DNA of 64,000 nucleotides, taken from NCBI RefSeq assembly GCF_035918095.1, contig NZ_CP109137.1, positions 6,636,001-6,700,000 of the forward strand. The letters run 5' to 3'. Under the pieces are notes generated by a model that was given only the letters and a program-made list of their open reading frames with translations, had not been told where the DNA came from and searched no databases. Positions 1 to 64,000 of this stretch are shown piece after piece. Source of the DNA: Streptomyces sp. NBC_01750 (GTDB lineage Bacteria; Actinomycetota; Actinomycetes; Streptomycetales; Streptomycetaceae). A program made the translations under genes and the position numbers. Positions within the stretch are counted from its first letter, which is position 1, and each line of letters opens with the position of its first letter.

Positions 1-57
1 TTCATCGGCATCAAGATCATCGACGTGCTCATCTCCCTCATCCCTGGCATCGGGTGA
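1..57 (+). CDS. kdpB: KdpB C-terminal end (partial)
   Basis: The window opens inside a gene; the last 18 codons read FIGIKIIDVLISLIPGIG and then stop. This matches the end of the final membrane helix of KdpB, the P-type ATPase subunit of the high-affinity KdpFABC potassium uptake complex in the cytoplasmic membrane. Assignment rests mainly on context: the stop codon overlaps the start of kdpC by four bases (GTGA), and kdpD and kdpE follow. The catalytic domains lie outside the window. Confidence 0.85.
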   Translation, partial: FIGIKIIDVLISLIPGIG

Positions 58-731
58 CGACCATGAACAACTCTGTAGGAAACACAGCACGGTTGATCTG
101 GGCCGGGCTGCGCGCCCTGCTCGTCCTGACCGTCGTCTGCGGCGTCATCTACCCGCTCGCCGTCACCGGGGTGGCCCAAGCCCTGTTCCACGACAAGGCC
201 AACGGTTCCGAGATCAAGTCCGGCGGCAAGGTCGTCGGCTCCGAGCTGATCGGGCAGACCTACAACCTGCCGCTGAAGAAGGGCGAGGAGACCCCCGAGC
301 CCGACCTGAAGTGGTTCCAGCCCCGCCCCTCCAACGGTCTCGGCGTCAACAGCGTCAACACCCAGTACAAGCTCATCCTCTCCGGCGCGACCAACCGCTC
401 CGGCGACAACCCGGAACTCATCAAGTGGGTCACCGACGCCAAGGCCGCCGTCGTCAAGGACAACTCGGTGGGTGGCTACAAGGTCAAGCCCTCGGACGTG
501 CCGGCCGACGCCGTCACGTCCTCGGGGTCCGGTCTGGACCCGCAGATCTCACCCGAGTACGCAGAGCTCCAGGTGCACCGGGTCGCCGAGAAGAACAACC
601 TCTCCGTGGCCCAGGTGGACAAGCTCGTCCAGGACCACACCGACGGCCGCACCCTCGGCTTCATCGGCGAGCCCGGCGTCAACGTCCTCACCCTCAACAT
701 CGCACTGAAGGAGCTCGCCGCGAAGGGCTGA
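54..731 (+). CDS. kdpC: KdpC, potassium-transporting ATPase subunit C
   Basis: 225 residues, the usual size for actinomycete KdpC. A single N-terminal membrane helix (about residues 18-42, LLVLTVVCGVIYPLAVTGVA) anchors an extracytoplasmic domain that stabilises the KdpA/KdpB complex. Family hallmarks seen are the helix followed by AQALF, the GSELIGQ segment, the WFQPRPS motif with a serine/asparagine-rich stretch, DPQISPEYA, and a C-terminal GEPGVNVLTLN. The GTG start at 54 overlaps the kdpB stop (GTGA), implying translational coupling; an in-frame ATG at 63 is the alternative start. Expression is presumably controlled by the adjacent KdpDE pair. Confidence 0.97.
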   Translation: MTTMNNSVGNTARLIWAGLRALLVLTVVCGVIYPLAVTGVAQALFHDKANGSEIKSGGKVVGSELIGQTYNLPLKKGEETPEPDLKWFQPRPSNGLGVNSVNTQYKLILSGATNRSGDNPELIKWVTDAKAAVVKDNSVGGYKVKPSDVPADAVTSSGSGLDPQISPEYAELQVHRVAEKNNLSVAQVDKLVQDHTDGRTLGFIGEPGVNVLTLNIALKELAAKG

Positions 732-911
732 TCCGCGGGCAACACGGCTGCGGCCCGCTCCATCCGGCGGACCGTGCCCCCGAAACGCCGGGGGTGGGCG
801 TCAGAATCGCGTCAATACGCGGCTGAGGCCCGTCCCCGGCCCGATGTGACCGGATCTCCGGCCGTAAGGTCGACGCAGCGTATACAGCTGTTCCTGAAAG
901 ACAATGAGGCC

Positions 912-3455
912 ATGGGACGCGGCAAGCTACGGATATATCTCGGGGCTGCACCGGGCGTCGGCAAGACGTACTCGATGCTGTCGGAGGCGCACCGCCGTGT
1001 GGAGCGTGGCACGGACTGCGTCGTCGCCTTCGTGGAGCACCACGGACGATCCCGCACCGAAGTGATGCTGCACGGCCTGGAGCAGATCCAGCGCCGCGAG
1101 ATCGAGTACCGGAGCACCGTCTTCACCGAGATGGATGTCGACGCCGTCCTGGAACGGCATCCCACCGTCGCCCTCGTGGACGAATTGGCCCATACCAATG
1201 TGCCCGGCTCGCGCAACGCCAAGCGCTGGCAGGACATCGAGGAACTGATCGGGGCCGGTATCGATGTCATTTCCACTGTCAACATCCAGCACCTCGAGTC
1301 CCTCGGCGACGTCGTCGAGTCGATCACCGGCGTACGCCAGCGGGAGACCGTCCCCGACGAGGTCGTCCGCCGCGCGGACCAGATCGAGCTCGTCGACATG
1401 TCCCCACAGGCGCTGCGCCGCCGCATGGCCCACGGCAACATCTACACGTCCGACAAGGTCGACGCGGCCCTCTCCAACTACTTCCGCCCCGGAAACCTCA
1501 CCGCCCTGCGTGAGCTCGCCCTGCTCTGGGTCGCTGACCGGGTCGACGAATACCTCCAGCAGTACCGCGGTGAGCACGACATACGCTCCACCTGGCAGGC
1601 CCGCGAGCGCATCGTGGTCGGCCTCACGGGCGGGCCCGAGGGACGCACCCTCATCCGCCGCGCGTCCCGGATGGCCGCCAAGGGCTCCGGCAGCGAGATC
1701 CTCGCCGTCTACATCGCCCGCAGCGACGGTCTGACCTCCGCCTCGCCCAAGGAGCTGGCCGCCCAGAGGACCCTGGTCGAAGATCTCGGCGGAACCTTCC
1801 ACCACGTCATCGGCGACGACGTCCCGTCCTCGCTGCTGGAGTTCGCGCGCGGAGTCAATGCCACGCAGATCGTCCTCGGCTCCAGCCGCCGCAAGGCCTG
1901 GCAGTACATCTTCGGCCCCGGCGTCGGCGCGACCGTCGCCCGCGAATCCGGCCCCGACCTCGACGTCCACATCGTCACTCACGACGAGGCCGGCAAGGGC
2001 CGGGGACTGCCCGTGGCCCGCGGCGCACGCCTGGGCCGTTCCCGCATCATCGCCGGCTGGCTCGTCGGAGTCGCCGGTCCCGTCCTGCTCTCGCTGATAC
2101 TGACCGGCCTCGAGGACAGTCCGGGACTCGCCAACGACGTTCTGCTCTTCCTCTTCCTGACCGTGGTGTCGGCGCTGCTCGGCGGACTGCTGCCGGCGCT
2201 GGCCTCGGCCGCCGTCGGCTCACTGCTGCTGAACTACTACTTCACCCCGCCCACCCACACCCTGACGATCAGCGACCCGAAGAACATCGTCGCCATAGTG
2301 ATCTTCTTCGCGGTGGCCGTCGCGGTGGCGTCCGTGGTGGATCTGGCCGCCCGCCGCACCCACCAGGCCGCCAGGCTGCGCGCCGAGTCGGAGATCCTCT
2401 CCTTCCTGGCCGGCAGTGTGCTGCGCGGCGAGACCAGGCTCGACGCCCTGTTGGAGCGGGTCCGCGAGACCTTCGCGATGGAGTCGGTGGCGCTGCTCGA
2501 GCGGGAGAGCGACGTCGCGCCCTGGACCTGCGCGGGCAGCGTCGGCCCCAGTTCCGTCGTACGTCCCGAGGACGCGGATGTGGACATGCCGGTCGGCGAC
2601 CATATGGCACTGGCCCTCTCCGGCCGCGTACTGCCCGCCGAGGACCGCCGGGTGCTGGCCGCCTTCGCAGCCCAGGCCGCAGTCGTACTGGACCGGCAGC
2701 GGCTGGTCGGACAGGCGGAGGAGGCCCGACGGCTGGCCGAGGGCAACCGCATCCGTACGGCGCTGCTCGCCGCCGTCAGCCATGATCTGCGGACCCCGCT
2801 GGCCGCCATCAAGGCCGCCGTCTCCTCGCTCAGGGCCGACGACGTGGCCTGGTCCGAGGAGGACGAGGCCGAACTGCTCGAAGCCATCGAGGACGGCGCC
2901 GACCGGCTCGACCATCTCGTCGGCAACCTCCTCGACATGTCCCGGCTGCAGACCGGCACCGTCGCCCCGCTGATCCGGGTGACCGACCTCGACGAAGTCG
3001 TTCCGATGGCGCTCGTCGGAGTGCCCGTGGAGAGCGTCGAGCTGGACATCCCGGAGACGCTGCCGATGGTGTCCGTCGACCGCGGGCTGCTGGAGCGGTC
3101 GGTCGCCAACATCGTCGAGAACGCCGTCAAGTACAGCCCCGACGCCACGCCGGTCACCGTCGCGGCGAGCGCGCTCGGCGACCGCGTCGAGGTGCGGGTC
3201 GCGGACCGCGGACCCGGCGTCCCCGATGACGAGAAGGACCGGATTTTCGAGCCGTTCCAGCGTTACGGTGACGCTCCACGCGGTGCCGGAGTGGGCCTCG
3301 GTCTCGCGGTCGCCCGCGGCTTCGTCGAGGCCATGGGCGGCACGCTCACCGCCGAGGACACCCCCGGCGGTGGCATGACCATGGTCCTCACCCTCAGGGC
3401 GGCGCCGGGGGTCGTTCCGGTCGCCTCCGACCTTCCCGCCCAGGTGACCTCATGA
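912..3455 (+). CDS. kdpD: KdpD, osmosensitive potassium-channel histidine kinase
   Basis: 847-residue sensor kinase that senses potassium limitation and phosphorylates KdpE. Order of domains: KdpD sensor domain with a Walker A-like GAAPGVGKTY near residue 11 and VDELAHTNVPGS; a universal-stress-protein-like domain (about 235-360); a block of four membrane helices (about 385-485); a GAF-like region; HisKA with SHDLRTPLAAI (phosphoacceptor His about 624); and a HATPase domain with N (ENAVKYSP) and G (GVGLGLAVARG) boxes. The ATG at 912 is chosen because the family starts with the GKLRIYLG strand and GAGG lies just upstream; the open frame extends upstream to 774 without family similarity. The stop overlaps the ATG of a small ORF (ATGA). 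Confidence 0.96.
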   Translation: MGRGKLRIYLGAAPGVGKTYSMLSEAHRRVERGTDCVVAFVEHHGRSRTEVMLHGLEQIQRREIEYRSTVFTEMDVDAVLERHPTVALVDELAHTNVPGSRNAKRWQDIEELIGAGIDVISTVNIQHLESLGDVVESITGVRQRETVPDEVVRRADQIELVDMSPQALRRRMAHGNIYTSDKVDAALSNYFRPGNLTALRELALLWVADRVDEYLQQYRGEHDIRSTWQARERIVVGLTGGPEGRTLIRRASRMAAKGSGSEILAVYIARSDGLTSASPKELAAQRTLVEDLGGTFHHVIGDDVPSSLLEFARGVNATQIVLGSSRRKAWQYIFGPGVGATVARESGPDLDVHIVTHDEAGKGRGLPVARGARLGRSRIIAGWLVGVAGPVLLSLILTGLEDSPGLANDVLLFLFLTVVSALLGGLLPALASAAVGSLLLNYYFTPPTHTLTISDPKNIVAIVIFFAVAVAVASVVDLAARRTHQAARLRAESEILSFLAGSVLRGETRLDALLERVRETFAMESVALLERESDVAPWTCAGSVGPSSVVRPEDADVDMPVGDHMALALSGRVLPAEDRRVLAAFAAQAAVVLDRQRLVGQAEEARRLAEGNRIRTALLAAVSHDLRTPLAAIKAAVSSLRADDVAWSEEDEAELLEAIEDGADRLDHLVGNLLDMSRLQTGTVAPLIRVTDLDEVVPMALVGVPVESVELDIPETLPMVSVDRGLLERSVANIVENAVKYSPDATPVTVAASALGDRVEVRVADRGPGVPDDEKDRIFEPFQRYGDAPRGAGVGLGLAVARGFVEAMGGTLTAEDTPGGGMTMVLTLRAAPGVVPVASDLPAQVTS

Positions 3456-3601
3456 CCGGGACGGCAGCGCGGGGACGGGCGGCAGTACGGACGCCGACGG
3501 CAGTGCCGACGGCAGTACAGACGCAGACGGCAGTACAGATCCAGACGGCAGCGCAGAGACAGCAGAGACAACAGTGCGGAAAGGCAGGCCGGCGAAAATG
3601 A
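3452..3601 (+). CDS. 49-residue repetitive ORF exactly bridging kdpD and kdpE
   Basis: ATG at 3452 overlaps the kdpD stop (ATGA), and the stop TGA at 3599-3601 overlaps the kdpE ATG at 3598 (again ATGA). The frame therefore fills the inter-cistron gap exactly and could carry ribosomes from kdpD to kdpE. The product is low-complexity: repeats of TAV-Q/P-T in the middle, then a Gln/Arg/Lys-rich tail ending GKAGRRK. At DNA level it is built from imperfect GACGGCAGT units. I do not recognise a family. It may be a repeat expansion that opened what is otherwise often a direct kdpD-kdpE overlap, kept open by selection for coupling; it may have no function as a peptide. Confidence 0.5.
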   Translation: MTGTAARGRAAVRTPTAVPTAVQTQTAVQIQTAAQRQQRQQCGKAGRRK

Positions 3602-4284
3602 CCCGGGTGCTCGTGGTCGACGACGAGCCGCAGATCGTACGTGCCCTCGTGATCAATCTGAAGGCGCGCAAGTACGAGGTGGACGCGGCCCCCGACGGGG
3701 CGACCGCGCTTCAGCTTGCCGCGGCCCGTCACCCCGACGTCGTCGTCCTCGACCTCGGCCTGCCCGACATGGACGGCGTCGAGGTGATCAAGGGTCTGCG
3801 TGGCTGGACCCGCGTCCCGATCCTGGTGCTCTCCGCCCGTCACACCTCCGACGAGAAGGTCGAGGCGCTGGACGCCGGCGCCGACGACTATGTCACCAAG
3901 CCCTTCGGCATGGACGAACTGCTGGCCCGGCTGCGCGCCGCGGTCCGGCGGGCCGAGCCGGTCGGCGGCGGGGACGACGATCTCGTGATGGTCGAGACGG
4001 AGGGCTTCACCGTCGATCTCGCCGCGAAGAAGGTGCAGCGGGACGGCCGTGATGTCCGGCTGACCCCGACCGAGTGGCATCTGCTGGAAGTTCTCGTACG
4101 CAACACGGGCCGGCTGGTCAGCCAGAAGCAGCTGCTCCAGGAGGTCTGGGGCCCCTCCTACGGCACGGAGACCAACTATCTGCGGGTCTACATGGCCCAG
4201 CTGCGTCGCAAGCTCGAGGCCGATCCCTCGCACCCCAAGCATTTCGTCACCGAGCCGGGCATGGGATACCGCTTCGAGCGTTGA
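3598..4284 (+). CDS. kdpE: KdpE, OmpR-family response regulator
   Basis: 228 residues. The receiver domain (about 1-118) shows the acidic pair VVDDEP, phosphoacceptor Asp in VVVLDLGLPDMDG, the conserved Thr/Ser of LVLSARHTS and Lys in DYVTKPFG. The C-terminal winged-helix DNA-binding domain (about 130-228) contains LTPTEWHLLEVLVRN and the recognition-helix region TNYLRVYMAQLRRKLE. It is the partner of KdpD and activates the kdp operon. The start at 3598 gives the canonical MTRVLVVDDE N-terminus. An in-frame GTG at 3574 would add eight residues, but the ATGA overlap with the upstream ORF favours 3598. Confidence 0.96.
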   Translation: MTRVLVVDDEPQIVRALVINLKARKYEVDAAPDGATALQLAAARHPDVVVLDLGLPDMDGVEVIKGLRGWTRVPILVLSARHTSDEKVEALDAGADDYVTKPFGMDELLARLRAAVRRAEPVGGGDDDLVMVETEGFTVDLAAKKVQRDGRDVRLTPTEWHLLEVLVRNTGRLVSQKQLLQEVWGPSYGTETNYLRVYMAQLRRKLEADPSHPKHFVTEPGMGYRFER

Positions 4285-4317
4285 TCCGGCGCGGTTCGTG
4301 GCCGGTAGGCTTTCTGT

Positions 4318-4734
4318 ATGAGTGCCGTACCCCGTTCCGAGAAGGCCGAGAGGCCGGCGAAGCCCGCCGGCCGCTTCCGCCGCATGCTCGACCGGCTGTC
4401 CACCTCCCAAGAGGACCTCGAGTCGGAGGAGCTGCAGGAGGACGCGCAGGCATCGGGGTGCACCCGCATCGCCGAATGCAACGACCGCCAGATAGTACGG
4501 GTGACTGGTACCTTGCGCACGGTCACCCTGCGTCCGCGGGCCGGAGTGCCCGCGCTGGAGGCGGAGCTCTTCGACGGCACGGCCCCGCTGGACGTCGTCT
4601 GGCTCGGCCGCCGTTCCATCGTGGGCATAGAGCCGGGCCGGAAGCTCATCGCCTCGGGCCGGATCTCCATGAGTCACGGCCGCCGGGTGCTGTTCAACCC
4701 CAAATACGAACTCCGACCGCTCGGACAGGAGTAG
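4318..4734 (+). CDS. OB-fold nucleic-acid-binding domain protein
   Basis: 138-residue cytoplasmic protein. A charged N-terminal 50 residues (Lys/Arg/Glu-rich, with SQEDLESEELQED) precede an OB-fold (about 55-135). Strands with VRVTGTLRTVTLRP, a glycine-containing LFDGTAPLDVVWLGR turn and KLIASGRISMSHGRRVLFNP match the RecG/tRNA-anticodon-binding OB class. It is widespread in Streptomyces next to a DUF3159 gene and potassium-channel genes; its exact role is unknown. It starts 34 bases after kdpE and ends 3 bases before the next start, so it is in one transcription unit with the DUF3159 gene. Confidence 0.8.
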   Translation: MSAVPRSEKAERPAKPAGRFRRMLDRLSTSQEDLESEELQEDAQASGCTRIAECNDRQIVRVTGTLRTVTLRPRAGVPALEAELFDGTAPLDVVWLGRRSIVGIEPGRKLIASGRISMSHGRRVLFNPKYELRPLGQE

Positions 4735-4737
4735 CCG

Positions 4738-5547
4738 GTGACGTCTTTCGACAAGCCGACCACCACCACGACGAACGACCAGCAGGACAGCGACGCCAAG
4801 GCCGTCACGGAGGCCGCACTCTTCGAGGCCTTCGGCGGCGTACGCGGCATGGTCGAGACGGTCCTGCCCGGGCTGCTCTTCGTCACGATCTTCACGGTCA
4901 ACAAGGACCTCCACATCTCGGCCATCGCGGCCCTGGCGGTCTCGCTGCTGCTCGTCGCGGTCCGGCTGATCCGCAGGGACACCCTCAAGCACGCCTTCAG
5001 CGGGGTCTTCGGAGTGGCTTTCGGTGTCGTCTTCGCGATGATGACCGGCAATGCGAAGGACTTCTATCTGCCGGGCATGATCTACACGCTCGGCCTGGCG
5101 GTGGCGTACATCGCGACGACGATCGCGGGCGTGCCGCTGATCGGCCTGATCCTCGGCCCCGTCTTCAAGGAGAACCTCTCCTGGCGGACCCGTAACCCCG
5201 GCCGCAAGAAGGCGTACGCCAAGGCCAGCTGGGCCTGGGGCCTGATCCTGCTCGCCAAGTGCGCGATCCTCTTCCCGCTCTACTGGTGGGCCGACACCGC
5301 TCAGCTCGGCTGGGTGCTGGTGGCGCTGAAGATCCCGCCGTTCCTGCTCGCGGTGTACCTGACCTGGGTCTTCCTGGCCAAGGCGCCGCCGCCGATCGAC
5401 GTCTTCGCGGAGATGGAGGCGGAGGAGCAAGCCGAGAAGGAGCGCCGGGACACCGCGGAGCGGCTCGGCGAGGCGGTGCAGAGCCTCGCGGACGGCGCCG
5501 ATCCCCAGCGCCTGACCGACGGTCCGGCCAAGCACCGCAAGCCGTAG
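4738..5547 (+). CDS. DUF3159 multi-spanning membrane protein
   Basis: 269 residues with GTG start, three bases after the OB-fold gene. About six membrane helices lie between residues 35 and 215, including LFVTIFTV, ALAVSLLLVAVRLI, GVFGVAFGVVFAMM, LGLAVAYIATTIAGVPLIGLILGPV and LVALKIPPFLLAVYLTWVFLA. The C-terminal tail is charged and cytoplasmic (EMEAEEQAEKERRDTAERL). Family DUF3159 is conserved in actinobacteria and consistently next to TrkA-type genes, suggesting a role in ion or osmotic homeostasis, but no function is established. A perfect hairpin terminator follows. Confidence 0.85.
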   Translation: MTSFDKPTTTTTNDQQDSDAKAVTEAALFEAFGGVRGMVETVLPGLLFVTIFTVNKDLHISAIAALAVSLLLVAVRLIRRDTLKHAFSGVFGVAFGVVFAMMTGNAKDFYLPGMIYTLGLAVAYIATTIAGVPLIGLILGPVFKENLSWRTRNPGRKKAYAKASWAWGLILLAKCAILFPLYWWADTAQLGWVLVALKIPPFLLAVYLTWVFLAKAPPPIDVFAEMEAEEQAEKERRDTAERLGEAVQSLADGADPQRLTDGPAKHRKP

Positions 5548-5566
5548 CTCTTCTCGCTCGTACGCC

Positions 5567-5600
5567 GATGGGGCGCCCGGATCATTCCGGGCGCCCCATC
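5567..5600. terminator. Bidirectional hairpin terminator between convergent genes
   Basis: Perfect 15-bp inverted repeat, 5567-5581 against 5586-5600, with a TCAT loop. It lies between the plus-strand DUF3159 gene and the minus-strand TrkA gene, so it can terminate both. There is no T-tract, as is common for Streptomyces terminators. Confidence 0.8.
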
Positions 5601-5636
5601 CGCGTACTGCCTGCGAGACCGTACTGCTTGCGCGAC

Positions 5637-6314
5637 TCAGCTCGAAGCGTCCTCCCGGCGTACCGAGAGCAGGTCCTCCAACTGCTCCTCGCGCGCCTGC
5701 GCGGCCACGAACAGCAGCTCGTCGCCCGCCTCCAGAGTCTCCTCGGAGCCTGGCGTCAGCACCCGGGAGCCGCGGATGATCGTGACCAGCGAGGTGTCCT
5801 CGGGCCAGGCCACATCGCTGACCTGGGTGCCGGCCAGCGCCGACTCCGGGGGCAGCGTGAGCTCGACCAGGTTGGCGTCGCCGTGGCTGAAGCGCAGCAG
5901 CCGTACGAGATCGCCGACGCTCACCGCCTCCTCGACCAGAGCCGACATCAGACGCGGCGTGGAGACCGCGACGTCGACACCCCAGGACTCGTTGAACAGC
6001 CACTCGTTCTTGGGGTTGTTGACCCGGGCGACCACCCGCGGCACCCCGTACTCGGTCTTCGCCAGCAGCGAGACGACCAGATTGACCTTGTCGTCACCGG
6101 TCGCCGCGATCACGACGTTGCAGCGCTGAAGCGCCGCCTCGTCGAGCGAGGTGATCTCGCAGGCGTCGGCCAGCAGCCACTCCGCCTGCGGCACCCGCTC
6201 CACCGAGATGGCGGTCGGCGCCTTGTCGATCAGGAGGACCTCGTGCCCGTTCTCCAGCAGCTCGCCCGCGATGGAACGGCCCACCGCGCCGGCGCCCGCA
6301 ATAGCGACCCGCAT
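5637..6314 (-). CDS. TrkA/RCK-type potassium regulatory protein (distal)
   Basis: 225 residues: N-terminal Rossmann RCK domain (TrkA_N, residues 1-about 130) with AGAGAVGRSIA and acidic LLIDKAP at the end of strand 2, AATGDDKVN, then a TrkA_C domain (about 140-220) ending in GDELLFVAA. These proteins bind NAD(H) or nucleotides and gate Trk/Ktr-type potassium channels at the inner membrane face. The ATG at 6312-6314 overlaps the stop of the upstream trkA paralogue (TGATG), so the pair is coupled. No channel subunit gene is adjacent within the window. Confidence 0.9.
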   Translation of the reverse strand: MRVAIAGAGAVGRSIAGELLENGHEVLLIDKAPTAISVERVPQAEWLLADACEITSLDEAALQRCNVVIAATGDDKVNLVVSLLAKTEYGVPRVVARVNNPKNEWLFNESWGVDVAVSTPRLMSALVEEAVSVGDLVRLLRFSHGDANLVELTLPPESALAGTQVSDVAWPEDTSLVTIIRGSRVLTPGSEETLEAGDELLFVAAQAREEQLEDLLSVRREDASS

Positions 6315-6982
6315 CAGTGACCGCCCTCCTCAGGGCCCTCGGCGAAGGCCGCCTCGACCTTCTCGACCTCGTCCGTACGCATCATCACGTGGACGAGATC
6401 GCCCTCCTGCAGCACCGTCTGCGACGTCGGCAGAATCGCCTCGCCCAGCCGGGTGAGGAAGGCGACGCGCACGCCGGTCTCCTCCTGCAGGGTGCTGACT
6501 TTGTGGCCTATCCAGGAGGCCGAGGTGTGCACCTCGGCGAGCTGCACCCCGCCGCTGGGGTCGCGCCACAGCGGCTCCGAGCCGGACGGCAGCAGCCGCC
6601 GCAGCATCTGGTCGGCGGTCCAGCGGACCGTGGCGACGGTCGGAATGCCCAGGCGCTGGTACACCTCGGCGCGCCGCGGGTCGTAGATACGGGCCGCGAC
6701 GTTCTCGATGCCGAACATCTCGCGCGCCACCCTCGCGGCGATGATGTTGGAGTTGTCGCCGCTGCTGACAGCGGCGAACGCGCCGGCGTCCTCGATCCCC
6801 GCTTCGCGCAGGGTGTCCTGGTCGAAACCGACTCCGGTGACGCGGCGGCCGCCGAACCCGGAGCCCAAGCGGCGGAAGGCCGTGGGGTCCTGGTCGACCA
6901 CGGCGACCGTGTGCCCCTGCTGCTCCAGGGTCTGCGCGAGAGCGGATCCCACTCGCCCGCATCCCATGATGACGATGTGCAC
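6314..6982 (-). CDS. TrkA/RCK-type potassium regulatory protein (proximal)
   Basis: 222 residues from the GTG at 6982, giving the canonical VHIVIMGCGRVGSALA start. GGAAGG sits a few bases upstream, so this is preferred over an ATG at 7027 that would add 15 unrelated residues. The RCK Rossmann domain shows GCGRVG, VVDQDP and SSGDNSNI; the TrkA_C domain runs about 135-215 (EVHTSASWIGHKVSTL, GDLVHVMM). It is a paralogue of the gene immediately downstream, and the two probably assemble as an RCK heteromer controlling potassium flux. Confidence 0.9.
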   Translation of the reverse strand: MHIVIMGCGRVGSALAQTLEQQGHTVAVVDQDPTAFRRLGSGFGGRRVTGVGFDQDTLREAGIEDAGAFAAVSSGDNSNIIAARVAREMFGIENVAARIYDPRRAEVYQRLGIPTVATVRWTADQMLRRLLPSGSEPLWRDPSGGVQLAEVHTSASWIGHKVSTLQEETGVRVAFLTRLGEAILPTSQTVLQEGDLVHVMMRTDEVEKVEAAFAEGPEEGGH

Positions 6983-7154
6983 GACCGTCCTTCCGGCTGT
7001 CAATGGTTTTCTGCTCAGGCTTAACACGGTCAGGGTCTCAGACCGCGGCCCAAGCTACACACGCGCAGTCCGCCCAGGGACCCCCTGTGCGAGGGGAGCA
7101 GAAGATTCCGTATCGGTAGGGGTGGGCGGGTGAGCGCCGTTCATACGGAACGCT

Positions 7155-7160
7155 TACGAT
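7155..7160 (+). promoter_or_regulatory. -10 element of a probably leaderless promoter
   Basis: TACGAT at 7155-7160 ends seven bases before the GTG start at 7168, the spacing expected if transcription starts at or next to the first codon. There is no purine-rich ribosome site in front of that GTG. No convincing -35 hexamer is visible. Confidence 0.45.
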
Positions 7161-7167
7161 CCTCTGC

Positions 7168-9216
7168 GTGCCCAAACTGACCGACGTGCCCAAGCGGATC
7201 CTGATCGGGCGGGCGCTGCGAAGCGACCGACTGGGAGAAACGCTCCTCCCCAAGCGCATCGCGCTTCCCGTCTTCGCCTCCGACCCGCTGTCCTCGGTGG
7301 CGTACGCACCGGGCGAAGTTCTCCTGGTGCTCTCCATCGCGGGTGTGTCGGCCTACCACTTCAGCCCCTGGATCGCGGTCGCGGTCGTGGTGCTGATGTT
7401 CACCGTCGTCGCCTCCTACCGCCAGAACGTGCACGCCTACCCGAGCGGCGGCGGCGACTACGAGGTCGCCAACACCAACCTCGGGCCCAGGGCCGGCCTC
7501 ACCGTCGCCAGCGCCCTGCTGGTGGACTACGTCCTCACGGTCGCGGTCTCGATCGCCTCCGGAGTGGAGAACCTCGGCTCAGCGATCCCCTTCGTCGTCG
7601 AGCACAAGGTTTTCTGCGCCATCGCGATCATCATCCTGCTGACGCTGATGAACCTGCGCGGCGTGAAGGAGTCGGGCAAGCTCTTCGCCATCCCGACGTA
7701 CGTCTTCGTCGCCGGTGTCTTCATCATGATCGCCTGGGGCGCCTTCAAGGGCCTGGTGCTCGACGACACCATGAAGGCTCCCACGGCCGATTTCGAGATC
7801 AAGGCCGAGCACCAGGGGCTGGCCGGCTTCGCCCTCGTCTTCCTGCTGCTGCGGGCCTTCTCCTCCGGCTGTGCCGCGCTCACCGGCGTCGAGGCGATCA
7901 GCAACGGCGTGCCCGCCTTCCGCAAGCCGAAGAGCAAGAACGCCGCGACCACGCTGGCCCTGATGGGCGGTCTCGCCGTCACCATGTTCTGCGGCATCAT
8001 CGCCCTGGCCATGGCCACCGACGTGAAGATGGCCGAGCAGCCCGCGCAAGACCTGCTGAGCAACGGCAGTCCGGTCGGCGAGAGCTATGTCCAGAACCCG
8101 GTGATCTCGCAGGTCGCGGCCGCCGTCTTCGGCGACGGCACATTCTTCTTCGTGGTGCTCGCCGCGGCGACCGCGCTGGTCCTGTTCCTGGCCGCCAACA
8201 CCGCGTACAACGGCTTCCCGCTGCTCGGCTCGATCCTGGCCCAGGACCGCTATCTGCCGCGCCAGCTGCACACCCGCGGCGACCGGCTCGCCTTCTCCAA
8301 CGGCATCGTGCTGCTGGCGGGCGCTGCGGTACTCCTGATCTGGCTGTACGGCGCCGACTCGACCAAACTCATCCAGCTCTACATCGTCGGCGTCTTCGTC
8401 TCCTTCACGCTCAGCCAGACCGGCATGGTGCGGCACTGGAACCGCCATCTGAAGACCGAGAAGGACCAGGCCAAGCGCCGCCATATGATCCGCTCCCGCG
8501 CGATCAACACCTTCGGTGCCTTCTTCACCGGTCTGGTGCTGGTCGTCGTGCTCGCCACCAAGTTCACGCACGGCGCGTGGGTCGCACTGCTCGGCATGGT
8601 GATCTTCTACGGGACGATGACCGCGATCCGCAGGCACTACGACCGGGTCTCCGAGGAGATCGCGGCTGCGGAGGAGCGTCCCGACGACTATGTGCGCCCG
8701 TCGCGCGTGCACTCCATCGTCCTGGTCTCCAAGATCCACAAGCCGACCCTGCGCGCCCTCGCGTACGCCAAGCTGATGCGCTCCGACAAGCTCGAAGCCA
8801 TCAGCATCAGCGTCGACCCGGCGGAGACAAAGGCACTCAAGGACGAGTGGGAGCGGCGCGGCATCAATGTGCCGCTGAAGATCCTCGACTCGCCGTACCG
8901 CGAGATCACCCGGCCTGCCATCGAATACGTCAAGGGGCTGCGGCGCGAGAGCCCGCGGGACGTGGTCAGCGTGATCATTCCCGAGTATGTGGTGGGGCAC
9001 TGGTACGAGCACCTGCTGCACAACCAGAGCGCGCTGCGGCTGAAGGGCCGGCTGCTGTTCACGCCCGGGGTGATGGTGACCTCGGTGCCGTACCAGCTGG
9101 TGTCCTCGGAGGCCGCGAAGAAGCGGGCGAGGAAGCGCCAGGAGTGGAACGCGCCCGGTTCGGTACGGCGCGGGCCCGTGGACCAGCGGCCCAAGGAGCC
9201 CACCGGGAAGAGCTGA
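7168..9216 (+). CDS. APC-superfamily amino-acid/cation permease with cytoplasmic C-terminal domain
   Basis: 682 residues, GTG start. About 12 membrane helices occupy residues 35-480, after the APC signature FASDPLSSVAYAPGEVLLVL near the N-terminus; GVEAISNGVPAF is the typical helix-6 region. The C-terminal 170 residues are soluble and universal-stress-protein-like (IVLVSKIHKPTLRALAYAK, SISVDPAETKALKDEWERRG), an architecture typical of the large actinobacterial APC permeases near trkA genes. The substrate cannot be read from sequence; the context suggests potassium or amino-acid/osmolyte transport. It is divergent from the trkA pair, so promoters for both lie in 6983-7167. Confidence 0.85.
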   Translation: MPKLTDVPKRILIGRALRSDRLGETLLPKRIALPVFASDPLSSVAYAPGEVLLVLSIAGVSAYHFSPWIAVAVVVLMFTVVASYRQNVHAYPSGGGDYEVANTNLGPRAGLTVASALLVDYVLTVAVSIASGVENLGSAIPFVVEHKVFCAIAIIILLTLMNLRGVKESGKLFAIPTYVFVAGVFIMIAWGAFKGLVLDDTMKAPTADFEIKAEHQGLAGFALVFLLLRAFSSGCAALTGVEAISNGVPAFRKPKSKNAATTLALMGGLAVTMFCGIIALAMATDVKMAEQPAQDLLSNGSPVGESYVQNPVISQVAAAVFGDGTFFFVVLAAATALVLFLAANTAYNGFPLLGSILAQDRYLPRQLHTRGDRLAFSNGIVLLAGAAVLLIWLYGADSTKLIQLYIVGVFVSFTLSQTGMVRHWNRHLKTEKDQAKRRHMIRSRAINTFGAFFTGLVLVVVLATKFTHGAWVALLGMVIFYGTMTAIRRHYDRVSEEIAAAEERPDDYVRPSRVHSIVLVSKIHKPTLRALAYAKLMRSDKLEAISISVDPAETKALKDEWERRGINVPLKILDSPYREITRPAIEYVKGLRRESPRDVVSVIIPEYVVGHWYEHLLHNQSALRLKGRLLFTPGVMVTSVPYQLVSSEAAKKRARKRQEWNAPGSVRRGPVDQRPKEPTGKS

Positions 9217-9399
9217 GGCTCGCGCCCTCGCGCACTCGCGTCTTCGGGGACTTGCGTCGTCGACGTCCCTGGTCTTCGGGGTCGCACTGGAGCCGAGGTT
9301 TCCGCTCGAACGTTCGTGGCAAGCGGCCGGTCGACACCCACGTACAGTGGTGGGTTGTTGTCCGGCCGTTTTCCTTTGATCCTCTGGAGTCACCCCACC

Positions 9400-10728
9400 A
9401 TGCAGAACGCACCTGAGTCTTCGCTGGTCGGGGAGGAGTACGAGGTCGAGGTCGGGCCCGTCGCGCACGGCGGCCACTGCATCGCCCGCACCGAGGAGGG
9501 GCGGGTGCTGTTCGTACGGCACACGCTGCCCGGTGAGAAGATCGTGGCCCGTATCACCGAGGGCGAGGAGGACTCCCGCTTCCTCCGCGCCGACGCCGTC
9601 AAGATCCTCGAGGCGTCCAAGGACCGCGTCGAGGCGCCGTGCCCGTACTCCGGCCCCGGGAACTGCGGCGGCTGCGACTGGCAGCACGCCAAGCCGGGCG
9701 CCCAGCGTCGCCTCAAGGGCGAGGTGATCACCGAGCAGCTGCAGCGGCTCGCGGGCCTCACCCCTGAGGAGGCCGGCTGGGACGGCACGGTCATGCCCGC
9801 GGAGGGCGACAAGCTTCCGAAGGGCGAGGTGCCGGCCTGGCGCACGCGCGTGCAGTACGCGATCGACACGGAGGGCCGCGCGGGGCTGCGCAAGCACCGC
9901 TCGCACGATGTCCAGCCGATCGATCAGTGCATGATCGCCGCCCCGGGGGTCACCGAGCTCGGCATCGAGAAGCAGGACTGGGCCCAGATGGCCACGGTCG
10001 AGGCGATCGCGGCGACGGGATCCAGCGACCGCCAGGTCATTCTCACCCCGCTGCCCGGCGGCAGGCTGCCGCTGGTCGAGCTGGACAAGCCGGTCTCGGT
10101 GCTGCGCGTCGACGAGCGCGACGGTGGAGTGCACCGGGTGCACGGCCGCGCCTTCGTCCGGGAGCGCGCCGACGGGCGCACCTACCGCGTCGGCATGGGC
10201 GGCTTCTGGCAGGTACATCCGCAGGCCGCGGACACCCTGGTCAAGGCCGTGATGCAGGGGCTGATGCCGCGCAAGGGCGATACGGCGCTCGATCTGTACT
10301 GCGGCGTCGGCCTGTTCGCCGGTGCGATCGCCGAACGGGTCGGCGACAGCGGTGCGGTGCTCGGCATCGAGTCCACCAAGCGCGCCGTCGAGGACGCCCG
10401 GCACAACCTTCAGGATCTGGAGCGGGTACGGATCGAACACGGCAAGGTCGATCAGATCCTGCCGCGCACCGGCATCACCGAGGCGGACCTGATCGTCCTC
10501 GACCCGCCGCGCGCGGGGGCGGGCAAGCAGACGGTGAAGCGCCTGGCAGGCCTGGGTGCGCGGCGTATCGCGTACGTGGCCTGTGACCCGGCGGCGCTCG
10601 CGCGCGACCTGGCGTACTTCCGCGAGGGCGGCTACAAGCCGCGCACGCTGCGGGCGTTCGACCTTTTTCCGATGACGCATCACGTGGAGTGCGTGGCGAT
10701 TCTTGAGCCTGCGGACAAGGGCATCTGA
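9400..10728 (+). CDS. Class I SAM-dependent RNA (uracil-5) methyltransferase, RlmD/TrmA family
   Basis: 442 residues. An N-terminal TRAM domain (about 1-65, VGPVAHGGHCIAR and FVRHTLPGEKI) precedes an iron-sulfur cysteine motif CPYSGPGNCGGCDW (about 85-98), with a further Cys in DQCMIAAPG. The SAM-binding core has ALDLYCGVGLFAGAI, acidic IESTKRAVEDA, LDPPRAGAGK and the catalytic Cys in YVACDPAALARDL; the C-terminal catalytic Glu lies in HHVECVAIL. The family methylates C5 of specific uridines in rRNA or tRNA. The ATG at 9400 has GGAG upstream. It is monocistronic here, about 180 bases after the permease gene. Confidence 0.9.
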   Translation: MQNAPESSLVGEEYEVEVGPVAHGGHCIARTEEGRVLFVRHTLPGEKIVARITEGEEDSRFLRADAVKILEASKDRVEAPCPYSGPGNCGGCDWQHAKPGAQRRLKGEVITEQLQRLAGLTPEEAGWDGTVMPAEGDKLPKGEVPAWRTRVQYAIDTEGRAGLRKHRSHDVQPIDQCMIAAPGVTELGIEKQDWAQMATVEAIAATGSSDRQVILTPLPGGRLPLVELDKPVSVLRVDERDGGVHRVHGRAFVRERADGRTYRVGMGGFWQVHPQAADTLVKAVMQGLMPRKGDTALDLYCGVGLFAGAIAERVGDSGAVLGIESTKRAVEDARHNLQDLERVRIEHGKVDQILPRTGITEADLIVLDPPRAGAGKQTVKRLAGLGARRIAYVACDPAALARDLAYFREGGYKPRTLRAFDLFPMTHHVECVAILEPADKGI

Positions 10729-10837
10729 CGCGTAAATAGGTCCAGGGCAGGGACTGTTTGGGCAGGACTGGGTGCCGGTGGTCGTTGCGGCCGCCGGGCG
10801 CTTGGTCGTGGGTGGCTAGGCTGCGCCTTCGATCGGG

Positions 10838-13084
10838 TTGAGGGGCACCTTCACGCCGAAGGCTGACGAGGCCGCGGTCCACGTCTGCGACGAGGCGAAC
10901 CCCCTGAAGGAGGCGCTCATCGAGCTGGCGGGCCATCCGATCCTCGTCGCCCCGGCAGAGTCCGGTGACGCCATCGTCCGCCTGGCCGAGGAGAACGGAA
11001 TGAGGGCGCAGCGCACGTCGGCCACCCACGTCCAGGTGCGTCATCGAGACGGCGAGCCGATCACCCCGGCTGGGCACGCGACAGTGCTCGTCGAGGGAAG
11101 AGAGTGGCTGGTCACCGTGCTCGCACCCGCCATGGAACTAAAATCCGGGGTGTTCGTGCGCCGCAGTGAACGAGGTGTCCGTGCAGCGCTCGAACGGCTT
11201 CGCACCATCCGCGTCGTGCAGGCTGACGACGTGGAGATTGCCATCTCCGGGACACCGACCGAACCGTCGTCGACGACGCGTGCGCTGTCGCTGCCGGACG
11301 AAGAGCACCCCACGGTGGTCGTATGGAGGAGCGACGAGGGCTGGGACGAGCTGCAGACGGCGACACCCGCCGTCGCGCAGCTGCTGGGCAGGCCGTGGAT
11401 ACAGGACGCATTGAAACTGGTCCTGGTCAAACTCGAGCGGCACTTCAGTAGCCACAGTCCGACACACATCGACGACAGCACCCTCGCGACGGCGCTGGAC
11501 ACGACCGAGGCCAGGTCACCGAGATCAGGCACAATCTCACCAGCGACGTGCAGGACACAGTGAGAGCTCCGCCCGGTGCTGGCATGCCTCGCCGCCGACG
11601 ACTGGGACGAGGAGGCGGCCCATGTCCTCGGCCGGGCGGCCGGCGAACGCGAACTCGGCGAGATCATCGACCGGTACGCGCCCGGTCTGCCGGTGCCGTC
11701 GGTCGACTTGGTGGCCCTGGCCCGCTCTTCCACGACGCCTGCCGAACTCCGTGACGAACTGCGACTCGACTTCCGGCAGTTCAACGACGCGCTCGCCTCG
11801 CTCGGGCCCGGGTACTCCCCGTATTCCTACCCCGACTTGCACGAACAGGTCTTCGGCGACTTCGTGCGCGCCCGCTCCGAGGCTGTCCTCGACAGGCTCC
11901 GCGAGCGGTACGCCGTCGCCGCGCACCAGGGCGAGGACATCTCCGGCTACGCAGCGGCCCGCGGTCTCCACGACCTGCAGCCGGACCCCGACTGGCTTCC
12001 CCGGTTCATCACTCCGTCCGAAGAAGCGATGCGGAGCAGGGTGCAGGAGTGGCTGCGTGCCCACGGAGCCGACGACGACCTTGAGCGGCCCACAGGGCTT
12101 CAGCCCGTCGACCGGCTTCGCGCACTCAATGCTTCCGCGCTCGACGAGCTCGTGCCGACGCTGGTCCCCTTGGTGGCCGCATGGTGCCGTCGTCACGCCG
12201 TCCAGACACCCGCCGGATGGCACGGGGCGATGCTGCTGGAGTGCAGCCTCATCGACGGAACCGGACTGAGCGACCTGCTGCTGAGCGAGGAACAACTGCT
12301 CGACGCAGTGGGACGCGCCGTGGGGTGGCCTGTCGGAATGCCGCACGCCGCGGATCCTGCGCGACTGGGTCTCACTGACAAGGATCTTGCGCAGGCGGCG
12401 GCGCCGTCCCAGGCCCCCGGCGGTTCGATCGGCGCCGCCCCGCGCGCGATCACGATCGGAGACAACGAGGTCAGGGTAGGACGCGACCAGTTCTCCACCA
12501 TCGCGGACATCGCATCGAGGAGCATCGACGAATGCTTCCTCGCCCAGTCCGGCAGAGTGCGCCTCGACACCGTGGCTGGTTTGCCCCAACCGCGACGCAG
12601 AGGTGCTTCGCCCGCCAAGCCGCGCATCGTCGTCGCGAAGATGCCCCAGACCAACGAAGACCAGCGGTCCGCCATCGGCCTCGTCGGAGAAGTGGCCGCG
12701 CGCGCTTGGCTCCTGCGCCACTACACCGATGTGAGGTGGAGATCGGAGGTCGCCTCCCGATTGCAGGAGCGGGGTATCACTCCCACGGAGATCACCCCGG
12801 AAGGGCCGAGGAAGGCCGAGGGGGTCCACATCGGCACCATGTACCGCTTCAAGGGGCTGGAATACCAGCGAATGATCATCGCCGGGGTCTCCGAAGGTCT
12901 GGTGCCCCGCTCGTCGGTGGACAACTGGGAACGAACCGACAGTGCCCGCCACAAGCGGGAACTGCAGCGCGCCCGTTCGCTGCTCTTTGTCGCCGTGACG
13001 CGCGCCCGGGACGCTCTCGCAATCTCATGGAACGGCGAACCGAGCCGATTCCTCAAACCTCTCGGGACGACGGAGTCGATCTGA
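10838..13084 (+). pseudogene. Decayed chimera: DUF3883/sacsin-like C-terminus joined to UvrD helicase C-terminus
   Basis: One reading frame runs from about 10838 to 13084, broken by a TGA at 11561-11563. Between about 11508 and 11570 the neighbouring frame gives protein-like sequence (QVTEIRHNLTSDVQDTVRA) that rejoins the main frame at LRPVLACLAADDWDE, so two compensating frameshifts frame the stop. The first 600 residues resemble the C-terminal half of very large NTPase-like proteins ending in DUF3883 (AIGLVGEVAARAWLLRHY). At about 12740 the frame passes directly into helicase sequence: VHIGTMYRFKGLEYQ (motif V) and ARSLLFVAVTRARD (motif VI) of UvrD/Rep. No Walker A of the helicase and no N-terminal ATPase survive. 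I read it as a deletion that fused two neighbouring genes, probably of a former defence locus, followed by decay. Assignment of the first part is tentative. Confidence 0.6.
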
Positions 13085-13396
13085 CGCGCTTGCTGAGCGT
13101 GGGCGTCTCGGCACCATCTCGACGACCCATCAGGTCAATTGCGCCCGCGGCGGTCGTGGAGCCGGCGCACAAGGGACGGTTCATCAATCCGGTTGGGCGG
13201 GCCGTACTCGCGTTTGTGACCGAGCCGCCTGAACGATCTTCCGTCACGCTGGACTGCCTAACGCTGCAAGCCATCCGCGAGTAGGTCGGCCGACAGGTCC
13301 TCTGTTCCCCTGCACCCTGACGGCAGCCGTGTGCGGGTGGGCGAAAATCCGACATCGTACGTGTTGAGGGGGCCGGTCGGGGAGGATGGACCGACG
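13085..13396 (+). other. Intergenic region upstream of jetA
   Basis: 312 bases with no gene I can support. An open stretch ending at 13284 has no recognisable homology and may be more debris of the helicase. The jet operon promoter must lie here; GGGGAGGATGG at about 13380 gives the jetA ribosome site. Confidence 0.4.
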
Positions 13397-15067
13397 ATGA
13401 CAGCCCAGACTCCCGGCCAGAACTCGGCCGACTACGGTCCCTTCGCCCACCTCACCGTCCCCAACGCCGCCCTCTACCGGCAGGTGATGCGTGCGTTCCT
13501 TGCCGCCAAGGAGCGGTTCGCGGTGCATCTGCGGCCGGAGGACGTGTACGCCGCGCTGGACGCGGGGAGCCGGCCGGCCGACGTGGAGGCCGTAGCGAAG
13601 GCGCTGGACAGTCTTGTCGCCTGGGGGAATCTGCGGGCCGATCCGGACACCGCCCGGGTGACGGCGGTCGAGGACTTCTACCGGAAGCGGTTCATCTACC
13701 AGCTCACGCGGGCCGGTGAGGCGGCCGAGGCGGCGCTGGGGACGTACGACGAGGTGCTGGGACGGCGCGGCGAACTCCAGGCGGTCGCGCTGCACGACAT
13801 CGTCACGCAGCTGCGGGCTCTGCTGGTGATCGCGTCGGAGGACGAGCCCGACCCGGCCAAGGCATACGTCGCCCTGTCCGTGCTGACGGCGCGCTTCAGC
13901 GACCTCGCGGACAACGCCCGTGCCTTCATGGGGTCGCTCCAGCGCACCATCGACTTGCACGACATCGAGGTCGAGGCGTTCCTCGCGTACAAGGACCGGC
14001 TGATCCAGTACCTGGAGAGGTTCATCCAGGACCTCATTACGCTCGGCGGGCGGATCGCCCTGCTGATCGGGGAGTTGGAGGATCAGGGACGGGTCGGGCC
14101 GCTGCTGCGTCTGGCCGCCGCACGGGAGGCCACCGACGCCGCTCCCGAGGACGCCGAGCACGCGGAGGCGGCGGCGCATGAGAAGTGGGCCGCTCGGTGG
14201 TCCGGGCTCGCCCAGTGGTTTGTGTCGGCGGAGGGGCGTGAGTCGCAGGCCAGGCTGCTGCGCGGGCGGGCGCTCGGTTCGATTCCGCAACTGCTGTCCG
14301 TAGTACGGCAGTTGAACGAGCGACGGGCCGGGCGATCGGATCGCTCGGCCGACTTCCGCGCGCTGGCGCGCTGGTTCGCTCAGGCGCCCGACGACGCGGC
14401 GAGGCACCGGCTGTGGCGGGTGGCGTTCGGGCTGCACCCCTCCCGGCACCTCACCGTCGACGCCGACACCCTCACCGAACGGACGGCTGCGCCGGAACCG
14501 GCCTCGACCCCGTGGGGCGAGGCGCGACCGCTGCGGATCAGCCCCCAGCTGCGCCGTACCGGCAGCTACGAGCGGCGCGGCAAGCCGCGCAAGGTGGCCG
14601 ACCGGGGTGAGGCGAAGCGCAGGCTCGCCGAGATCGCCGCCCGGCAGGCGGAGCAGGCCGGCGCGGCACGGGACCGCCTGGCGACGGGCGGTCCGGTCCG
14701 GCTGTCCCGTCTGGGGGAACTCGACCCACTCGCCTTCCAGTTGTTCCTGCGTCTGCTCGGCGATGTGCTCTCCACCTGGCGGCCGGGCATGACGAGCACC
14801 GTGGCCACCAGCGGTGACGGCTCGATGGAGATCCGGCTGACCGCGCTCGACGACGGCTCGACGGCCGAAGTGCACACGCCGGACGGGGTGTTCAGCGGCC
14901 CCGACCATCTGATCGACATCGTCGACCTCACGGCGGCCGGGGAGCGCGGCGGGCCGTTCGCTGCCCCGGCCCTGCCGATTCCGCAGCCCGCGACCCTGTC
15001 CGTCCCACGGCAGGGCACCCCCCTCCGGCCCTCCCGGGCCACCCCACAGCTCACGGAGGACCGATGA
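13397..15067 (+). CDS. jetA: Wadjet JetA (DUF2397/TIGR02677), kleisin-like subunit
   Basis: 556 residues. The N-terminus has the DUF2397 signature: LTVPNAALYRQVMRAFLAA, then YAALDAG and VAWGNLRADPDTARV (a winged-helix-like region), then long alpha-helical segments. TIGR02677 proteins are the kleisin-like subunit (MksF analogue) of type I Wadjet, which clamps the JetC SMC heads. The N-terminal start at 13397 is set by the GGGGAGGATGG ribosome site and by the conserved alignment region beginning about residue 17. The stop overlaps the jetB ATG (ATGA). It is the first of four tightly coupled genes in the standard jetABCD order. Confidence 0.93.
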   Translation: MTAQTPGQNSADYGPFAHLTVPNAALYRQVMRAFLAAKERFAVHLRPEDVYAALDAGSRPADVEAVAKALDSLVAWGNLRADPDTARVTAVEDFYRKRFIYQLTRAGEAAEAALGTYDEVLGRRGELQAVALHDIVTQLRALLVIASEDEPDPAKAYVALSVLTARFSDLADNARAFMGSLQRTIDLHDIEVEAFLAYKDRLIQYLERFIQDLITLGGRIALLIGELEDQGRVGPLLRLAAAREATDAAPEDAEHAEAAAHEKWAARWSGLAQWFVSAEGRESQARLLRGRALGSIPQLLSVVRQLNERRAGRSDRSADFRALARWFAQAPDDAARHRLWRVAFGLHPSRHLTVDADTLTERTAAPEPASTPWGEARPLRISPQLRRTGSYERRGKPRKVADRGEAKRRLAEIAARQAEQAGAARDRLATGGPVRLSRLGELDPLAFQLFLRLLGDVLSTWRPGMTSTVATSGDGSMEIRLTALDDGSTAEVHTPDGVFSGPDHLIDIVDLTAAGERGGPFAAPALPIPQPATLSVPRQGTPLRPSRATPQLTEDR

Positions 15068-16311
15068 CCGGCCCCCTGACCGAGGTCCTGGACGGCCAGC
15101 GCGAGGCCGGCCTCCAACGGGCCGCGCGAGCCCTGCTGAAGGAGCCGCTGCTCACCGCCGACGGGCCGTACGCCGACGAGTTCCGGCTGGTGCGCCGACA
15201 CGCCGCCGAACTGGGGGAGTGGTTCGAGCGCAACGTCGGCTGGACGCTGCGCACGGACGCCGACGCCGCACGGCTGCGCAAGACGCCGGGCACCCTCACC
15301 AACGCCACGCACCCCGCACGCGAAGCCACCCGGACCGCCCTGCCCTTCACACGCCGCCGCTACGTCCTGCTCTGCCTGACGCTGGCCGCGCTGGAGCGGG
15401 GCGAGTCGCAGGTGGCACTCGGACGCCTCGCCGAACAGGTCGTTCTGGCCGCGGCCGATCCCGAACTCGTCGCCGCCGGGATCACGTTCACCCTCGAGCG
15501 GCGCGACGAGCGCCTCGACCTCGCAGCCGTCGTACGACTGCTGCTGCGGCTCGGTGTGCTGCGGCGGGTGGCCGGTGACGAGGAGGCATACGTCAGCGGA
15601 TCGGGGGACGTGCTGTACGACGTGCGGCGGCGCGTGCTGGCCGGGGTGCCGGCGTCCCTGCGTGGCCCCTCCATGATCGAGGCCGAGGGCTTCGAGGAAC
15701 GCCTGGTGGAGATGACGGCGCAGACCGCGCTCGACAGCGACGAGCTCAGGTTCCGCGCGATCCGCTGGAAGCTGACCCGCCGCCTCCTCGACGACCCGGT
15801 GCTCTACTACGACGACCTGACCGACGACGAACTGGCCTACCTCACCCGGCAGCGCGGATTCATCACCGCCCGCATCAGTGAACTGACCGGTCTGGTCGCG
15901 GAGGTCCGTGCCGAAGGCATCGCCATGGTCGATCCGATGGACGACCTGACGGACGTACGCATGCCGGAGCAGGGCACACATGGCCACATCACCCTGCTGC
16001 TGGCAGGACACCTGGCACGGGCCGACGGACCCGTCGAGCCGACGGAGCTGGCGTCCCGCGTACGAGAGCTGGCCGTGGAACACGGCGGCTTCTGGTCCAA
16101 GTCGGCGAGAGAGCCGGGAGCCGAGCCCGAACTCGTGGAGCAGGCCGTGACGAAGCTGGTGGCACTGGGACTCGCCGAGCGCACGGAGCGGGGCGTCGTG
16201 CCGCGACCGGCCCTCGCGCGGTACGCGGTCGGTGAGCCCGTCGTCAGGGAACCAGGACCAGCTCGCCATCCTGCCGCGCTGCCGGACACGACCATGAAGG
16301 ACGAAAGGTGA
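15064..16311 (+). CDS. jetB: Wadjet JetB (DUF2398/TIGR02678)
   Basis: 415 residues, ATG overlapping the jetA stop. Typical TIGR02678 features: an early FRLVRRHAAELGEWFERNVGW block, TALPFTRRRYVLLCLTLAALERG, LERRDERLDLAAVVRLLLRLGVL (winged-helix) and DDPVLYYDDLTDDELAYL. JetB is the MksE-like subunit that binds the kleisin JetA in the SMC complex. The stop overlaps the jetC GTG (GTGA). About 30 C-terminal residues are proline/alanine-rich and probably disordered. Confidence 0.92.
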   Translation: MTGPLTEVLDGQREAGLQRAARALLKEPLLTADGPYADEFRLVRRHAAELGEWFERNVGWTLRTDADAARLRKTPGTLTNATHPAREATRTALPFTRRRYVLLCLTLAALERGESQVALGRLAEQVVLAAADPELVAAGITFTLERRDERLDLAAVVRLLLRLGVLRRVAGDEEAYVSGSGDVLYDVRRRVLAGVPASLRGPSMIEAEGFEERLVEMTAQTALDSDELRFRAIRWKLTRRLLDDPVLYYDDLTDDELAYLTRQRGFITARISELTGLVAEVRAEGIAMVDPMDDLTDVRMPEQGTHGHITLLLAGHLARADGPVEPTELASRVRELAVEHGGFWSKSAREPGAEPELVEQAVTKLVALGLAERTERGVVPRPALARYAVGEPVVREPGPARHPAALPDTTMKDER

Positions 16312-19300
16312 ACCGCGCCTTGACCGCGCTCCCCAGCCCAGCACCCGGCCGGTGGCGGCCCCTGCGCATCGGGCTCGTCGACCTGTTCCACTACGACGTC
16401 GAGGAGTTCTGGTTCCGCGACGGCCGTCTGCTGCTGCGCGGCAACAACGGCACCGGCAAGTCGAAGGTGCTCGCCCTCACCCTGCCGTTCCTGCTGGACG
16501 GCGACCTCTCCGCCCGACGCGTCGAGCCCGACGGCGACCCGGGCAAGCGGATGGAATGGAACCTGCTCCTGGGTGGCGAACACCCACATCCGGAACGGCT
16601 CGGCTACACCTGGATCGAGTTCGGACGGCTCGACGAGACCACGGGTGAGCCGCATTTCCGTACGCTGCTCTGCGGGCTGAAGGCGGTCGCCGGACGCGGC
16701 ATCGCCCGCCACTGGTTCGCGCTGACGGACCAGCGGATCGGCGCAGGCCTCGACTTGCTGGACGCGACCGGCACGGCTCTGTCCCGGGACCGGCTCGCGG
16801 AGGCCGTCGGCAGCCGCGGCATGGTGTACGACACCGCGAAGACGTACCGCAGAGCGGTCGACGAAGCTCTCTTCGGGCTGGGGGAGCGGCGCTACGGCGC
16901 GCTCGTAGACCTCCTGATCCAGCTGCGCCAGCCCCAGTTGTCCAAGCGCCCCAACGAAGCCGCCCTGTCCCGGGCGCTGACGGAGGCGCTGCCGCCGATG
17001 GACCAGGCGGTCATCGCCGACGCGGCGGAGGCGTTCAGGTCGCTGGACGAGGAGAAGGAGGAGCTGCGGGCGGCCCGCGAGGCCGAGCAGGCCTCGTCGG
17101 GGTTCCTCGACCACTACCGGCGCTACGCCCGTATCGCCTCCCGGCGCCGGGCCCGCCTGCCCCGCCGCGAACACGCCCGGTACGAGCACCTCCAGCGTGA
17201 ACTCCTCAAGGCACAGGGCGACCGCGATCGGGCTGTGGCGGACCGGACGGAGGCCCAGGCGAGGGGCGCCGCACTCGACGAGCGGGCCGCGCGGCTGAGC
17301 ACCCAGGACGCCGCACTGCGGTCCGGACCCGAGATGCGTGACGCCCGCGCACTCGATCAGGCGGCGGTCGACGCCTCCCGCACGGCAGGAGAACTGACGC
17401 GTGCCGAGGCGGACCGGCAGACGGCGGCCGAAGCACACACCCGGGCCCTGGGCCGGCTCGCCACCGCGAGTAATCGGCTCACCGCGGCTCAGGAGACCCT
17501 GGACGACATCCAGGGCCGCGTGGCGGAGAGTGCCGCGGCGGCCCGGCTCGACGTCCCCAGGACACAGGGAGCCCCCGATGCGGCCCTGCGCCGGAAAGCG
17601 GACGAGGCGACAGCGAGCAGGCGGCGCGCCGTCGAGCATGTGGAGGATCTCGCCACGCGGGGCGAGCGGACCGAGGAGACGCGCAGGGCCGCCCAGCTGC
17701 GCGCCGACGAGGCCGACGAGGAGGTCGTGCACAGCAGGGAGCGGCTGGCCGAGGCGGAGGAGAGCGTCGCCGAGGCAGGACGTGTGCTGATCACGGCCGT
17801 GAAGGAACATCTCTCCGGGTGCGTGGAACTGCGCGTCCCCGGACTGCCGGGGGTCCTGGACGCGGTTCAGGACTGGGCGAGCAGTCTGGACGGCCCTCAC
17901 CCGGCACGCGCGGCGGCGGCCGCACCCCATCGCACCGCCGCCTCTCAGCTGGCCGACCGGGCGGCCGGTCTGACCCACCGCGAGGCGGCGAGGGCGGAAC
18001 GCCGGCGGCTGGCGGCCGAGGAGCTGACCGCCCTCGAATCGGGCGGGGAGCGCGGTCCGTTTGCTCCGTACACGCGCACTCCCGGTGTCCGGGACCGAGG
18101 CCTCGGCGCCCCGCTGTGGCGACTCGTCGACTTCCGTCCGCACGTCACCGAGGCCGAACGCGCGGGACTGGAAGCCGCGCTGGAGGCGTCGGGGCTCCTC
18201 GACGCCTGGGTACGGCCGGACGGCTCCGCGGTCTCAGCGGACGGCCACGACGTGCTGCTCGACCCCATGGGCACGCGCAGAGGGGGCGGCCTCGACCGCG
18301 CGCTGTGCCCGGCGGTCAACCACGCGGACGTGCGGGCCGCCGCCGTGGGGGAAGGGACGGTCGAGCGCCTGCTCGCCTGGATCGGGCTGGCCGGAAAGAA
18401 CGGCGACAGGTCCGAAGGGCCCTCCTGGGAGGCCGAAGGCAACGACACCTGGGTCTCCACGGACGGGCGTTTCCGCGTTGGCGCGCTGACCGGAAGCTGG
18501 GCCAAGGACAGTGCCCAGTACGTGGGAGAAGGAGCGCGGGAACAAGCGCGCCGCGCCCGGATCGGCGAACTGCGCACCGAACTGGACGCGTTGGAGGCGG
18601 AGCGGGAGCAGCTGGCCGAGGAACTGGGCGCCGTGGCCGAGCGTCGAGGCGTGCTCGACGCCGAACTCGCGGCGGTACCGGGCGACGACGACCTGCGTCA
18701 TGCCCACGCACGCGTCACCGCCGCGGCCGACGCGGCTCACCGGGCCCGTACCCGGCAGGACGAGCGGGCCGCAGAACTGGCTCTGGCGGCCGGGAACGCC
18801 GACCGTGCGGCGGCCGAGCTCACCGAGACCGCGGCCGCCCTGAACCTCCCCACCGACAGGACGGGACTGGGCTCCGTGCGCCAGGCGCTCGCCGACCACA
18901 CCGCTTGCCTGGCGGCGCTGTGGCCGGCGCTGCGTGAACGCGCCGAGGCCGAGCACGCGGTCTTCGGTGAGCAGGCGGAGACCGGCCGGGCCGAACTCCG
19001 CGTCTTCGAACTCGCGGAGCGCAGGACAGAAGCGGCCCGCCTCGCCGCGGCGGCGGACGAGCGCCTCACGACACTCCGCTCCACCGTCGGAGCAGCCGTC
19101 GCCGAACTGCAGCGGCGGCTGGAGGAGACAGAGGCGGCGGTACGCGTCTGCGAGAGCGAACAGCAGCGCGCCCAGGCGGACTTCGGCGACGCGGACCGGC
19201 GTGCCAGCCACGCCGAGGGGCGCATCGAGCGGCTCGCAGAGGACGTCACCGAGGCGACCGCCGCGCGTGAACGTGCCATCGTGGCTCTTCAGCGGTACGC

Positions 19301-20528
19301 CTCGACAGGATTGCTCGCCGTTGCCCTTCCCGACGTCGTCGTACCGGACGACGAGGGAGGGACGTGGGCGGCGACCCCGGCTGTCAACCTCGCTCGCGCC
19401 ATCGAGTCCCAGCTCTCCTCGGTCGACGACTCGGACGCGGCCTGGGAGCGCGTACAGAAACGGCTGAGCGAGGAGTACGGCAGGCTACAGGACGCGCTGT
19501 CCCGGCACGGCCACACCGCCACCGCCCGTCCGAGCGAGGACGGCATGCGGGTCGACATCGTCTACCAGGGCCGTGAACGGGCCGTTCCCGAACTCGCCGA
19601 CGCCCTCGCCACCGAGGTCGCCGAGCTGACCCGCATCCTGTCCGCGCACGAGCGCGAGATCCTTCAGACCCATCTGATCACCGAGGTCGCCGGCACGCTC
19701 CAGGAACTGATCGGTGCCGCCGAACGGCAGGTGCGCGCCATGAACAGGGAACTGGAGGAGCGCCCGACCTCGACCGGAATGAAGTTGCGGCTGGTGTGGC
19801 GGGCGTCGCGCCGGGCCCCGCAGGGACTGACACAGGCCCGTGAACGGCTGCGCCAGTCCGCCGACGCGTGGTCGCCACAGGACAGGGCCGCGGTCGGCGC
19901 GTTCCTCCAGGAACAGATCGCCCGTCGGCAGGCCGACGACAGCGCCGGCAGCTGGCTGGAGGATCTCACTGCCGCCCTCGACTACCGGGCTTGGCACGAG
20001 TTCGGCGTCGAACGTCACCAGCACGGGAAATGGGTACCGGCCACCGGGCCCGCCTCGGGCGGCGAACGGGTCCTGGCGGCGTCCGTGCCTCTCTTCGCCG
20101 CGGCGTCCTCCCACTACGCGAGCGCGGGCGGCGCCCACGCCCCACGCCTGGTCACTCTGGACGAGGCGTTCGCCGGCGTGGACGACGACTCGCGCGCCAA
20201 GTGCCTCGGCCTGCTGCGCGCCTTCGACCTCGACGTCGTCATGACCAGCGAACGGGAATGGGCCTGCTACCCCCAGGTCCCCGGAATCGCCATCGCACAA
20301 CTTTCGCGCGTCGACGACATCGCCGCCGTGCTGGTGACCCGGTGGGAGTGGGACGGGAGCGATCGACGGCGTGGCACGGAGCCCGGCGGACAGGCGAGCG
20401 CTTCCACAGGGCCCTCTCATGCCGCCGTCTCGGACGGAGCGGCCGCTGGGGCGGACAGGCCGTCAGCCGGGCCGGGACGGACTGCCGTCGCCGACGGCAC
20501 CGGAGAACAGGAGTCCCTGTGGACGTGA
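16308..20528 (+). CDS. jetC: Wadjet JetC (TIGR02680), SMC/MukB-like ATPase
   Basis: 1406 residues, GTG start. The N-terminal head half carries Walker A GNNGTGKSK near residue 45; two long coiled-coil arms (about 250-520 and 745-1010, rich in Ala/Glu/Arg) flank a hinge around 530-720 (APLWRLVDFRP, VNHADVRAAAVGEGTVERLL). The C-terminal head half has the ABC signature ASGGERVLA, Walker B LVTLDEAFAGVDDDSRAK and VMTSEREWACYP. JetC is the motor that extrudes DNA and brings small circles to JetD. The last 60 residues are a low-complexity Gly/Ala/Ser/Asp tail ending ESLWT, unlike the compact end of many homologues. Confidence 0.94.
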   Translation: MNRALTALPSPAPGRWRPLRIGLVDLFHYDVEEFWFRDGRLLLRGNNGTGKSKVLALTLPFLLDGDLSARRVEPDGDPGKRMEWNLLLGGEHPHPERLGYTWIEFGRLDETTGEPHFRTLLCGLKAVAGRGIARHWFALTDQRIGAGLDLLDATGTALSRDRLAEAVGSRGMVYDTAKTYRRAVDEALFGLGERRYGALVDLLIQLRQPQLSKRPNEAALSRALTEALPPMDQAVIADAAEAFRSLDEEKEELRAAREAEQASSGFLDHYRRYARIASRRRARLPRREHARYEHLQRELLKAQGDRDRAVADRTEAQARGAALDERAARLSTQDAALRSGPEMRDARALDQAAVDASRTAGELTRAEADRQTAAEAHTRALGRLATASNRLTAAQETLDDIQGRVAESAAAARLDVPRTQGAPDAALRRKADEATASRRRAVEHVEDLATRGERTEETRRAAQLRADEADEEVVHSRERLAEAEESVAEAGRVLITAVKEHLSGCVELRVPGLPGVLDAVQDWASSLDGPHPARAAAAAPHRTAASQLADRAAGLTHREAARAERRRLAAEELTALESGGERGPFAPYTRTPGVRDRGLGAPLWRLVDFRPHVTEAERAGLEAALEASGLLDAWVRPDGSAVSADGHDVLLDPMGTRRGGGLDRALCPAVNHADVRAAAVGEGTVERLLAWIGLAGKNGDRSEGPSWEAEGNDTWVSTDGRFRVGALTGSWAKDSAQYVGEGAREQARRARIGELRTELDALEAEREQLAEELGAVAERRGVLDAELAAVPGDDDLRHAHARVTAAADAAHRARTRQDERAAELALAAGNADRAAAELTETAAALNLPTDRTGLGSVRQALADHTACLAALWPALRERAEAEHAVFGEQAETGRAELRVFELAERRTEAARLAAAADERLTTLRSTVGAAVAELQRRLEETEAAVRVCESEQQRAQADFGDADRRASHAEGRIERLAEDVTEATAARERAIVALQRYASTGLLAVALPDVVVPDDEGGTWAATPAVNLARAIESQLSSVDDSDAAWERVQKRLSEEYGRLQDALSRHGHTATARPSEDGMRVDIVYQGRERAVPELADALATEVAELTRILSAHEREILQTHLITEVAGTLQELIGAAERQVRAMNRELEERPTSTGMKLRLVWRASRRAPQGLTQARERLRQSADAWSPQDRAAVGAFLQEQIARRQADDSAGSWLEDLTAALDYRAWHEFGVERHQHGKWVPATGPASGGERVLAASVPLFAAASSHYASAGGAHAPRLVTLDEAFAGVDDDSRAKCLGLLRAFDLDVVMTSEREWACYPQVPGIAIAQLSRVDDIAAVLVTRWEWDGSDRRRGTEPGGQASASTGPSHAAVSDGAAAGADRPSAGPGRTAVADGTGEQESLWT

Positions 20529-21880
20529 ATGCTGCGGTGCCTGCGTCCTCACAGACCGGTCAGCTGCCCGGAACCAGCGGACGGGCGGGGCGGGAGAGGC
20601 CGGCGGACACCGTGGAAGCAGTGCCTTCCGCGACACCGCAGAACGGCGAACAGGTCGACGCCGAACGCCTCGGCCGGCTGCTCGGTGATCCCGGCCTGGC
20701 CTGGCTCGTGGACCGCGCCCGGCAGCGGATGGCACGCGGCCGACCACTCACCGGCCCCCTCACCCTGTCCCATCCCGACGAATCCCAACGTCGTGCTGCG
20801 GAGAGTTTGTTGGGACGCGTACCAAGAGCCGGTCGTTCTCTGACCGTTCGACTCGACACGGTGGATGCGATCCTGCGCCGCTCCGGTGTCAGCCCTGACG
20901 GACTGGGGGTCGCCGTGGTGGCACTCACCGGCCCCGTCACCCTGCACGCGGCGACACGGGACAAGGAGGAGCGGGCCTGGGAGGAGGCGTACGCCCCGCT
21001 CGGCACCCTCGACGCCGAGCTGGCCGACTGGGCGGAGCGGATCCGCAGGGACGGTCTCGTACGGCGCCTCGCGCGCACACCGGAAGCCGCCGGGCCCCTG
21101 GTGGACGCTGCCGTGCGCGCGCTGCGTTCGCTGCCCGTGTCACCCCCGATGTCACGCGCCACGTTCGCGGCGCGAAACCTCGCGGGCGCCCACGCCCTGG
21201 ACGAGGGGACACCGCTCGCCGCTCTCGTCCTGTCGGGGCTCCGTTCCGTCACGGGCTTCCCTGACGGCGCCGGTGCCGAATGGCGACGGGAAGCATGGGC
21301 TTCGGCGGGCCTGCTCAGGGACGACGTGTCATCGACCGTCCTCTCCCTCAACCTGCGGGGCACCCCGTCCCTCGACTGGATGGCCGATACCGGTGAGCCC
21401 GCGGTCCTGACGCTGCGTTCCCTCACCCGTCACACGCCAGTCCCCGTCGTCACGACCACGGGAACCGTCCACGTCTGCGAGAACCCGGCCGTCCTGTCCG
21501 CCGCCGCCGACACCTTCGGCCGGGCTTGCCCGCCCATGGTGTGTCTCCAGGGACAGCCCTCAGCCGCCGCGCTCACTCTGCTGCGTGGCCTGTCCGCCCA
21601 GGGAGCCGGGCTTCTTTACCACGGCGACTTCGACTGGGGCGGCGTGCGCATCGCTACGGCGCTGCGACGAAGTGTCCCGTGGCGGCCATGGCGTTACACA
21701 GCCGCTCACTATCGGGCGGCGGCGGCCAGAGTGACCGAGGTCCCGGACCTGACGGGCGCGCCCGCCGCTACTCCGTGGGATCCGGCTCTGGCCGTCGCTC
21801 TCGCCGAACGCGGTGTTCGTGTCGAAGAAGAGGTGGTGCTCGACGATTTGCTGTCGGATTTGGAGAGGCAGGCTCATTGA
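20519..21880 (+). CDS. jetD: Wadjet JetD (DUF2399/TIGR02679), Toprim nuclease
   Basis: 453 residues. The N-terminal DUF3323-like half (WLVDRARQRMARGRPLTGPLTL, RAAESLLGRVPRAG) is followed by a C-terminal Toprim-like DUF2399 domain. Its catalytic residues are seen as Glu in HVCENPAVLSAAA and the acidic pair in YHGDFDWGGVRIA. JetD cuts the DNA circle brought by JetABC. The start is the GTG at 20519, with AGGAG five bases upstream; a second in-frame GTG at 20525 would give the standard GTGA overlap with the jetC stop. The first 45 residues are low complexity. Confidence 0.92.
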   Translation: MDVNAAVPASSQTGQLPGTSGRAGRERPADTVEAVPSATPQNGEQVDAERLGRLLGDPGLAWLVDRARQRMARGRPLTGPLTLSHPDESQRRAAESLLGRVPRAGRSLTVRLDTVDAILRRSGVSPDGLGVAVVALTGPVTLHAATRDKEERAWEEAYAPLGTLDAELADWAERIRRDGLVRRLARTPEAAGPLVDAAVRALRSLPVSPPMSRATFAARNLAGAHALDEGTPLAALVLSGLRSVTGFPDGAGAEWRREAWASAGLLRDDVSSTVLSLNLRGTPSLDWMADTGEPAVLTLRSLTRHTPVPVVTTTGTVHVCENPAVLSAAADTFGRACPPMVCLQGQPSAAALTLLRGLSAQGAGLLYHGDFDWGGVRIATALRRSVPWRPWRYTAAHYRAAAARVTEVPDLTGAPAATPWDPALAVALAERGVRVEEEVVLDDLLSDLERQAH

Positions 21881-22577
21881 GAAGCGTCCAAGAGCGTCAT
21901 CGCTCGCCCGTCGCCCTCGCCGCGCACTACGACCCAGTAGGCGACGCGCTCCTCGTCGCCGTGGCGGAACGCCTCAGATGTGGCTTTGGCTATCCGGGTA
22001 ACGCCCCCAACCGCGCGCCAGCCGCAGGCCGCGCGGCAGCATCAGGGCCCAAGCCCACACAGCCCTTCGGCTGAGAGAGCCGCGAGCCATGAGCATCGGT
22101 CACGGCGAGTGTGCCCCCTTCAGCTGCAGGGTCAGAGTCGGAAGGAGCCGTGGAGTTCCGGCGGGCCCGAGAACGAGTTCACCAACCGCAACACCACCTT
22201 CATGACCTGGAACCTGATGCACCTCGCCGCCATGCTCAAGCAGGCGGGCGGTATTCCGGCGCACCGCAACCGGCGCGCCGGGTGGGACGCCGACTGCCGC
22301 TTCGGCTGCCCGAATCCCGAACACCGCTGAGAAGCGGCGGACGGCCCGGCCGGCGCACCATGAAGTCGTGGACGACGCCGCCTGATCCGTGCCGCAGTCC
22401 GCCGAGCATTGGTGCGGTTCGGAAAGACCTCCGCAAGTCCGGTCGTTCGCACGTGTACGACCGGCCCCGCGGTCCGCTGCGGATGATGCCGCCCACGCCG
22501 ACGTGAGCGCCGGCAGCGACAGCGGGGAGTGCTGTTTCCCCGACCGCAACTGGGCCTCCCGTCGGCAACCACCCGCT
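21881..22577. other. Gene-poor junction with debris
   Basis: About 700 bases between jetD and the ABC cassette. A TTG-started frame from 21877 to 22074 (65 codons) overlaps the jetD stop and begins with plausible GC-rich codons (HYDPVGDALLVAVAERLR) but has no recognised homology. A clearer coding remnant at 22163-22330 is listed separately. From 22331 to 22577 I see nothing. Confidence 0.35.
22163..22330 (+). pseudogene. C-terminal remnant of an unrecognised gene
   Basis: From about 22163 the frame encodes 55 residues of ordinary-looking protein: ENEFTNRNTTFMTWNLMHLA, then a short helix, IPAHRNRRAGWDADCRFGCP and a stop. Upstream in the same frame the sequence is proline/serine junk without a credible start. 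It looks like the end of a larger protein whose front has been deleted; the tail with two Cys is the sort of motif conserved in actinomycete mobile-element proteins, but I cannot name the family. Confidence 0.4.
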
Positions 22578-23657
22578 CTACGACTGGAGAACCAGGTAAC
22601 CGTCCGAATAGGGAAGCGCCTTCGCGCGAGGTAGATGCACCAGGAATTCCTCGATCGCAGGAACCCCGTCCTCTCGTGGCACCTTCGCCTTCATGGGCTG
22701 GCCGGCCACGTCGATCTCGAGCACGCGCTGAGGGCCGTGGTCCTGGACACCGCGAAGCCTGGCGGTAAAGGTGTTCGGCCCGGGTTCCGTGACGACCTTG
22801 ACGTACTCGGGCCGGATTCCCACCTGGACCTCGCTGGTGCTCTCCGGGATGTCCCACGCCACGGCAAGGGTCCGGCCTCCGAGGGTGAACTCCTGGTGCG
22901 CCCGGTCCAGGGTGAGGAAGTTCATGGCCGGTGATCCGATGAAGTAGCCGACGTATGCTGATGAGGGCGCCTCGAAGAGCTGCTCCGGAGTGCCCTGCTG
23001 CATGGCCTGGCCGTCCCTCATGACCAGCACTTCCTGCGCAATGCTCATGGCTTCGTACTGGTCGTGGGTAACGTAGATAACTGTGGGCTGGAACTGCTCG
23101 GTGATCTCGCGGATCTTCCGCCTCAAAGAGTGCTTCAGCTGCGGATCGATGACGGTCAGGGGCTCGTCCATCAGCACGGCCGCCACGTCGTCACGGACAA
23201 GGCCACGGCCGAGCGAGATCAGCTGCTTGTCGTCCGCGGTGAGCCGCCGGGCGGGCTGCCCCAGCCGGTCGTCCAGGTCCAGCGCCTCGGCCACCTGATG
23301 GACCTTGGCATCGATCCTCGCCTTGTCCCACCGGCGGCACTGCAGCGGGAAGGCGAGGTTCTCGTACACGGTCATCGAGTGGTAGATGACGGGGAACTGG
23401 AAGACCTGGGCGATGTTGCGCGCCTTCGTCGGCAGAGCCGTGACGTCGACGCCGTCGAACAGGACCTGGCCCTGTGACGGTTTGACCAGCCCGGACAGGA
23501 TGTTCAGCAGCGTCGTCTTGCCGCAGCCCGACGGCCCCACCAGTGCGTATGTCTTGCCGGCCTCGAAGGTCAGCCTCAGTGGCCTGAGGGCCCACTGCTT
23601 CTCTTCGGCACCGGGCGTGTAGCTGTGCCCGACGTCGACGATGTCCAACTGCGCCAT
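22578..23657 (-). CDS. ABC transporter ATPase, GlpT-like (second of a pair)
   Basis: 359 residues from ATG 23657 (GGAGG upstream); an ATG at 23681 is less likely. Walker A GPSGCGKTT near residue 40, Q-loop VFQFPVIYHSMTV, Walker B VLMDEP, switch His in YVTHDQYEAM, and a C-terminal MalK-type regulatory OB domain. The signature is RLTADDKQLISLG rather than LSGGQ, as in the GlpT ATPase of rhizobial GlpSTPQV glycerol-3-phosphate importers. It is last in a six-gene minus-strand unit and follows the first ATPase gene by one base. Confidence 0.85.
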   Translation of the reverse strand: MAQLDIVDVGHSYTPGAEEKQWALRPLRLTFEAGKTYALVGPSGCGKTTLLNILSGLVKPSQGQVLFDGVDVTALPTKARNIAQVFQFPVIYHSMTVYENLAFPLQCRRWDKARIDAKVHQVAEALDLDDRLGQPARRLTADDKQLISLGRGLVRDDVAAVLMDEPLTVIDPQLKHSLRRKIREITEQFQPTVIYVTHDQYEAMSIAQEVLVMRDGQAMQQGTPEQLFEAPSSAYVGYFIGSPAMNFLTLDRAHQEFTLGGRTLAVAWDIPESTSEVQVGIRPEYVKVVTEPGPNTFTARLRGVQDHGPQRVLEIDVAGQPMKAKVPREDGVPAIEEFLVHLPRAKALPYSDGYLVLQS

Positions 23658-23658
23658 C

Positions 23659-24747
23659 TCAACGCCCTCCCACTGAAACAAGATCGTACGAAGGTGTCCG
23701 CACGAGCGAGCCCTTCTCGTCGAAGGCGTACAGCCGCTCGGGGCGTAGCCGGAGCTTCACAAGGTCACCGAGAGCGACGTCATGGATGCCCTCGATCTGT
23801 ATGACGAACGGAGTCTTGCCGACAGCCGCGTGAACGAAGGTCTCGGAGCCGGAGATCTCCACGAAGGTGACCGCGCCCTCGACACCGGCGGAGGCCAGGC
23901 TGACATCCGTTGCCCGCAGGCCGAACTGGTAGGCGCCGTCGGGCAGGTCGGCGAGATGCGCGGATACGTGCGTGGCCTGGAAGCCGGCCACCGTGACCTG
24001 ACCGCCCTCGATCCGGCCAGGGAAGATGTTCATGGGCGGGTCGTTGATGATGGATGCCACCGTGGTCGTCGCCGGGCGCTCGAAGACCTCCTGTGGGGGG
24101 CCGACCTGGAGGATCCGTCCCTCGTGCATGACCAGCACCACGTCACCGAGCATCATCGCCTCGGCGGGCTCGGTCGTCGTATAGACCACTATTGTGTCGC
24201 CCTGGTCCGAGAAGAGGGTCTTGAACTCGTCGCGCAGCTGTTCGCGCAGTTTGTAGTCGAGGTTGGCCAGTGGCTCGTCGAGCAGGAGAATTCCCGTGCC
24301 GCGTGCGAGGGCGCGCGCCACGGCGACGCGCTGCTGCTGTCCGCCGGAGAGCTGCGACGGCTTGCGCCGCTCGAAGCCGGTCAGGCCGACAAGCGCCAGG
24401 CTCTTGCTGACCCGCCGTTGGATCTCGTCCCGTGACAGTCCCTGGCGGCGGAGCGGGAAGGCCACGTTGCCGAACACGCTGAGATGTGGGTAGTTGATGA
24501 ACTGCTGGTAGACCATGGCGGTGTCGCGCCGCCAGACCGGCGTTCTCAGGAGGTCGGCTCCGTCCCTGGTCAGGGAGCCGGAGTCCACCACCTGCAGCCC
24601 GGCCAGGGCCCGCAGCAGCGTCGTCTTTCCCGCCATGGTCCGGCCGATGACAGTGTGGAGCCGTCCCGGTTCAAAGATTGCGGTCACGCTCTTGAGATGG
24701 TCGACGCCATCGATGGTCAGGCTCAGATCAGTGGCACTCAGGGTCAT
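23659..24747 (-). CDS. ABC transporter ATPase, GlpS-like (first of a pair)
   Basis: 362 residues. The Walker A region reads IGRTMAGKTTLLRALAG (an atypical GRTMAGKTT loop typical of GlpS-type subunits), with a normal signature LSGGQQQRVAVARAL, Walker B ILLLDEPLANLD and C-terminal regulatory domain. The switch-region His is replaced: VVYTTTEPAEAM instead of THD. With the second ATPase lacking a canonical signature, the two probably form an asymmetric heterodimer with one consensus ATP site. ATG at 24747 overlaps the upstream permease stop (ATGA). Confidence 0.85.
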   Translation of the reverse strand: MTLSATDLSLTIDGVDHLKSVTAIFEPGRLHTVIGRTMAGKTTLLRALAGLQVVDSGSLTRDGADLLRTPVWRRDTAMVYQQFINYPHLSVFGNVAFPLRRQGLSRDEIQRRVSKSLALVGLTGFERRKPSQLSGGQQQRVAVARALARGTGILLLDEPLANLDYKLREQLRDEFKTLFSDQGDTIVVYTTTEPAEAMMLGDVVLVMHEGRILQVGPPQEVFERPATTTVASIINDPPMNIFPGRIEGGQVTVAGFQATHVSAHLADLPDGAYQFGLRATDVSLASAGVEGAVTFVEISGSETFVHAAVGKTPFVIQIEGIHDVALGDLVKLRLRPERLYAFDEKGSLVRTPSYDLVSVGGR

Positions 24748-25589
24748 CGGACTGCTCCCGACAGGTTGCCTTTTGACAGATAGCGCTCCACCCAGATGGC
24801 GAGCAGGACCAGCGGCGCCACACCGAACAGGGCAGCCGCGGACAGGGTCCACCAGGGCGGGATGGACGAGTTGAGGGCGACGACCGCCTGGGGCAGAGTC
24901 TGGACCTCGGTGAAGGTCAGCCTGAAGGCGAAGAAGAAGTCGTTCCAGCCGAACACCGCGCAGAACATCGCGGCCACGGTCAGCCCGGGCAGGGAGTTCG
25001 GCAGGATCGCCCGCACGAAGGTCTGCAACGGCCCGCATCCGTCGAGCATGGCCATCTCGTCGATCTCACGCGGGATGCCGTTGAAGAAGTCCACCATCAC
25101 CCACACCGCGATCGGCAGCAGCAGGGCGACCGTCACGATGACCAGTCCCGCGATGCTGTCCAGGAGGCCCGCCCACTGCAGTAGATAGAAGAAAGGGATC
25201 ACCAGGACGACGGGCGGCATGATCCGTTGTGACACGAAGAAGAAGACGATGTCGCTGTTCTTGATGAAGCCGATCTTGAACCGGTAGCGGGACAACGCGT
25301 AGGCGGCCAGGGATCCGAGAACGAGGCTGATGGCCGAGGCGGCGATGGTGACGATGGCACTGTTGATGAAGGGCTGGATCACATCGATGCCACCGGCTCC
25401 GCCGAAGATGTTGCGCCAGCCGGTGGCGGTGGGCTGGTACTGGATCCAGGGAAGATATGTGGCGCCGCCCTGCACTGCGTTGGCGTCCTTGAAACTGGTC
25501 GTCATGGCCCAGAAGAACGGTCCCGCGACGAAGCAGGCCCACACTGCGATCACGGTGTACTTGAATACGGGGTAAAGGCGCGGCCTCAT
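24744..25589 (-). CDS. ABC transporter permease, MalG/GlpQ-like
   Basis: 281 residues with six predicted membrane helices starting at YTVIAVWACFVAGPFFWAM. The EAA loop coupling to the ATPase appears as EIDEMAMLDGCGPLQTFVRAILP (about 185-207). Binding-protein-dependent inner-membrane component of a CUT1-type carbohydrate/polyol importer. ATG at 25589 overlaps the stop of the first permease (ATGA). Confidence 0.9.
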   Translation of the reverse strand: MRPRLYPVFKYTVIAVWACFVAGPFFWAMTTSFKDANAVQGGATYLPWIQYQPTATGWRNIFGGAGGIDVIQPFINSAIVTIAASAISLVLGSLAAYALSRYRFKIGFIKNSDIVFFFVSQRIMPPVVLVIPFFYLLQWAGLLDSIAGLVIVTVALLLPIAVWVMVDFFNGIPREIDEMAMLDGCGPLQTFVRAILPNSLPGLTVAAMFCAVFGWNDFFFAFRLTFTEVQTLPQAVVALNSSIPPWWTLSAAALFGVAPLVLLAIWVERYLSKGNLSGAVR

Positions 25590-26464
25590 GAGTGCCCCTT
25601 CAGCTTGAGGGCCCTGGTGAGCAAGGCGGCGACAACGGTGAGCGTGACGATCATCAGGACCAGGTAGGTCAGGGACATCGCCCCGCTGTAGCCGGTCTGC
25701 TGATCCCGCAGCCCCTGGATGTAGAGGTAGTAGCCCGGAGTCTCCGTGGAGGAGCCCGGTCCACCGGAGGTCAGCACGTAGACGCTGTCGGAGAGCTTGG
25801 AGGCCTCGATCAGCCGGATGATGACCGCCGCGACCGACACCGGCGCCATCAGCGGGAAGGTCACCCTCCAAAAGGTGCGCCACACGTCGGCGCCGTCGAT
25901 CGCGGCGGCCATGAACGGTTCCTTGGGAAGGCTCAGCAGGCCGGCCAGCAGCAGCAGGAACATGAAGGGGGTCCACTGCCAGACCTCGACGGTCATCAGC
26001 GCGACCAGCGCCGGCCCGGACTCGGTGAGCCAGGCAACCTTGGTCAGGCCCAGCATCCCGAGTAGATCGTTCAGCGGCCCCAGCGACTCGTGGAAGATCA
26101 TCTGCCAGATGGCGGCCATCACGACGGGAGTGGTCATCATGGGGACGAGGAACAGCACCCGCCAGAACCTGCGGCCGCGTACATCGCGCCAGACGAGCAG
26201 GGCCATGCCGAATCCGATGACGTACTGGATCAGGACGGTGCCGCCGGCCAGCAGGATCAGGCGCATGATCGACGACCAGAAGCGGCTGTCGTGCAGCATC
26301 GTGGCGTAGTTGGCCCCTGCGATGAAGTCCATCTGAGGGCTGCTGACGTTCCAGCCGGAGAAGCTCACGCGAATCGTGAACAGAAGGGGGAAGATGATGA
26401 TCAGTAGGAGTGTGAGCAGTCCTGGGAGCAGGAACATGCTCTTGTGCCGGCGCAGGCCGTACAT
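25586..26464 (-). CDS. ABC transporter permease, MalF/GlpP-like
   Basis: 292 residues, six helices, with FLLPGLLTLLLIIIFPLLF as the first. EAA loop PFMAAAIDGADVWRTFWRVTFP at about 190-211. It partners the MalG-like permease. AAGGAG precedes the ATG at 26464. Transcription from the binding-protein gene has to pass a very strong hairpin at 26493-26529 to reach this gene, which would lower its expression relative to the binding protein. Confidence 0.9.
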   Translation of the reverse strand: MYGLRRHKSMFLLPGLLTLLLIIIFPLLFTIRVSFSGWNVSSPQMDFIAGANYATMLHDSRFWSSIMRLILLAGGTVLIQYVIGFGMALLVWRDVRGRRFWRVLFLVPMMTTPVVMAAIWQMIFHESLGPLNDLLGMLGLTKVAWLTESGPALVALMTVEVWQWTPFMFLLLLAGLLSLPKEPFMAAAIDGADVWRTFWRVTFPLMAPVSVAAVIIRLIEASKLSDSVYVLTSGGPGSSTETPGYYLYIQGLRDQQTGYSGAMSLTYLVLMIVTLTVVAALLTRALKLKGHS

Positions 26465-26492
26465 GGTGCTCCTTGTGGAAAGGGGCGGTCGC

Positions 26493-26529
26493 CCCCGGGT
26501 GGCCGGCCGGACCGGCCGGCCACCCGGGG
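26493..26529 (-). promoter_or_regulatory. Long hairpin between binding-protein and permease genes
   Basis: A perfect 18-bp inverted repeat (26493-26510 against 26512-26529, one-base spacer) lies in the 80-base gap. Such structures after binding-protein genes act as 3' stabilisers or partial terminators, giving an excess of binding protein over membrane subunits. That role here is inferred. Confidence 0.75.
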
Positions 26530-26544
26530 CGTCCTGTGGTCGGG

Positions 26545-28143
26545 TCAGCGGTAGTCCTCGAGCGCGACCACGTTGCGATAGGCGTCGTGGACGGTGTCCT
26601 TGCCGATCTGCTCGGTGATCTTGGCCCATTCCCTGGCCGCCTCGTCCAGCGCCTGCTGCGGCGTCTTCTGCCCCGCCAGAGCTGCGGCGACGCCGTTGGC
26701 CAGCGCGGACATGTACTGGTTGACGCCGGGGACACGCAGGTCGAAGACGCGGTTGGTGCTCTTCTCCATGCCGGAGAGCGTCTGCACGTACGACTTCGCG
26801 ACGTCCTTGTCCCAGCCCTGCTTCTCCCAGAACGCCGCATCGAAGTGGGCGTTGCGGTAGGGATTGACGCCGAAGCGGCCGATGGTCAGGTCGAGGGCGG
26901 TATTGGCCTCGTTGCTGAAGAAGCACAGGTAGTCGAAGGCCATCTTCTGGTGGCCCGAGGCCTTGGACACCGCCGAGGTCCACCCCCAGGTGAAGTACGG
27001 AGCCTGGTTCGGCTTCTTGTCCCACGCCTTTTTGGTGCGGTTGTAGACCTCGGTGGAACCGGGCAGCGCCGCCGCTTCGATCTTGTTGCGTATCTTGCTG
27101 TCCGGCTGCTGGGCCTGGATGAACGCGTCGTCCCATGAGTAGGACATCAGCGTCTGGCCGCCTCCGAAGGAGAAGATCTCGTCGCCCAGACCGAAGTTGG
27201 CGCCACCGGGTGCCCAGGTCGACTTGGCCTTCACCATGTCGTCGAGAGCGCGTACGAAGCCGGGGGTGTTGATCAGAGGCTTCATGGTGTCCAGGTCGAA
27301 GAAGACGCCCCCCTTGACGTCCGGGTTCTTCACGTACGGTGCCGCCCGGCTGATGAAGGCGGAGAACGTCAGGTCGTCACGCTTGGTCACCTCGGCACTG
27401 CCGAAGTTGGGCTTGCCGTCGCCGTCGACGTCCTTGCCGCTGAAGAACTTGGCGACCTCCTGGTATTCGGCCCACGTCTTGGGCGTGCGCAGGTCCTTGC
27501 CAGTGGCCGCCTTGTACGCCGCCTGCTGCTTCGGGTCCTTCAGTACGTCCGTGCGGACCTTGAGGTAATGCCGGTCACCGTCCACGGGGTACTGCACGAC
27601 CTGCCCGTTCCAGGTGGCCACGTCCATATAGGCCTTCGTGACGTCCTTCATGCCGGGGGTGTCCAGGTACTCCTGCGGCACCGGGGCCAGATACGGGGCC
27701 ATGTCGCCGATCCACAAGGAGGGGTAGAACATGACGTCGTACGCCGGCTGGTTCGCTTGCAGGGGCGTGAGGATCTTCTGGTGCAGCTCCCCGAACGGGA
27801 CGTTGACCACCTCCACCTTCGCCCCGGTGATCTCCTCGAACTGCCTGGCATGCAGCTTGGTCGGCTCGCCGATGACGGGGACGGCATGGCTGATGATCTT
27901 CAGCGTCTGCCCGGAGTAGTCCTTACGGCTGATCGACTCGTAACTGCAGGAACCCGGTACGTCCTTGACCTTCGTGGCCGGGTAGTCCTCGCCGTACTTT
28001 CTGTAGCTGATGTCCGAACCCTGCTTGAACAGCGCCGGCTTGTCGGGCTTGCTCTCCGCCTTGTCCTGGCCGGTACATCCTGTGGCGGTGAGGGCCACGA
28101 CGGCCGCGGCGGCGATCATGCCCTTGTACGAGTTGTTGCGCAT
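26545..28143 (-). CDS. Extracellular solute-binding lipoprotein, GlpV-like
   Basis: 532 residues from ATG 28143 (GAAGGAG upstream; an ATG at 28164 is also in frame). The N-terminus is a lipoprotein signal: RNNSYK, a hydrophobic stretch AAAAVVALTA and lipobox TATGC, so it is anchored outside the membrane. The rest is a family-1 binding protein: ITGAKVEVVNVPFGELHQKI, QANQPAYDVMFYPSLWIGDM, KTWAEYQEVAKFF. It is larger than sugar-binding proteins of the UgpB/MalE class but similar in size to rhizobial GlpV, consistent with the paired GlpS/GlpT ATPases. The ligand is not known; a polyol or glycerol phosphate is plausible. Confidence 0.88.
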   Translation of the reverse strand: MRNNSYKGMIAAAAVVALTATGCTGQDKAESKPDKPALFKQGSDISYRKYGEDYPATKVKDVPGSCSYESISRKDYSGQTLKIISHAVPVIGEPTKLHARQFEEITGAKVEVVNVPFGELHQKILTPLQANQPAYDVMFYPSLWIGDMAPYLAPVPQEYLDTPGMKDVTKAYMDVATWNGQVVQYPVDGDRHYLKVRTDVLKDPKQQAAYKAATGKDLRTPKTWAEYQEVAKFFSGKDVDGDGKPNFGSAEVTKRDDLTFSAFISRAAPYVKNPDVKGGVFFDLDTMKPLINTPGFVRALDDMVKAKSTWAPGGANFGLGDEIFSFGGGQTLMSYSWDDAFIQAQQPDSKIRNKIEAAALPGSTEVYNRTKKAWDKKPNQAPYFTWGWTSAVSKASGHQKMAFDYLCFFSNEANTALDLTIGRFGVNPYRNAHFDAAFWEKQGWDKDVAKSYVQTLSGMEKSTNRVFDLRVPGVNQYMSALANGVAAALAGQKTPQQALDEAAREWAKITEQIGKDTVHDAYRNVVALEDYR

Positions 28144-28160
28144 GGGTCTGCTCCTTCGAC

Positions 28161-29186
28161 TCACGGGATCAAGATCGCTCGGCCGCGGACGGCACCGGCG
28201 GACAAGTCTTCGAGGGCGTCACGGAAGGACGCCAGGGGGTACCGCTGGGTGTGCAGGCTGACCTTGCCCTGGGCTGCCAGGACCATCAGCTCGGAGAGGT
28301 CGTTGTAGGACCCCACGAGGTTGCCGATGAAGTTGATCTCGGTGGAGATGACGTCGATCGTCGGAACGTCGAGACGGCCGCCGTAGCCGATGACGTAGTA
28401 GTTGCCGTTGCGGCGCAGGCAGGCCACGCCGGTCTCGACGGCACCGCCCTCGCCCACGAAGTCCAGAACCGCCTCGGCCCCGTGCCCGCCGGTGAGTTCC
28501 AGGACGCGTCCGCTCTCACTCCCGTCCGCGACCAGCGTGTGTTCGGCGCCCAGTTCCTTGGCGAGGGCAAGAGCGTCCGGGCTTCGGTCGATCACGATCA
28601 TCTCGACCGGCGACAGGGCCCGGAGCACTTGGATGCCGATGTGCCCGAGACCTCCGGCGCCGATCACCACGGCCCGATCGCCCGGTCGCAGGACCCGGGC
28701 CGCCTTGGCGACAGCGTGGTACGCCGTCAGCCCGGCATCGGCCAGGGCCGCAACCGAGGCCGGCTCAAGGGACGGGTCGAGTGCCACCACTGAGCGGGCG
28801 GTGGTCTTCAGGTACTCCGCGTAGCCCCCGTCGGTGTCGATGCCCGGGAAGGCCGAGTTCATACAGTGCACGTCGTCGCCGGCCCGGCAGGCACGGCACA
28901 GACCGCAGGTCACGAGAGGGTGCAGGATGACAGGGTCGCCGACCTTGACGTTGGTGACGGCCTGTCCCACCTCCTGCACCCAGCCGGCATTCTCATGACC
29001 GATGGTGTAGGGCAGGACGACCCCGCTCTTGTCGCTCCACTGTCCTTCGAGAATGTGCAGATCGGTGCGGCAGACCCCCGCGCCCCCGACCTTCACGATC
29101 ACATCCAGCGGACCGGTGATCTGCGGGTCCGGCACATTCACGAGCACTGGCGGCTCGTCGTACTCGATGACCTGCACGGCTTTCAT
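28161..29186 (-). CDS. Zinc-dependent NAD(P) alcohol dehydrogenase
   Basis: 341-residue medium-chain dehydrogenase. Catalytic zinc ligands: Cys39 in GVCRTDLH and His64-Glu65 in IGHENAGWV. The structural zinc lobe has Cys94, 97, 100 and 108. Nucleotide fold VVIGAGGLGHIGIQV followed by acidic VIDRS at the end of the second strand, pointing to NAD rather than NADP. It is first in the operon; the binding-protein start lies 17 bases beyond its stop. Context suggests it oxidises the imported alcohol or polyol or its product. GGGAG precedes the ATG. Confidence 0.9.
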   Translation of the reverse strand: MKAVQVIEYDEPPVLVNVPDPQITGPLDVIVKVGGAGVCRTDLHILEGQWSDKSGVVLPYTIGHENAGWVQEVGQAVTNVKVGDPVILHPLVTCGLCRACRAGDDVHCMNSAFPGIDTDGGYAEYLKTTARSVVALDPSLEPASVAALADAGLTAYHAVAKAARVLRPGDRAVVIGAGGLGHIGIQVLRALSPVEMIVIDRSPDALALAKELGAEHTLVADGSESGRVLELTGGHGAEAVLDFVGEGGAVETGVACLRRNGNYYVIGYGGRLDVPTIDVISTEINFIGNLVGSYNDLSELMVLAAQGKVSLHTQRYPLASFRDALEDLSAGAVRGRAILIP

Positions 29187-29274
29187 GGCGCTCCCTGCGA
29201 ATCGGCGGGGTGGATGGTGCGCCGATTACACAGCCCGCCGCGCGCAGGCCGATGTCTCAGAAGCGGTCCGCGGA

Positions 29275-29291
29275 TGTATCAATGTGATACA
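29275..29291. promoter_or_regulatory. Perfect 7-3-7 palindromic operator candidate
   Basis: TGTATCA-ATG-TGATACA lies midway in the 180-base region between the divergent dehydrogenase and regulator genes, about 85 and 75 bases from their starts. A palindrome of this form fits binding by a dimer with Fis-type HTH domains such as the adjacent regulator. That pairing is inferred. Confidence 0.65.
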
Positions 29292-29366
29292 GGCCATAGG
29301 CGCGGCGTCATCGAGGTGCTCCAATCACTCCACCGAGGGATGACGCGCGCGATACGGGAGTGTTAA

Positions 29367-31151
29367 ATGCCCCGACATCAACCTGGCAGCTCTCTGACAG
29401 CAGCCAGAGAGCTTTACCAGGAGATCACCAAGGATCCGAGCGCCCGCCCGCTCGTGGTCGCCTCCTGGCAGCGCTCGATCGAGTACCAGGTGAAGTCGAG
29501 CTGCATCGACGCTCCCTACCTCGAGAACCCCAATCTGGACAGCCCGCTCGCCAAAGCGGCGCTACCGATCCTGAACGCGCTGCACGAGCAACTGGCCGAC
29601 GACCCGGTGTCCACGATGGTCACCGACCGCAACGGCGTGGTGCTGTCCCGCATGGTCTCCCAGCAGGCTCTGACGACGCGGCTGAACCGAGTGCAGCTGG
29701 CCCCGGGCCACGTGTTCGCCGAGCGCTACGTGGGCACCAACGGCATCGGGACCGCACTGGCCAGCGGCCGCCCGGTCATGATCGCCGGAAGTCAGCACTA
29801 CGTCGAGGCGCTGCGGGACTTCTACTGCGCGGCCGTGCCGATCCTGCATCCCACCCGGCGCACCCTGCTGGGAGCCTTCAACCTGACCACGGCCCGTCAG
29901 GGCTCAGCCGGCATGCTCATGGCCCTGGCCCGCTCTGTCGCGGGCCAGATCGAAAGTGAGATCGCCGCGATCAGCTCGCGACGGGAACGGGCCCTGTTCC
30001 AGGACTACATGGACGCGTGCTCCTCGGTGCGCCCCGGACCTGTTCTGGCCATCAATCGCGATGTCGTCATGATGAACGAGCAGCTGAGATCGGCCGTTAC
30101 AGGGACGGATCACTACGCACTGCTCGACCACGCACGTGAGATCGCCGACGACCTCCGGTTCGAAGGTACCCGGAGCATCGCACTCCCCTCCGGACGCATC
30201 GCCGAGCTCCGGGTGAGCCGTAGCCGGCGCGAGGACAGCGACGCGGGCACCATCTTCCGAATCCGGGTCATCGGGCGTCCCCAGTCCGGACCGGTCGCTT
30301 CCGCTGGATCCACACGATCGGGCCTGGGCCTGGTGGGCTCCTCCCCGCGATGGCTGAGCGCGGTCGCCGAAACCGAAGCGGCGTTCGTCGCCGGGTCCTG
30401 GCTTCATCTCGTGGGAGAAGCCGGGGCCGGGAAGGGGACGCTGATCGAAGCCCTCCACCGAGCCAAAGGTGCCGGGCGCCGGCTCGAGAGGGTGGAAGCG
30501 CCGCTGTCGGAGTCGACGCACGCCACCGAGCAATGGCTGCGCAACGTCCGCGAGCTGCTGGCCGAGCCGTCGAACGTGGTCGTCCTGCGCGATGTCCACC
30601 TTCTTGCCGCCCACTCGCGCCAGCAGCTGCGAAGCCTCCTGACACACCTGGACACGACCGCCACCGGGCAACTGATCATGACCAGCCAACCGTCCATGGT
30701 CACGACCGACGACGTGCTCGACCGTCTGTGCGACGCCTCGGTAGAGGTGCCTCCCCTCCGTCATCGCTATGGAGACATCGAGCACCTGGTCCGGTTCTTC
30801 CTGCTCAAATACAGGCCGAGCGGAGAGAGCAGCTGCTCCCCGGATGCGCTGACGATGCTGCAGCGCTGCCCCTGGCCGGAGAATGTCCGGCAGCTCGAGT
30901 CGGTGATCCGTGGCCTGGCGCGGCGGCAGTCCGTCCGGATCCTGCGAGTGGAGGATCTCCCGCCGGAATGCCGGGTGTCCTCGCACAAAGTCCTGACCAC
31001 CATCGAAGCGCTGGAACGGGACGCCATTCTCCGAGGGCTGATGGACCGCAGCTCCAACGTCCAGCGCACCGCACAGGATCTCGGCATCTCCCGCGCCACC
31101 ATGTACCGCAAGATGCGCCGTTACGGGATCGTCCCGTCGAGCCTCACCTAG
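29367..31151 (+). CDS. AcoR-like GAF/AAA+/Fis transcriptional regulator without GAFTGA
   Basis: 594 residues. A GAF-type sensor (about 60-215, VSTMVTDRNGVVLSRM, YVGTNGIGTALASGRPVMI) is typical of regulators sensing small alcohols, ketones or aromatics. An AAA+ domain (about 320-500) has Walker A-like GEAGAGKGTL and VVVLRDVHLL, and a C-terminal Fis HTH (about 555-590) reads TAQDLGISRATMYRKM. The GAFTGA loop that contacts sigma-54 is absent, as expected in actinomycetes, which lack sigma-54. It is divergent from the ADH/ABC operon with a palindrome between them, so it most likely controls that operon. GGGAG precedes the ATG. Confidence 0.85.
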   Translation: MPRHQPGSSLTAARELYQEITKDPSARPLVVASWQRSIEYQVKSSCIDAPYLENPNLDSPLAKAALPILNALHEQLADDPVSTMVTDRNGVVLSRMVSQQALTTRLNRVQLAPGHVFAERYVGTNGIGTALASGRPVMIAGSQHYVEALRDFYCAAVPILHPTRRTLLGAFNLTTARQGSAGMLMALARSVAGQIESEIAAISSRRERALFQDYMDACSSVRPGPVLAINRDVVMMNEQLRSAVTGTDHYALLDHAREIADDLRFEGTRSIALPSGRIAELRVSRSRREDSDAGTIFRIRVIGRPQSGPVASAGSTRSGLGLVGSSPRWLSAVAETEAAFVAGSWLHLVGEAGAGKGTLIEALHRAKGAGRRLERVEAPLSESTHATEQWLRNVRELLAEPSNVVVLRDVHLLAAHSRQQLRSLLTHLDTTATGQLIMTSQPSMVTTDDVLDRLCDASVEVPPLRHRYGDIEHLVRFFLLKYRPSGESSCSPDALTMLQRCPWPENVRQLESVIRGLARRQSVRILRVEDLPPECRVSSHKVLTTIEALERDAILRGLMDRSSNVQRTAQDLGISRATMYRKMRRYGIVPSSLT

Positions 31152-31682
31152 GACTCCCACCGGCGTTCCCCAGTGGCGTACTGGAGGGCGCGCCGGCCGT
31201 GCTCTCCAGCAATCGGATCGACGCCGATATCTCCATGGCGGTCTACGGCACCGTCGCCTCCTGTGTGCGGGGCGCCCGTCGACTCGGAGATCGGCCTGAA
31301 CCAGCTGCTGTGGGCGAGAGGGTGGTGCAGTCAGGAGGAAGCGCGCTCCGAACTGGCCCCTGCAGACGGCCTGGCTGATGAAGACCAGCCGTTGCCCGAT
31401 GTATGAGCTGTCTCGGAGAGGCCGCCCGCAAGGACGATCCGCAATAGCGGTTCGAAATTTGCCTGGACTCCGTCCTTGACGGTATCGCCGATCGGCCGAA
31501 AATCGATCACGTACCGTCCGAAATGTGACGGACGTCGATCGGTTCAAGCCGATCGACATATACAGGACAGCTCCGTCAGGGAAATGGAAGGCCCGCTACA
31601 GAGGATTGACATAGAACGGGCCTTTCCTTGCCTGTCGTGGAATCCGCGAAATATATTCGCCCCACTTTGAGACGGGGGCAAC
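31152..31682. other. 530-base intergenic region between the regulator and the polyketide cluster
   Basis: No gene supported. Around 31170-31270 one plus frame has coding-like codons (DADISMAVYGTVASCVR), perhaps a remnant. From 31488 to 31560 CGATCGG/CCGATCG half-sites occur at least three times, two of them forming the hairpin listed separately. TTGACA at about 31606 is a possible -35 for the next gene, without a clear -10. Confidence 0.4.
31534..31557. promoter_or_regulatory. Inverted repeat upstream of the OvmZ-like gene
   Basis: GTCGATCGG, a six-base spacer TTCAAG, then CCGATCGAC: a perfect 9-6-9 palindrome 126 bases before the next start. A further copy of the CGATCGG half-site lies about 48 bases upstream. 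With no T-tract and no gene ending immediately before it, an operator is as likely as a terminator. Confidence 0.5.
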
Positions 31683-32582
31683 ATGACACGCGAATTCAAT
31701 GACACGACACGGGCGCTCTACGCGGTGGCGGAGCTCGCGGAATGCGAGGGCATCGCATGCCGCGGCAAGAGTGAGGCATCGGCGCGTCCCCGAGACCTCA
31801 CCGCGGCCGGAACCCGGCTCTGCCCGGCCTGCGTCCTCCACCTGACCAGCGATCTGACGCGGCTGCCCCGCCTGTACGACGAGTGCGGACTGCTCCTTGG
31901 GGGCTCCGACCGGCCGCGCGAACGTACGTCCGGCGGCGGCTCGTTGCCCGGGCTCCCCTTCAACACCGCGGCGGCCGAGGCCCGCTCCGTGATCCTCGGT
32001 GTGCTGCGTTCCTGGGCCGGGCTGGTCGTCGGGGAGCGGGTCGTCGCCGCGCCCCGGGACACGGTGGCCGGCGTCGTCGAGTTCCTGATCCGGCACGCCG
32101 GGTGGCTGGCCGCCCACGAAGCCGCGGGGGAGCTGTCCGGGGAGGTGGCGCGAGCGGTACGCCGGGCGCGGTATGTGATCGACCCGTCCCCCGGCCGAGG
32201 CATGCAGGTCGGGACGTGCGTCGTGGCGGACTGCGAGGGCGGGCTGACGGCCGTGGTGCGCGCCGACCGGGCCGATCCGCCGGTCGAGATCAGCTGCGCC
32301 GCGGTTCCCTCCCACCGCTGGTCCGCGCAGGAGTGGATGGCGCTGAGCCGCGGCGCGTCGGCGGACCGGACGGAGCGGTCGGCCGGCCCGGCGCTCCCGG
32401 CGCCGACGGTGCGGTGGCTGAGCGCCCGGGACATCTCCCTGCTGTGGGGGATTCCCTCCGGCAGCGTGTACCGCCATGCCAGCGAACAGCGGTGGCGGCG
32501 GCGCAGCGGCAAGGGCCGCACGTTCTACCACGAGGAGGATGTCCTGCGGTCTCTCGGAGCGCGCACTGGCGGTCGCTCCTGA
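31683..32582 (+). CDS. OvmZ-like zinc-ribbon/helix-turn-helix protein
   Basis: 299 residues. Cys residues in AECEGIACRGK and LCPACVLHL form a short N-terminal zinc-ribbon-like module. A helical middle (VILGVLRSWAGLVV, FLIRHAGWLAAHEAAGEL) and a small beta region (GTCVVADCEGGLTAVVRADR) follow. The C-terminal 60 residues form a MerR/excisionase-type HTH: WLSARDISLLWGIPSGSVYRHASEQRW and FYHEEDVLRSL. Similar proteins, named OvmZ after the oviedomycin cluster, are common beside streptomycete gene clusters and phages; function unproven. Its place at the edge of the cluster suggests a regulator. Confidence 0.6.
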   Translation: MTREFNDTTRALYAVAELAECEGIACRGKSEASARPRDLTAAGTRLCPACVLHLTSDLTRLPRLYDECGLLLGGSDRPRERTSGGGSLPGLPFNTAAAEARSVILGVLRSWAGLVVGERVVAAPRDTVAGVVEFLIRHAGWLAAHEAAGELSGEVARAVRRARYVIDPSPGRGMQVGTCVVADCEGGLTAVVRADRADPPVEISCAAVPSHRWSAQEWMALSRGASADRTERSAGPALPAPTVRWLSARDISLLWGIPSGSVYRHASEQRWRRRSGKGRTFYHEEDVLRSLGARTGGRS

Positions 32583-32983
32583 CGGATCGGACCTCCAGGA
32601 ACGAGCGGGCACGGCCTCGGCGCCGTGCCCGCTCTCGTTTTCCGGCAAATATGCGAGCGCGTGTGAAACCGCGTCGCATGCGCACCCTGGCCAGGTGAAA
32701 CCGCGTTGCCGCACAGGGGGATTTAACCATTCTCTGACTCGGCCCTGTCGCTGCTTTGAGAAAGCGGCATTGACATTCTCCGGTTCTTCGAAGAAGCTGA
32801 TCACTAACTTCCTCAGAACTGTGTCGGTTCACCGGCCGGGATAATCGACGGCCGTTTGGGGGATATTCCTCATCCGGCCCGAAGTGAAATCACTGAATTT
32901 CTCGCGCGGCGCACCGACGGGATATTCCGGTGCGCCGCTTCGGTGTACCCATCTCATTTCGACGTCTCCCCGAGGGCGCAGCC
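32583..32983. other. Promoter region of the polyketide operon
   Basis: No gene. A 12-bp direct repeat GTGAAACCGCGT occurs at 32663-32674 and 32695-32706 (32-base period, about three helical turns). TTCTTCGAAGAA at 32784-32795 is a perfect palindrome just after TTGACA at 32770-32775. GATAAT at 32840-32845 is the best -10-like element. The polyketide operon promoter probably lies here, but no complete consensus pair is visible. Confidence 0.45.
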
Positions 32984-33390
32984 ATGGACGCATCAGTCAT
33001 CGTCGCCGGAGCGGGTCCCGCCGGTCTCATGCTCGACCGGCGCGGACTGCTGAACCGCTTCGGTGACATCGGCACCAGCGACGCGGGGCACTTCGGGAGT
33101 TGGTGACCGGCAACCGCAAGACCAGCCGCACCCAGGAACTGCACGCGGGGAGGGGCGTTCTGCTCGACCTGGAGGACAACGCCGTCCTCCGCGGCCGGGC
33201 GTCGTCGGGCTGGTCCGACCGTGTGGACGTCGTGACCGCGGCTCCCCACGGGCTCCGGCCCGGCAGCCCGCGCACCGGCACATCGGCCGTCCTCGTACGC
33301 CCCGACGGGCACATGGCCCGGGCCGCGCCCGGCAGCCACCACACCTGCCCATGGCGCTCGAACACTGCTTCGCCCCTCCCGAATCCGACC
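32984..33390 (+). pseudogene. Deletion-ridden PgaE-like FAD hydroxylase (canonical E position)
   Basis: Starts as a normal aromatic hydroxylase (DASVIVAGAGPAGLML, the FAD-binding GxGxxG), then jumps to DRRGLLNRFGDIGTSDAGHFG, which belongs about 40 residues further on. It then jumps, with a frameshift and stop at 33104-33106, to the C-terminal domain: ELVTGNRKTSRTQELHAGRG, VLLDLEDN, WSDRVDVVTA, AVLVRPDGHM. A further frameshift near 33335 precedes the last segment LPMALEHCFAPPESD. More than half of a 490-residue enzyme is missing, including the active site and the second FAD motif. In angucycline clusters an intact hydroxylase normally sits here, directly before the cyclase gene. Confidence 0.8.
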
Positions 33391-33410
33391 ATCCCGATAA
33401 GGAGATGTGG

Positions 33411-33737
33411 ATGCACAGCACGTTGATCGTGGCCCGGATGGAACCCCACTCGGCCGCGGAGGTCGCGAGCCTCTTCGGCGCGTTCGACGACACGGAGATG
33501 CCGCATCGGATGGGAACCAGGCGCCGAGAGCTCTTCTCGTACCGTGGCTTGTATTTCCACCTGCAGGACTTCGACGGCGAAGACGGTGGCGAGCGCATCG
33601 AGGAGGCGAAGACCGACTCCCGGTTCGTCACCATCAGCAACGACCTGAAACCGTTCATCACGGCCTACGACCCGGCCGCCTGGCGCTCTCCCGCCGACGC
33701 CATGGCGGAGCGCTTCTACCACTGGACCGCACGGTGA
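33411..33737 (+). CDS. TcmI-family polyketide cyclase (F-type)
   Basis: 108 residues, the normal size for TcmI/UrdF-type cyclases (ferredoxin-like fold). [10 protein letters not shown] opens the first strand; [20 protein letters not shown] and [15 protein letters not shown] are the conserved core, and the tail reads FYHWTAR. It acts in the cytoplasm on the poly-beta-keto intermediate, closing the later rings. AAGGAG sits six bases before the ATG at 33411; an ATG at 33405 is too close to the ribosome site. The stop overlaps the KS-alpha GTG (GTGA). Confidence 0.9.
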
Positions 33738-35014
33738 GCGCGCCGCATGGCCGGCGGGTCGTCATCACCGGAATCGGCGTCACCGCGCCCGGTGGTGTGG
33801 GCGTCAAGAACTTCTGGAGTCTGCTGACCGACGGCCGCACCGCCACCCGCCGCATCAGTTTCTTCGACCCGACCCCGTTCCGCTCGCAGGTCGCTGCGGA
33901 GGTCGACTTCGACGCCGAACTCCTCGGGCTGAACACCCAGCAGATCCGGCGGATGGACCGGGCCGCGCAGTTCGCCGTGGTGACCGCACGCGAGGCGGTG
34001 GCGGACAGCGGACTGGACCTCACCGCCCTCGATCCGCACCGCACCGGCGTGACGATCGGCAGCGCGGTCGGCGCCACCATGGGGCTGGACGAGGAGTACC
34101 GCATCGTCAGCGACAGCGGCCGGCTCGAACTCGTCGACCACACCTACGCCGTCCCGCACCTCTACAACTACCTGGTGCCCAGCTCCTTCGCCGCCGAGGT
34201 GGCGTGGGCCGTGGGTGCCGAGGGCCCCGCCATGGTGGTCTCCACCGGCTGCACCTCCGGGCTGGACGCGGTGGGCTACGCCACCGAGCTGATCCGTGAG
34301 GGCTCGGCCGACGTCATGGTGGCCGGCGCGTCGGACGCCCCCATCTCACCGATCACGGTGGCGTGTTTCGACGCGATCAAGGCGACCACGTCGCGCAACG
34401 ACGATCCGGAGCACGCCTCCCGTCCCTTCGACAGCACCCGCAACGGATTCGTCCTGGGTGAGGGAGCGGCCGTCTTCGTCCTGGAGGAACTGGACAGCGC
34501 CAGACGTCGCGGCGCGCATGTCTACGCGGAGGTCGCCGGCTACGCCACGCGCAGCAACGCCTTCCACATGACGGGCCTGCGCCCCGACGGACGGGAGATG
34601 GCCGAGGCGATCCGGGTCGCCCTGAACGAGGCCCGGCTCGATCCGGACGATGTCGACTACGTCAACGCGCACGGCTCGGGCACCAAACAGAACGACCGGC
34701 ACGAGACCGCCGCCTTCAAACGCAGCCTGGGCGAGCACGCCTACCAGGTGCCCGTCAGCTCGATCAAGTCGATGGTCGGTCACTCGCTGGGCGCCATCGG
34801 TTCGATCGAGATCGCGGCCAGCGCGCTCGCGATGGAACACGGTGTCGTGCCGCCGACCGCCAACCTGCACACGCCCGACCCCGAGTGCGACCTGGACTAC
34901 GTGCCGTTGACGGCACGGGACTGGCGGACCGACGCCGTGCTCTCGGTGGGCAGCGGCTTCGGCGGATTCCAGAGCGCGATGGTGCTGGCCCGTCCCGAAA
35001 GGAGAGCGGCATGA
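33734..35014 (+). CDS. Type II polyketide ketosynthase KS-alpha
   Basis: 426 residues, GTG start overlapping the cyclase stop. Catalytic Cys173 in [13 protein letters not shown]; His residues in [12 protein letters not shown] and [12 protein letters not shown]-terminus [17 protein letters not shown] and [12 protein letters not shown] are typical of aromatic PKS ketosynthases. It forms a heterodimer with the following CLF and extends the malonyl-ACP-derived chain. The stop overlaps the CLF ATG (ATGA). No KS-III or starter acyltransferase is seen in the window, consistent with an acetate starter. Confidence 0.96.
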
Positions 35015-36234
35015 GCGGCGCCGCCGTCAGAACCGTGGTCACCGGTCTGGGCGTGGCCGCCCCCAACGGCTGTGGCACGGACACGTACTGGGCGGCGGCC
35101 CGCAAGGGGATCAGCGGCATCGGCCGTATCTCGCGGTTCGACCCCACGCAGTACCCGGCCCGGCTGGCGGGGGAGATCAACGACTTCGTCGCCGAGGACC
35201 ATCTGCCGGGGCGGCTGCTGCCACAGACCGACCGGATGACCCGGATCGCTCTGGCGAGCGCAGACTGGGCGCTCGCCGACGCGGGTGTCGACCCGCGGGA
35301 ACTGCCCGACTACGGCATGGGCGTGATCACGGCCAGCTCGTCGGGCGGTTTCGAGTTCGGCCAGCGGGAGCTGCAGGCGCTGTGGAGCAAGGGCAGCCGT
35401 TACGTGAGCGCCTACCAGTCCTTCGCCTGGTTCTACGCGGTCAACAGCGGCCAGATCTCCATCCGCAACGGCATGCGCGGCCCGAGCGGTGTGATCGTCA
35501 GCGACCAGGCGGGCGGGCTCGACGCGATCGCTCAGGCCCGGCGTCAGATCCGCAAGGGCACCGGGCTGGTGATGTCAGGGGCCGTCGACGCCTCGATCTG
35601 CCCGTGGGGCTGGGTCGCCCAGATGGCAGGCGGCCGGCTGAGCACGAGTGAGGACCCGGAGCGGGCGTATCTGCCCTTCGACGCCGCCGCGCGAGGACAT
35701 GTGCCGGGGGAGGGCGGGGCGCTGCTGGTCCTCGAGGATCTGGAGAGCGCCCGTGCCCGAGGGGCCCGGGTGGTCTACGGAGAGATCGCCGGATACGGCT
35801 CCACCCTGGACCCCCGGCCGGGCAGCGGCCGTCCCCCGGGGCTGGCCAGGGCGATCGAACTGGCGCTGGCCGACGCGGGCGTCGCTCCGGAGGAGATCGA
35901 CGTGGTGTTCGCCGACGCGGCCGCGATCCCCGAGCTGGACCGTGTCGAGGCCGAGGCGATCTCCCGGGTGTTCGGTCCGCGGGCCGTGCCGGTCACCGCG
36001 CCCAAGACCATGACCGGACGCCTCTACTCGGGCGCGGCACCGCTGGACGTGGCCGCCGCGTTCCTCGCCATGCGCGACGGAGTGATCCCGCCCTCCATCG
36101 GCGTCACCCCCGACCCCGAGTACGACCTGGACCTGGTCGTCGAAGAGGAGCGCACCGCGACGGTCCGCTCCGCCCTGGTGGTCGCCCGCGGCCACGGCGG
36201 CTTCAACTCCGCGCTGGTGGCACGCGCCGTCTAG
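35011..36234 (+). CDS. Chain length factor (KS-beta)
   Basis: 407 residues, paralogous to KS-alpha, with Gln166 replacing the catalytic Cys in [10 protein letters not shown], the hallmark of a CLF that decarboxylates malonyl-ACP and sets chain length. The family start is [15 protein letters not shown]. Its TAG stop (36232-36234) is the site where two insertion sequences entered; both insertions leave the reading frame and stop intact. The ACP gene, normally a few tens of bases downstream, is now 2.7 kb away. Confidence 0.95.
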
Positions 36235-36237
36235 TGA
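36228..36237 (+). repeat. Left 10-bp target duplication of the IS4 element
   Basis: CGTCTAGTGA directly before the left inverted repeat, repeated exactly at 37713-37722. It includes the CLF stop codon TAG and the first bases (GTGA) of the IS630 left end. Confidence 0.9.
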
Positions 36238-37712
36238 CAATACCGGTGATTTAGGTTGTCTTCCGGCGGGTCGGTCTGGCCTTGGTCGGCCCGACCAGGG
36301 TCACGCGGGGAGTGTCCGGCCGGGGCGGATTGTGGTGCTCGGCGCGTTTGAGCTTCCAGTTGGACATCTTGCGTTTGATGACGCGGGGGCTGGAGCGCAA
36401 CCGCCGGGGTGCCAAGAGCCGTTCGCGGATCTCATGCAGGGCCGTGACCAGTGCCCGGGCCAGCCGGGAGGGGGGAAAATGCCGCCTGGTCGGTGACGTG
36501 GCGGCGGACGACGCGCAGGGTGCGGGTGAAGGAAATCCGGTCCGGGTCCTGCTCGGATTGCTGTGCGGCCTGGTGCATTAGGTCTCGCAGTGCGTGGTGC
36601 ACCAGCAGGAAGGCGAAGATCTCCTGCTCGGCGCCGCGGGGGTGCTGGGAGCGTAGGACGAGGCGGGGGCCTCCGAGATGAGTCTTGATCTCATCCAGCG
36701 TGCTCTCGATCTCCCATCGCTGGGCGTACAGCGCGGCCAGCGAGGCGGCAGGGCCGGCTTTCGGGTCGAGGATGGTGGTGATCAGCCGGTACACCGTGTC
36801 GCTGCCGTCGCGGCCGAGCGTGTACTCGATTACCCGGACCCGGGCCGGGTCCGCGCGACGGTTCTTGTCCCGGGCCGCAACAATCTCCGAGAGGTAGGAG
36901 CCGTCCTCCAGCAGGGCCCGGACGGGGAGTACGGCGTCGTTCCTGACCCGCCACGGCAGGTCGGCGCCGGTTGCGGCGGCGGCCCGCCACAGGTCGAAGC
37001 CGCGAAAGCCCCGGTCGGCCAGCAGTAGCATGCCCGGCGTCAGTGAGCTGAACAGGCGCTGGGCCAGCTCGGTTTCATGGACAGCCAGCGGTCCCGCCTC
37101 CGCCGCGAAGACAGCGTGGGTGCCGCACTCGGCCAGCGCGGCCACCCTCACCTGCGGATAGGCGCTCTTCTCCTGTCCGCGGCTGACTCCCGGGCGGCCG
37201 AAGAAGGCGGCATTGGCCTCGGTGTCCGGCACGTCGAAGGTGGTGCCGTCCACCGCGACCAGCCGCCACCCCCGATACCAGGCCCCGCTCGTGTCCTCGG
37301 TCGCCACCGGCCGGCACACCCGGGCAAACAGTGCCTTTAGCGGCTCCGGGCCCAGTCGCAGACGGGCCCGGCCGATCGCCGCGGTGGTCGGCACCTGCCA
37401 GGTCCCCTTCCACCGGCCCATCCGCTCCAGTCCGTGCGTCAGGAGTCGGGCGACCTCCTCATAGCCCTGCCCGGAGAACAGACACATCGCCAGCACGAAA
37501 TAGACCACCACCCGGGCGGGCAGCAGCCGTTGGCGCTGCTCGACCCGGCCACATCCCGCGACCACCTCATCCACCAACTCCGGCGGAAACGCGCGGGTCA
37601 GCACCCCAATCGCGATCCGATCCGAAAATCGGTCATCCGACGACGACTTCACCTGTCCGGGCCTTGGCACACCACACCCAACGACCCGAAAACCCCAAAG
37701 TCACCGGTATTG
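36238..37712 (-). mobile_element. IS4-family insertion sequence, 1475 bp, complete ends
   Basis: Terminal inverted repeats CAATACCGGTGATTTAGG (left) and CAATACCGGTGACTTTGG (right, reverse complement), 16 of 18 matching. Flanked by 10-bp direct repeats CGTCTAGTGA, as expected for IS4 elements. One transposase gene on the minus strand, frameshifted near its 3' end. Because its target spans the junction between host DNA and the IS630 end, it must have inserted after the IS630 element. Confidence 0.92.
36251..37670 (-). pseudogene. IS4-family DDE transposase, frameshifted in its C-terminus
   Basis: The uninterrupted frame runs from 37670 to a stop at 36432 (412 residues). It contains the DDE core: Asp in LVAVDGTTFDVPD, Asp in LLLADRGFRGF, and the IS4 YREK motif YAQRWEIESTLDEIK. 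At 36470-36475 there is a run of six G (C on the coding strand). Removing one base restores AFSPSRLARAL and a further 70 residues ending RPTRRKTT at 36251, just inside the IS end, as in other IS4 transposases. So a one-base insertion truncates the protein after all catalytic residues; it may be inactive, partly active, or a sequencing slip in a homopolymer. Confidence 0.8.
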
Positions 37713-37722
37713 CGTCTAGTGA
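37713..37722 (+). repeat. Right 10-bp target duplication of the IS4 element
   Basis: CGTCTAGTGA immediately after the right inverted repeat; identical to 36228-36237. Bases 37717-37718 (TA) are at the same time the left target dinucleotide of the IS630 element. Confidence 0.9.
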
Positions 37723-38891
37723 GCTGGTTTTGAGTCGGTAGCTCGCCTCGTGTGTCGCTTCTCGTTTCAGATCTTGGTGGTCTGCTGCGAGGAGCGGTGG
37801 GGCTGCGTTGTGCTGGGGGCATGGGTGATCCGAGGCTGGAGCCGCTGGTGCTGTCTGAGGCTGAGCGGGTGGTGTTGGAGAACTGGGCCAAGCGCCGCAC
37901 GACTGCGCAGGGCCTGGCGAAGCGGGCGCGGATCGTGCTCGCGTGTGCCCGGGGGTGGAACAACACCGTGGTCGCCGCGCGGTGTGACACGGACCGCTCC
38001 ACGGTGCGCCGTTGGCGGGACCGGTTCCTGCAGGACCGGCTGGACGGCCTGTCCGACGAGCCGCGTCCCGGAGTGCCGCGCACCATCACCGACGCCCAGG
38101 TGGAAGAGGTGGTGGTGCGCACCCTCGAAGAAGTCCCCGAGGGCGGCACGCACTGGTCGAAGCGGGAATTGGCCCGGCAGGTGGGGATCTCGCCCAGCAG
38201 CGTGCACCGCATCTGGCGGGCCTTCGGCCTGCAGCCCTGGCGGACCGAGGAGTTCAAGATCTCCCCGGACCCGCTGCTGATCGACAAGATCCGGGACGTG
38301 GTCGGGCTCTATCTGGCACCGCCGGCCCATGCGGTGGTCTTCTCCGTTGACGAGAAACCCCAGATCCAGGCGCTGGAGCGGACCGCGCCGGTGCTGCCGG
38401 TGCTGCCCGGAGTGCCCGAGCGCCGCAGCTTCGACTACGTGCGGCACGGCACCATCGACCTGTTCGCCGCGCTGAACACGGCAACCGGACAGGTGATCAG
38501 CCGCCTGTCCGCGCAGCACCGGGCCGTGGACTTCCGGGACTTCCTGGCGGAGATCGACCGCCAGACCGAGCCAGGCCTGGCGGTCCATGTCATCTGCGAC
38601 AACCTCTCCGCCCACAAGGCACCGGTGGTGCACAGGTGGCTGCTCGCACACCCCCGGTTCACCCTGCACTTCACCCCGACCTACTCGTCGTGGATCAACC
38701 AGGTCGAGCGGTGGTTCGCCGAACTGCAACGACGCTGTCTGGAACGTGGCGTCTTCTGCTCACTCGACGATCTCAAGACCGCACTCGACGAATGGATCAA
38801 GATCTGGAACGAGGCCGCCCGGCCCTTCAAGTGGACCAAGACCGCCGACCAGATCTGCCACTACTGCGACAGGATCTCCGGACCGGCTCAC
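37719..38891 (+). mobile_element. IS630-family insertion sequence, 1173 bp
   Basis: Left end GTGAGCTGGT and right end (reverse complement) GTGAGCCGGT form imperfect terminal repeats, each abutting a TA dinucleotide (37717-37718 and 38892-38893), the IS630 target duplication. Removing it and the IS4 element restores the CLF end GTC-TAG followed by CCCGGCCCCCGCAG and the ACP ribosome site. One transposase gene fills it. Confidence 0.88.
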
Positions 38892-38894
38892 TAG
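37821..38894 (+). CDS. IS630-family DDE transposase
   Basis: 357 residues. N-terminal double HTH (LAKRARIVLACARGWNNTVV, STVRRWRDRF, GISPSSVHRIW) and a DDE domain: Asp in VVFSVDEKPQIQ, Asp in HVICDNLSAHK and Glu in YSSWINQVERWFAEL. The ATG at 37821 with GGGGG upstream gives the standard length; the frame is open back to 37752. Notably the stop codon TAG at 38892-38894 is not inside the element: TA comes from the target duplication and G from the original CLF stop. It appears intact and so may be active. Confidence 0.92.
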   Translation: MGDPRLEPLVLSEAERVVLENWAKRRTTAQGLAKRARIVLACARGWNNTVVAARCDTDRSTVRRWRDRFLQDRLDGLSDEPRPGVPRTITDAQVEEVVVRTLEEVPEGGTHWSKRELARQVGISPSSVHRIWRAFGLQPWRTEEFKISPDPLLIDKIRDVVGLYLAPPAHAVVFSVDEKPQIQALERTAPVLPVLPGVPERRSFDYVRHGTIDLFAALNTATGQVISRLSAQHRAVDFRDFLAEIDRQTEPGLAVHVICDNLSAHKAPVVHRWLLAHPRFTLHFTPTYSSWINQVERWFAELQRRCLERGVFCSLDDLKTALDEWIKIWNEAARPFKWTKTADQICHYCDRISGPAH

Positions 38895-38942
38895 CCCGGC
38901 CCCCGCAGTGACCGCCCCACCGAGATGAAAGGACAGCCATTC

Positions 38943-39212
38943 ATGTCTGCCCACGAGTTCACCGTCGACGACCTGAAGCGCATCCTGCGCGAGGGTGCCG
39001 GCGCGGACGAAGGCGTCGACCTCGACGGAGACATCCTCGACACCGACTTCGAGTCGCTCGGCTACGAGTCGTTGGCCATGCTGGAGACCGGCAGTCGCAT
39101 CGAACGCGAGTTCGGTGTGACGCTGGACGACGACACGCTGACCGATGCCAGGACGCCACGCGCCCTGATCGAGGCCGTCAACGGCGTGCTGGTGCCGTCC
39201 GGCGTCGCCTGA
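38943..39212 (+). CDS. Type II PKS acyl carrier protein
   Basis: 89 residues. Phosphopantetheine attachment Ser43 in LGYESLAMLE (Glu in place of the more common Asp before Ser). The remaining sequence, DLKRILREGAG and REFGVTLDDDTL, is the standard four-helix ACP. The ATG at 38943 has AAAGGA nine bases upstream; an ATG at 38925 lies before that ribosome site and is unlikely. It now follows the IS630 transposase by 48 bases instead of the CLF, so it may be read from IS or downstream promoters. Confidence 0.93.
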   Translation: MSAHEFTVDDLKRILREGAGADEGVDLDGDILDTDFESLGYESLAMLETGSRIEREFGVTLDDDTLTDARTPRALIEAVNGVLVPSGVA

Positions 39213-39362
39213 CCCCCCCCCACACCGCGCCGCCGGTCCCCGCCGGTCAACCGTCGATGCCCCGACGGGGCCGGCGGTGCGCCCACTCCACTTCACGCCC
39301 CCGCAACTCCGTGCCACGGCCGGCGTGCCCGGCCTCGCCCACCGACGCAGTCAGGAGACAGC

Positions 39363-40148
39363 ATGACGGAGCAGAAACCGAAGGTCGCCATCGTCACCGG
39401 CGCCACCAGCGGCATCGGCCTGGAGGCAGCCAGGCTGCTGGCCCGCCAGGACCACCGCGTGTTCCTCTGTGCCCGCACGGAGGACAGCGTGACCCGTACC
39501 GTCAAGGAACTCGTCGACGAGGGACTCGACGTCGACGGCGCCCCCTGCGACGTCCGCTCCGCGGCGGACATCCACCGCTTCGTGCAGCAGGCCGTCGACC
39601 GCTTCGGCCCGATCGACGTGCTGGTCAACAACGCCGGCCGGTCCGGTGGCGGCGTCACCGCCGACATCGCCGACGAGCTCTGGTTCGACGTCATCAACAC
39701 CAACCTCAACAGCGTGTTCCTGATGACCCGTGAGGTGCTCAACACCGGTGGCATGCGGCACAAGAACCGCGGCCGGATCATCAACATCGCCTCCACCGCC
39801 GGAAAACAGGGCGTGGTGCTCGGTGCCCCGTACTCCGCCTCCAAACACGGCGTCGTCGGCCTCACCAAGGCGCTCGGCAACGAACTGGGCCCGACCGGGA
39901 TCACCGTGAACGCCGTCTGCCCCGGCTATGTCGAGACCCCGATGGCGCAACGCGTCCGTCAGGGCTACGCGGCCGCCTACGACACGAGCGAGGAGGCCAT
40001 CCTCCAGAAGTTCGAGGCGAAGATCCCGCTGGGCCGTTACTCCACCCCCGAGGAGGTCGCGGGCCTGGTCGGCTACCTGGCCTCCGACACCGCCGCCTCC
40101 ATCACCGCACAGGCACTGAACGTCTGTGGCGGCCTGGGCAACTTCTGA
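39363..40148 (+). CDS. Polyketide ketoreductase (ActIII/UrdD-type SDR)
   Basis: 261 residues. NADPH site TGATSGIG (12-19), NNAG (89-92) and catalytic Ser144, Tyr157, Lys161 at exactly the positions of the actinorhodin ketoreductase. Reduces the C-9 carbonyl of the nascent polyketide and thereby fixes the first-ring cyclisation. AGGAG lies upstream of the ATG. The 150-base gap before it contains only a C-rich run. Confidence 0.93.
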   Translation: MTEQKPKVAIVTGATSGIGLEAARLLARQDHRVFLCARTEDSVTRTVKELVDEGLDVDGAPCDVRSAADIHRFVQQAVDRFGPIDVLVNNAGRSGGGVTADIADELWFDVINTNLNSVFLMTREVLNTGGMRHKNRGRIINIASTAGKQGVVLGAPYSASKHGVVGLTKALGNELGPTGITVNAVCPGYVETPMAQRVRQGYAAAYDTSEEAILQKFEAKIPLGRYSTPEEVAGLVGYLASDTAASITAQALNVCGGLGNF

Positions 40149-40168
40149 CATTCGCGGAGAAGAGGACC

Positions 40169-41104
40169 ATGACGAACCGCCTGGTCGAGCACGAGATCAC
40201 CGTCGACGCCCCGGCCGCCGCCGTCTACCGGCTGATCGCCGAAGTGGAGAACTGGCCCCGGATCTTCCCGCCCACCATCTACGTCGATCACGTGGAGCGA
40301 GGCGTCGACGAGGAGCGCATACGGATCTGGGCCACCGCCAACGGCGAGGCCAAGAACTGGACTTCGCACCGCACCCTGGATCCGCGAAAGCTGCGGATCA
40401 CCTTCCGGCAGGAGATCTCCAGCCCGCCGGTCGCCGCCATGGGCGGCACCTGGATCGTCGAACCGCTCTCCGACTCGGCTTCCCGGGTGCGGCTGCTGCA
40501 CGACTACCGGGCGGTCGACGACGACCCCGAGAGCCTGAAATGGATCGACGAGGCCGTCGACCGCAACTCCCGCACCGAACTCGCCTCCCTGAAACAGAAC
40601 GTGGAACTGGCCCACGCCTCCGAGGAGATCACCTTCTCCTTCGAGGACACCGTCCAGATACGGGGCCGGGCCAAGGACGTCTACGACTTCGTCAACGAGG
40701 CGGGGCTGTGGGCCGAGCGGCTCCCGCACGTGGCGAGCGTCCGCCTGGAGGAGGACATTCCGGGGCTGCAGACCCTGGAGATGGACACCCGCGCGCAGGA
40801 CGGTTCCACGCACACCACCAAGTCGTACCGGGTGACCTTCCCGCACCACAGGATCGCGTACAAGCAGGTCACCCTGCCCGCCCTGATGACGCTGCACACC
40901 GGCTACTGGACCTTCACGGAGAACGAGCGGGGCGTCGCCGCTTCTTCGCAGCACACCGTGGTCCTCAACACCGACAACATCGCCCGGGTGCTCGGCCCCG
41001 AGGCGAGCGTCGCGGATGCCCGGGAGTACGTCCGCAACGCGCTGAGCACCAACAGCCGCGCCACCCTCGGCCATGCGAAGGACTACGCGGAGAACAAGGG
41101 CTGA
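40169..41104 (+). CDS. Didomain aromatase/cyclase (UrdL/ActVII type)
   Basis: 311 residues made of two START/Bet v1-like halves. The first begins EHEITVDAPAAAVYRLIAEVENWPRIFPPT; the second begins VELAHASEEITFSFEDTVQIRGRAKDVYDFV. Each shows the internal-cavity helix-grip pattern. It dehydrates and aromatises the first ring of reduced polyketides. It starts 20 bases after the ketoreductase with GGAGAAGAGGACC upstream, and ends two bases before the next ATG. Confidence 0.93.
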   Translation: MTNRLVEHEITVDAPAAAVYRLIAEVENWPRIFPPTIYVDHVERGVDEERIRIWATANGEAKNWTSHRTLDPRKLRITFRQEISSPPVAAMGGTWIVEPLSDSASRVRLLHDYRAVDDDPESLKWIDEAVDRNSRTELASLKQNVELAHASEEITFSFEDTVQIRGRAKDVYDFVNEAGLWAERLPHVASVRLEEDIPGLQTLEMDTRAQDGSTHTTKSYRVTFPHHRIAYKQVTLPALMTLHTGYWTFTENERGVAASSQHTVVLNTDNIARVLGPEASVADAREYVRNALSTNSRATLGHAKDYAENKG

Positions 41105-41106
41105 CC

Positions 41107-42681
41107 ATGGCCGCGCACTCTGTGGACACCGACGTGATCGTCGTGGGTGCCGGCCCGGTCGGGCTGATGCTCGCCGGGGAACTGCGGACCGGCGGGGCGC
41201 GGGTGACCGTACTGGAGCGGCTGGCCGAACCCACCACCGAGTCCCGCGCGTCGACCCTGCACGCCCGCACCATGGAGATCTTCGATCAGCGAGGGCTTCT
41301 TGACGCATTGGGGTCGGTGCCCAACGACATGGTCGGGCACTTCGGTGGGATCCGACTGGACTTCAGCGGGCTGGACAGCCGCTACCGGGGCCAGTGGAAA
41401 GTGCCGCAGGCCCGCACCGAGCAACTGCTGGGCAGCTGGGCGGTCGGTCTCGGCACGGTCGTCAGGCGCGGTCACGAGCTCGTGGGCCTGCGGCAGACCG
41501 AGTCGGGGGTCGAAGCCGAGGCGGTGGGCCCCGAAGGCAGGGTCCGGATCCGGGCCGCCTACCTGGTGGGATGCGATGGTGAAAGCAGCGCCGTACGGCG
41601 GCTGGCGGGCTTCGCGTTCCCCGGCACGGACGCGACGCGGGAGCTGCTCCGCGCCGACGTGGCCGGTATCGACGTGCCCAACCGCCGGTTCGAACGCCAC
41701 GAGCGCGGCCTGGCCATCGCCCACCGTCGGCCCGATGGGGTCACCCGGGTCATGGTGCACGAGTTCGGCAGGGCCGCCGCGGCACGCGCCGGGGAGCCGG
41801 AGTTCGCGGAGGTCGCCGCCGCGTGGGCGAGGGTCACCGGGGAGGACATCGGCGCGGGCAGGCCGATCTGGGTGAACGCGTTCGGGAACGCCCGCAGGCT
41901 GGCCGAGCGGTACCGCGGCGGCCGGGTGCTGCTCGCCGGGGACGCCGCCCACGTGCAGATGCCGGTCGGAGGCCAGGCCCTCAACCTGGGCCTGCAGGAC
42001 GCCGTGAATCTGGGCTGGAAGCTGGCGGCGCAGGTGCGTGGCTGGGCGCCGGCAGGCCTGCTCGACAGCTACCACGACGAGCGGCACGCCGTTGGCCGCC
42101 GTGTGCTGGCCAACATCGAGGCGCAGGCCACGTTGCTGCTCGGCGGCGCGGAGGTGGAGCCGCTGCGCGCGGTCGTGGCCGAGCTGCTCGGCCACGACGA
42201 GGTGGTCGGGCAGCTGGCCGGCATGATCAGCGGTCTGGACGTCCGTTACCCCGACGGAAGCGTCGCCCCGCTGCTCGGCGGCCGGGTGCCGCACTGGGAG
42301 TTGACCGCCGAGACCGGCCCGTCCAGTACCGCGAAGCTGCTCCGCCCCGGCCGCGGGGTGCTGCTCGACTTCGCCGCCGGCCTGCCGTCGGGAGCGGTTG
42401 CCGGCTGGGCTGACCGGGTCCGCATGGTATCGGCAGCGACGCCGCACGGCTCTGGGACAGGGTCCCCGTTCGAGCCCGGCGGCACGGCCGTCCGTGCGGT
42501 CCTGCTCCGCCCCGACGGTCACGTCGCTTGGGTCGACGACGGTACGACACCTCTCCGTGCCGCGCTGCACCGCTGGTTCGGCGCCCCGGACGCGGACCGG
42601 GAGAGAACGCCCGCCGTGACCGGGACCGCAGGGAAACGAGCCGACCCGCCGGTGCGTGTGCACGGCGGTACCGCCCGATGA
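41107..42681 (+). CDS. FAD-dependent aromatic hydroxylase (PgaE/OxyS family), copy 1
   Basis: 524 residues, p-hydroxybenzoate-hydroxylase fold. FAD motif VVGAGPVGLMLAGEL, DG motif VGCDGESSAVRRLAGF, second FAD motif GRVLLAGDAAHVQMPVGGQ, and a thioredoxin-like C-terminal domain with AVLLRPDGHVAW. It has SAAY-LVGCDGE-SS in place of the usual DGGRS, so this binding loop differs from the other two copies. Its position after the aromatase is that of the M-type oxygenases of angucycline clusters, but it lacks their C-terminal reductase domain. The stop overlaps the accE ATG (ATGA). Confidence 0.9.
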   Translation: MAAHSVDTDVIVVGAGPVGLMLAGELRTGGARVTVLERLAEPTTESRASTLHARTMEIFDQRGLLDALGSVPNDMVGHFGGIRLDFSGLDSRYRGQWKVPQARTEQLLGSWAVGLGTVVRRGHELVGLRQTESGVEAEAVGPEGRVRIRAAYLVGCDGESSAVRRLAGFAFPGTDATRELLRADVAGIDVPNRRFERHERGLAIAHRRPDGVTRVMVHEFGRAAAARAGEPEFAEVAAAWARVTGEDIGAGRPIWVNAFGNARRLAERYRGGRVLLAGDAAHVQMPVGGQALNLGLQDAVNLGWKLAAQVRGWAPAGLLDSYHDERHAVGRRVLANIEAQATLLLGGAEVEPLRAVVAELLGHDEVVGQLAGMISGLDVRYPDGSVAPLLGGRVPHWELTAETGPSSTAKLLRPGRGVLLDFAAGLPSGAVAGWADRVRMVSAATPHGSGTGSPFEPGGTAVRAVLLRPDGHVAWVDDGTTPLRAALHRWFGAPDADRERTPAVTGTAGKRADPPVRVHGGTAR

Positions 42682-42869
42682 TCCGTGTGGTGACGGGCCG
42701 CCCGACGGCCGAGGAGTTGGCCGCCGCGATCACGGCGCTGCCGGCGCGCCGGGAGGCCGGCTCTCCCGCGCCTGGCCGGGCGCGCCGGGCCACCGCGGGC
42801 CGGCGGCGCCTCGAGCGGGCACCGGGGTACCCGTCGCCCCGCAGCCGGCAGTCGCCCGCCGATGCGTGA
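42678..42869 (+). CDS. accE: Acyl-CoA carboxylase epsilon subunit
   Basis: 63 residues. MIRVVTGRPTAEELAAAITAL is the conserved N-terminus of actinobacterial AccE/PccE, followed by an Arg/Ala-rich linker and a conserved-looking APGYPSPRS end. It stabilises the biotin carboxylase/carboxyltransferase complex that makes malonyl-CoA, the PKS extender. ATG overlaps the preceding hydroxylase stop (ATGA). No carboxyltransferase beta subunit is present in the window; it must be supplied from elsewhere. Confidence 0.7.
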   Translation: MIRVVTGRPTAEELAAAITALPARREAGSPAPGRARRATAGRRRLERAPGYPSPRSRQSPADA

Positions 42870-42948
42870 AGGTGCCCGGGCGCAGCCGCTGCTGTTCGCC
42901 ATCGAGGGCGGCGACACCCCGCACACGGTCGCCGAGCCCACAACCTGA
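42862..42948 (+). CDS. Possible 28-residue ORF between accE and the second hydroxylase
   Basis: ATG at 42862 overlaps the accE end in another frame and stops 15 bases before the next gene. It fills the gap exactly but has no ribosome site or recognised homology (LLFAIEGGDTPHTVAEP). It could be chance. Confidence 0.2.
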   Translation: MREGARAQPLLFAIEGGDTPHTVAEPTT

Positions 42949-42962
42949 ACAGGAGAGCTTTG

Positions 42963-44477
42963 ATGGATGCTGCGTTGGACGCCGAGGTCATCGTCGTCGG
43001 CGGCGGGCCGAGCGGGCTCATGCTCGCAGGAGAGCTGCGCCTGGCCGGGGTCGAGGTCGTCGTGCTGGACCGGCTGACCGAACCGACCACCGAATCGCGC
43101 GGGTTGGGCTTCACCCCAAGGACTATGGAGGTGTTCGCGCAGCGCGGCCTGGTGGACAGGTTCGACGTGCTGGACACCCCGCTGCAGACAACCACCCGCG
43201 GGCACTTCGGCGGGCTGCCGCTGGACTTCGGGGTGTTTCCCGAGGCGCATCCGGCCGTCGTGAACCTGCCGCAGGTCCACACCGAGACGATGCTGCGTGG
43301 CTGGGTCGCGGAGCTCGGCGGCGACCTGCGCCGCGGCCACGCGGTCGTCGGCCTGGCCGACACCGGCGAGACCGTGGAGGTCCAGGTCGAAGGGCCTGAC
43401 GGGCCACTGGTGTTGCGCACGCGGTACCTGGTCGGGTGCGACGGCGGCCGCAGCACGGTTCGCGGGTTGGGCGGTTTCGACTTCCCCGGCACCCCCGCCA
43501 CCCTCGAACTGTTCCTCGCCGACGTCCGGGGCTGCAACATCCGGCCACGCTTCATCGGTGAGTGGCTGCCCGGCGGGGTCGCGATGTCGGCCCCCATCGG
43601 CGACGGTGTGGACCGGGTCGTGGTGTGCGAACGGGACACACCCCCGCAACGGCGCACCGAACCACCGGCGTTCAGCGAGGTCGCCGCCGGTTGGCAGCGG
43701 CTCACCGGAGAGGACATCAGCCACGGCGAGGCGCTGTGGGTGAGCGCCTTCGGCGACGCCACGCGACTCGCGACCGAGTACCGCAGGGGGCGGGTGCTGC
43801 TCGCCGGTGACGCCGCGCACGTCCACCTCCCGGCGGGCGGGCTCGGCATGAACACCGGCATCCAGGACGCCTTCAACCTCGGCTGGAAGCTCGCCGCCGC
43901 GGTGCGTGGCCACGCCCCGGACACGCTGCTCGACACCTACCACGACGAGCGGCACGCGGTGGGCAGGCGACTGCTCAACAACACCCGCGCCCAAGGGCTG
44001 CTCTTCCTGGGCGGCACCGAGATGCAGCCGCTCCGCGACGTGCTCGGCGAGCTCACCGACCACGAGGTCGTGCACCGGCACCTGGCCGGCATGGTCAGCG
44101 GGCTGGAGATCCGCTACCCGATGGGCCCGGGTGACCACCCGCTGCTCGGGCTGTGCATGCCGGACCTCGAGCTCGCCGACGATGCGGGGACGACGACGGT
44201 GTTCCCGCTGCTGCGCGGGGCGCGCGGCCTGGTGCTGGACCTCGCCGACGACGAGTCCGTACGGCAGTCCGCGCAGCCGTGGGCCGACCGGGTGGACGTG
44301 GTGACCGCCAAGCCGGCCGCCGATTCCTCGGTCCCGCGGGTGGACGCCGTGCTGGTCCGGCCCGACGGGCACGTGGCCTGGGCCGCGCCCGGCGGGCAGG
44401 AGGAGCTGGCCGACGCGCTGGGCCGTTGGTTCGGCGCCCCTGTCACCCCGGTGGGCCCTGCCACCCCTGTGGGCTGA
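42963..44477 (+). CDS. PgaE/UrdE-type angucyclinone hydroxylase, copy 2
   Basis: 504 residues and the closest of the three to the PgaE/UrdE/LanE group. FAD motif VVGGGPSGLMLAGEL, TTESRGLGFTPRTMEVF, RGHFGGLPLDFG, VGCDGGRSTVRGLGGFDFPG, LFLADVRGC, second FAD motif GRVLLAGDAAHVHLPAGGLG and C-terminal VLVRPDGHVAWAAPG. Family members hydroxylate C-12 and C-12b of angucyclinones with NADPH and oxygen. An intact copy here probably replaces the dead gene at 32984. AGGAG precedes the ATG; a TTG three bases earlier is ignored. Confidence 0.92.
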   Translation: MDAALDAEVIVVGGGPSGLMLAGELRLAGVEVVVLDRLTEPTTESRGLGFTPRTMEVFAQRGLVDRFDVLDTPLQTTTRGHFGGLPLDFGVFPEAHPAVVNLPQVHTETMLRGWVAELGGDLRRGHAVVGLADTGETVEVQVEGPDGPLVLRTRYLVGCDGGRSTVRGLGGFDFPGTPATLELFLADVRGCNIRPRFIGEWLPGGVAMSAPIGDGVDRVVVCERDTPPQRRTEPPAFSEVAAGWQRLTGEDISHGEALWVSAFGDATRLATEYRRGRVLLAGDAAHVHLPAGGLGMNTGIQDAFNLGWKLAAAVRGHAPDTLLDTYHDERHAVGRRLLNNTRAQGLLFLGGTEMQPLRDVLGELTDHEVVHRHLAGMVSGLEIRYPMGPGDHPLLGLCMPDLELADDAGTTTVFPLLRGARGLVLDLADDESVRQSAQPWADRVDVVTAKPAADSSVPRVDAVLVRPDGHVAWAAPGGQEELADALGRWFGAPVTPVGPATPVG

Positions 44478-44495
44478 GAGCAAAGGAGGATGCAC

Positions 44496-45008
44496 ATGCC
44501 GCACGACGCGGACCCGATGCGCCGGCTCGCCGACCGGATGGATGTCCAGGAGCTGGTCGACCGCTATGTGGTCGGTCTGGACGAGGCGGAGTTCGACGAC
44601 GCCTGGGCACGGTCGATCTTCACCGAGGACGGCAGGTTCCAGTTCTCGATGGGCGGTCACGACGGAGTGGCCGGCATGGCCGAGTACACCGCCGCGATGA
44701 TGGGCAAGTGGCGGCGGACCCACCACGTGGCCGCCGGCCACCTCGTCGAGATCGACGGGGACGGGGCGCGGGTGAGGGGAAACCTGATCGCCACCCACCT
44801 GCATCCCCAAGAGGCGGCACCGCAGAAGCCGCCCGGGCAGTCAGGGGCGCACGAGACCCCCGGGGCACCCGAGCCCTTCCAAGTCGGGGACCGCTTCGAG
44901 GGCGAGGCGGTGCGGACCGACGCCGGCTGGCGCTTTGCGCGGCTCGCGTTCGAGGTCGTCTGGACCCGCGGCACGCCGCCGGGGCGCGTTGACATCCACG
45001 ACAGCTAA
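44496..45008 (+). CDS. SnoaL/NTF2-like protein
   Basis: 170 residues, alpha+beta barrel of the SnoaL_4 type: QELVDRYVVGLDEAEFDDAW (first helices), SIFTEDGRFQFSMGG, AAMMGKWRRTHHVAAGHLV, RFARLAFEVVWTRG. The family includes polyketide cyclases, hydroxylases and dehydratases; His in RTHHVAAGH is in the pocket. A 25-residue Pro/Gly-rich insert (EAAPQKPPGQSG) is unusual. AAAGGAGG lies before the ATG at 44496; the ATG at 44490 touches that ribosome site. Reaction not predictable. Confidence 0.8.
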   Translation: MPHDADPMRRLADRMDVQELVDRYVVGLDEAEFDDAWARSIFTEDGRFQFSMGGHDGVAGMAEYTAAMMGKWRRTHHVAAGHLVEIDGDGARVRGNLIATHLHPQEAAPQKPPGQSGAHETPGAPEPFQVGDRFEGEAVRTDAGWRFARLAFEVVWTRGTPPGRVDIHDS

Positions 45009-45019
45009 AGGGCATTCAC

Positions 45020-46291
45020 ATGCGGATTCTTGTCGCGGTCGCACCACTGACCGCTCACCTGTACCCCAGCATCCCGCTGGCGTGGGCGCTGCAGAGCGCC
45101 GGACACGAAGTGCGGGTGGCCAGCAACACCGGTCTGGTCGAGCAGATCACCGCAGCCGGTCTCACGGCGGTCGGGCTCGGCGAACGCACCTCGCCGCCCC
45201 CGCCGATCACCGATGGGGAGCTGGACCGCTTCAGCGACGCGCTCGGGTTCGAGGCCGGCTCCGACTTCGACCAGCTCTGGCGGGCGACCCGCTACTACAT
45301 GGTGGCCGCGTGCAAGCGGTACCACCCGGACGAGGAGGGACGGCAGGAGCTCGCCGACAACCTGGTCGAGGCCGCCCGGAACTGGCAACCGGACCTGGTG
45401 ATCTGGGATCCGGCGTGTCCGGTGGGGTCGGTCGCGGCCCGAGAGTGCGGGGCCGCGTCCGCCCGGATGATGTGGGGCCCTGACTACTTCGGCTGGGTCC
45501 GTAGGCGCTTGGTCGAACGCATGAATGACCCGGCGTCCCCGGTTAGTGCGGACACGGATCCCCTGGCCGCGACCCTGGCGCCGGTGTTCGGGCGGTTCGG
45601 CCATGAGTTCTCCGATGAGTTGCTGTTCGGCGACTTCACTGTGGACCCGATCCCCTCGCAGCTGCCCCGGCCCGAAGGGCTGCGCCGGGTCCCGATGCGC
45701 TGGGTGCCGTACACCGGGGCGGCCCCGGTGCCGCAGTGGTTGTCGCAGCCACCGTCGCGGCCACGGGTGTGCCTGTCGCTGGGCGTCACCGGGCGCACGG
45801 TCCACGATGGCCCGGACGCGCGGGTCATGGCCGCCTTCGAGGCGGTGGCCGACATGGAGATCGAGGTGGTCGCCACGGTCAACGCCGACCAGTTGGGGGA
45901 AGGCGCGCGCGTCCCCGACAACGTGCGGATATTCGACTACATCCCGCTCACCCAGGTAATGCCGACCTGCTCGGCGGTCATCCACCACGGTGGCTTCGGC
46001 ACGTTCTTCGCGGCGGCCGCGCACCGGGTGCCCCAGATGATCGTCATGGAGGAGTTGGGCAGCGCGCTGAACAGCACCCGCTATCTGGAGGCCAGGGGCG
46101 CAGGCGTGGTCCTCCCCAGCGACGGCCTGACCGCGGCGCAGGTGCGCGGCGAGCTTTCCAGGATGCTGACCGAGCCGTCGTTCCAGCGGGGAGCCGCCGC
46201 CGTGTACGCGGACATGACCGCCGCCCCCTGCCCCAGCGAGATCGTGCCGGTGCTGGAGCGGATGGCCGCGCAGTACCGTACCCGGGACTGA
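45020..46291 (+). CDS. GT1 glycosyltransferase for a deoxysugar
   Basis: 423 residues, GT-B fold of the antibiotic glycosyltransferase family. N-terminal acceptor domain MRILVAVAPLTAHLYPSIPL with LAWALQSAGHEVRVAS; C-terminal nucleotide-sugar domain with CLSLGVTGRT, VRIFDYIPLTQVMPTCSAV, the HHGGFGTFFAAA motif and EELGSALNSTRYLEARGAG. It transfers a TDP-deoxysugar to the aglycone. It is the only glycosyltransferase in the window, and no P450-like activator partner is adjacent. It ends 7 bases before the epimerase gene. Confidence 0.92.
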   Translation: MRILVAVAPLTAHLYPSIPLAWALQSAGHEVRVASNTGLVEQITAAGLTAVGLGERTSPPPPITDGELDRFSDALGFEAGSDFDQLWRATRYYMVAACKRYHPDEEGRQELADNLVEAARNWQPDLVIWDPACPVGSVAARECGAASARMMWGPDYFGWVRRRLVERMNDPASPVSADTDPLAATLAPVFGRFGHEFSDELLFGDFTVDPIPSQLPRPEGLRRVPMRWVPYTGAAPVPQWLSQPPSRPRVCLSLGVTGRTVHDGPDARVMAAFEAVADMEIEVVATVNADQLGEGARVPDNVRIFDYIPLTQVMPTCSAVIHHGGFGTFFAAAAHRVPQMIVMEELGSALNSTRYLEARGAGVVLPSDGLTAAQVRGELSRMLTEPSFQRGAAAVYADMTAAPCPSEIVPVLERMAAQYRTRD

Positions 46292-46298
46292 ACCGGAC

Positions 46299-46874
46299 AT
46301 GGACGTAGTCGAGACCCGGTTGCCAGGCGCGTTCGTGTTCACCCCGAAGCAGATCTCCGATGAGCGGGGTGCGTTCTTCGAAGCGTTCCGCCGCGACCAG
46401 GTCGAAGAGGTCACCGGGCGTCCCTTCCGGCCCGAACAGATCAACTACTCGGTGTCCCGGCGGAACACTCTCCGCGGTATCCACGGGGTGGCCGTACCGC
46501 CGGGGCAGGCCAAGTACGTCACCTGTGTGCGCGGGGCGCTTCGCGACATCGTCGTCGACCTGCGGGTGGGTTCGCCCACCTTCGGTGCGCACCACGTGAC
46601 CCTGCTGGACGCCGAGTCCGGGCGGTGCGTGTACATGCCGGAGGGGGTCGGGCACGGATTCCTGTCGCTCACCGACGACGCCTGCATCTGCTACGTGGTC
46701 TCCACGCCGTACGTGCCCGGCACGCAGATCGACATCAACCCGCTCGACCCCGACCTGGCGCTCCCGTGGGGGTTCGGCGAGCCACCGCTGATGTCGGAGA
46801 AGGACGCGAAGGCACCCGGCGTGCATGCGGCGCTGGCCTCGGGGTTGCTCGCGAACTGGCATGACGTGCGCTGA
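46299..46874 (+). CDS. dTDP-4-dehydro-6-deoxyglucose 3,5-epimerase (RmlC-type)
   Basis: 191-residue cupin. Catalytic base His62 in LRGIHG, Lys72 in AKYV and Tyr132 in CYVVS align with RmlC; VEGHGF-type turn seen as PEGVGHGFLSL. It converts the RmlB product to the L-configured 4-keto sugar. Together with RmlA and RmlB at the right end this indicates an L-deoxyhexose. No RmlD-type reductase is next to it; a candidate begins at 63914. Confidence 0.88.
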   Translation: MDVVETRLPGAFVFTPKQISDERGAFFEAFRRDQVEEVTGRPFRPEQINYSVSRRNTLRGIHGVAVPPGQAKYVTCVRGALRDIVVDLRVGSPTFGAHHVTLLDAESGRCVYMPEGVGHGFLSLTDDACICYVVSTPYVPGTQIDINPLDPDLALPWGFGEPPLMSEKDAKAPGVHAALASGLLANWHDVR

Positions 46875-46896
46875 TCCTGCCGGACGGGCGGGGCGC

Positions 46897-47025
46897 ATGG
46901 GACGGCCGCTTGACGAGGCCGCCGCCGAACCGCGGGTGAACGGCGCGGTGCTGTCGGTGTATCAGGTGCCGGACAACACGGGCCGCATCGCCGTGGACCG
47001 GGCCTTCACCCCTCGTCGTCCATAG
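46897..47025 (+). CDS. Possible 42-residue ORF
   Basis: Between the epimerase and the exporter. Composition is coding-like (NGAVLSVYQVPDNTGRIAVD) but I know no family and see no good ribosome site. It could be the remnant of a lost gene end. Confidence 0.3.
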   Translation: MGRPLDEAAAEPRVNGAVLSVYQVPDNTGRIAVDRAFTPRRP

Positions 47026-47044
47026 ACAACGCAAGGAGATCCCT

Positions 47045-48634
47045 TTGAGTACCGACGTCGGTACGACGGCACCACCGCGGGCGACCCGTAGAGAATGGCT
47101 GGGGCTGGCGGTCCTCGCGCTTCCCACCATGCTCATCGCCATGGACCTGACCGTGCTGCATCTGGCCCTGCCCACGCTCACCGCCGACCTGCGGCCCGGC
47201 AACACCGAGTTGCTGTGGATCGTGGACATCTACGGATTCCTCATCGCCGGCTTCCTCATCCCCATGGGCGCGATCGGGGACAGGATCGGCCGCCGGCGGC
47301 TGCTGCTGATCGGCGCGGTCGCGTTCGGAGCGGCCTCGGTGGTCTCGGCGTTCTCGGTCAACCCGGCGATGCTCATCGCCGCCCGGGCGTTACTGGGCAT
47401 CGCGGGCTCCACCCTGATGCCCTCCACCCTCTCCCTGATCCGGATCATGTTCCAGGATCCCAAGCAGCAGCGTGCCGCAATCGGGGCCTGGTCCGGCTTC
47501 TTCGGCCTCGGCACGGTGATCGGACCGCTGGTCGGCGGCACCTTCCTGGAGTGGTTCTGGTGGGGCTCGGTCTTCCTGATCGGGGTTCCCGTGATGGCGC
47601 TGCTGATCATCCTCGGTCCGATCCTGTTGCCCGAGTACCGGGACCGCTCGGTCGTACGTCCGGACCTCATCAGCGCGATCATGTCCGTCATCGGCATGCT
47701 CGCCCTGATCTTCGGTATCAAGCGGATCGCCCAGGACGGCCCGGGCCTTGTGCCGGGCATCGCCATCGTCGTCGGCCTGGCGGTGGCGGCGCTCTTCCTC
47801 TCTCGCCAGCGCCGGCTCGAGCAGCCGCTGGTCGACCTCTCGCTGTTCCGTAACAAACTGTTCGGCACCGCCCTGGGCATGGTGGTGCTCGCCACTCTGC
47901 TCGCCGCCGGGTCACAGTTCCTTGTCCTGCAGTACCTGCAGCTCGTGCGGGGCCTGCCCCCGGTCCGGGCCGGGCTGTGGTCGCTGCCGATCACACTCGG
48001 AGTCATCATCGGCTCCTTCGGGGGGCCGGCGCTCGCCGGACGTATGAAGCTGAGCACCCTGATTTCCGGGGGCCTTGTGGTCTCCGCGCTCGGCATGGTG
48101 CTGCTGACCCGCGTCAGTGGCCCCTCCGACCTGTTCCTCGCGGTGGCCGGGACGGCCGTCATCGGTCTCGGGCTCGGCCCGCTGACCGTGCTGGGCACCG
48201 GACTGATCGTGGGAGCCGCCCCGCCCGAGCGGGCCGGTGCCGCGTCCGGGATCAGCGCGACCGGCTCCGAGCTCGGCAGCGCACTGGGGATCGCGGTGAT
48301 CGGCAGCGTCGGCTTCGCGGTGTACCGGGCCAACCTGGCCGACAACCTCCCCCAGGGGCTGCCCGCCCCCGCCGGCAAGGCGGCCGAGGACACCCTCGCC
48401 GCCGCGGTGGACGTCGCCCACACGCTGCCGGCCGCCGACGGCTCCCGGCTGTTGTCGGTGGCCCGTGAGGCATTCGTGCACGGCCTGCAGACGACCGCGA
48501 CCGTCGGTGCGGTGCTCGCCGTACTGCTGGCCGTGGCGGCCGCGACCCTGCTGCGCAACACCCGGATGCCGGGCCCTCCGCCGCTCGCGGAAGCGGACGA
48601 TGCGGCGAAGTCCTCAGAGAAGACGGATAACTGA
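47045..48634 (+). CDS. MFS drug:H+ antiporter, DHA2 family (14 helices)
   Basis: 529 residues. TTG start, with AAGGAG six bases upstream. Fourteen membrane helices; motif A GAIGDRIGRRRLLL, motif C GLGTVIGPLVGG, and the start AVLALPTMLIAMDLTVLHLALP typical of EmrB/QacA exporters. Likely exports the cluster product and gives self-resistance. Codon 116 (47390-47392) is TTA, the only in-frame TTA I found among the cluster genes, so its translation may depend on the bldA tRNA. It ends one base before the next GTG. Confidence 0.93.
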   Translation: MSTDVGTTAPPRATRREWLGLAVLALPTMLIAMDLTVLHLALPTLTADLRPGNTELLWIVDIYGFLIAGFLIPMGAIGDRIGRRRLLLIGAVAFGAASVVSAFSVNPAMLIAARALLGIAGSTLMPSTLSLIRIMFQDPKQQRAAIGAWSGFFGLGTVIGPLVGGTFLEWFWWGSVFLIGVPVMALLIILGPILLPEYRDRSVVRPDLISAIMSVIGMLALIFGIKRIAQDGPGLVPGIAIVVGLAVAALFLSRQRRLEQPLVDLSLFRNKLFGTALGMVVLATLLAAGSQFLVLQYLQLVRGLPPVRAGLWSLPITLGVIIGSFGGPALAGRMKLSTLISGGLVVSALGMVLLTRVSGPSDLFLAVAGTAVIGLGLGPLTVLGTGLIVGAAPPERAGAASGISATGSELGSALGIAVIGSVGFAVYRANLADNLPQGLPAPAGKAAEDTLAAAVDVAHTLPAADGSRLLSVAREAFVHGLQTTATVGAVLAVLLAVAAATLLRNTRMPGPPPLAEADDAAKSSEKTDN

Positions 48635-48635
48635 C

Positions 48636-50408
48636 GTGCTGGACACGAACTCCGCGGCCGACGCGGTCCAGACCCCCGTGGGGGTCTGGACCGGTCTGGT
48701 GCGCCACGACGGTCAGACCGACCCCTACACCATCTCCTTCGCGCCGGACGGAACGATCGCGCTGCGAACTCCCGTCACCGTGGGCACCGGGACCTGGGCC
48801 GCCGGGGAGGCGGGGCGATTCACCTACGAACTCACCGAGACCTTCACCCCGGCGAGCGGCCACGCGGGGCGACTCCAGGCGCACGTCGAGGCCCACGTCG
48901 AGGGGGCCACGCACAGGGGAGTCGGCACCGCCCGCATTTACACCCCCGACGGCGTGATGGTGCACAGCACCACGGCCGAGTCCACCGGCGAACGAGTCGG
49001 TGACGTACCAGCCGCCTGGCACGACGTCGTGAGCCTGGGCGCGCCGATCCGCGGACGCACGCTCCACCGCGGGGACGACGGATTCGAGGAGGCGAGCTCC
49101 GGCTGGCTGCTCACCGTCGAGCACCGTCCTGACGCTGTCGTGGTCGCCGCCGACGCCGACGACGTGGCCGCTGCCGTCCGGTTCGCCGCCACGACGAACC
49201 GGCCGATCGCGGTGGAGGCGACCGGGCACGGCAAGTCGGTGGCCGCCGACGGTGCGGTGTTCGTCTCGACCAGGGAGCTGCGGGAGCTGTCGGTCGATCC
49301 GCGGGCTCGAACCGCCCGGATCGGGGCGGGGCTGAGTTGGGGCGCGGTGCTCGCCGCCGCCGCCGAGCACGGCCTCGCGCCGCTGTGCGGCTCCTCCGAG
49401 CAGGTCGGGGTGATGGGCTACCTGACCGGCGGCGGACTGCCGCTGACCTGCCGCACGTACGGCTTCGCCGCAGACCATGTCCGCTCCCTCGAGCTGGTCA
49501 CGGCCGACGGCCGCATCCGCACCGTCTCGCCGACCCGGGAACCCGACCTGTTCTGGGCGGTGCGGGGCGGCAACAGCAACTTCGGCGTGGTGACCACGGC
49601 CGAGATCGACCTGGTGCCGCTGCGGAGCGTCTACGCCGGCGAGCTCTATTACCCAGGTGAGGACCCCGCGCATGCGGCGCAGGTGGTGCGGTCCTATCTG
49701 GCCTGGGTCAAGGAGCAGCCGGACGAGATGTCGTCCTCGGTGACACTGCTGCGGCTCCCGGACGTGCCAGAGCTGCCCGATGGGTTCCGTGGCCGGTCAT
49801 TCGTTCAGGTGCACATCGTCCACACCGGCGACGAAGCGCAAGGCGCCCGGCTGGTGGAACCGCTGCGCGCGCTCAACCCCGAGACGGACACCTGCGCCGC
49901 GATGCCGTACCCGCGGATCACCGAGATCCACCACGACCCGAAGAACCCGGTCAGGGTGCACTTTCGCAGCGCGCTGCTGTACGAGCTGGACGACGTGGCG
50001 GTCGAGACGCTGGTCTCGTTCATCGATCCGGCGTCGGCGCCCGGAGGACCGTTCCCCGGCATTGAGCTGCGCCACCTGGGAGGGGCGCTGAGTCGGCCGC
50101 CCGCACGTGCGCACGCGGTGGGCACCAGGGACGCGGCGTTCCACTTGTGGCTGCGGATGCCGGCCCCGGCCGAGGAGGCGGGCGCGGTGCGCCGGGCCGC
50201 GGACGAGGTACTGGAACGGCTGCGGCCCTGGGACACCGGCGCCCTGCTGCCAGGGTTCCTTTTCGACCACGACTCCGACCCCGAGCGGGTCCGGCGGGCC
50301 TACGCAGAGCCGGACTACCGGCGGCTGACCGAGCTGAAGGCCGAGTACGACCCGCACAACCTGTTCCGCATCAACCACAACATCCCGCCCGTCCTCGACG
50401 GAGCGTGA
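48636..50408 (+). CDS. Covalent-FAD oxidase with extra N-terminal domain
   Basis: 590 residues, GTG start. Residues about 15-125 form a beta-rich domain (VGVWTGLVRHDGQTDPYTIS, TYELTETFTP, RIYTPDGVMVHST) not part of the berberine-bridge-enzyme family. The PCMH FAD domain follows (about 170-340) with the histidine for covalent flavin in VEATGHGKS. The second-site Cys of bicovalent enzymes is replaced by Ser in GSSEQVGVMGYLTGGG. The substrate domain and the C-terminal FRINHNIPP end are typical. Relatives oxidise sugars or dehydrogenate polyketides. The fused domain makes it about 120 residues longer than usual. Confidence 0.85.
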   Translation: MLDTNSAADAVQTPVGVWTGLVRHDGQTDPYTISFAPDGTIALRTPVTVGTGTWAAGEAGRFTYELTETFTPASGHAGRLQAHVEAHVEGATHRGVGTARIYTPDGVMVHSTTAESTGERVGDVPAAWHDVVSLGAPIRGRTLHRGDDGFEEASSGWLLTVEHRPDAVVVAADADDVAAAVRFAATTNRPIAVEATGHGKSVAADGAVFVSTRELRELSVDPRARTARIGAGLSWGAVLAAAAEHGLAPLCGSSEQVGVMGYLTGGGLPLTCRTYGFAADHVRSLELVTADGRIRTVSPTREPDLFWAVRGGNSNFGVVTTAEIDLVPLRSVYAGELYYPGEDPAHAAQVVRSYLAWVKEQPDEMSSSVTLLRLPDVPELPDGFRGRSFVQVHIVHTGDEAQGARLVEPLRALNPETDTCAAMPYPRITEIHHDPKNPVRVHFRSALLYELDDVAVETLVSFIDPASAPGGPFPGIELRHLGGALSRPPARAHAVGTRDAAFHLWLRMPAPAEEAGAVRRAADEVLERLRPWDTGALLPGFLFDHDSDPERVRRAYAEPDYRRLTELKAEYDPHNLFRINHNIPPVLDGA

Positions 50409-50425
50409 AAGGAGCAACAACCGAC

Positions 50426-51550
50426 ATGTCACTCTCAACAGAGACACAGGCGGCGATGGTCGAACTCGCCAAGCTGGCCGGGGCGCAGGCCGCGCAGGCC
50501 GACGTCGAGCGCAGAGTGAGCCCGGACGTGATACGGGCGATGGTGGACGCCGGGTTCGCCCGGTGGCGGGTGCCGACCCGTTGGGGAGGGGCCGAGCGCA
50601 GCCACACGGAGCTGACTGCCGCGGTGGCGCAGCTGGGTGAGGAGTGCCCCTCGACGGCGTGGCTCGCCAGCGTCGCCGCTTATTCCGCCCGGTATGTGTG
50701 CTGTCTGCCGGAGCAGGGCCAGGCCGACATCTGGGCGGACGGTCCCGACATGACGGCGGCGATCGTCTTCAAGCCGCTGGGTACGGCAGTCGCGGTGGAC
50801 GGCGGGTTCCGGCTCTCCGGGTCCTGGACCTATGTCAGCGGCGTCGAGCACTTCGACTGGGCGCTGTTGACCGGCCCCGCCCCCGGCCCGCAGTCCGGCG
50901 GGCAGCCGATGAGGCTCTTCGCGGTACCGCGACGGGACTACACCTTCGAAGACACCTGGGCCTCCCTCGGCATGCGGGGCACCGGTAGCCACACGGTCGT
51001 CCTGGACGACGTGTTCGTGCCCGAGCACCGTACTTGCTTGCGCGAGGACGCGATGCGGGGCGCGATGGTGGGCCTGCCAGGTCACACCCAGCTGTCGAAC
51101 CCCGCCGTGAGCGGGCTGATGTTCGTCGCTCCCGTACTGGGCGCCGCGCGTGCCGCGCTCGCCATCGCGGAGCAGCTCGTGGCGGTCGCCCCGACCGGTC
51201 CCCGGGCCGCTGCCGGCCAGCCCTACCAGGTGGACTTCGCCAGGGCCGCCGGAGAGATCGACGCGGCCCAGCTGCTGCTGGAGCGGGCCGCCGCCGTCGC
51301 GGACGGTGATGCCGTACCGCCGAAGCTCGCGCAGCGCAACCGCAGGGACTGCGCGCTGGCGCTGGAGATGCTGGTCGCCGCGACCGATCGGCTGCTGAGG
51401 ATCGGCGGCACCAGGGCCCAGGAGGACGGGCACCCGCTGGGGCGGTACTGGCGGGACGTGCGCTCGGTCGCCAGCCACGCGGTCATGCAGTTCGAGCCCG
51501 CGGCGCTCGCCTACACCCTGGGTCTCCAGGGTCTCGTCGGGCCGTCTTGA
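50426..51550 (+). CDS. Acyl-CoA-dehydrogenase-fold flavin-dependent monooxygenase (class D)
   Basis: 374 residues. N-terminal helices, then the beta-barrel flavin segment (GFRLSGSWTYVSGVEHFDWALL, LGMRGTGSHTVVLDDVFVPEH) and C-terminal helices with QLLLERAAAVADG and HPLGRYWRDVRSVASH, the pattern of the HpaB/ActVA-ORF5 group. Such enzymes need FMNH2 from a separate reductase; a fitting one lies at 53235. Probably a polyketide C-hydroxylase or quinone-forming oxygenase. GAAAGGAGC precedes the ATG. Confidence 0.85.
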   Translation: MSLSTETQAAMVELAKLAGAQAAQADVERRVSPDVIRAMVDAGFARWRVPTRWGGAERSHTELTAAVAQLGEECPSTAWLASVAAYSARYVCCLPEQGQADIWADGPDMTAAIVFKPLGTAVAVDGGFRLSGSWTYVSGVEHFDWALLTGPAPGPQSGGQPMRLFAVPRRDYTFEDTWASLGMRGTGSHTVVLDDVFVPEHRTCLREDAMRGAMVGLPGHTQLSNPAVSGLMFVAPVLGAARAALAIAEQLVAVAPTGPRAAAGQPYQVDFARAAGEIDAAQLLLERAAAVADGDAVPPKLAQRNRRDCALALEMLVAATDRLLRIGGTRAQEDGHPLGRYWRDVRSVASHAVMQFEPAALAYTLGLQGLVGPS

Positions 51551-51561
51551 AGGAGACAGCG

Positions 51562-52392
51562 ATGATCTTGATAACCGGAGCCACCGGGCACGTCGGCAGG
51601 CCACTCGTGGACGAGCTGCTCGCGGCCGGCCGAAAGGTGCGGGCACTCAGCCGCGACCCGGCCAGGGCCGACCTGCCCGCCGAGGTCGAGGTGGCCGCCA
51701 CCGCCGATCTGCCACTCGACGGCATCACCTCGGTCTTCTTCGTCACGGCCGCGTTCCCGGAAGGCTCCGCAGAGCCGATCGCCCGGATGAAGGCGGCGGG
51801 GGTCCGCCGCATCGTCGCCCTGTCGTCCTATTCGGTCCTCGACGACGACCCCAAGAACATGATCGGCGTGAAGCACCGGGATCTGGAGCGCCAGATCGAG
51901 GAGACCGGTGTGGAATGGACGTTCCTGCGGCCTGCCGGAGGGTTCGCGGCGACCGCCCTGGAGTGGGCCGAGGGGATCAGGACCGACGGCGTCGCCCTTT
52001 CGCCCTTCGGGGATGCGCGGACCGCCCCGGTTCATGAGCGCGACATCGCGGCGGTGGCCGCCCGCGCACTGCTGACCGACGACCTCGTGGGGGAAACGCC
52101 GCTGTTCAGCGGGCCGGAGTCGCTCAGCTACGCCGACCGGGCACGGATCATCGGCGAAGTGACCGGCGAGCCGGTCCGCTTTGCGGAGCTCACACACGAC
52201 GAGGCGCGACAGGAGTGGCTCCGGGCCGGTGTCCCCCCGCATGCCGTGGAGTCGCGGCTGAGGATGTTCGCGACCCTGGTCGGTCGCCCGCACGAGATCT
52301 CTCCGGTCGACTCCTTCCTGGGCAGGTCAGGCCTGACCTTCGCCCAGTGGGTGGCCGATCACACCAACGCATTCCGAAAGGTGACGTCATGA
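51562..52392 (+). CDS. NmrA-type NAD(P)-binding reductase, copy 1
   Basis: 276 residues, atypical SDR with MILITGATGHVGRPLVDELL; SRDPARAD follows strand 2. It lacks a YxxxK catalytic pair, has GVRRIVALSSYSV and GVEWTFLRPAG, and ends FAQWVADHTNAF. NmrA/azoreductase-like proteins bind NADPH and reduce quinones or enones. AAGGAG lies before the ATG. It overlaps the second copy (ATGA). Confidence 0.85.
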   Translation: MILITGATGHVGRPLVDELLAAGRKVRALSRDPARADLPAEVEVAATADLPLDGITSVFFVTAAFPEGSAEPIARMKAAGVRRIVALSSYSVLDDDPKNMIGVKHRDLERQIEETGVEWTFLRPAGGFAATALEWAEGIRTDGVALSPFGDARTAPVHERDIAAVAARALLTDDLVGETPLFSGPESLSYADRARIIGEVTGEPVRFAELTHDEARQEWLRAGVPPHAVESRLRMFATLVGRPHEISPVDSFLGRSGLTFAQWVADHTNAFRKVTS

Positions 52393-53213
52393 TTCTGATA
52401 TCCGGTGCCACGGGCAACGTCGGCGGCGAGCTGCTGCGGCAACTGCGTGCCGAGGGGGTCGCCGTTCGGGCGCTCACCCGGGACCCGGCGCGGGCCGGAT
52501 TCCCGGCCGGCGTGGACGTGGCCGAGGGAGACTTCGTCACGCCGCAGTCGCTGGCCAAGGCCCTCTCCGGGGTGGAGGCCCTCTTCCTCATGATGTCCGG
52601 GAACGAGGCCGCGGTGCTTGAGGAGGCGGCCCGCGCCGGGGTGCGGCGGATCGTGCTGCTGTCCACCATGGCCGTGGAGACCCGCCCGGACTCCTTCATC
52701 GGCAAGGTGCACCAGGAGGCCGAGAGCGCCGTGGAGGAGTCCGGGCTGGAGTGGACGTTCCTGCGTCCGGGCCAGTTCGCCTCCAACACCCGGTCCTGGG
52801 CAGCCCAGCTCGCGGCGGGCGACGTGGTCCGCACGCCGTACGCGCAGGTGGCCCTGCCCGCCGTCCACTCCGGTGACATCGCGGCCGTGGCCCGGACCGC
52901 GCTCACCCAGGACGGGCACGCCGGCGCGGCCTACGCGCTCACCGGCCCCGCGCCGATCACGCCCGTCGAGCAGGTGGCGGCGATCGGCGAGGCGATCGGC
53001 CGGAAGCTGCGGCACGAGGAGATCACTCCGGAGCGGGCCCAGGAGGCGATGGCCGCGCACATGTCGGCCGAGATCGTCGCCGCAACCCTGGAGTTCCTCG
53101 GCAGCCCCACCGTGGCGGAGACCCAGGCCCTGCCCACCGTCGAAACGGTGACCGGGAAGCCGGCGAGGACGTTCGCGGAGTGGGCGCGCGACAACGCCGA
53201 CAGTTTTCGCTGA
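52389..53213 (+). CDS. NmrA-type NAD(P)-binding reductase, copy 2
   Basis: 274 residues; MILISGATGNVGGELLRQL, TRDPARAGFPAGVDV, GVRRIVLLSTMAV, GLEWTFLRPGQFA, end TFAEWARDNADSFR. Clearly paralogous to its neighbours and to the copy at 53769. Possibly acts with the hydroxylase/reductase pair on the same quinone intermediates; the exact reaction is unknown. Confidence 0.85.
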   Translation: MILISGATGNVGGELLRQLRAEGVAVRALTRDPARAGFPAGVDVAEGDFVTPQSLAKALSGVEALFLMMSGNEAAVLEEAARAGVRRIVLLSTMAVETRPDSFIGKVHQEAESAVEESGLEWTFLRPGQFASNTRSWAAQLAAGDVVRTPYAQVALPAVHSGDIAAVARTALTQDGHAGAAYALTGPAPITPVEQVAAIGEAIGRKLRHEEITPERAQEAMAAHMSAEIVAATLEFLGSPTVAETQALPTVETVTGKPARTFAEWARDNADSFR

Positions 53214-53234
53214 CACCCGGGAAGGGACGCGACC

Positions 53235-53723
53235 GTGCTGACCCAGCGCAGTTTCCGCGACGTACTGGGATGTTTCAGCACCGGAGTGGTGCTGGTGACC
53301 GCGGAGTCGGACGGCGGGCCGGTCGGCATGGCGGTGAACTCCTTCACCTCCGTGTCACTCGATCCGCCTCTGATCGCGTTCTGCGCCGCGCTGACCTCGA
53401 CCACGTGGCCGGCCATCCGGGCCACAGGCGGTTTCGCCGTCTCGATCCTCAGCGATACGCAGGAGGAGATCTGCCGGACCTTCTCGGCACCCGACGCGGA
53501 CCGGTTCGCCGGCCGGGAGTGGGCCCGGACCCTCGCCGGGCGCCCCGTGACAGCGGACGGACTCGGCTGGCTGGACTGCCGGATCAGGACGGTTCAGGTC
53601 GCGGGGGACCACCACCTGGTGATCGCCGAAGCGGAGGACTGGTCCCTGGGGGCCGACGCGAGGCCGTTGATCTTCCAGGGCGGCCGCTTCGCCAGCCTGA
53701 GGGAGCGGTCTCGTGCGGAATGA
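53235..53723 (+). CDS. Flavin reductase (HpaC/ActVB family)
   Basis: 162 residues, GTG start. FMN-binding split barrel: SFRDVLGCFSTGVVLVTAES, GMAVNSFTSVSLDPPLIAFC, GFAVSILSDTQEEICRTFS and a C-terminal DHHLVIAEAEDWS. Supplies FMNH2 to the class D monooxygenase at 50426, from which it is separated by the two NmrA genes in the same operon. Confidence 0.92.
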   Translation: MLTQRSFRDVLGCFSTGVVLVTAESDGGPVGMAVNSFTSVSLDPPLIAFCAALTSTTWPAIRATGGFAVSILSDTQEEICRTFSAPDADRFAGREWARTLAGRPVTADGLGWLDCRIRTVQVAGDHHLVIAEAEDWSLGADARPLIFQGGRFASLRERSRAE

Positions 53724-53768
53724 CGTTGCCGAGGCTGATCCAGAGAGGTCGGAGATGGGGAGGGGTCC

Positions 53769-54608
53769 GTGTTTCTGGTGACCGGAGCGACCGGGAACGT
53801 CGGTCGTCATGTCGTTCATCAACTGCTCGCCGAGGGCGAGTCCGTACGCGCGCTGACCCGTAGCCCGGAGGGAGCCCGCCTGCCGGCGGGGGCCGAGGTG
53901 GTCGGTGGCGACCTCAACCGGCCGGAGACGGTGGAGCCCGCGCTGGAGGGCGTCTCCGCGCTGTTCCTGTTCCCCTCGCCGGGCACGGCGGGGCCGATCC
54001 TCCGGGCCGCAGGGGAACGCGGGGTACGCCGGGTCGTCATGCTCTCGTCGTCGTCCGTCGAGTACACCACCGACGGCGCCGACAACGCGATCGTGGCGTA
54101 CCACAAGGAGATCGAGCACGAGGTCGAGACATCCGGGCTGGAGTGGACCCTCGTCCGGCCCTGCGGTTTCGCCGTCAACACCCTGCAGTGGGCACCGCAG
54201 ATCCGCGCCGGTGGTGTGGTGCGCGGGCCGTACGCGGAGGCCGAGATGGCGCTCATCGACGAGCGTGACATCGCGGACGTCGCCACTCGCGTGCTGCGGA
54301 CGGACGGGCACGTGGGCGCGAAGTACGTGCTGACCGGGCCGGAGCCGCTCACCCAGACCGAGCAGGCCCGGCGGATCGGCGAGGCCGTCGGACGTCCGGT
54401 GCGGTACGAGGAGGTGCCGCCGGCCGTCGCGCGCGAGCAGATGATCCTGAACCGGGTCCCGGCCGACCTCGCGGACATGACCCTCAGGTTCCAGGCGGGG
54501 CGCGCCGGTGTGCCGGCGGAGATCTCATCGACGGTCGAGGAGGTCACCGGCCGCCCCGCACGCACGTTTGACCAGTGGGCCGCCGATCACGCGGCCGACT
54601 TCCGGTAG
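53769..54608 (+). CDS. NmrA-type NAD(P)-binding reductase, copy 3
   Basis: 279 residues, GTG start. MFLVTGATGNVGRHVVHQLL, TRSPEGARLPAGAEVVGGDL, GVRRVVMLSSSSVEY, GLEWTLVRPCGFAVN, end TFDQWAADHAADFR. Third tandem relative. It closes the operon; a hairpin terminator follows the stop. Confidence 0.85.
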   Translation: MFLVTGATGNVGRHVVHQLLAEGESVRALTRSPEGARLPAGAEVVGGDLNRPETVEPALEGVSALFLFPSPGTAGPILRAAGERGVRRVVMLSSSSVEYTTDGADNAIVAYHKEIEHEVETSGLEWTLVRPCGFAVNTLQWAPQIRAGGVVRGPYAEAEMALIDERDIADVATRVLRTDGHVGAKYVLTGPEPLTQTEQARRIGEAVGRPVRYEEVPPAVAREQMILNRVPADLADMTLRFQAGRAGVPAEISSTVEEVTGRPARTFDQWAADHAADFR

Positions 54609-54614
54609 GGGCGA

Positions 54615-54645
54615 CGGGAGGCCGTCGGCAGTCGGCGGCCTCCCG
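54615..54645 (+). terminator. Hairpin terminator
   Basis: CGGGAGGCCG (54615-54624) pairs perfectly with CGGCCTCCCG (54636-54645) across an 11-base loop, seven bases after the stop of the third NmrA gene. No T-run. Confidence 0.6.
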
Positions 54646-54726
54646 CATGCCCCGCACCGATTGCCGTAGAGCCGTGAACAACATCGTCCCTATGCAGTTC
54701 TGTGGCGGAACAAGAGAGGAGTCCTC

Positions 54727-56250
54727 ATGGCAGATGTGCTAATCGCCGGCGCCGGCCCGGTCGGGCTGATGCTCGCCTGCGAGCTGCGGCTCGCCGGAGT
54801 GGACGTGCTGGTGCTGGAACGGCTCGCGGAGCGAAACGGTGAGTCACGAGCCGGTGGCCTCCACGCTCGGAGCGTGGAGCTCCTCGACCAGCGCGGGATC
54901 GCGGACCGGTTCCTCACGGCCGGGAGGACGGGGCCGCTCGCGCACTTCTCTTTCATACCTCTGGACATCGGGGACCTCCCGACGAGACATCCGTACGCCC
55001 TCGCCATCCACCAGTCCCGGGTCGAGCGGCTCCTGGAGGAGCGTGCGATCGAGCTGGGCGTACGGCTGCGCCGGTCCGCCGAGGTAATCGGTCTGCGCCA
55101 GGACGGGACCGGGGTCGAGGTGCAGATCGCCGGGGTCCAGGGCACCGAGCGGCTGCGAGCCGGCTACCTGGTGGGCTGTGACGGCGGCCGCAGCGCCGTA
55201 CGCAAGCTGGCCGGCATCGGCTACCCCGGCACACCGGCCACGGTGACCGCGCTGATGGGCGACGTAAAGCTCACCGACCCACCCCCCGGGATCATCTTCG
55301 GCTCCGAGAGCCGACGGGAGCACGGGTCCTTTATGATCTTCGACTCCGACCGACCCGACACGCATCGGGTGATCACTATGGAGTTCGACAAGGTCACGGA
55401 TCGAGACGCCCCCGTGACCCTGGAGGCGCTCAGCCGGGCATGCATCAAGATCGCCGGTACCGACTTCGGCATGCACAGCCCGCACTGGCTCAGCAGCTTC
55501 AGCGACGCCGCCCGGCAGGCCGACAGGTACCGCGAAGGACGGGTCCTGCTGGCCGGGGACGCCGCACACATCCATTTCCCCTCCAGCGGACAGGGAATGA
55601 ACCTGGGGCTCCAGGACGCCGTCAACCTGGGCTGGAAGCTCGCCGCGGTCGCGCGCGGGCAGGCCCCCGAGGAACTGCTGGACAGCTACCACGCCGAACG
55701 GCACCCAGCCACCGAGCGCATGCTCGGCAGCATCCGCGCACAGACCGCCCTCTGGCGCCCAGGCGCTCAGACCGACGCGCTCCGCGAAGTGTTCGGTGCC
55801 CTTGTCGAGTTCGAGGACGCCAATCGGTATCTGGGCGGCGTCTGCACCCAGCTCGACATCCGCTACCCGGTGGGCGACGGACATCCGGCCCTCGGTCGCC
55901 GGATGCCCGACCTCGACATCAAGACACCCTCTGGGCAGATACGCGCCTTCGAGCTGCTGCACGCCGCTCGACCTGTGCTGCTCGACTTCACCGGCCGACC
56001 CGACCTGCGTGCCGCCCTCGAAGGCTGGACGGACCGGGTGGACCTTGTCGAGGCAGAGTGCCAGGACGATCACTGGACGTACCCGGTGATCGGCGACGTC
56101 CCGGCCCCCGCGGCGGTGCTGATCCGCCCCGACGGCCATGTCGCCTGGGCCGCGCCCACCGCCCCCGCCGGCTCGGCCACTCCGGAAACCACCACCGCGG
56201 CCCTCACGTCCGCGCTCACCAGGTGGTTCGGCCCTGCTCAGGGCCGCTGA
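54727..56250 (+). CDS. FAD-dependent aromatic hydroxylase (PgaE/OxyS family), copy 3
   Basis: 507 residues. IAGAGPVGLMLACELRLAG, NGESRAGGLHARSVELLDQRG, VGCDGGRSAVRKLAGIGYPG, GRVLLAGDAAHIHFPSSGQG and the C-terminal thioredoxin-like domain VLIRPDGHVAWAAP. More distant from the other two, closer to general streptomycete polyketide hydroxylases. Own transcription unit after the terminator; GAGAGGAG before the ATG. Probably introduces one of the late hydroxyls that become methylated by the next genes. Confidence 0.9.
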   Translation: MADVLIAGAGPVGLMLACELRLAGVDVLVLERLAERNGESRAGGLHARSVELLDQRGIADRFLTAGRTGPLAHFSFIPLDIGDLPTRHPYALAIHQSRVERLLEERAIELGVRLRRSAEVIGLRQDGTGVEVQIAGVQGTERLRAGYLVGCDGGRSAVRKLAGIGYPGTPATVTALMGDVKLTDPPPGIIFGSESRREHGSFMIFDSDRPDTHRVITMEFDKVTDRDAPVTLEALSRACIKIAGTDFGMHSPHWLSSFSDAARQADRYREGRVLLAGDAAHIHFPSSGQGMNLGLQDAVNLGWKLAAVARGQAPEELLDSYHAERHPATERMLGSIRAQTALWRPGAQTDALREVFGALVEFEDANRYLGGVCTQLDIRYPVGDGHPALGRRMPDLDIKTPSGQIRAFELLHAARPVLLDFTGRPDLRAALEGWTDRVDLVEAECQDDHWTYPVIGDVPAPAAVLIRPDGHVAWAAPTAPAGSATPETTTAALTSALTRWFGPAQGR

Positions 56251-56288
56251 CCCTTTTCAGAAATCGCCCATGTTGATCGGAGAATCCC

Positions 56289-57347
56289 ATGCCGAAGGAT
56301 GAATTGACGCCCCCCGCCGCAGTCGCTGAACTCCCCCCGGAGTTCGCTACGTTGATGCGGCTCGCCGACCTGGTGACCCCCATGGCGCTGCGGGTGGCCG
56401 CGAACCTGCGGCTGGTCGACCACATGCAGGACGGCGTCCAGGACCTCGAGTCGCTCGCGAAGATGACCGATTCCCATCAGGAGACGCTGGGGAGGGTGAT
56501 CCGGCACCTGGTCGCCATCGATGTGCTGGAGGAGTCCACGCCGGGCAACTTCGCGCCCACCGCCCTCGGCGAGCTGCTGGCCCACGGTCACCCAGCGACC
56601 CAGGTGGGGTGGCTGGACCCGACTCACATGATCGGGCGGGCGGACCTTTCCCTCATCCACCTCTTCGAAGCCGTCCGCGGCGGCGGCTCCATCTACAAGA
56701 AGCACTACGGCAAGGAATTCTGGGACGACGTCTCGGGTGACGCGGTCCTCGGCGCCACCTTCTACGACCTGATGGCGCACGGCCAGACGCGCATCTTCAG
56801 CGAGGCGGTGGAACGGCACGACTGGACCGGTGTGCGTCACATCCTCGATGTGGGCGGCGCCGACGGCGATCTGATCGCCACCGTGCTGGGGAAGGAGCCC
56901 GGGATCAGCGCCACCCTGCTGGAACTCCCCGGCCCGGCGGCCAGGGCGCGAGAGAAGTTCGAGGCAGCCGGACTGGCCGGCACGGTCGACGTGGTCGACG
57001 GCAGCTTCTTCGATCCGCTGCCGGTGACGTCCGACCTGATCACGGTGTCGTTCGTGCTGCACAACTGGTCGGACGACGACGCCGTGCGGATTCTGCGCAA
57101 CTGTGTGGAGGCGCTGGAGCCGGGCGGCTCTCTGCTGCTCATCGAGTGCGCCGACCAGTCGCCTTCCAAACCGGATCCGGGTTTCACGAGCGGCGACATC
57201 CGGATGATGGCCTACTTCGGGGGGCGCGAACGTACGTACGCCCAGTGGCAGGAGCTTGCGGCTGCCGCGGGCCTGAGGATCGACTCGGCGTCCGATGCCC
57301 TCGCCTACGGCGCACGCGTGCTCACCCTCGTGAAGGCGTCTGCCTGA
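56289..57347 (+). CDS. SAM-dependent O-methyltransferase (DnrK/TcmO type), copy 1
   Basis: 352 residues. N-terminal dimerisation winged helix (LRLVDHMQDGVQDLESLAK, VLEESTPGNFAPTALGELL); SAM motif ILDVGGADGDLIATVL; post-motif VSFVLHNWSDDDAVRIL with the conserved catalytic-region His; IRMMAYFGGRERTYAQW. Motif I has GGADGD where most relatives have GGGxG. Acts on a phenolic hydroxyl of the aglycone, or on a sugar. It follows the hydroxylase by 38 bases. Confidence 0.92.
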   Translation: MPKDELTPPAAVAELPPEFATLMRLADLVTPMALRVAANLRLVDHMQDGVQDLESLAKMTDSHQETLGRVIRHLVAIDVLEESTPGNFAPTALGELLAHGHPATQVGWLDPTHMIGRADLSLIHLFEAVRGGGSIYKKHYGKEFWDDVSGDAVLGATFYDLMAHGQTRIFSEAVERHDWTGVRHILDVGGADGDLIATVLGKEPGISATLLELPGPAARAREKFEAAGLAGTVDVVDGSFFDPLPVTSDLITVSFVLHNWSDDDAVRILRNCVEALEPGGSLLLIECADQSPSKPDPGFTSGDIRMMAYFGGRERTYAQWQELAAAAGLRIDSASDALAYGARVLTLVKASA

Positions 57348-57505
57348 CGGTCTCGTCGTACACCGCGGCCGGGTCGGGGGCCCGGGGGTCTCACCAGGCC
57401 TCCGGGTCCCCTCTCTCGGGGCCGGTGTTCTCCGTGAATTCCAGGTTGCGCGGTGGATTAATAACCCCCTGGCATCGGCATAGGGAGCTCGACGCCTTGG
57501 CCGAA
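57348..57505. other. Intergenic, no feature seen
   Basis: Non-coding stretch between the first methyltransferase and the promoter module at 57506. I see no strong hairpin. Confidence 0.4.
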
Positions 57506-57559
57506 TTTGATCGGGTGTTTCATCTCGCGTTTGACAGTGAAAAGGCTCGGGTGTAACAG
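57506..57559 (+). promoter_or_regulatory. Repeated promoter module, copy 1
   Basis: Three TTTSAYM-like heptamers at a 12-bp period: TTTGATC (57506), TTTCATC (57518), TTTGACA (57530). The last contains the -35 TTGACA (57531-57536), followed 17 bases later by TAACAG (57554-57559) as -10. A 48-bp segment (57506-57553) recurs at 58881 with the same spacing. Direct heptamers overlapping a -35 resemble sites for SARP-type activators, whose usual period is 11 rather than 12. Confidence 0.6.
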
Positions 57560-57698
57560 CCCGGGCGTATATGAGAAAAATCGGGCCGACTCCACTCGGA
57601 GATCGGTCCGACGCATATTCAGCACGTAGGTCACCTAACTTGCGGGGGTCGGCCCTGGTGGTCGGATCGCGCACCGGCGGAGCGGAAGGGGAACCACT

Positions 57699-58745
57699 GT
57701 GGCGCACGACGAGGGCCAGGCGGCAACGATGGAGGACCGCGGATACGTCGTTCAACTCATGTTCGGGACTCTGGCGGCGCACACCGTGCGCGCGGCCGTC
57801 GACTTGAGGATCGTCGAGCTGATGGGCGACAAGGAAAGGCTCGCCACCGACGTGGCCGAGGAAGCCGGCACGGCCCCGCAGCCCACACTTCGGCTGCTCC
57901 GCGCCCTGGCCGGCCTGCGCCTCCTCGAGGAGTCCGCGCCGGGCGCCTTCTCGGTGACGTCCGTGGGCGCCCTCCTCGACCCGGGGCGCCCCGGCTCCAT
58001 GGCTTCGCTGGTCACCTCCTCCGGGTTCATGGAGCGGCTCATGCAGCCCGGCTGGGAGCACCTGACCGACAGCCTCCGTACCGGGGACACCTCGTTCGAG
58101 AAGGCCTTCGGCAAGGACTTCTTCAGCTACCTCAAGGACCACCCGGAGCGCTCCGCGGGCTTCAACGAGGCGATGAGCCAGGCGACTCGGGCCACCGCGA
58201 CGGTGCTGCCGGGCGCCTTCGACTTCGGCCGCTTCACCACGGTCGCCGACATCGGAGGCGGCGACGGCACCCTGCTCGCCGGCGTCCTGCGGGAGCACAC
58301 CTCCCTCACCGGCATCCTCTACGACACCGAGGAGGGCCTGGCCCAGGCTCCGGAGACCATGCGGCGCGACGGACTCGCGGACCGCTGTTCCGTGGTGCCC
58401 GGGGACTTCTTCACCTCGGTTCCCGAAGGCGCCGACGTCTACCTGATCAAGAGCATCCTGCACGACTGGTCGGACGACCGGTGCGTCACGATCCTCAGCC
58501 ACGTCCGCGAGGTGCTTCCGGCGGACGGACGCGTCCTGATCGTGGAGCCCGTCCTGTCCGATGTGGTCGACCCCCATGCCGTGGGGCTCTACCTCGGCGA
58601 CATCAACATGCTGGTGAACTGGGGCGGCAGGGAGCGCACCCGCGCCGAGTTCGACGAGGTGTGCCACCGGGCGGGCCTCGAGGTCGTATCCGTGACACAG
58701 CTCGGAGGGCCCGGGTTCTGCCTCATCGAGGCCAGGGCAATCTGA
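57699..58745 (+). CDS. SAM-dependent O-methyltransferase, copy 2
   Basis: 348 residues, GTG start with GGAAGGGG upstream. HTVRAAVDLRIVELMGD and LRLLRALAGLRLLEES form the winged helix; SAM motif VADIGGGDGTLLAGVL, IKSILHDWSDDRCVTIL and INMLVNWGGRERTRAEF complete the family pattern. Only distantly similar to copy 1, so it likely modifies a different position. Its promoter is the module at 57506, giving a leader of about 130 bases. Confidence 0.92.
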   Translation: MAHDEGQAATMEDRGYVVQLMFGTLAAHTVRAAVDLRIVELMGDKERLATDVAEEAGTAPQPTLRLLRALAGLRLLEESAPGAFSVTSVGALLDPGRPGSMASLVTSSGFMERLMQPGWEHLTDSLRTGDTSFEKAFGKDFFSYLKDHPERSAGFNEAMSQATRATATVLPGAFDFGRFTTVADIGGGDGTLLAGVLREHTSLTGILYDTEEGLAQAPETMRRDGLADRCSVVPGDFFTSVPEGADVYLIKSILHDWSDDRCVTILSHVREVLPADGRVLIVEPVLSDVVDPHAVGLYLGDINMLVNWGGRERTRAEFDEVCHRAGLEVVSVTQLGGPGFCLIEARAI

Positions 58746-58880
58746 ATACGGCGTACATTCGAAGCGCTTCGTGTCGCAGCGCGGGAGCCTCGTACTGAAA
58801 TGGTGCATCCGTCGCGCGTGAAATCCGCCGCGACAGCACGTTTCCGCATGCTGGGAATGGGCAACTCGATGCCACTCGAG

Positions 58881-58935
58881 TTTGATCGGGACTTTCCTCT
58901 GGGGTTTGACAGGGAAAAGACTCGGGTGGCAGGGT
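58881..58935 (+). promoter_or_regulatory. Repeated promoter module, copy 2
   Basis: TTTGATC (58881), TTTCCTC (58893) and TTTGACA (58905) with identical spacing to copy 1, and the same GAAAAG-x-CTCGGGTG tail. TTGACA at 58906-58911 is the -35; the -10 (CAGGGT, 18 bases on) is weak. It drives the oxidase gene at 59006. Confidence 0.55.
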
Positions 58936-59005
58936 CGGAGCGTTTACAGAATCCCGTGAACCGGAGACGCAAATCAACCAGCGACGGATATTAAGGAGTC
59001 ACTCT

Positions 59006-60394
59006 GTGACAGCACCTCTCGGCCGCATTCCCCTCTCTGTCGGGGAACTCACCGATGAGCAGTACGGACAGGTCATCAGGCCTGGTGGTGCCGAGTACGA
59101 AGCGGCGCGCAGCGTGTACGCGGGCGACATCGACCGCAGGCCCGCCGTCATCCTGCGCCCCGAGAACGCCACACAGGTGGCGAGCGTCGTGGCGCTGGCG
59201 CGAGAGACCGGGCTCGAGTTGGCCGTCCGCAGCGGTGGACACAGCCCGGCCGGGCACAGTGTCTGCGAGGGCGGCATCGTCCTGGACCTGTCCAGCATGA
59301 GGGCGCTGGAGATCGACGTCGAGGCCCGTACCGCCTGGGCCGAGACCGGCATCACCGCGGGCGAGTACGCCGAAGCCGCCGCGGAGCACGGGCTCGCGAC
59401 CGGATTCGGCGACGGCCGCCTCGTCGGGGTCGGGGGCATCACCCTGGGTGGCGGCATCGGTTACCTGACCCGCAAGCACGGAATGACCATCGACGATCTG
59501 CTGGCCGCGGAGATCGTCACGGCCGACGGCGAACTGCTGGTGGTGGACGAGCACGACCACCCCGACCTGTTCTGGGCCATCCGCGGCGGTGGCGGCAACT
59601 TCGGGGTGGCGACCCGCTTCAAGTTCCGGTTGCACGAGCTCGACGGCGTGTACGGCGGCATGATGGTGACCCCCGTGACCCCCGAGATCCTCGAGGCCTT
59701 CGTCGCCGAGGCGGTGGCCGCCCCCGAGGAGCTCTCCACGATCATCAACGTGTGGACGGCACCCCCCTTCCCGTTCGTGCCCGCGGAGTACCACGGCAAG
59801 CCGATCATTCTCGCGATGCTGTGCTACGCCGGCCCCGCGGAGGAGGGCGAGAAGGTCATCGGCCGGTTCCGGGCGATCGTCCCGCCGCTGGCCGACATGG
59901 TGCAGGCCATGCCGTACACAGGGATGTTCCCCCCGGCGGACCCCCTGGAGCACCCCATCTCCGTCTCGCGCAACATGTTCATCGACCAGGTCGACCGCGA
60001 GACCGCCGAGCTCATCCTGGAGCGCGTCACCGCCTCGAGCGCGATGGTCGCCGGGGCGCAGCTGCGGGTGCTCGGCGGGGCCATGGCGCGGGTCCCGAAC
60101 GACGCCACGGCCTTCGCTCACCGACAGAGCAAGATCATGGCCCACCTGTCCGCCATCTACGCCGACGCGGCCGAGGCCGACGTCCACGCCACCTGGGTCG
60201 ATGAGTTCATGACCGCCATGCGGCAGTCCGACTCCGGCGCGTACGTCAACTTCATCATGGACGTGACGCAGGAGCAGATCCGGAACGCGGTCTTCCCCGG
60301 GGCCACAGGGGAACGACTCGCCCAGGTCAAGGCGAAGTACGACCCGACCAACCTGTTCCGGTCCAATCACAACATCACGCCCGCGATGTCGTGA
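59006..60394 (+). CDS. Berberine-bridge-type FAD-linked oxidase
   Basis: 462 residues, GTG start, AAGGAG upstream. Covalent-flavin His in VRSGGHSPAGHS; the second-site Cys of bicovalent relatives is missing (GDGRLVGVGGITLGGGIGYL). DLFWAIRGGGGNFGV and the C-terminal YDPTNLFRSNHNI are standard. Family members dehydrogenate or oxidise late pathway intermediates, including sugars (AknOx-like). It is transcribed alone from the second promoter module and ends before a strong terminator. Confidence 0.88.
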   Translation: MTAPLGRIPLSVGELTDEQYGQVIRPGGAEYEAARSVYAGDIDRRPAVILRPENATQVASVVALARETGLELAVRSGGHSPAGHSVCEGGIVLDLSSMRALEIDVEARTAWAETGITAGEYAEAAAEHGLATGFGDGRLVGVGGITLGGGIGYLTRKHGMTIDDLLAAEIVTADGELLVVDEHDHPDLFWAIRGGGGNFGVATRFKFRLHELDGVYGGMMVTPVTPEILEAFVAEAVAAPEELSTIINVWTAPPFPFVPAEYHGKPIILAMLCYAGPAEEGEKVIGRFRAIVPPLADMVQAMPYTGMFPPADPLEHPISVSRNMFIDQVDRETAELILERVTASSAMVAGAQLRVLGGAMARVPNDATAFAHRQSKIMAHLSAIYADAAEADVHATWVDEFMTAMRQSDSGAYVNFIMDVTQEQIRNAVFPGATGERLAQVKAKYDPTNLFRSNHNITPAMS

Positions 60395-60444
60395 GAATCC
60401 AATCCGGTTGACCTCCGGGGCGATGCTCCGGGTGGTCGGGTGAA

Positions 60445-60473
60445 GGGGACGCCGTTTTCCGGCGTCCCCTTTT
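60445..60473 (+). terminator. Strong intrinsic terminator
   Basis: Perfect 10-bp stem GGGGACGCCG / CGGCGTCCCC (60445-60454, 60460-60469), loop TTTTC, followed by TTTT. The clearest rho-independent terminator in the window. Confidence 0.88.
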
Positions 60474-60517
60474 CGGCGTCCCCCAGCTCGCCCCCGCCCC
60501 CTCGCTTGGAGAAGTTC

Positions 60518-60628
60518 ATGACACAGGAATCGACGACCGTGGTGCTCGATGGCGGCGGCCTGGCCGCCGTGCCCGGCTACGAGGGCCTCGCGGCCATGGC
60601 GGCCGTGATGCCGAGGAGAAATCCGTGA
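60518..60628 (+). CDS. 36-residue ORF coupled to the acyltransferase gene
   Basis: ATG with GGAG six bases upstream; the stop overlaps the GTG of the acyltransferase (GTGA). The peptide is Gly/Ala/Val-rich with VLDGGGLAAVPGYEGLAAM. No family recognised. Good initiation signals and exact coupling make translation likely; it may be a leader that sets acyltransferase translation, a truncated gene, or a small peptide product. Confidence 0.45.
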   Translation: MTQESTTVVLDGGGLAAVPGYEGLAAMAAVMPRRNP

Positions 60629-61785
60629 CTTCCCTCGACAGAGCGGAGATACGCAAGCGGGCGGCAGCCCCCGAGGAGGGGGCGCCGCCCGCTCACGTTG
60701 GCCGTGCCAGGCTCGACTCGCTGACCGGACTGCGCTTCTTCGCGGCGCTCGCGGTCTTCGTCAGCCACGCCTCGAGCCCGGTCTTTCCCACCTTCGCCGA
60801 CCAGCGGACCAACGCGAGCTTCAATGCCGCGGCCGGCGTGCTGGCGGGCCTCGGAGTGGGCTTCTTCTTCATCCTCAGTGGCTTCGTCCTCGCCTGGTCC
60901 GCACGTTCCACCGACCGCACCGGCGGCTTCTACCGCCGCAGGTTCGTCAAGGTTCTGCCGCTGTACTACGTGGTCGGCGTCGCGGCGGCGGTGCTGCTGT
61001 GGGACGTGGGTGTCCGGTGGCAGGACATGCTCGCCTACGGGAGCCTCGTCCAGGTGTGGGTACCGAACCCGCAGGTCAACTTCAGTGTCCTTGCGCCGGG
61101 TTGGTCCCTCGCCGTGGAGGCCGTGTTCTACCTGGTGTTCCCCCTCGTCATCCGGTGGTTCCGCGGCGTGGGCCGCCGTGTGGCCTGGACGGGCCTGGCC
61201 CTCTGCGTGGCGGTCGCCTTCCTCATACCGATCCTCGCGGACGTCCTGCCCGCCGGGAAGCTCGTGGGCGAGCAGAGCGCGGCCGGCTTCGAGATGTGGT
61301 TCGCCTACGTCTTCCCGCTCGGCCGCCTCTGCGATTTCTTCGCCGGAGTGTTCGCCGCGCTCCTGGTGACCTCCGGCCGCTTCCCGCGCGTGAGCATGCC
61401 GTGGGTACTGGTCTCGTTCGTGCCCTGCTACGTCGTTGCGAGCTACAGCCCGTTGCTGTTCGGCTGGCGGGCACCGCTCTTCATCTCCTGCGTGCTGCTC
61501 ATCGTCGCCGCCGCACAGCGGGACATCGCACGGCGCCCGACGTTCCTGTCGTCGCGCGCGATGGTGCTGCTCGGCAATGTGTCGTTCGCTTTCTACCTCT
61601 GCCACTACCTGGTGCTCCACACCCTCAACATCAAGCTGCTGCACGGCCCGTTCGACTCGGTGGCCATGGTGATCGCCTATATCGCATCGGCCCTTGTCGC
61701 CTCCGTCACCGTGGCATGGCTGCTGTACCGGTACGTGGAGATGCCGATCGTCCGACGCTTCGGTACGGCCCAAGAGCGACTCTGA
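60625..61785 (+). CDS. Acyltransferase-3 family membrane protein (OafA/YrhL-like)
   Basis: 386 residues, GTG start, about ten membrane helices. The family signature is the N-terminal LDSLTGLRFFAALAVFVSHA with its helix-1 His, then FFILSGFVLAWS and FYRRRFVKVLPLYYVVG, and a late LCHYLVLHTL. Membrane O-acyltransferases of this type acylate sugars on antibiotics or cell-surface polymers. Lying directly before sugar genes in the cluster, it probably acylates the deoxysugar, though a primary-metabolic role is possible. Confidence 0.85.
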   Translation: MTSLDRAEIRKRAAAPEEGAPPAHVGRARLDSLTGLRFFAALAVFVSHASSPVFPTFADQRTNASFNAAAGVLAGLGVGFFFILSGFVLAWSARSTDRTGGFYRRRFVKVLPLYYVVGVAAAVLLWDVGVRWQDMLAYGSLVQVWVPNPQVNFSVLAPGWSLAVEAVFYLVFPLVIRWFRGVGRRVAWTGLALCVAVAFLIPILADVLPAGKLVGEQSAAGFEMWFAYVFPLGRLCDFFAGVFAALLVTSGRFPRVSMPWVLVSFVPCYVVASYSPLLFGWRAPLFISCVLLIVAAAQRDIARRPTFLSSRAMVLLGNVSFAFYLCHYLVLHTLNIKLLHGPFDSVAMVIAYIASALVASVTVAWLLYRYVEMPIVRRFGTAQERL

Positions 61786-61876
61786 CGCAGCGAGGTCACA
61801 CGTCACGCTCAGGCCCGGGAAGTGGGCACCGCGCTCGAACGGCCGGCATGAACACACGAACCGAAAGGACCTCTCG

Positions 61877-62944
61877 ATGAAGGCTCTGGTGCTTGCAGGC
61901 GGGTCCGGTACCCGCCTGCGGCCTTTCAGTTACTCGATGCCCAAGCAGCTCATCCCCATCGCGAACACGCCCGTCCTGGTGCACGTACTGCAGGGCGTCC
62001 GGGATCTGGGGGTGGCCGAGGTCGGCGTCATCGTCGGCGACCGCGGGCCCGAGATCGAGGCCGTGCTCGGCGACGGCTCCCGGTTCGGCCTGCGGATCAC
62101 CTACATTCCCCAGGACGCGCCACGCGGACTGGCCCACACCGTGTCCATCGCCCGCGGCTTCCTCGGCGACGACGACTTCGTGATGTACCTGGGCGACAAC
62201 ATGCTGCCCGACGGGGTCGCCGGCATCGCCGAGGAGTTCACCACGCACCGCCCGGCCGCGCAGGTCGTCGTGCACAAGGTGACCGACCCCCGCTCCTTCG
62301 GGGTCGCCGAACTCGGCCCCGACGGCGAGGTGCTGCGCCTGGTGGAGAAGCCGCAGGAGCCGCGCAGCGACATGGCGCTGATCGGTGTGTACTTCTTCAC
62401 GCCCGCCATCCACAAGGCGGTGGAGGCCATCGAGCCCAGCGCCCGCGGCGAGTTGGAGATAACCGACGCCATCCAGTGGCTGGTCTCCTCCGGCGCGGAC
62501 GTCCGGGCCAGCCGGTACGACGGCTACTGGAAGGACACCGGAAAGGTCGAGGACGTCCTGGAGTGCAACAGGCATCTCCTCGACGGCCTGAGTCGGCGCG
62601 TCGACGGTCACGTCGACGCCGGCAGCGTCCTCGTCGGCCAGGTCGTGGTCGAGTTCGGGGCGCGCATCCTGCGGTCCCGGGTCGAGGGCCCGGTGATCAT
62701 AGGCGCCGGCACCGTCGTCGAGGGGAGCCATGTGGGCCCGTACACCTCGATCGGGCGGGACTGCCTGGTGACCGACAGCCGGCTGGAGAGCTCCATAGCC
62801 CTGGACGAGGCATCGGTCACCGGCGTCCGCGGCCTGCGCTACTCGCTGATCGGGCGCGCCGCCTCCGTCGGCACCACCGGCCGGGGCGCGGACCATCACT
62901 GCCTGGTCGTCGGAGACCACACCCGAGTGGAGGTCGCGGCATGA
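61877..62944 (+). CDS. Glucose-1-phosphate thymidylyltransferase (long RmlA)
   Basis: 355 residues. Nucleotide-binding LAGGSGTRLRPFSYSMPKQL, VMYLGDNML, GVAELGPDGEVLRLVEKPQEP and YDGYWKDTGKVEDVLECN. A C-terminal left-handed beta-helix extension (about 255-355) is typical of actinomycete antibiotic-cluster enzymes such as StrD, not of the 290-residue RmlA. Makes dTDP-glucose. GAAAGGAC precedes the ATG; the stop overlaps rmlB (ATGA). Confidence 0.93.
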   Translation: MKALVLAGGSGTRLRPFSYSMPKQLIPIANTPVLVHVLQGVRDLGVAEVGVIVGDRGPEIEAVLGDGSRFGLRITYIPQDAPRGLAHTVSIARGFLGDDDFVMYLGDNMLPDGVAGIAEEFTTHRPAAQVVVHKVTDPRSFGVAELGPDGEVLRLVEKPQEPRSDMALIGVYFFTPAIHKAVEAIEPSARGELEITDAIQWLVSSGADVRASRYDGYWKDTGKVEDVLECNRHLLDGLSRRVDGHVDAGSVLVGQVVVEFGARILRSRVEGPVIIGAGTVVEGSHVGPYTSIGRDCLVTDSRLESSIALDEASVTGVRGLRYSLIGRAASVGTTGRGADHHCLVVGDHTRVEVAA

Positions 62945-63924
62945 GGATCCTGGTCACCGGAGCGGCCGGTTTCATCGGCTCCAACTTCGTCCGCAAACTG
63001 CTGGCCGACGAGTACACCGGCTGGGCGGGCGCCGAGGTCACCGCCCTGGACAAGCTGACCTACGCGGGTAACCGGGACAACCTGCCCACTTCGCACGAGC
63101 GGCTGGTGTGCGTCCGCGGCGACGTCTGCGACCGCGACCTGATGCGCGAACTGGTACCGGGCCACGACGCCGTGGTCCACTTCGCGGCCGAGACCCACGT
63201 CGACCGCTCCCTGGAGGGCGCCGGCGAATTCTTCCGCACGAACGTCCTGGGCACCCAGACCCTGCTGGACGCCGTGCTGGAGAGCGACGTGGAACGGGTC
63301 GTGCACGTCTCCACGGACGAGGTGTACGGCTCGATCGAGGAGGGATCCTGGACCGAGGAGTGGCCGCTGGCGCCCAACTCCCCTTACGCCGCATCGAAGG
63401 CCGGCTCGGACCTGGTCGCCCGGACGTACTGGCGCACACACGGCGTGGACCTGTCCATCACGCGCTGCTCCAACAACTACGGGCCGTACCAGCACCCTGA
63501 GAAGGTCATTCCCCTGTTCGTCACGAACCTGCTGGAGGGCCGCCAGGTCCCGCTGTACGGCGACGGGCGCAACGTCCGCGAGTGGCTGCACGTGGACGAC
63601 CACTGCCGCGGCATCGACCTGGTGCTCAACCACGGGAAACCCGGCGAGATCTACAACATCGGCGGCGGCAACGAGTACACGAACCTCGCCCTGACCGAGA
63701 AGCTGCTCGAACTGACCGGCGCGGGTGAGGAGATGATCCGCCGGGTCCCGGACCGCAAGGCGCACGACCTGCGGTACTCGATCGACGAGTCCAAGATCCG
63801 TGAGCGGCTCGGCTACGCCCCGCTGACCGGCTTCGAGGAGGGCCTGGCCGAGACGGTCGCCTGGTACCGGGACAACCCCGGCTGGTGGAAGGCCGTCAAG
63901 CACGGGGCGAGCCGTGCGGCCTGA
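62941..63924 (+). CDS. dTDP-glucose 4,6-dehydratase (RmlB)
   Basis: 327 residues. NAD site TGAAGFIGSNFV, FAAETHVDRSL, catalytic TDEVYGS and YAASKAG (Tyr/Lys), RCSNNYGPYQHPEKVIPLF, and C-terminal GGGNEYTNLALTEKLL. Produces dTDP-4-keto-6-deoxyglucose, the substrate of the epimerase at 46299. It overlaps the genes on both sides. Confidence 0.95.
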   Translation: MRILVTGAAGFIGSNFVRKLLADEYTGWAGAEVTALDKLTYAGNRDNLPTSHERLVCVRGDVCDRDLMRELVPGHDAVVHFAAETHVDRSLEGAGEFFRTNVLGTQTLLDAVLESDVERVVHVSTDEVYGSIEEGSWTEEWPLAPNSPYAASKAGSDLVARTYWRTHGVDLSITRCSNNYGPYQHPEKVIPLFVTNLLEGRQVPLYGDGRNVREWLHVDDHCRGIDLVLNHGKPGEIYNIGGGNEYTNLALTEKLLELTGAGEEMIRRVPDRKAHDLRYSIDESKIRERLGYAPLTGFEEGLAETVAWYRDNPGWWKAVKHGASRAA

Positions 63925-64000
63925 GGCCCGCCCGGTGGCCGGGCTCTCGGTCGTCGTCCTGGGCGGCACCGGATTCCTGGGCCGCCACATCGGCGAGGCC
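63914..64000 (+). CDS. NAD-dependent epimerase/ketoreductase (partial, runs off the window)
   Basis: Frame open from GTG 63914 (overlapping the rmlB stop) or GTG 63935 to the edge. LSVVVLGGTGFLGRHIGEA is a Rossmann NAD-binding start of an extended SDR. Position suggests a deoxysugar 4-ketoreductase that would finish the L-sugar. Only 29 codons are visible. Confidence 0.7.
   Translation, partial: MRPEARPVAGLSVVVLGGTGFLGRHIGEA

Follow-up and report, generated by a model that had tools for sequence, protein, structure and literature searches.

Background

The closest described parallels to the locus reported here are insertion sequences that combine a CTAG target with a shared stop codon. In Rhodococcus equi, TnRErm46/ISRe46 (IS481 family) inserts at CTAG, and the TAG of the target serves both as the stop codon of the transposase and as the stop of some target genes, which are left intact (PMC6794481). 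The NCTAGN target of ISLxc2 and ISLxx4 (IS481) in Leifsonia xyli likewise holds the transposase stop codon, and three copies have been invaded by another insertion sequence, as has the IS630 element described below; the repeat of the invader of these elements, IS1237, is listed as TTA (TAA) (PMC2516522). For IS630 itself, preferential transposition to the TA in 5'-CTAG-3' was reported by Tenzen, Ohtsubo and colleagues in 1990 and 1991 (cited in PMC2170065). MITEPsy1, a relative of ISPsy2, inserts at CTAG or YTAA and in this resembles the elements here, but it is a 100-nt element without a transposase that makes a 4-nt duplication, and the available part of its description links it to no stop codon (PMC3189936).

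We analysed a window of 64,000 nucleotides from Streptomyces sp. NBC_01750, in which an IS630-family and an IS4-family element are nested at the stop codon of the chain-length factor (CLF) gene of a type II polyketide synthase (PKS). The IS630 element resembles ISRe46 in its CTAG target and in taking its transposase stop from that CTAG (25/28 copies). Unlike TnRErm46, which belongs to IS481 and carries cargo genes (PMC6794481), the elements here belong to IS630 and IS4, are without cargo and are nested. CTAG targeting by IS630 and the sharing of a CTAG stop codon by IS481 elements are known in print; the present locus adds a clear-cut case from two further families, IS630 and IS4, and as such is modestly new. 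In Streptomyces, no landing of IS4 or IS630 elements on CTAG stop codons is described in the titles and abstracts searched, which include few subscription journals.

Results and discussion

Two insertion sequences nested at the CLF stop codon

The first-pass annotation of this DNA had placed an IS4 element in a 10-bp site across the junction of the CLF stop and an IS630 element, and the exact repeats and terminal ends agree with that nesting to the base (Table 1).

Table 1. Features of the PKS locus and of the two elements inserted in it (positions in the window).
Feature	Position	Strand	Remarks
Ketosynthase alpha (KS alpha)	33734..35014	+	stop overlaps CLF start (ATGA); KS-CLF overlap undisturbed
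Chain-length factor (CLF)	35011..36234	+	407 aa, intact; stop TAG 36232-36234 within CTAG 36231-36234
IS4 target duplication CGTCTAGTGA, left copy	36228..36237		10 bp
IS4-family insertion sequence, IS4 subgroup	36238..37712	-	1475 bp
IS4 transposase	36432..37670	-	412 aa; YREK signature YAQRWEIESTLDEIK
IS4 target duplication CGTCTAGTGA, right copy	37713..37722		10 bp; includes the CTAG of the restored IS630 left edge
IS630-family insertion sequence	37716..38894	+	counted CTAG to CTAG
IS630 transposase	37821..38894	+	357 aa; own stop TAG 38892-38894, completed by target CTAG
Residual CLF-ACP spacer	38895..38942	+	48 nt; ribosome-binding-like AAAGGA (by eye)
Acyl carrier protein (ACP)	38943..39212	+	intact
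Ketoreductase (KR)	39363..40148	+	intact
Aromatase/cyclase	40169..41104	+	polyketide cyclase domains; intact

The exact direct repeat CGTCTAGTGA borders the IS4 element on both sides, inside which lie perfect terminal repeats of 12 bp (CAATACCGGTGA), and the transposase scores 228 bits against the NCBIfam IS4 model NF033592 (cut-off 115). The element shares ends, duplication, size and YREK motif with the published IS4 subgroup (PMC2266710): its ends CAATACCGGTGATTTA and CAATACCGGTGACTTT fit the pattern -AATR--------WTW at a length between 1400 and 1650 bp, the repeat at 36228 and 37713 is an exact 10 bp where the subgroup has 10-13 bp, and the Y(2)R(3)E(6)K motif stands at 315 of the transposase. 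The available part of that account makes no mention of CTAG, unlike what we find for the element here. The IS4 transposase gene terminates inside the element, so its stop is not supplied by the target.

IS630-type ends beginning CTAGTGAGC stand face to face at 37716 and 38894. The transposase between them reaches 273 bits with the NCBIfam IS630 model NF033545 (cut-off 100) and 74 bits with the DDE_3 domain, and a DDE triad is found in DEK at 177, CDN at 259 and NQVE at 293 (residues picked by eye); it is not an IS481 transposase, scoring 89 bits against that family's model NF033577, which has a cut-off of 224. This genome yielded one full copy and some diverged partial matches; the next closest copy found shares 93% identity with it. 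At least 340 codons lead without interruption to the terminal TAG in the transposase frame of 25/28 full IS630 copies, and in plasmids H16, H17 and H19 the RefSeq transposase CDS ends on the terminal TAG base (H18 is without an annotated transposase). The CLF and the transposase thus each use one copy of the target TAG. Insertion of IS630 into the TA of the CLF stop, as first annotated, stands as to the site, a CTAG holding the TAG; as to the duplication, 2 bp (TA) and 4 bp (CTAG) look identical, CTAG being present on both sides of nearly all IS630 copies, and a duplicated TA is assumed here on the strength of the family description (PMC2170065).

The repeat also records the order of events. 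At the CLF, CGTCTAGTGA consists of CLF codons, the stop TAG and the IS630 tip, such that the final TGA of the left copy is IS630 tip and the initial CGT of the right copy is CLF end. Since CGT from the CLF lies on the right and TGA from the IS630 tip on the left, IS4 entered in place, after IS630, which is the order originally put forward. Three further near-identical IS4 copies are present in the genome, one of them interrupted, and both uninterrupted ones are 99.86% identical to the copy at the CLF, from which we infer that IS4 probably moved recently.

The annotated preservation of the CLF reading frame is borne out by relatives without the insertion, which end on the same residue: the C-terminus ...LVARAV is the same in P0001, P0002, P0003, P0005 and Streptomyces sp. 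HNM0575. In HNM0575 (L110) the junction runs CLF, TGA, 68 nt, ACP, with no insertion. Among the best 80 of 561 CLF relatives, 73 show the ACP active-site motif no more than 404 nt beyond the CLF stop, and the other seven do not show it and are counted neither way; the stops of these 80 are TGA (63), TAG (15) and TAA (2), with CTAG in 8. Because the closest named relative has TGA, the presence of CTAG at the CLF stop before insertion is deduced from the flanks. P0001 and P0002 are CLF relatives at 99% and 97%, and a search for sister strains in 384 and 61 genomes gave none above 93% besides the genome itself.

CTAG is the preferred target of both elements

Why both elements should occupy one site was left without a reason in the first annotation. 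In this genome, CTAG lies four to seven bases beyond the IS4 end at 8/8 ends (4 copies). In a table of 42 rows covering this genome and others it is in register at 42 of 52 IS4 ends, the remaining ten having CTAA (3), TTAG (3) and CCTC, CCGC, CCTA and CTGG (once each), and for IS630 it is found at 79/81 ends, the exceptions being TTAG and CTGG. Some rows in these end tables are two halves of one copy, and rows L030 and L032 have a common flank; the tables supersede a hand-picked target table of 37 rows, 33 with CTAG. Plasmid copies, chosen by match rank, have CTAG at 10/12 ends for IS4 (6 copies; 2/12 not CTAG) and at 8/8 for IS630 (4 copies). At the genomic rate of CTAG about 0.01 of 52 positions would be expected to carry it, so chance is no explanation for CTAG at the IS4 ends, and the common landing site of IS4 and IS630 follows from the preference of both. 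A possible extended IS630 target, CCTAGG, occurs at 7/27 sites, against 21/188 in the background.

Nested insertion sequences are common, and the arrangement could in principle be a random nesting without a common target. Given CTAG at 79/81 IS630 and 42/52 IS4 ends, we consider this highly improbable: the probability that one of the 4 IS4 copies falls on either IS630 CTAG is about 0.5% given the CTAG preference, versus about 1e-6 under uniform insertion. The nest is a rare event that the common target makes possible, not certain. A pattern of IS4 end followed by CTAGTG, tolerating at most one mismatch in the IS4 end, detected no second IS4-in-IS630 nest in 384 genomes of the genus. Of the 18 matches listed, 5 are exact, among them the nest itself; at the 7 other CTAGTG places read, of which 4 are exact and 3 have a single mismatch in the IS4 part, no IS630 tip follows.

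We propose that IS630 would have chosen the CTAG made by the last CLF codon and the TAG stop. Its insertion would leave CTAG on both sides, so that the CLF keeps its own TAG as stop while the far CTAG gives the transposase its TAG stop. As one CTAG becomes two with each IS630 insertion, a new site for IS4 would arise, and a resident IS4, with the 10-bp target NNNCTAGNNN, would later have used the left CTAG, duplicated it again and landed between the CLF and IS630. Successive insertion of IS630 and then IS4 at the same CTAG through a common preference, sparing the protein and splitting the operon, is very probably the history of this locus.

CTAG is depleted and found mostly between genes and at stops

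To the extent sampled (800 kb of this genome, in 40 stretches of 20 kb), CTAG occurs 137 times, compared with 1065 expected under a dinucleotide and 381 under a trinucleotide model. These comprise 47 stops of called genes, 71 intergenic sites and only 19 inside genes, although about 83% of bases are coding. An element that seeks CTAG will consequently mostly miss gene interiors. The window contains 5 CTAGs, versus 71.6 in shuffles, and three of the five are the nest and its target; the estimate for the chromosome is 1520. The convergence of two unrelated elements on a stop, with no damage to the protein, is explained by CTAG being rare in a GC-rich genome and often a stop codon.

IS630 copies at gene stops

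IS630 lies at a gene stop in 18 of 26 two-ended copies from 13 other genomes. With the same gene classifier, 38/117 CTAGs in this genome (p = 0.0008) and 22/71 in seven host genomes (p = 0.001) are at stops, and a second gene caller gives 18/26 against 62/188 CTAGs overall (p = 0.0008). The 26 exclude the window's own copy and the one-flank copies L229 and L271, and the excess is to be read within the bounds of 26 sites, no more than six copies from any one genome and an in-house codon model that was trained on this genome. Convergent double stops, at which a single CTAG terminates both genes, account for 4/26 IS630 copies and for 0 or 1 (by classifier) of 188 in the background. The excess may reflect either survival of harmless insertions or extra targeting. 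A preference of IS4 for stops was also considered and rejected, with 8/39 per side versus 61/376 in the background (IS630 31/77).

Single cases annotated in RefSeq include IS630 at the stop of a hypothetical gene and IS4 at the stop of a tautomerase gene. RefSeq also places one IS4 copy between a pair of genes annotated as PKS-type, which may be parts of a single gene.

Native stops in element-free relatives, on only one side per copy, argue against the idea that CTAG is part of the IS630 ends and not their target. In L226, IS630 lies at the end of an ABC-transporter gene, for which 90 of 93 genomes searched gave a match; all 12 element-free orthologues read from these terminate at one and the same residue, 8 with TGA and 4 with TAG (CTAG in 3). 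In the element-free plasmids L386 and L387 a PIN-domain gene ends at a native CTAG, the position of IS630 in L352. The right-edge CTAG of the L353 copy is native in L383 and L384, while L385 has CTGG. For none of the IS630 copies did we find an element-free site that matches on both flanks; in L352, L353 and L226 one side matches and the far side differs.

The left neighbour of IS630 in L353 is an IS5-family element that, read by eye, has CTAG at both ends, one of them common to it and IS630. An IS5-type element adjoining IS630 at a common CTAG is seen by eye on a Streptomyces virginiae plasmid.

Consequences for the operon

The split of the minimal PKS, annotated as 2.7 kb, amounts to 2660 bp, by which the distance from CLF to ACP has grown (2.66 kb). 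With the CLF protein unchanged, it is transcription that is at stake, and ACP may or may not still be expressed. The original choice between a new promoter and a crippled pathway is incomplete, since it leaves out read-through of the two elements.

Transcription from upstream may fail to reach ACP, KR and cyclase, which would switch the pathway off. The inserted length within the minimal PKS is consistent with such a polar block, as is the IS4 transposase gene, which opposes the operon and so likely leaves a long untranslated stretch on the sense strand. Such a stretch is the classic setting for Rho-dependent polarity, which is invisible in sequence. Against a block, the two terminator-like sites in 35900-39400 are both on the minus strand inside IS4 and none is on the + strand, ACP keeps its ribosome-binding-like site, and the ACP, KR and cyclase frames have no frameshift and no early stop. 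Their dN/dS relative to Streptomyces sp. HNM0575 is 0.18 (ACP), 0.16 (KR) and 0.27 (aromatase), next to 0.12 for KS and 0.14 for CLF, but these values mostly represent time before the insertions, and a recent insertion would leave no trace. We regard a polar block as a real possibility that falls somewhat short of even.

The absence of a + strand terminator-like site also fits read-through, aided by the co-directional IS630 transposase gene, which ends 48 nt before ACP on the operon strand; ACP would then be supplied and the pathway be normal or reduced. Against this, no promoter-like match was found in 35900-39400 with a sigma-70 consensus, the only one used and a weak guide for this genus. 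Promoter and terminator counts in that interval are close to those in shuffles, and Rfam gave no match on 33000-42000. Read-through is, in our estimate, conceivable to a similar degree, a little under an even chance.

We think it unlikely that selection favoured a new outward promoter inside IS630 from which ACP is now driven. Position and orientation would suit it, but the same sigma-70 search, weak for this genus, found no promoter-like site, and at 14 single-stop IS630 sites elsewhere the transposase and the stopped gene share a direction in 7 cases and face each other in 7, giving no sign of promoter supply.

Conclusions

We tentatively suggest, with more doubt than confidence, that CTAG may be a common stop-codon dock in GC-rich actinomycetes on which IS630, IS4, IS481 and IS5-type elements have converged: the protein would be spared, one family would borrow the stop, each landing would add a dock, and the IS630 group would be biased to stops, including convergent double stops. 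A rare tetranucleotide largely confined to intergenic sites and stop codons is a gentle landing place, and this predicts the positions of such elements in GC-rich genomes. It is also a warning that genes called intact may have lost their operon partners, and it provides a test of target choice versus survival in the shaping of insertion-sequence maps.

CTAG sites and other copies of the two elements

On a Streptomyces virginiae plasmid, an IS5-family element has CTAG at each end, as judged by eye, and shares one CTAG with an adjoining IS630 copy. With CTAG at those ends read by eye, this is a second case of two unrelated elements meeting at one CTAG. The window also holds an empty site of the same kind as the stop codon of the chain-length factor, a few kb upstream, where CTAG forms the stop of a regulator-like gene.

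Elsewhere in the Streptomyces sp. NBC_01750 genome, an 1152 bp element, IS630-like by eye, lies within another IS4 copy; its insertion point is the TA in CCTAATG, not CTAG. A further IS4 copy has differing flanks, GGACTAGACC versus CATCTAGGCG. Since these flanks are unlike and each carries CTAG in register (four to seven bases outside the element end), recombination of two copies near a chromosome end is suggested.

Positions of the features described
Feature	Replicon	Position
Regulator-like gene	window	29367-31151
Its CTAG stop	window	31148-31151
IS630-like element within IS4 copy	NBC_01750 C1 (locus L018, 2170-3321)	7947169-7948320
IS4 copy with unlike flanks (L016)	NBC_01750 C1	160428-161902
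IS5-family element	NZ_CP108149.1 (locus L353)	about 1085-2004 within the locus
Facing IS4-type terminal repeats	genome G218, C1	6841650-6841678

Two IS630 copies in one other genome (G326, loci L288 and L320) have a right flank nearly identical across the 1400 bases compared, which contains a second IS630-type sequence, 67% identical; from this likeness, the pair seems to have been copied together. The facing IS4-type terminal repeats in G218 have a gap of only 5 bases; they may be a remnant, or a palindrome that arose by chance.

On a plasmid of Streptomyces sp. NBC_00376 (L357), an IS4 relative has an annotated SDR gene on one side and a type I PKS gene on the other. The two are perhaps parts of one gene, and biosynthetic genes may therefore sometimes be broken by such IS4-type elements.
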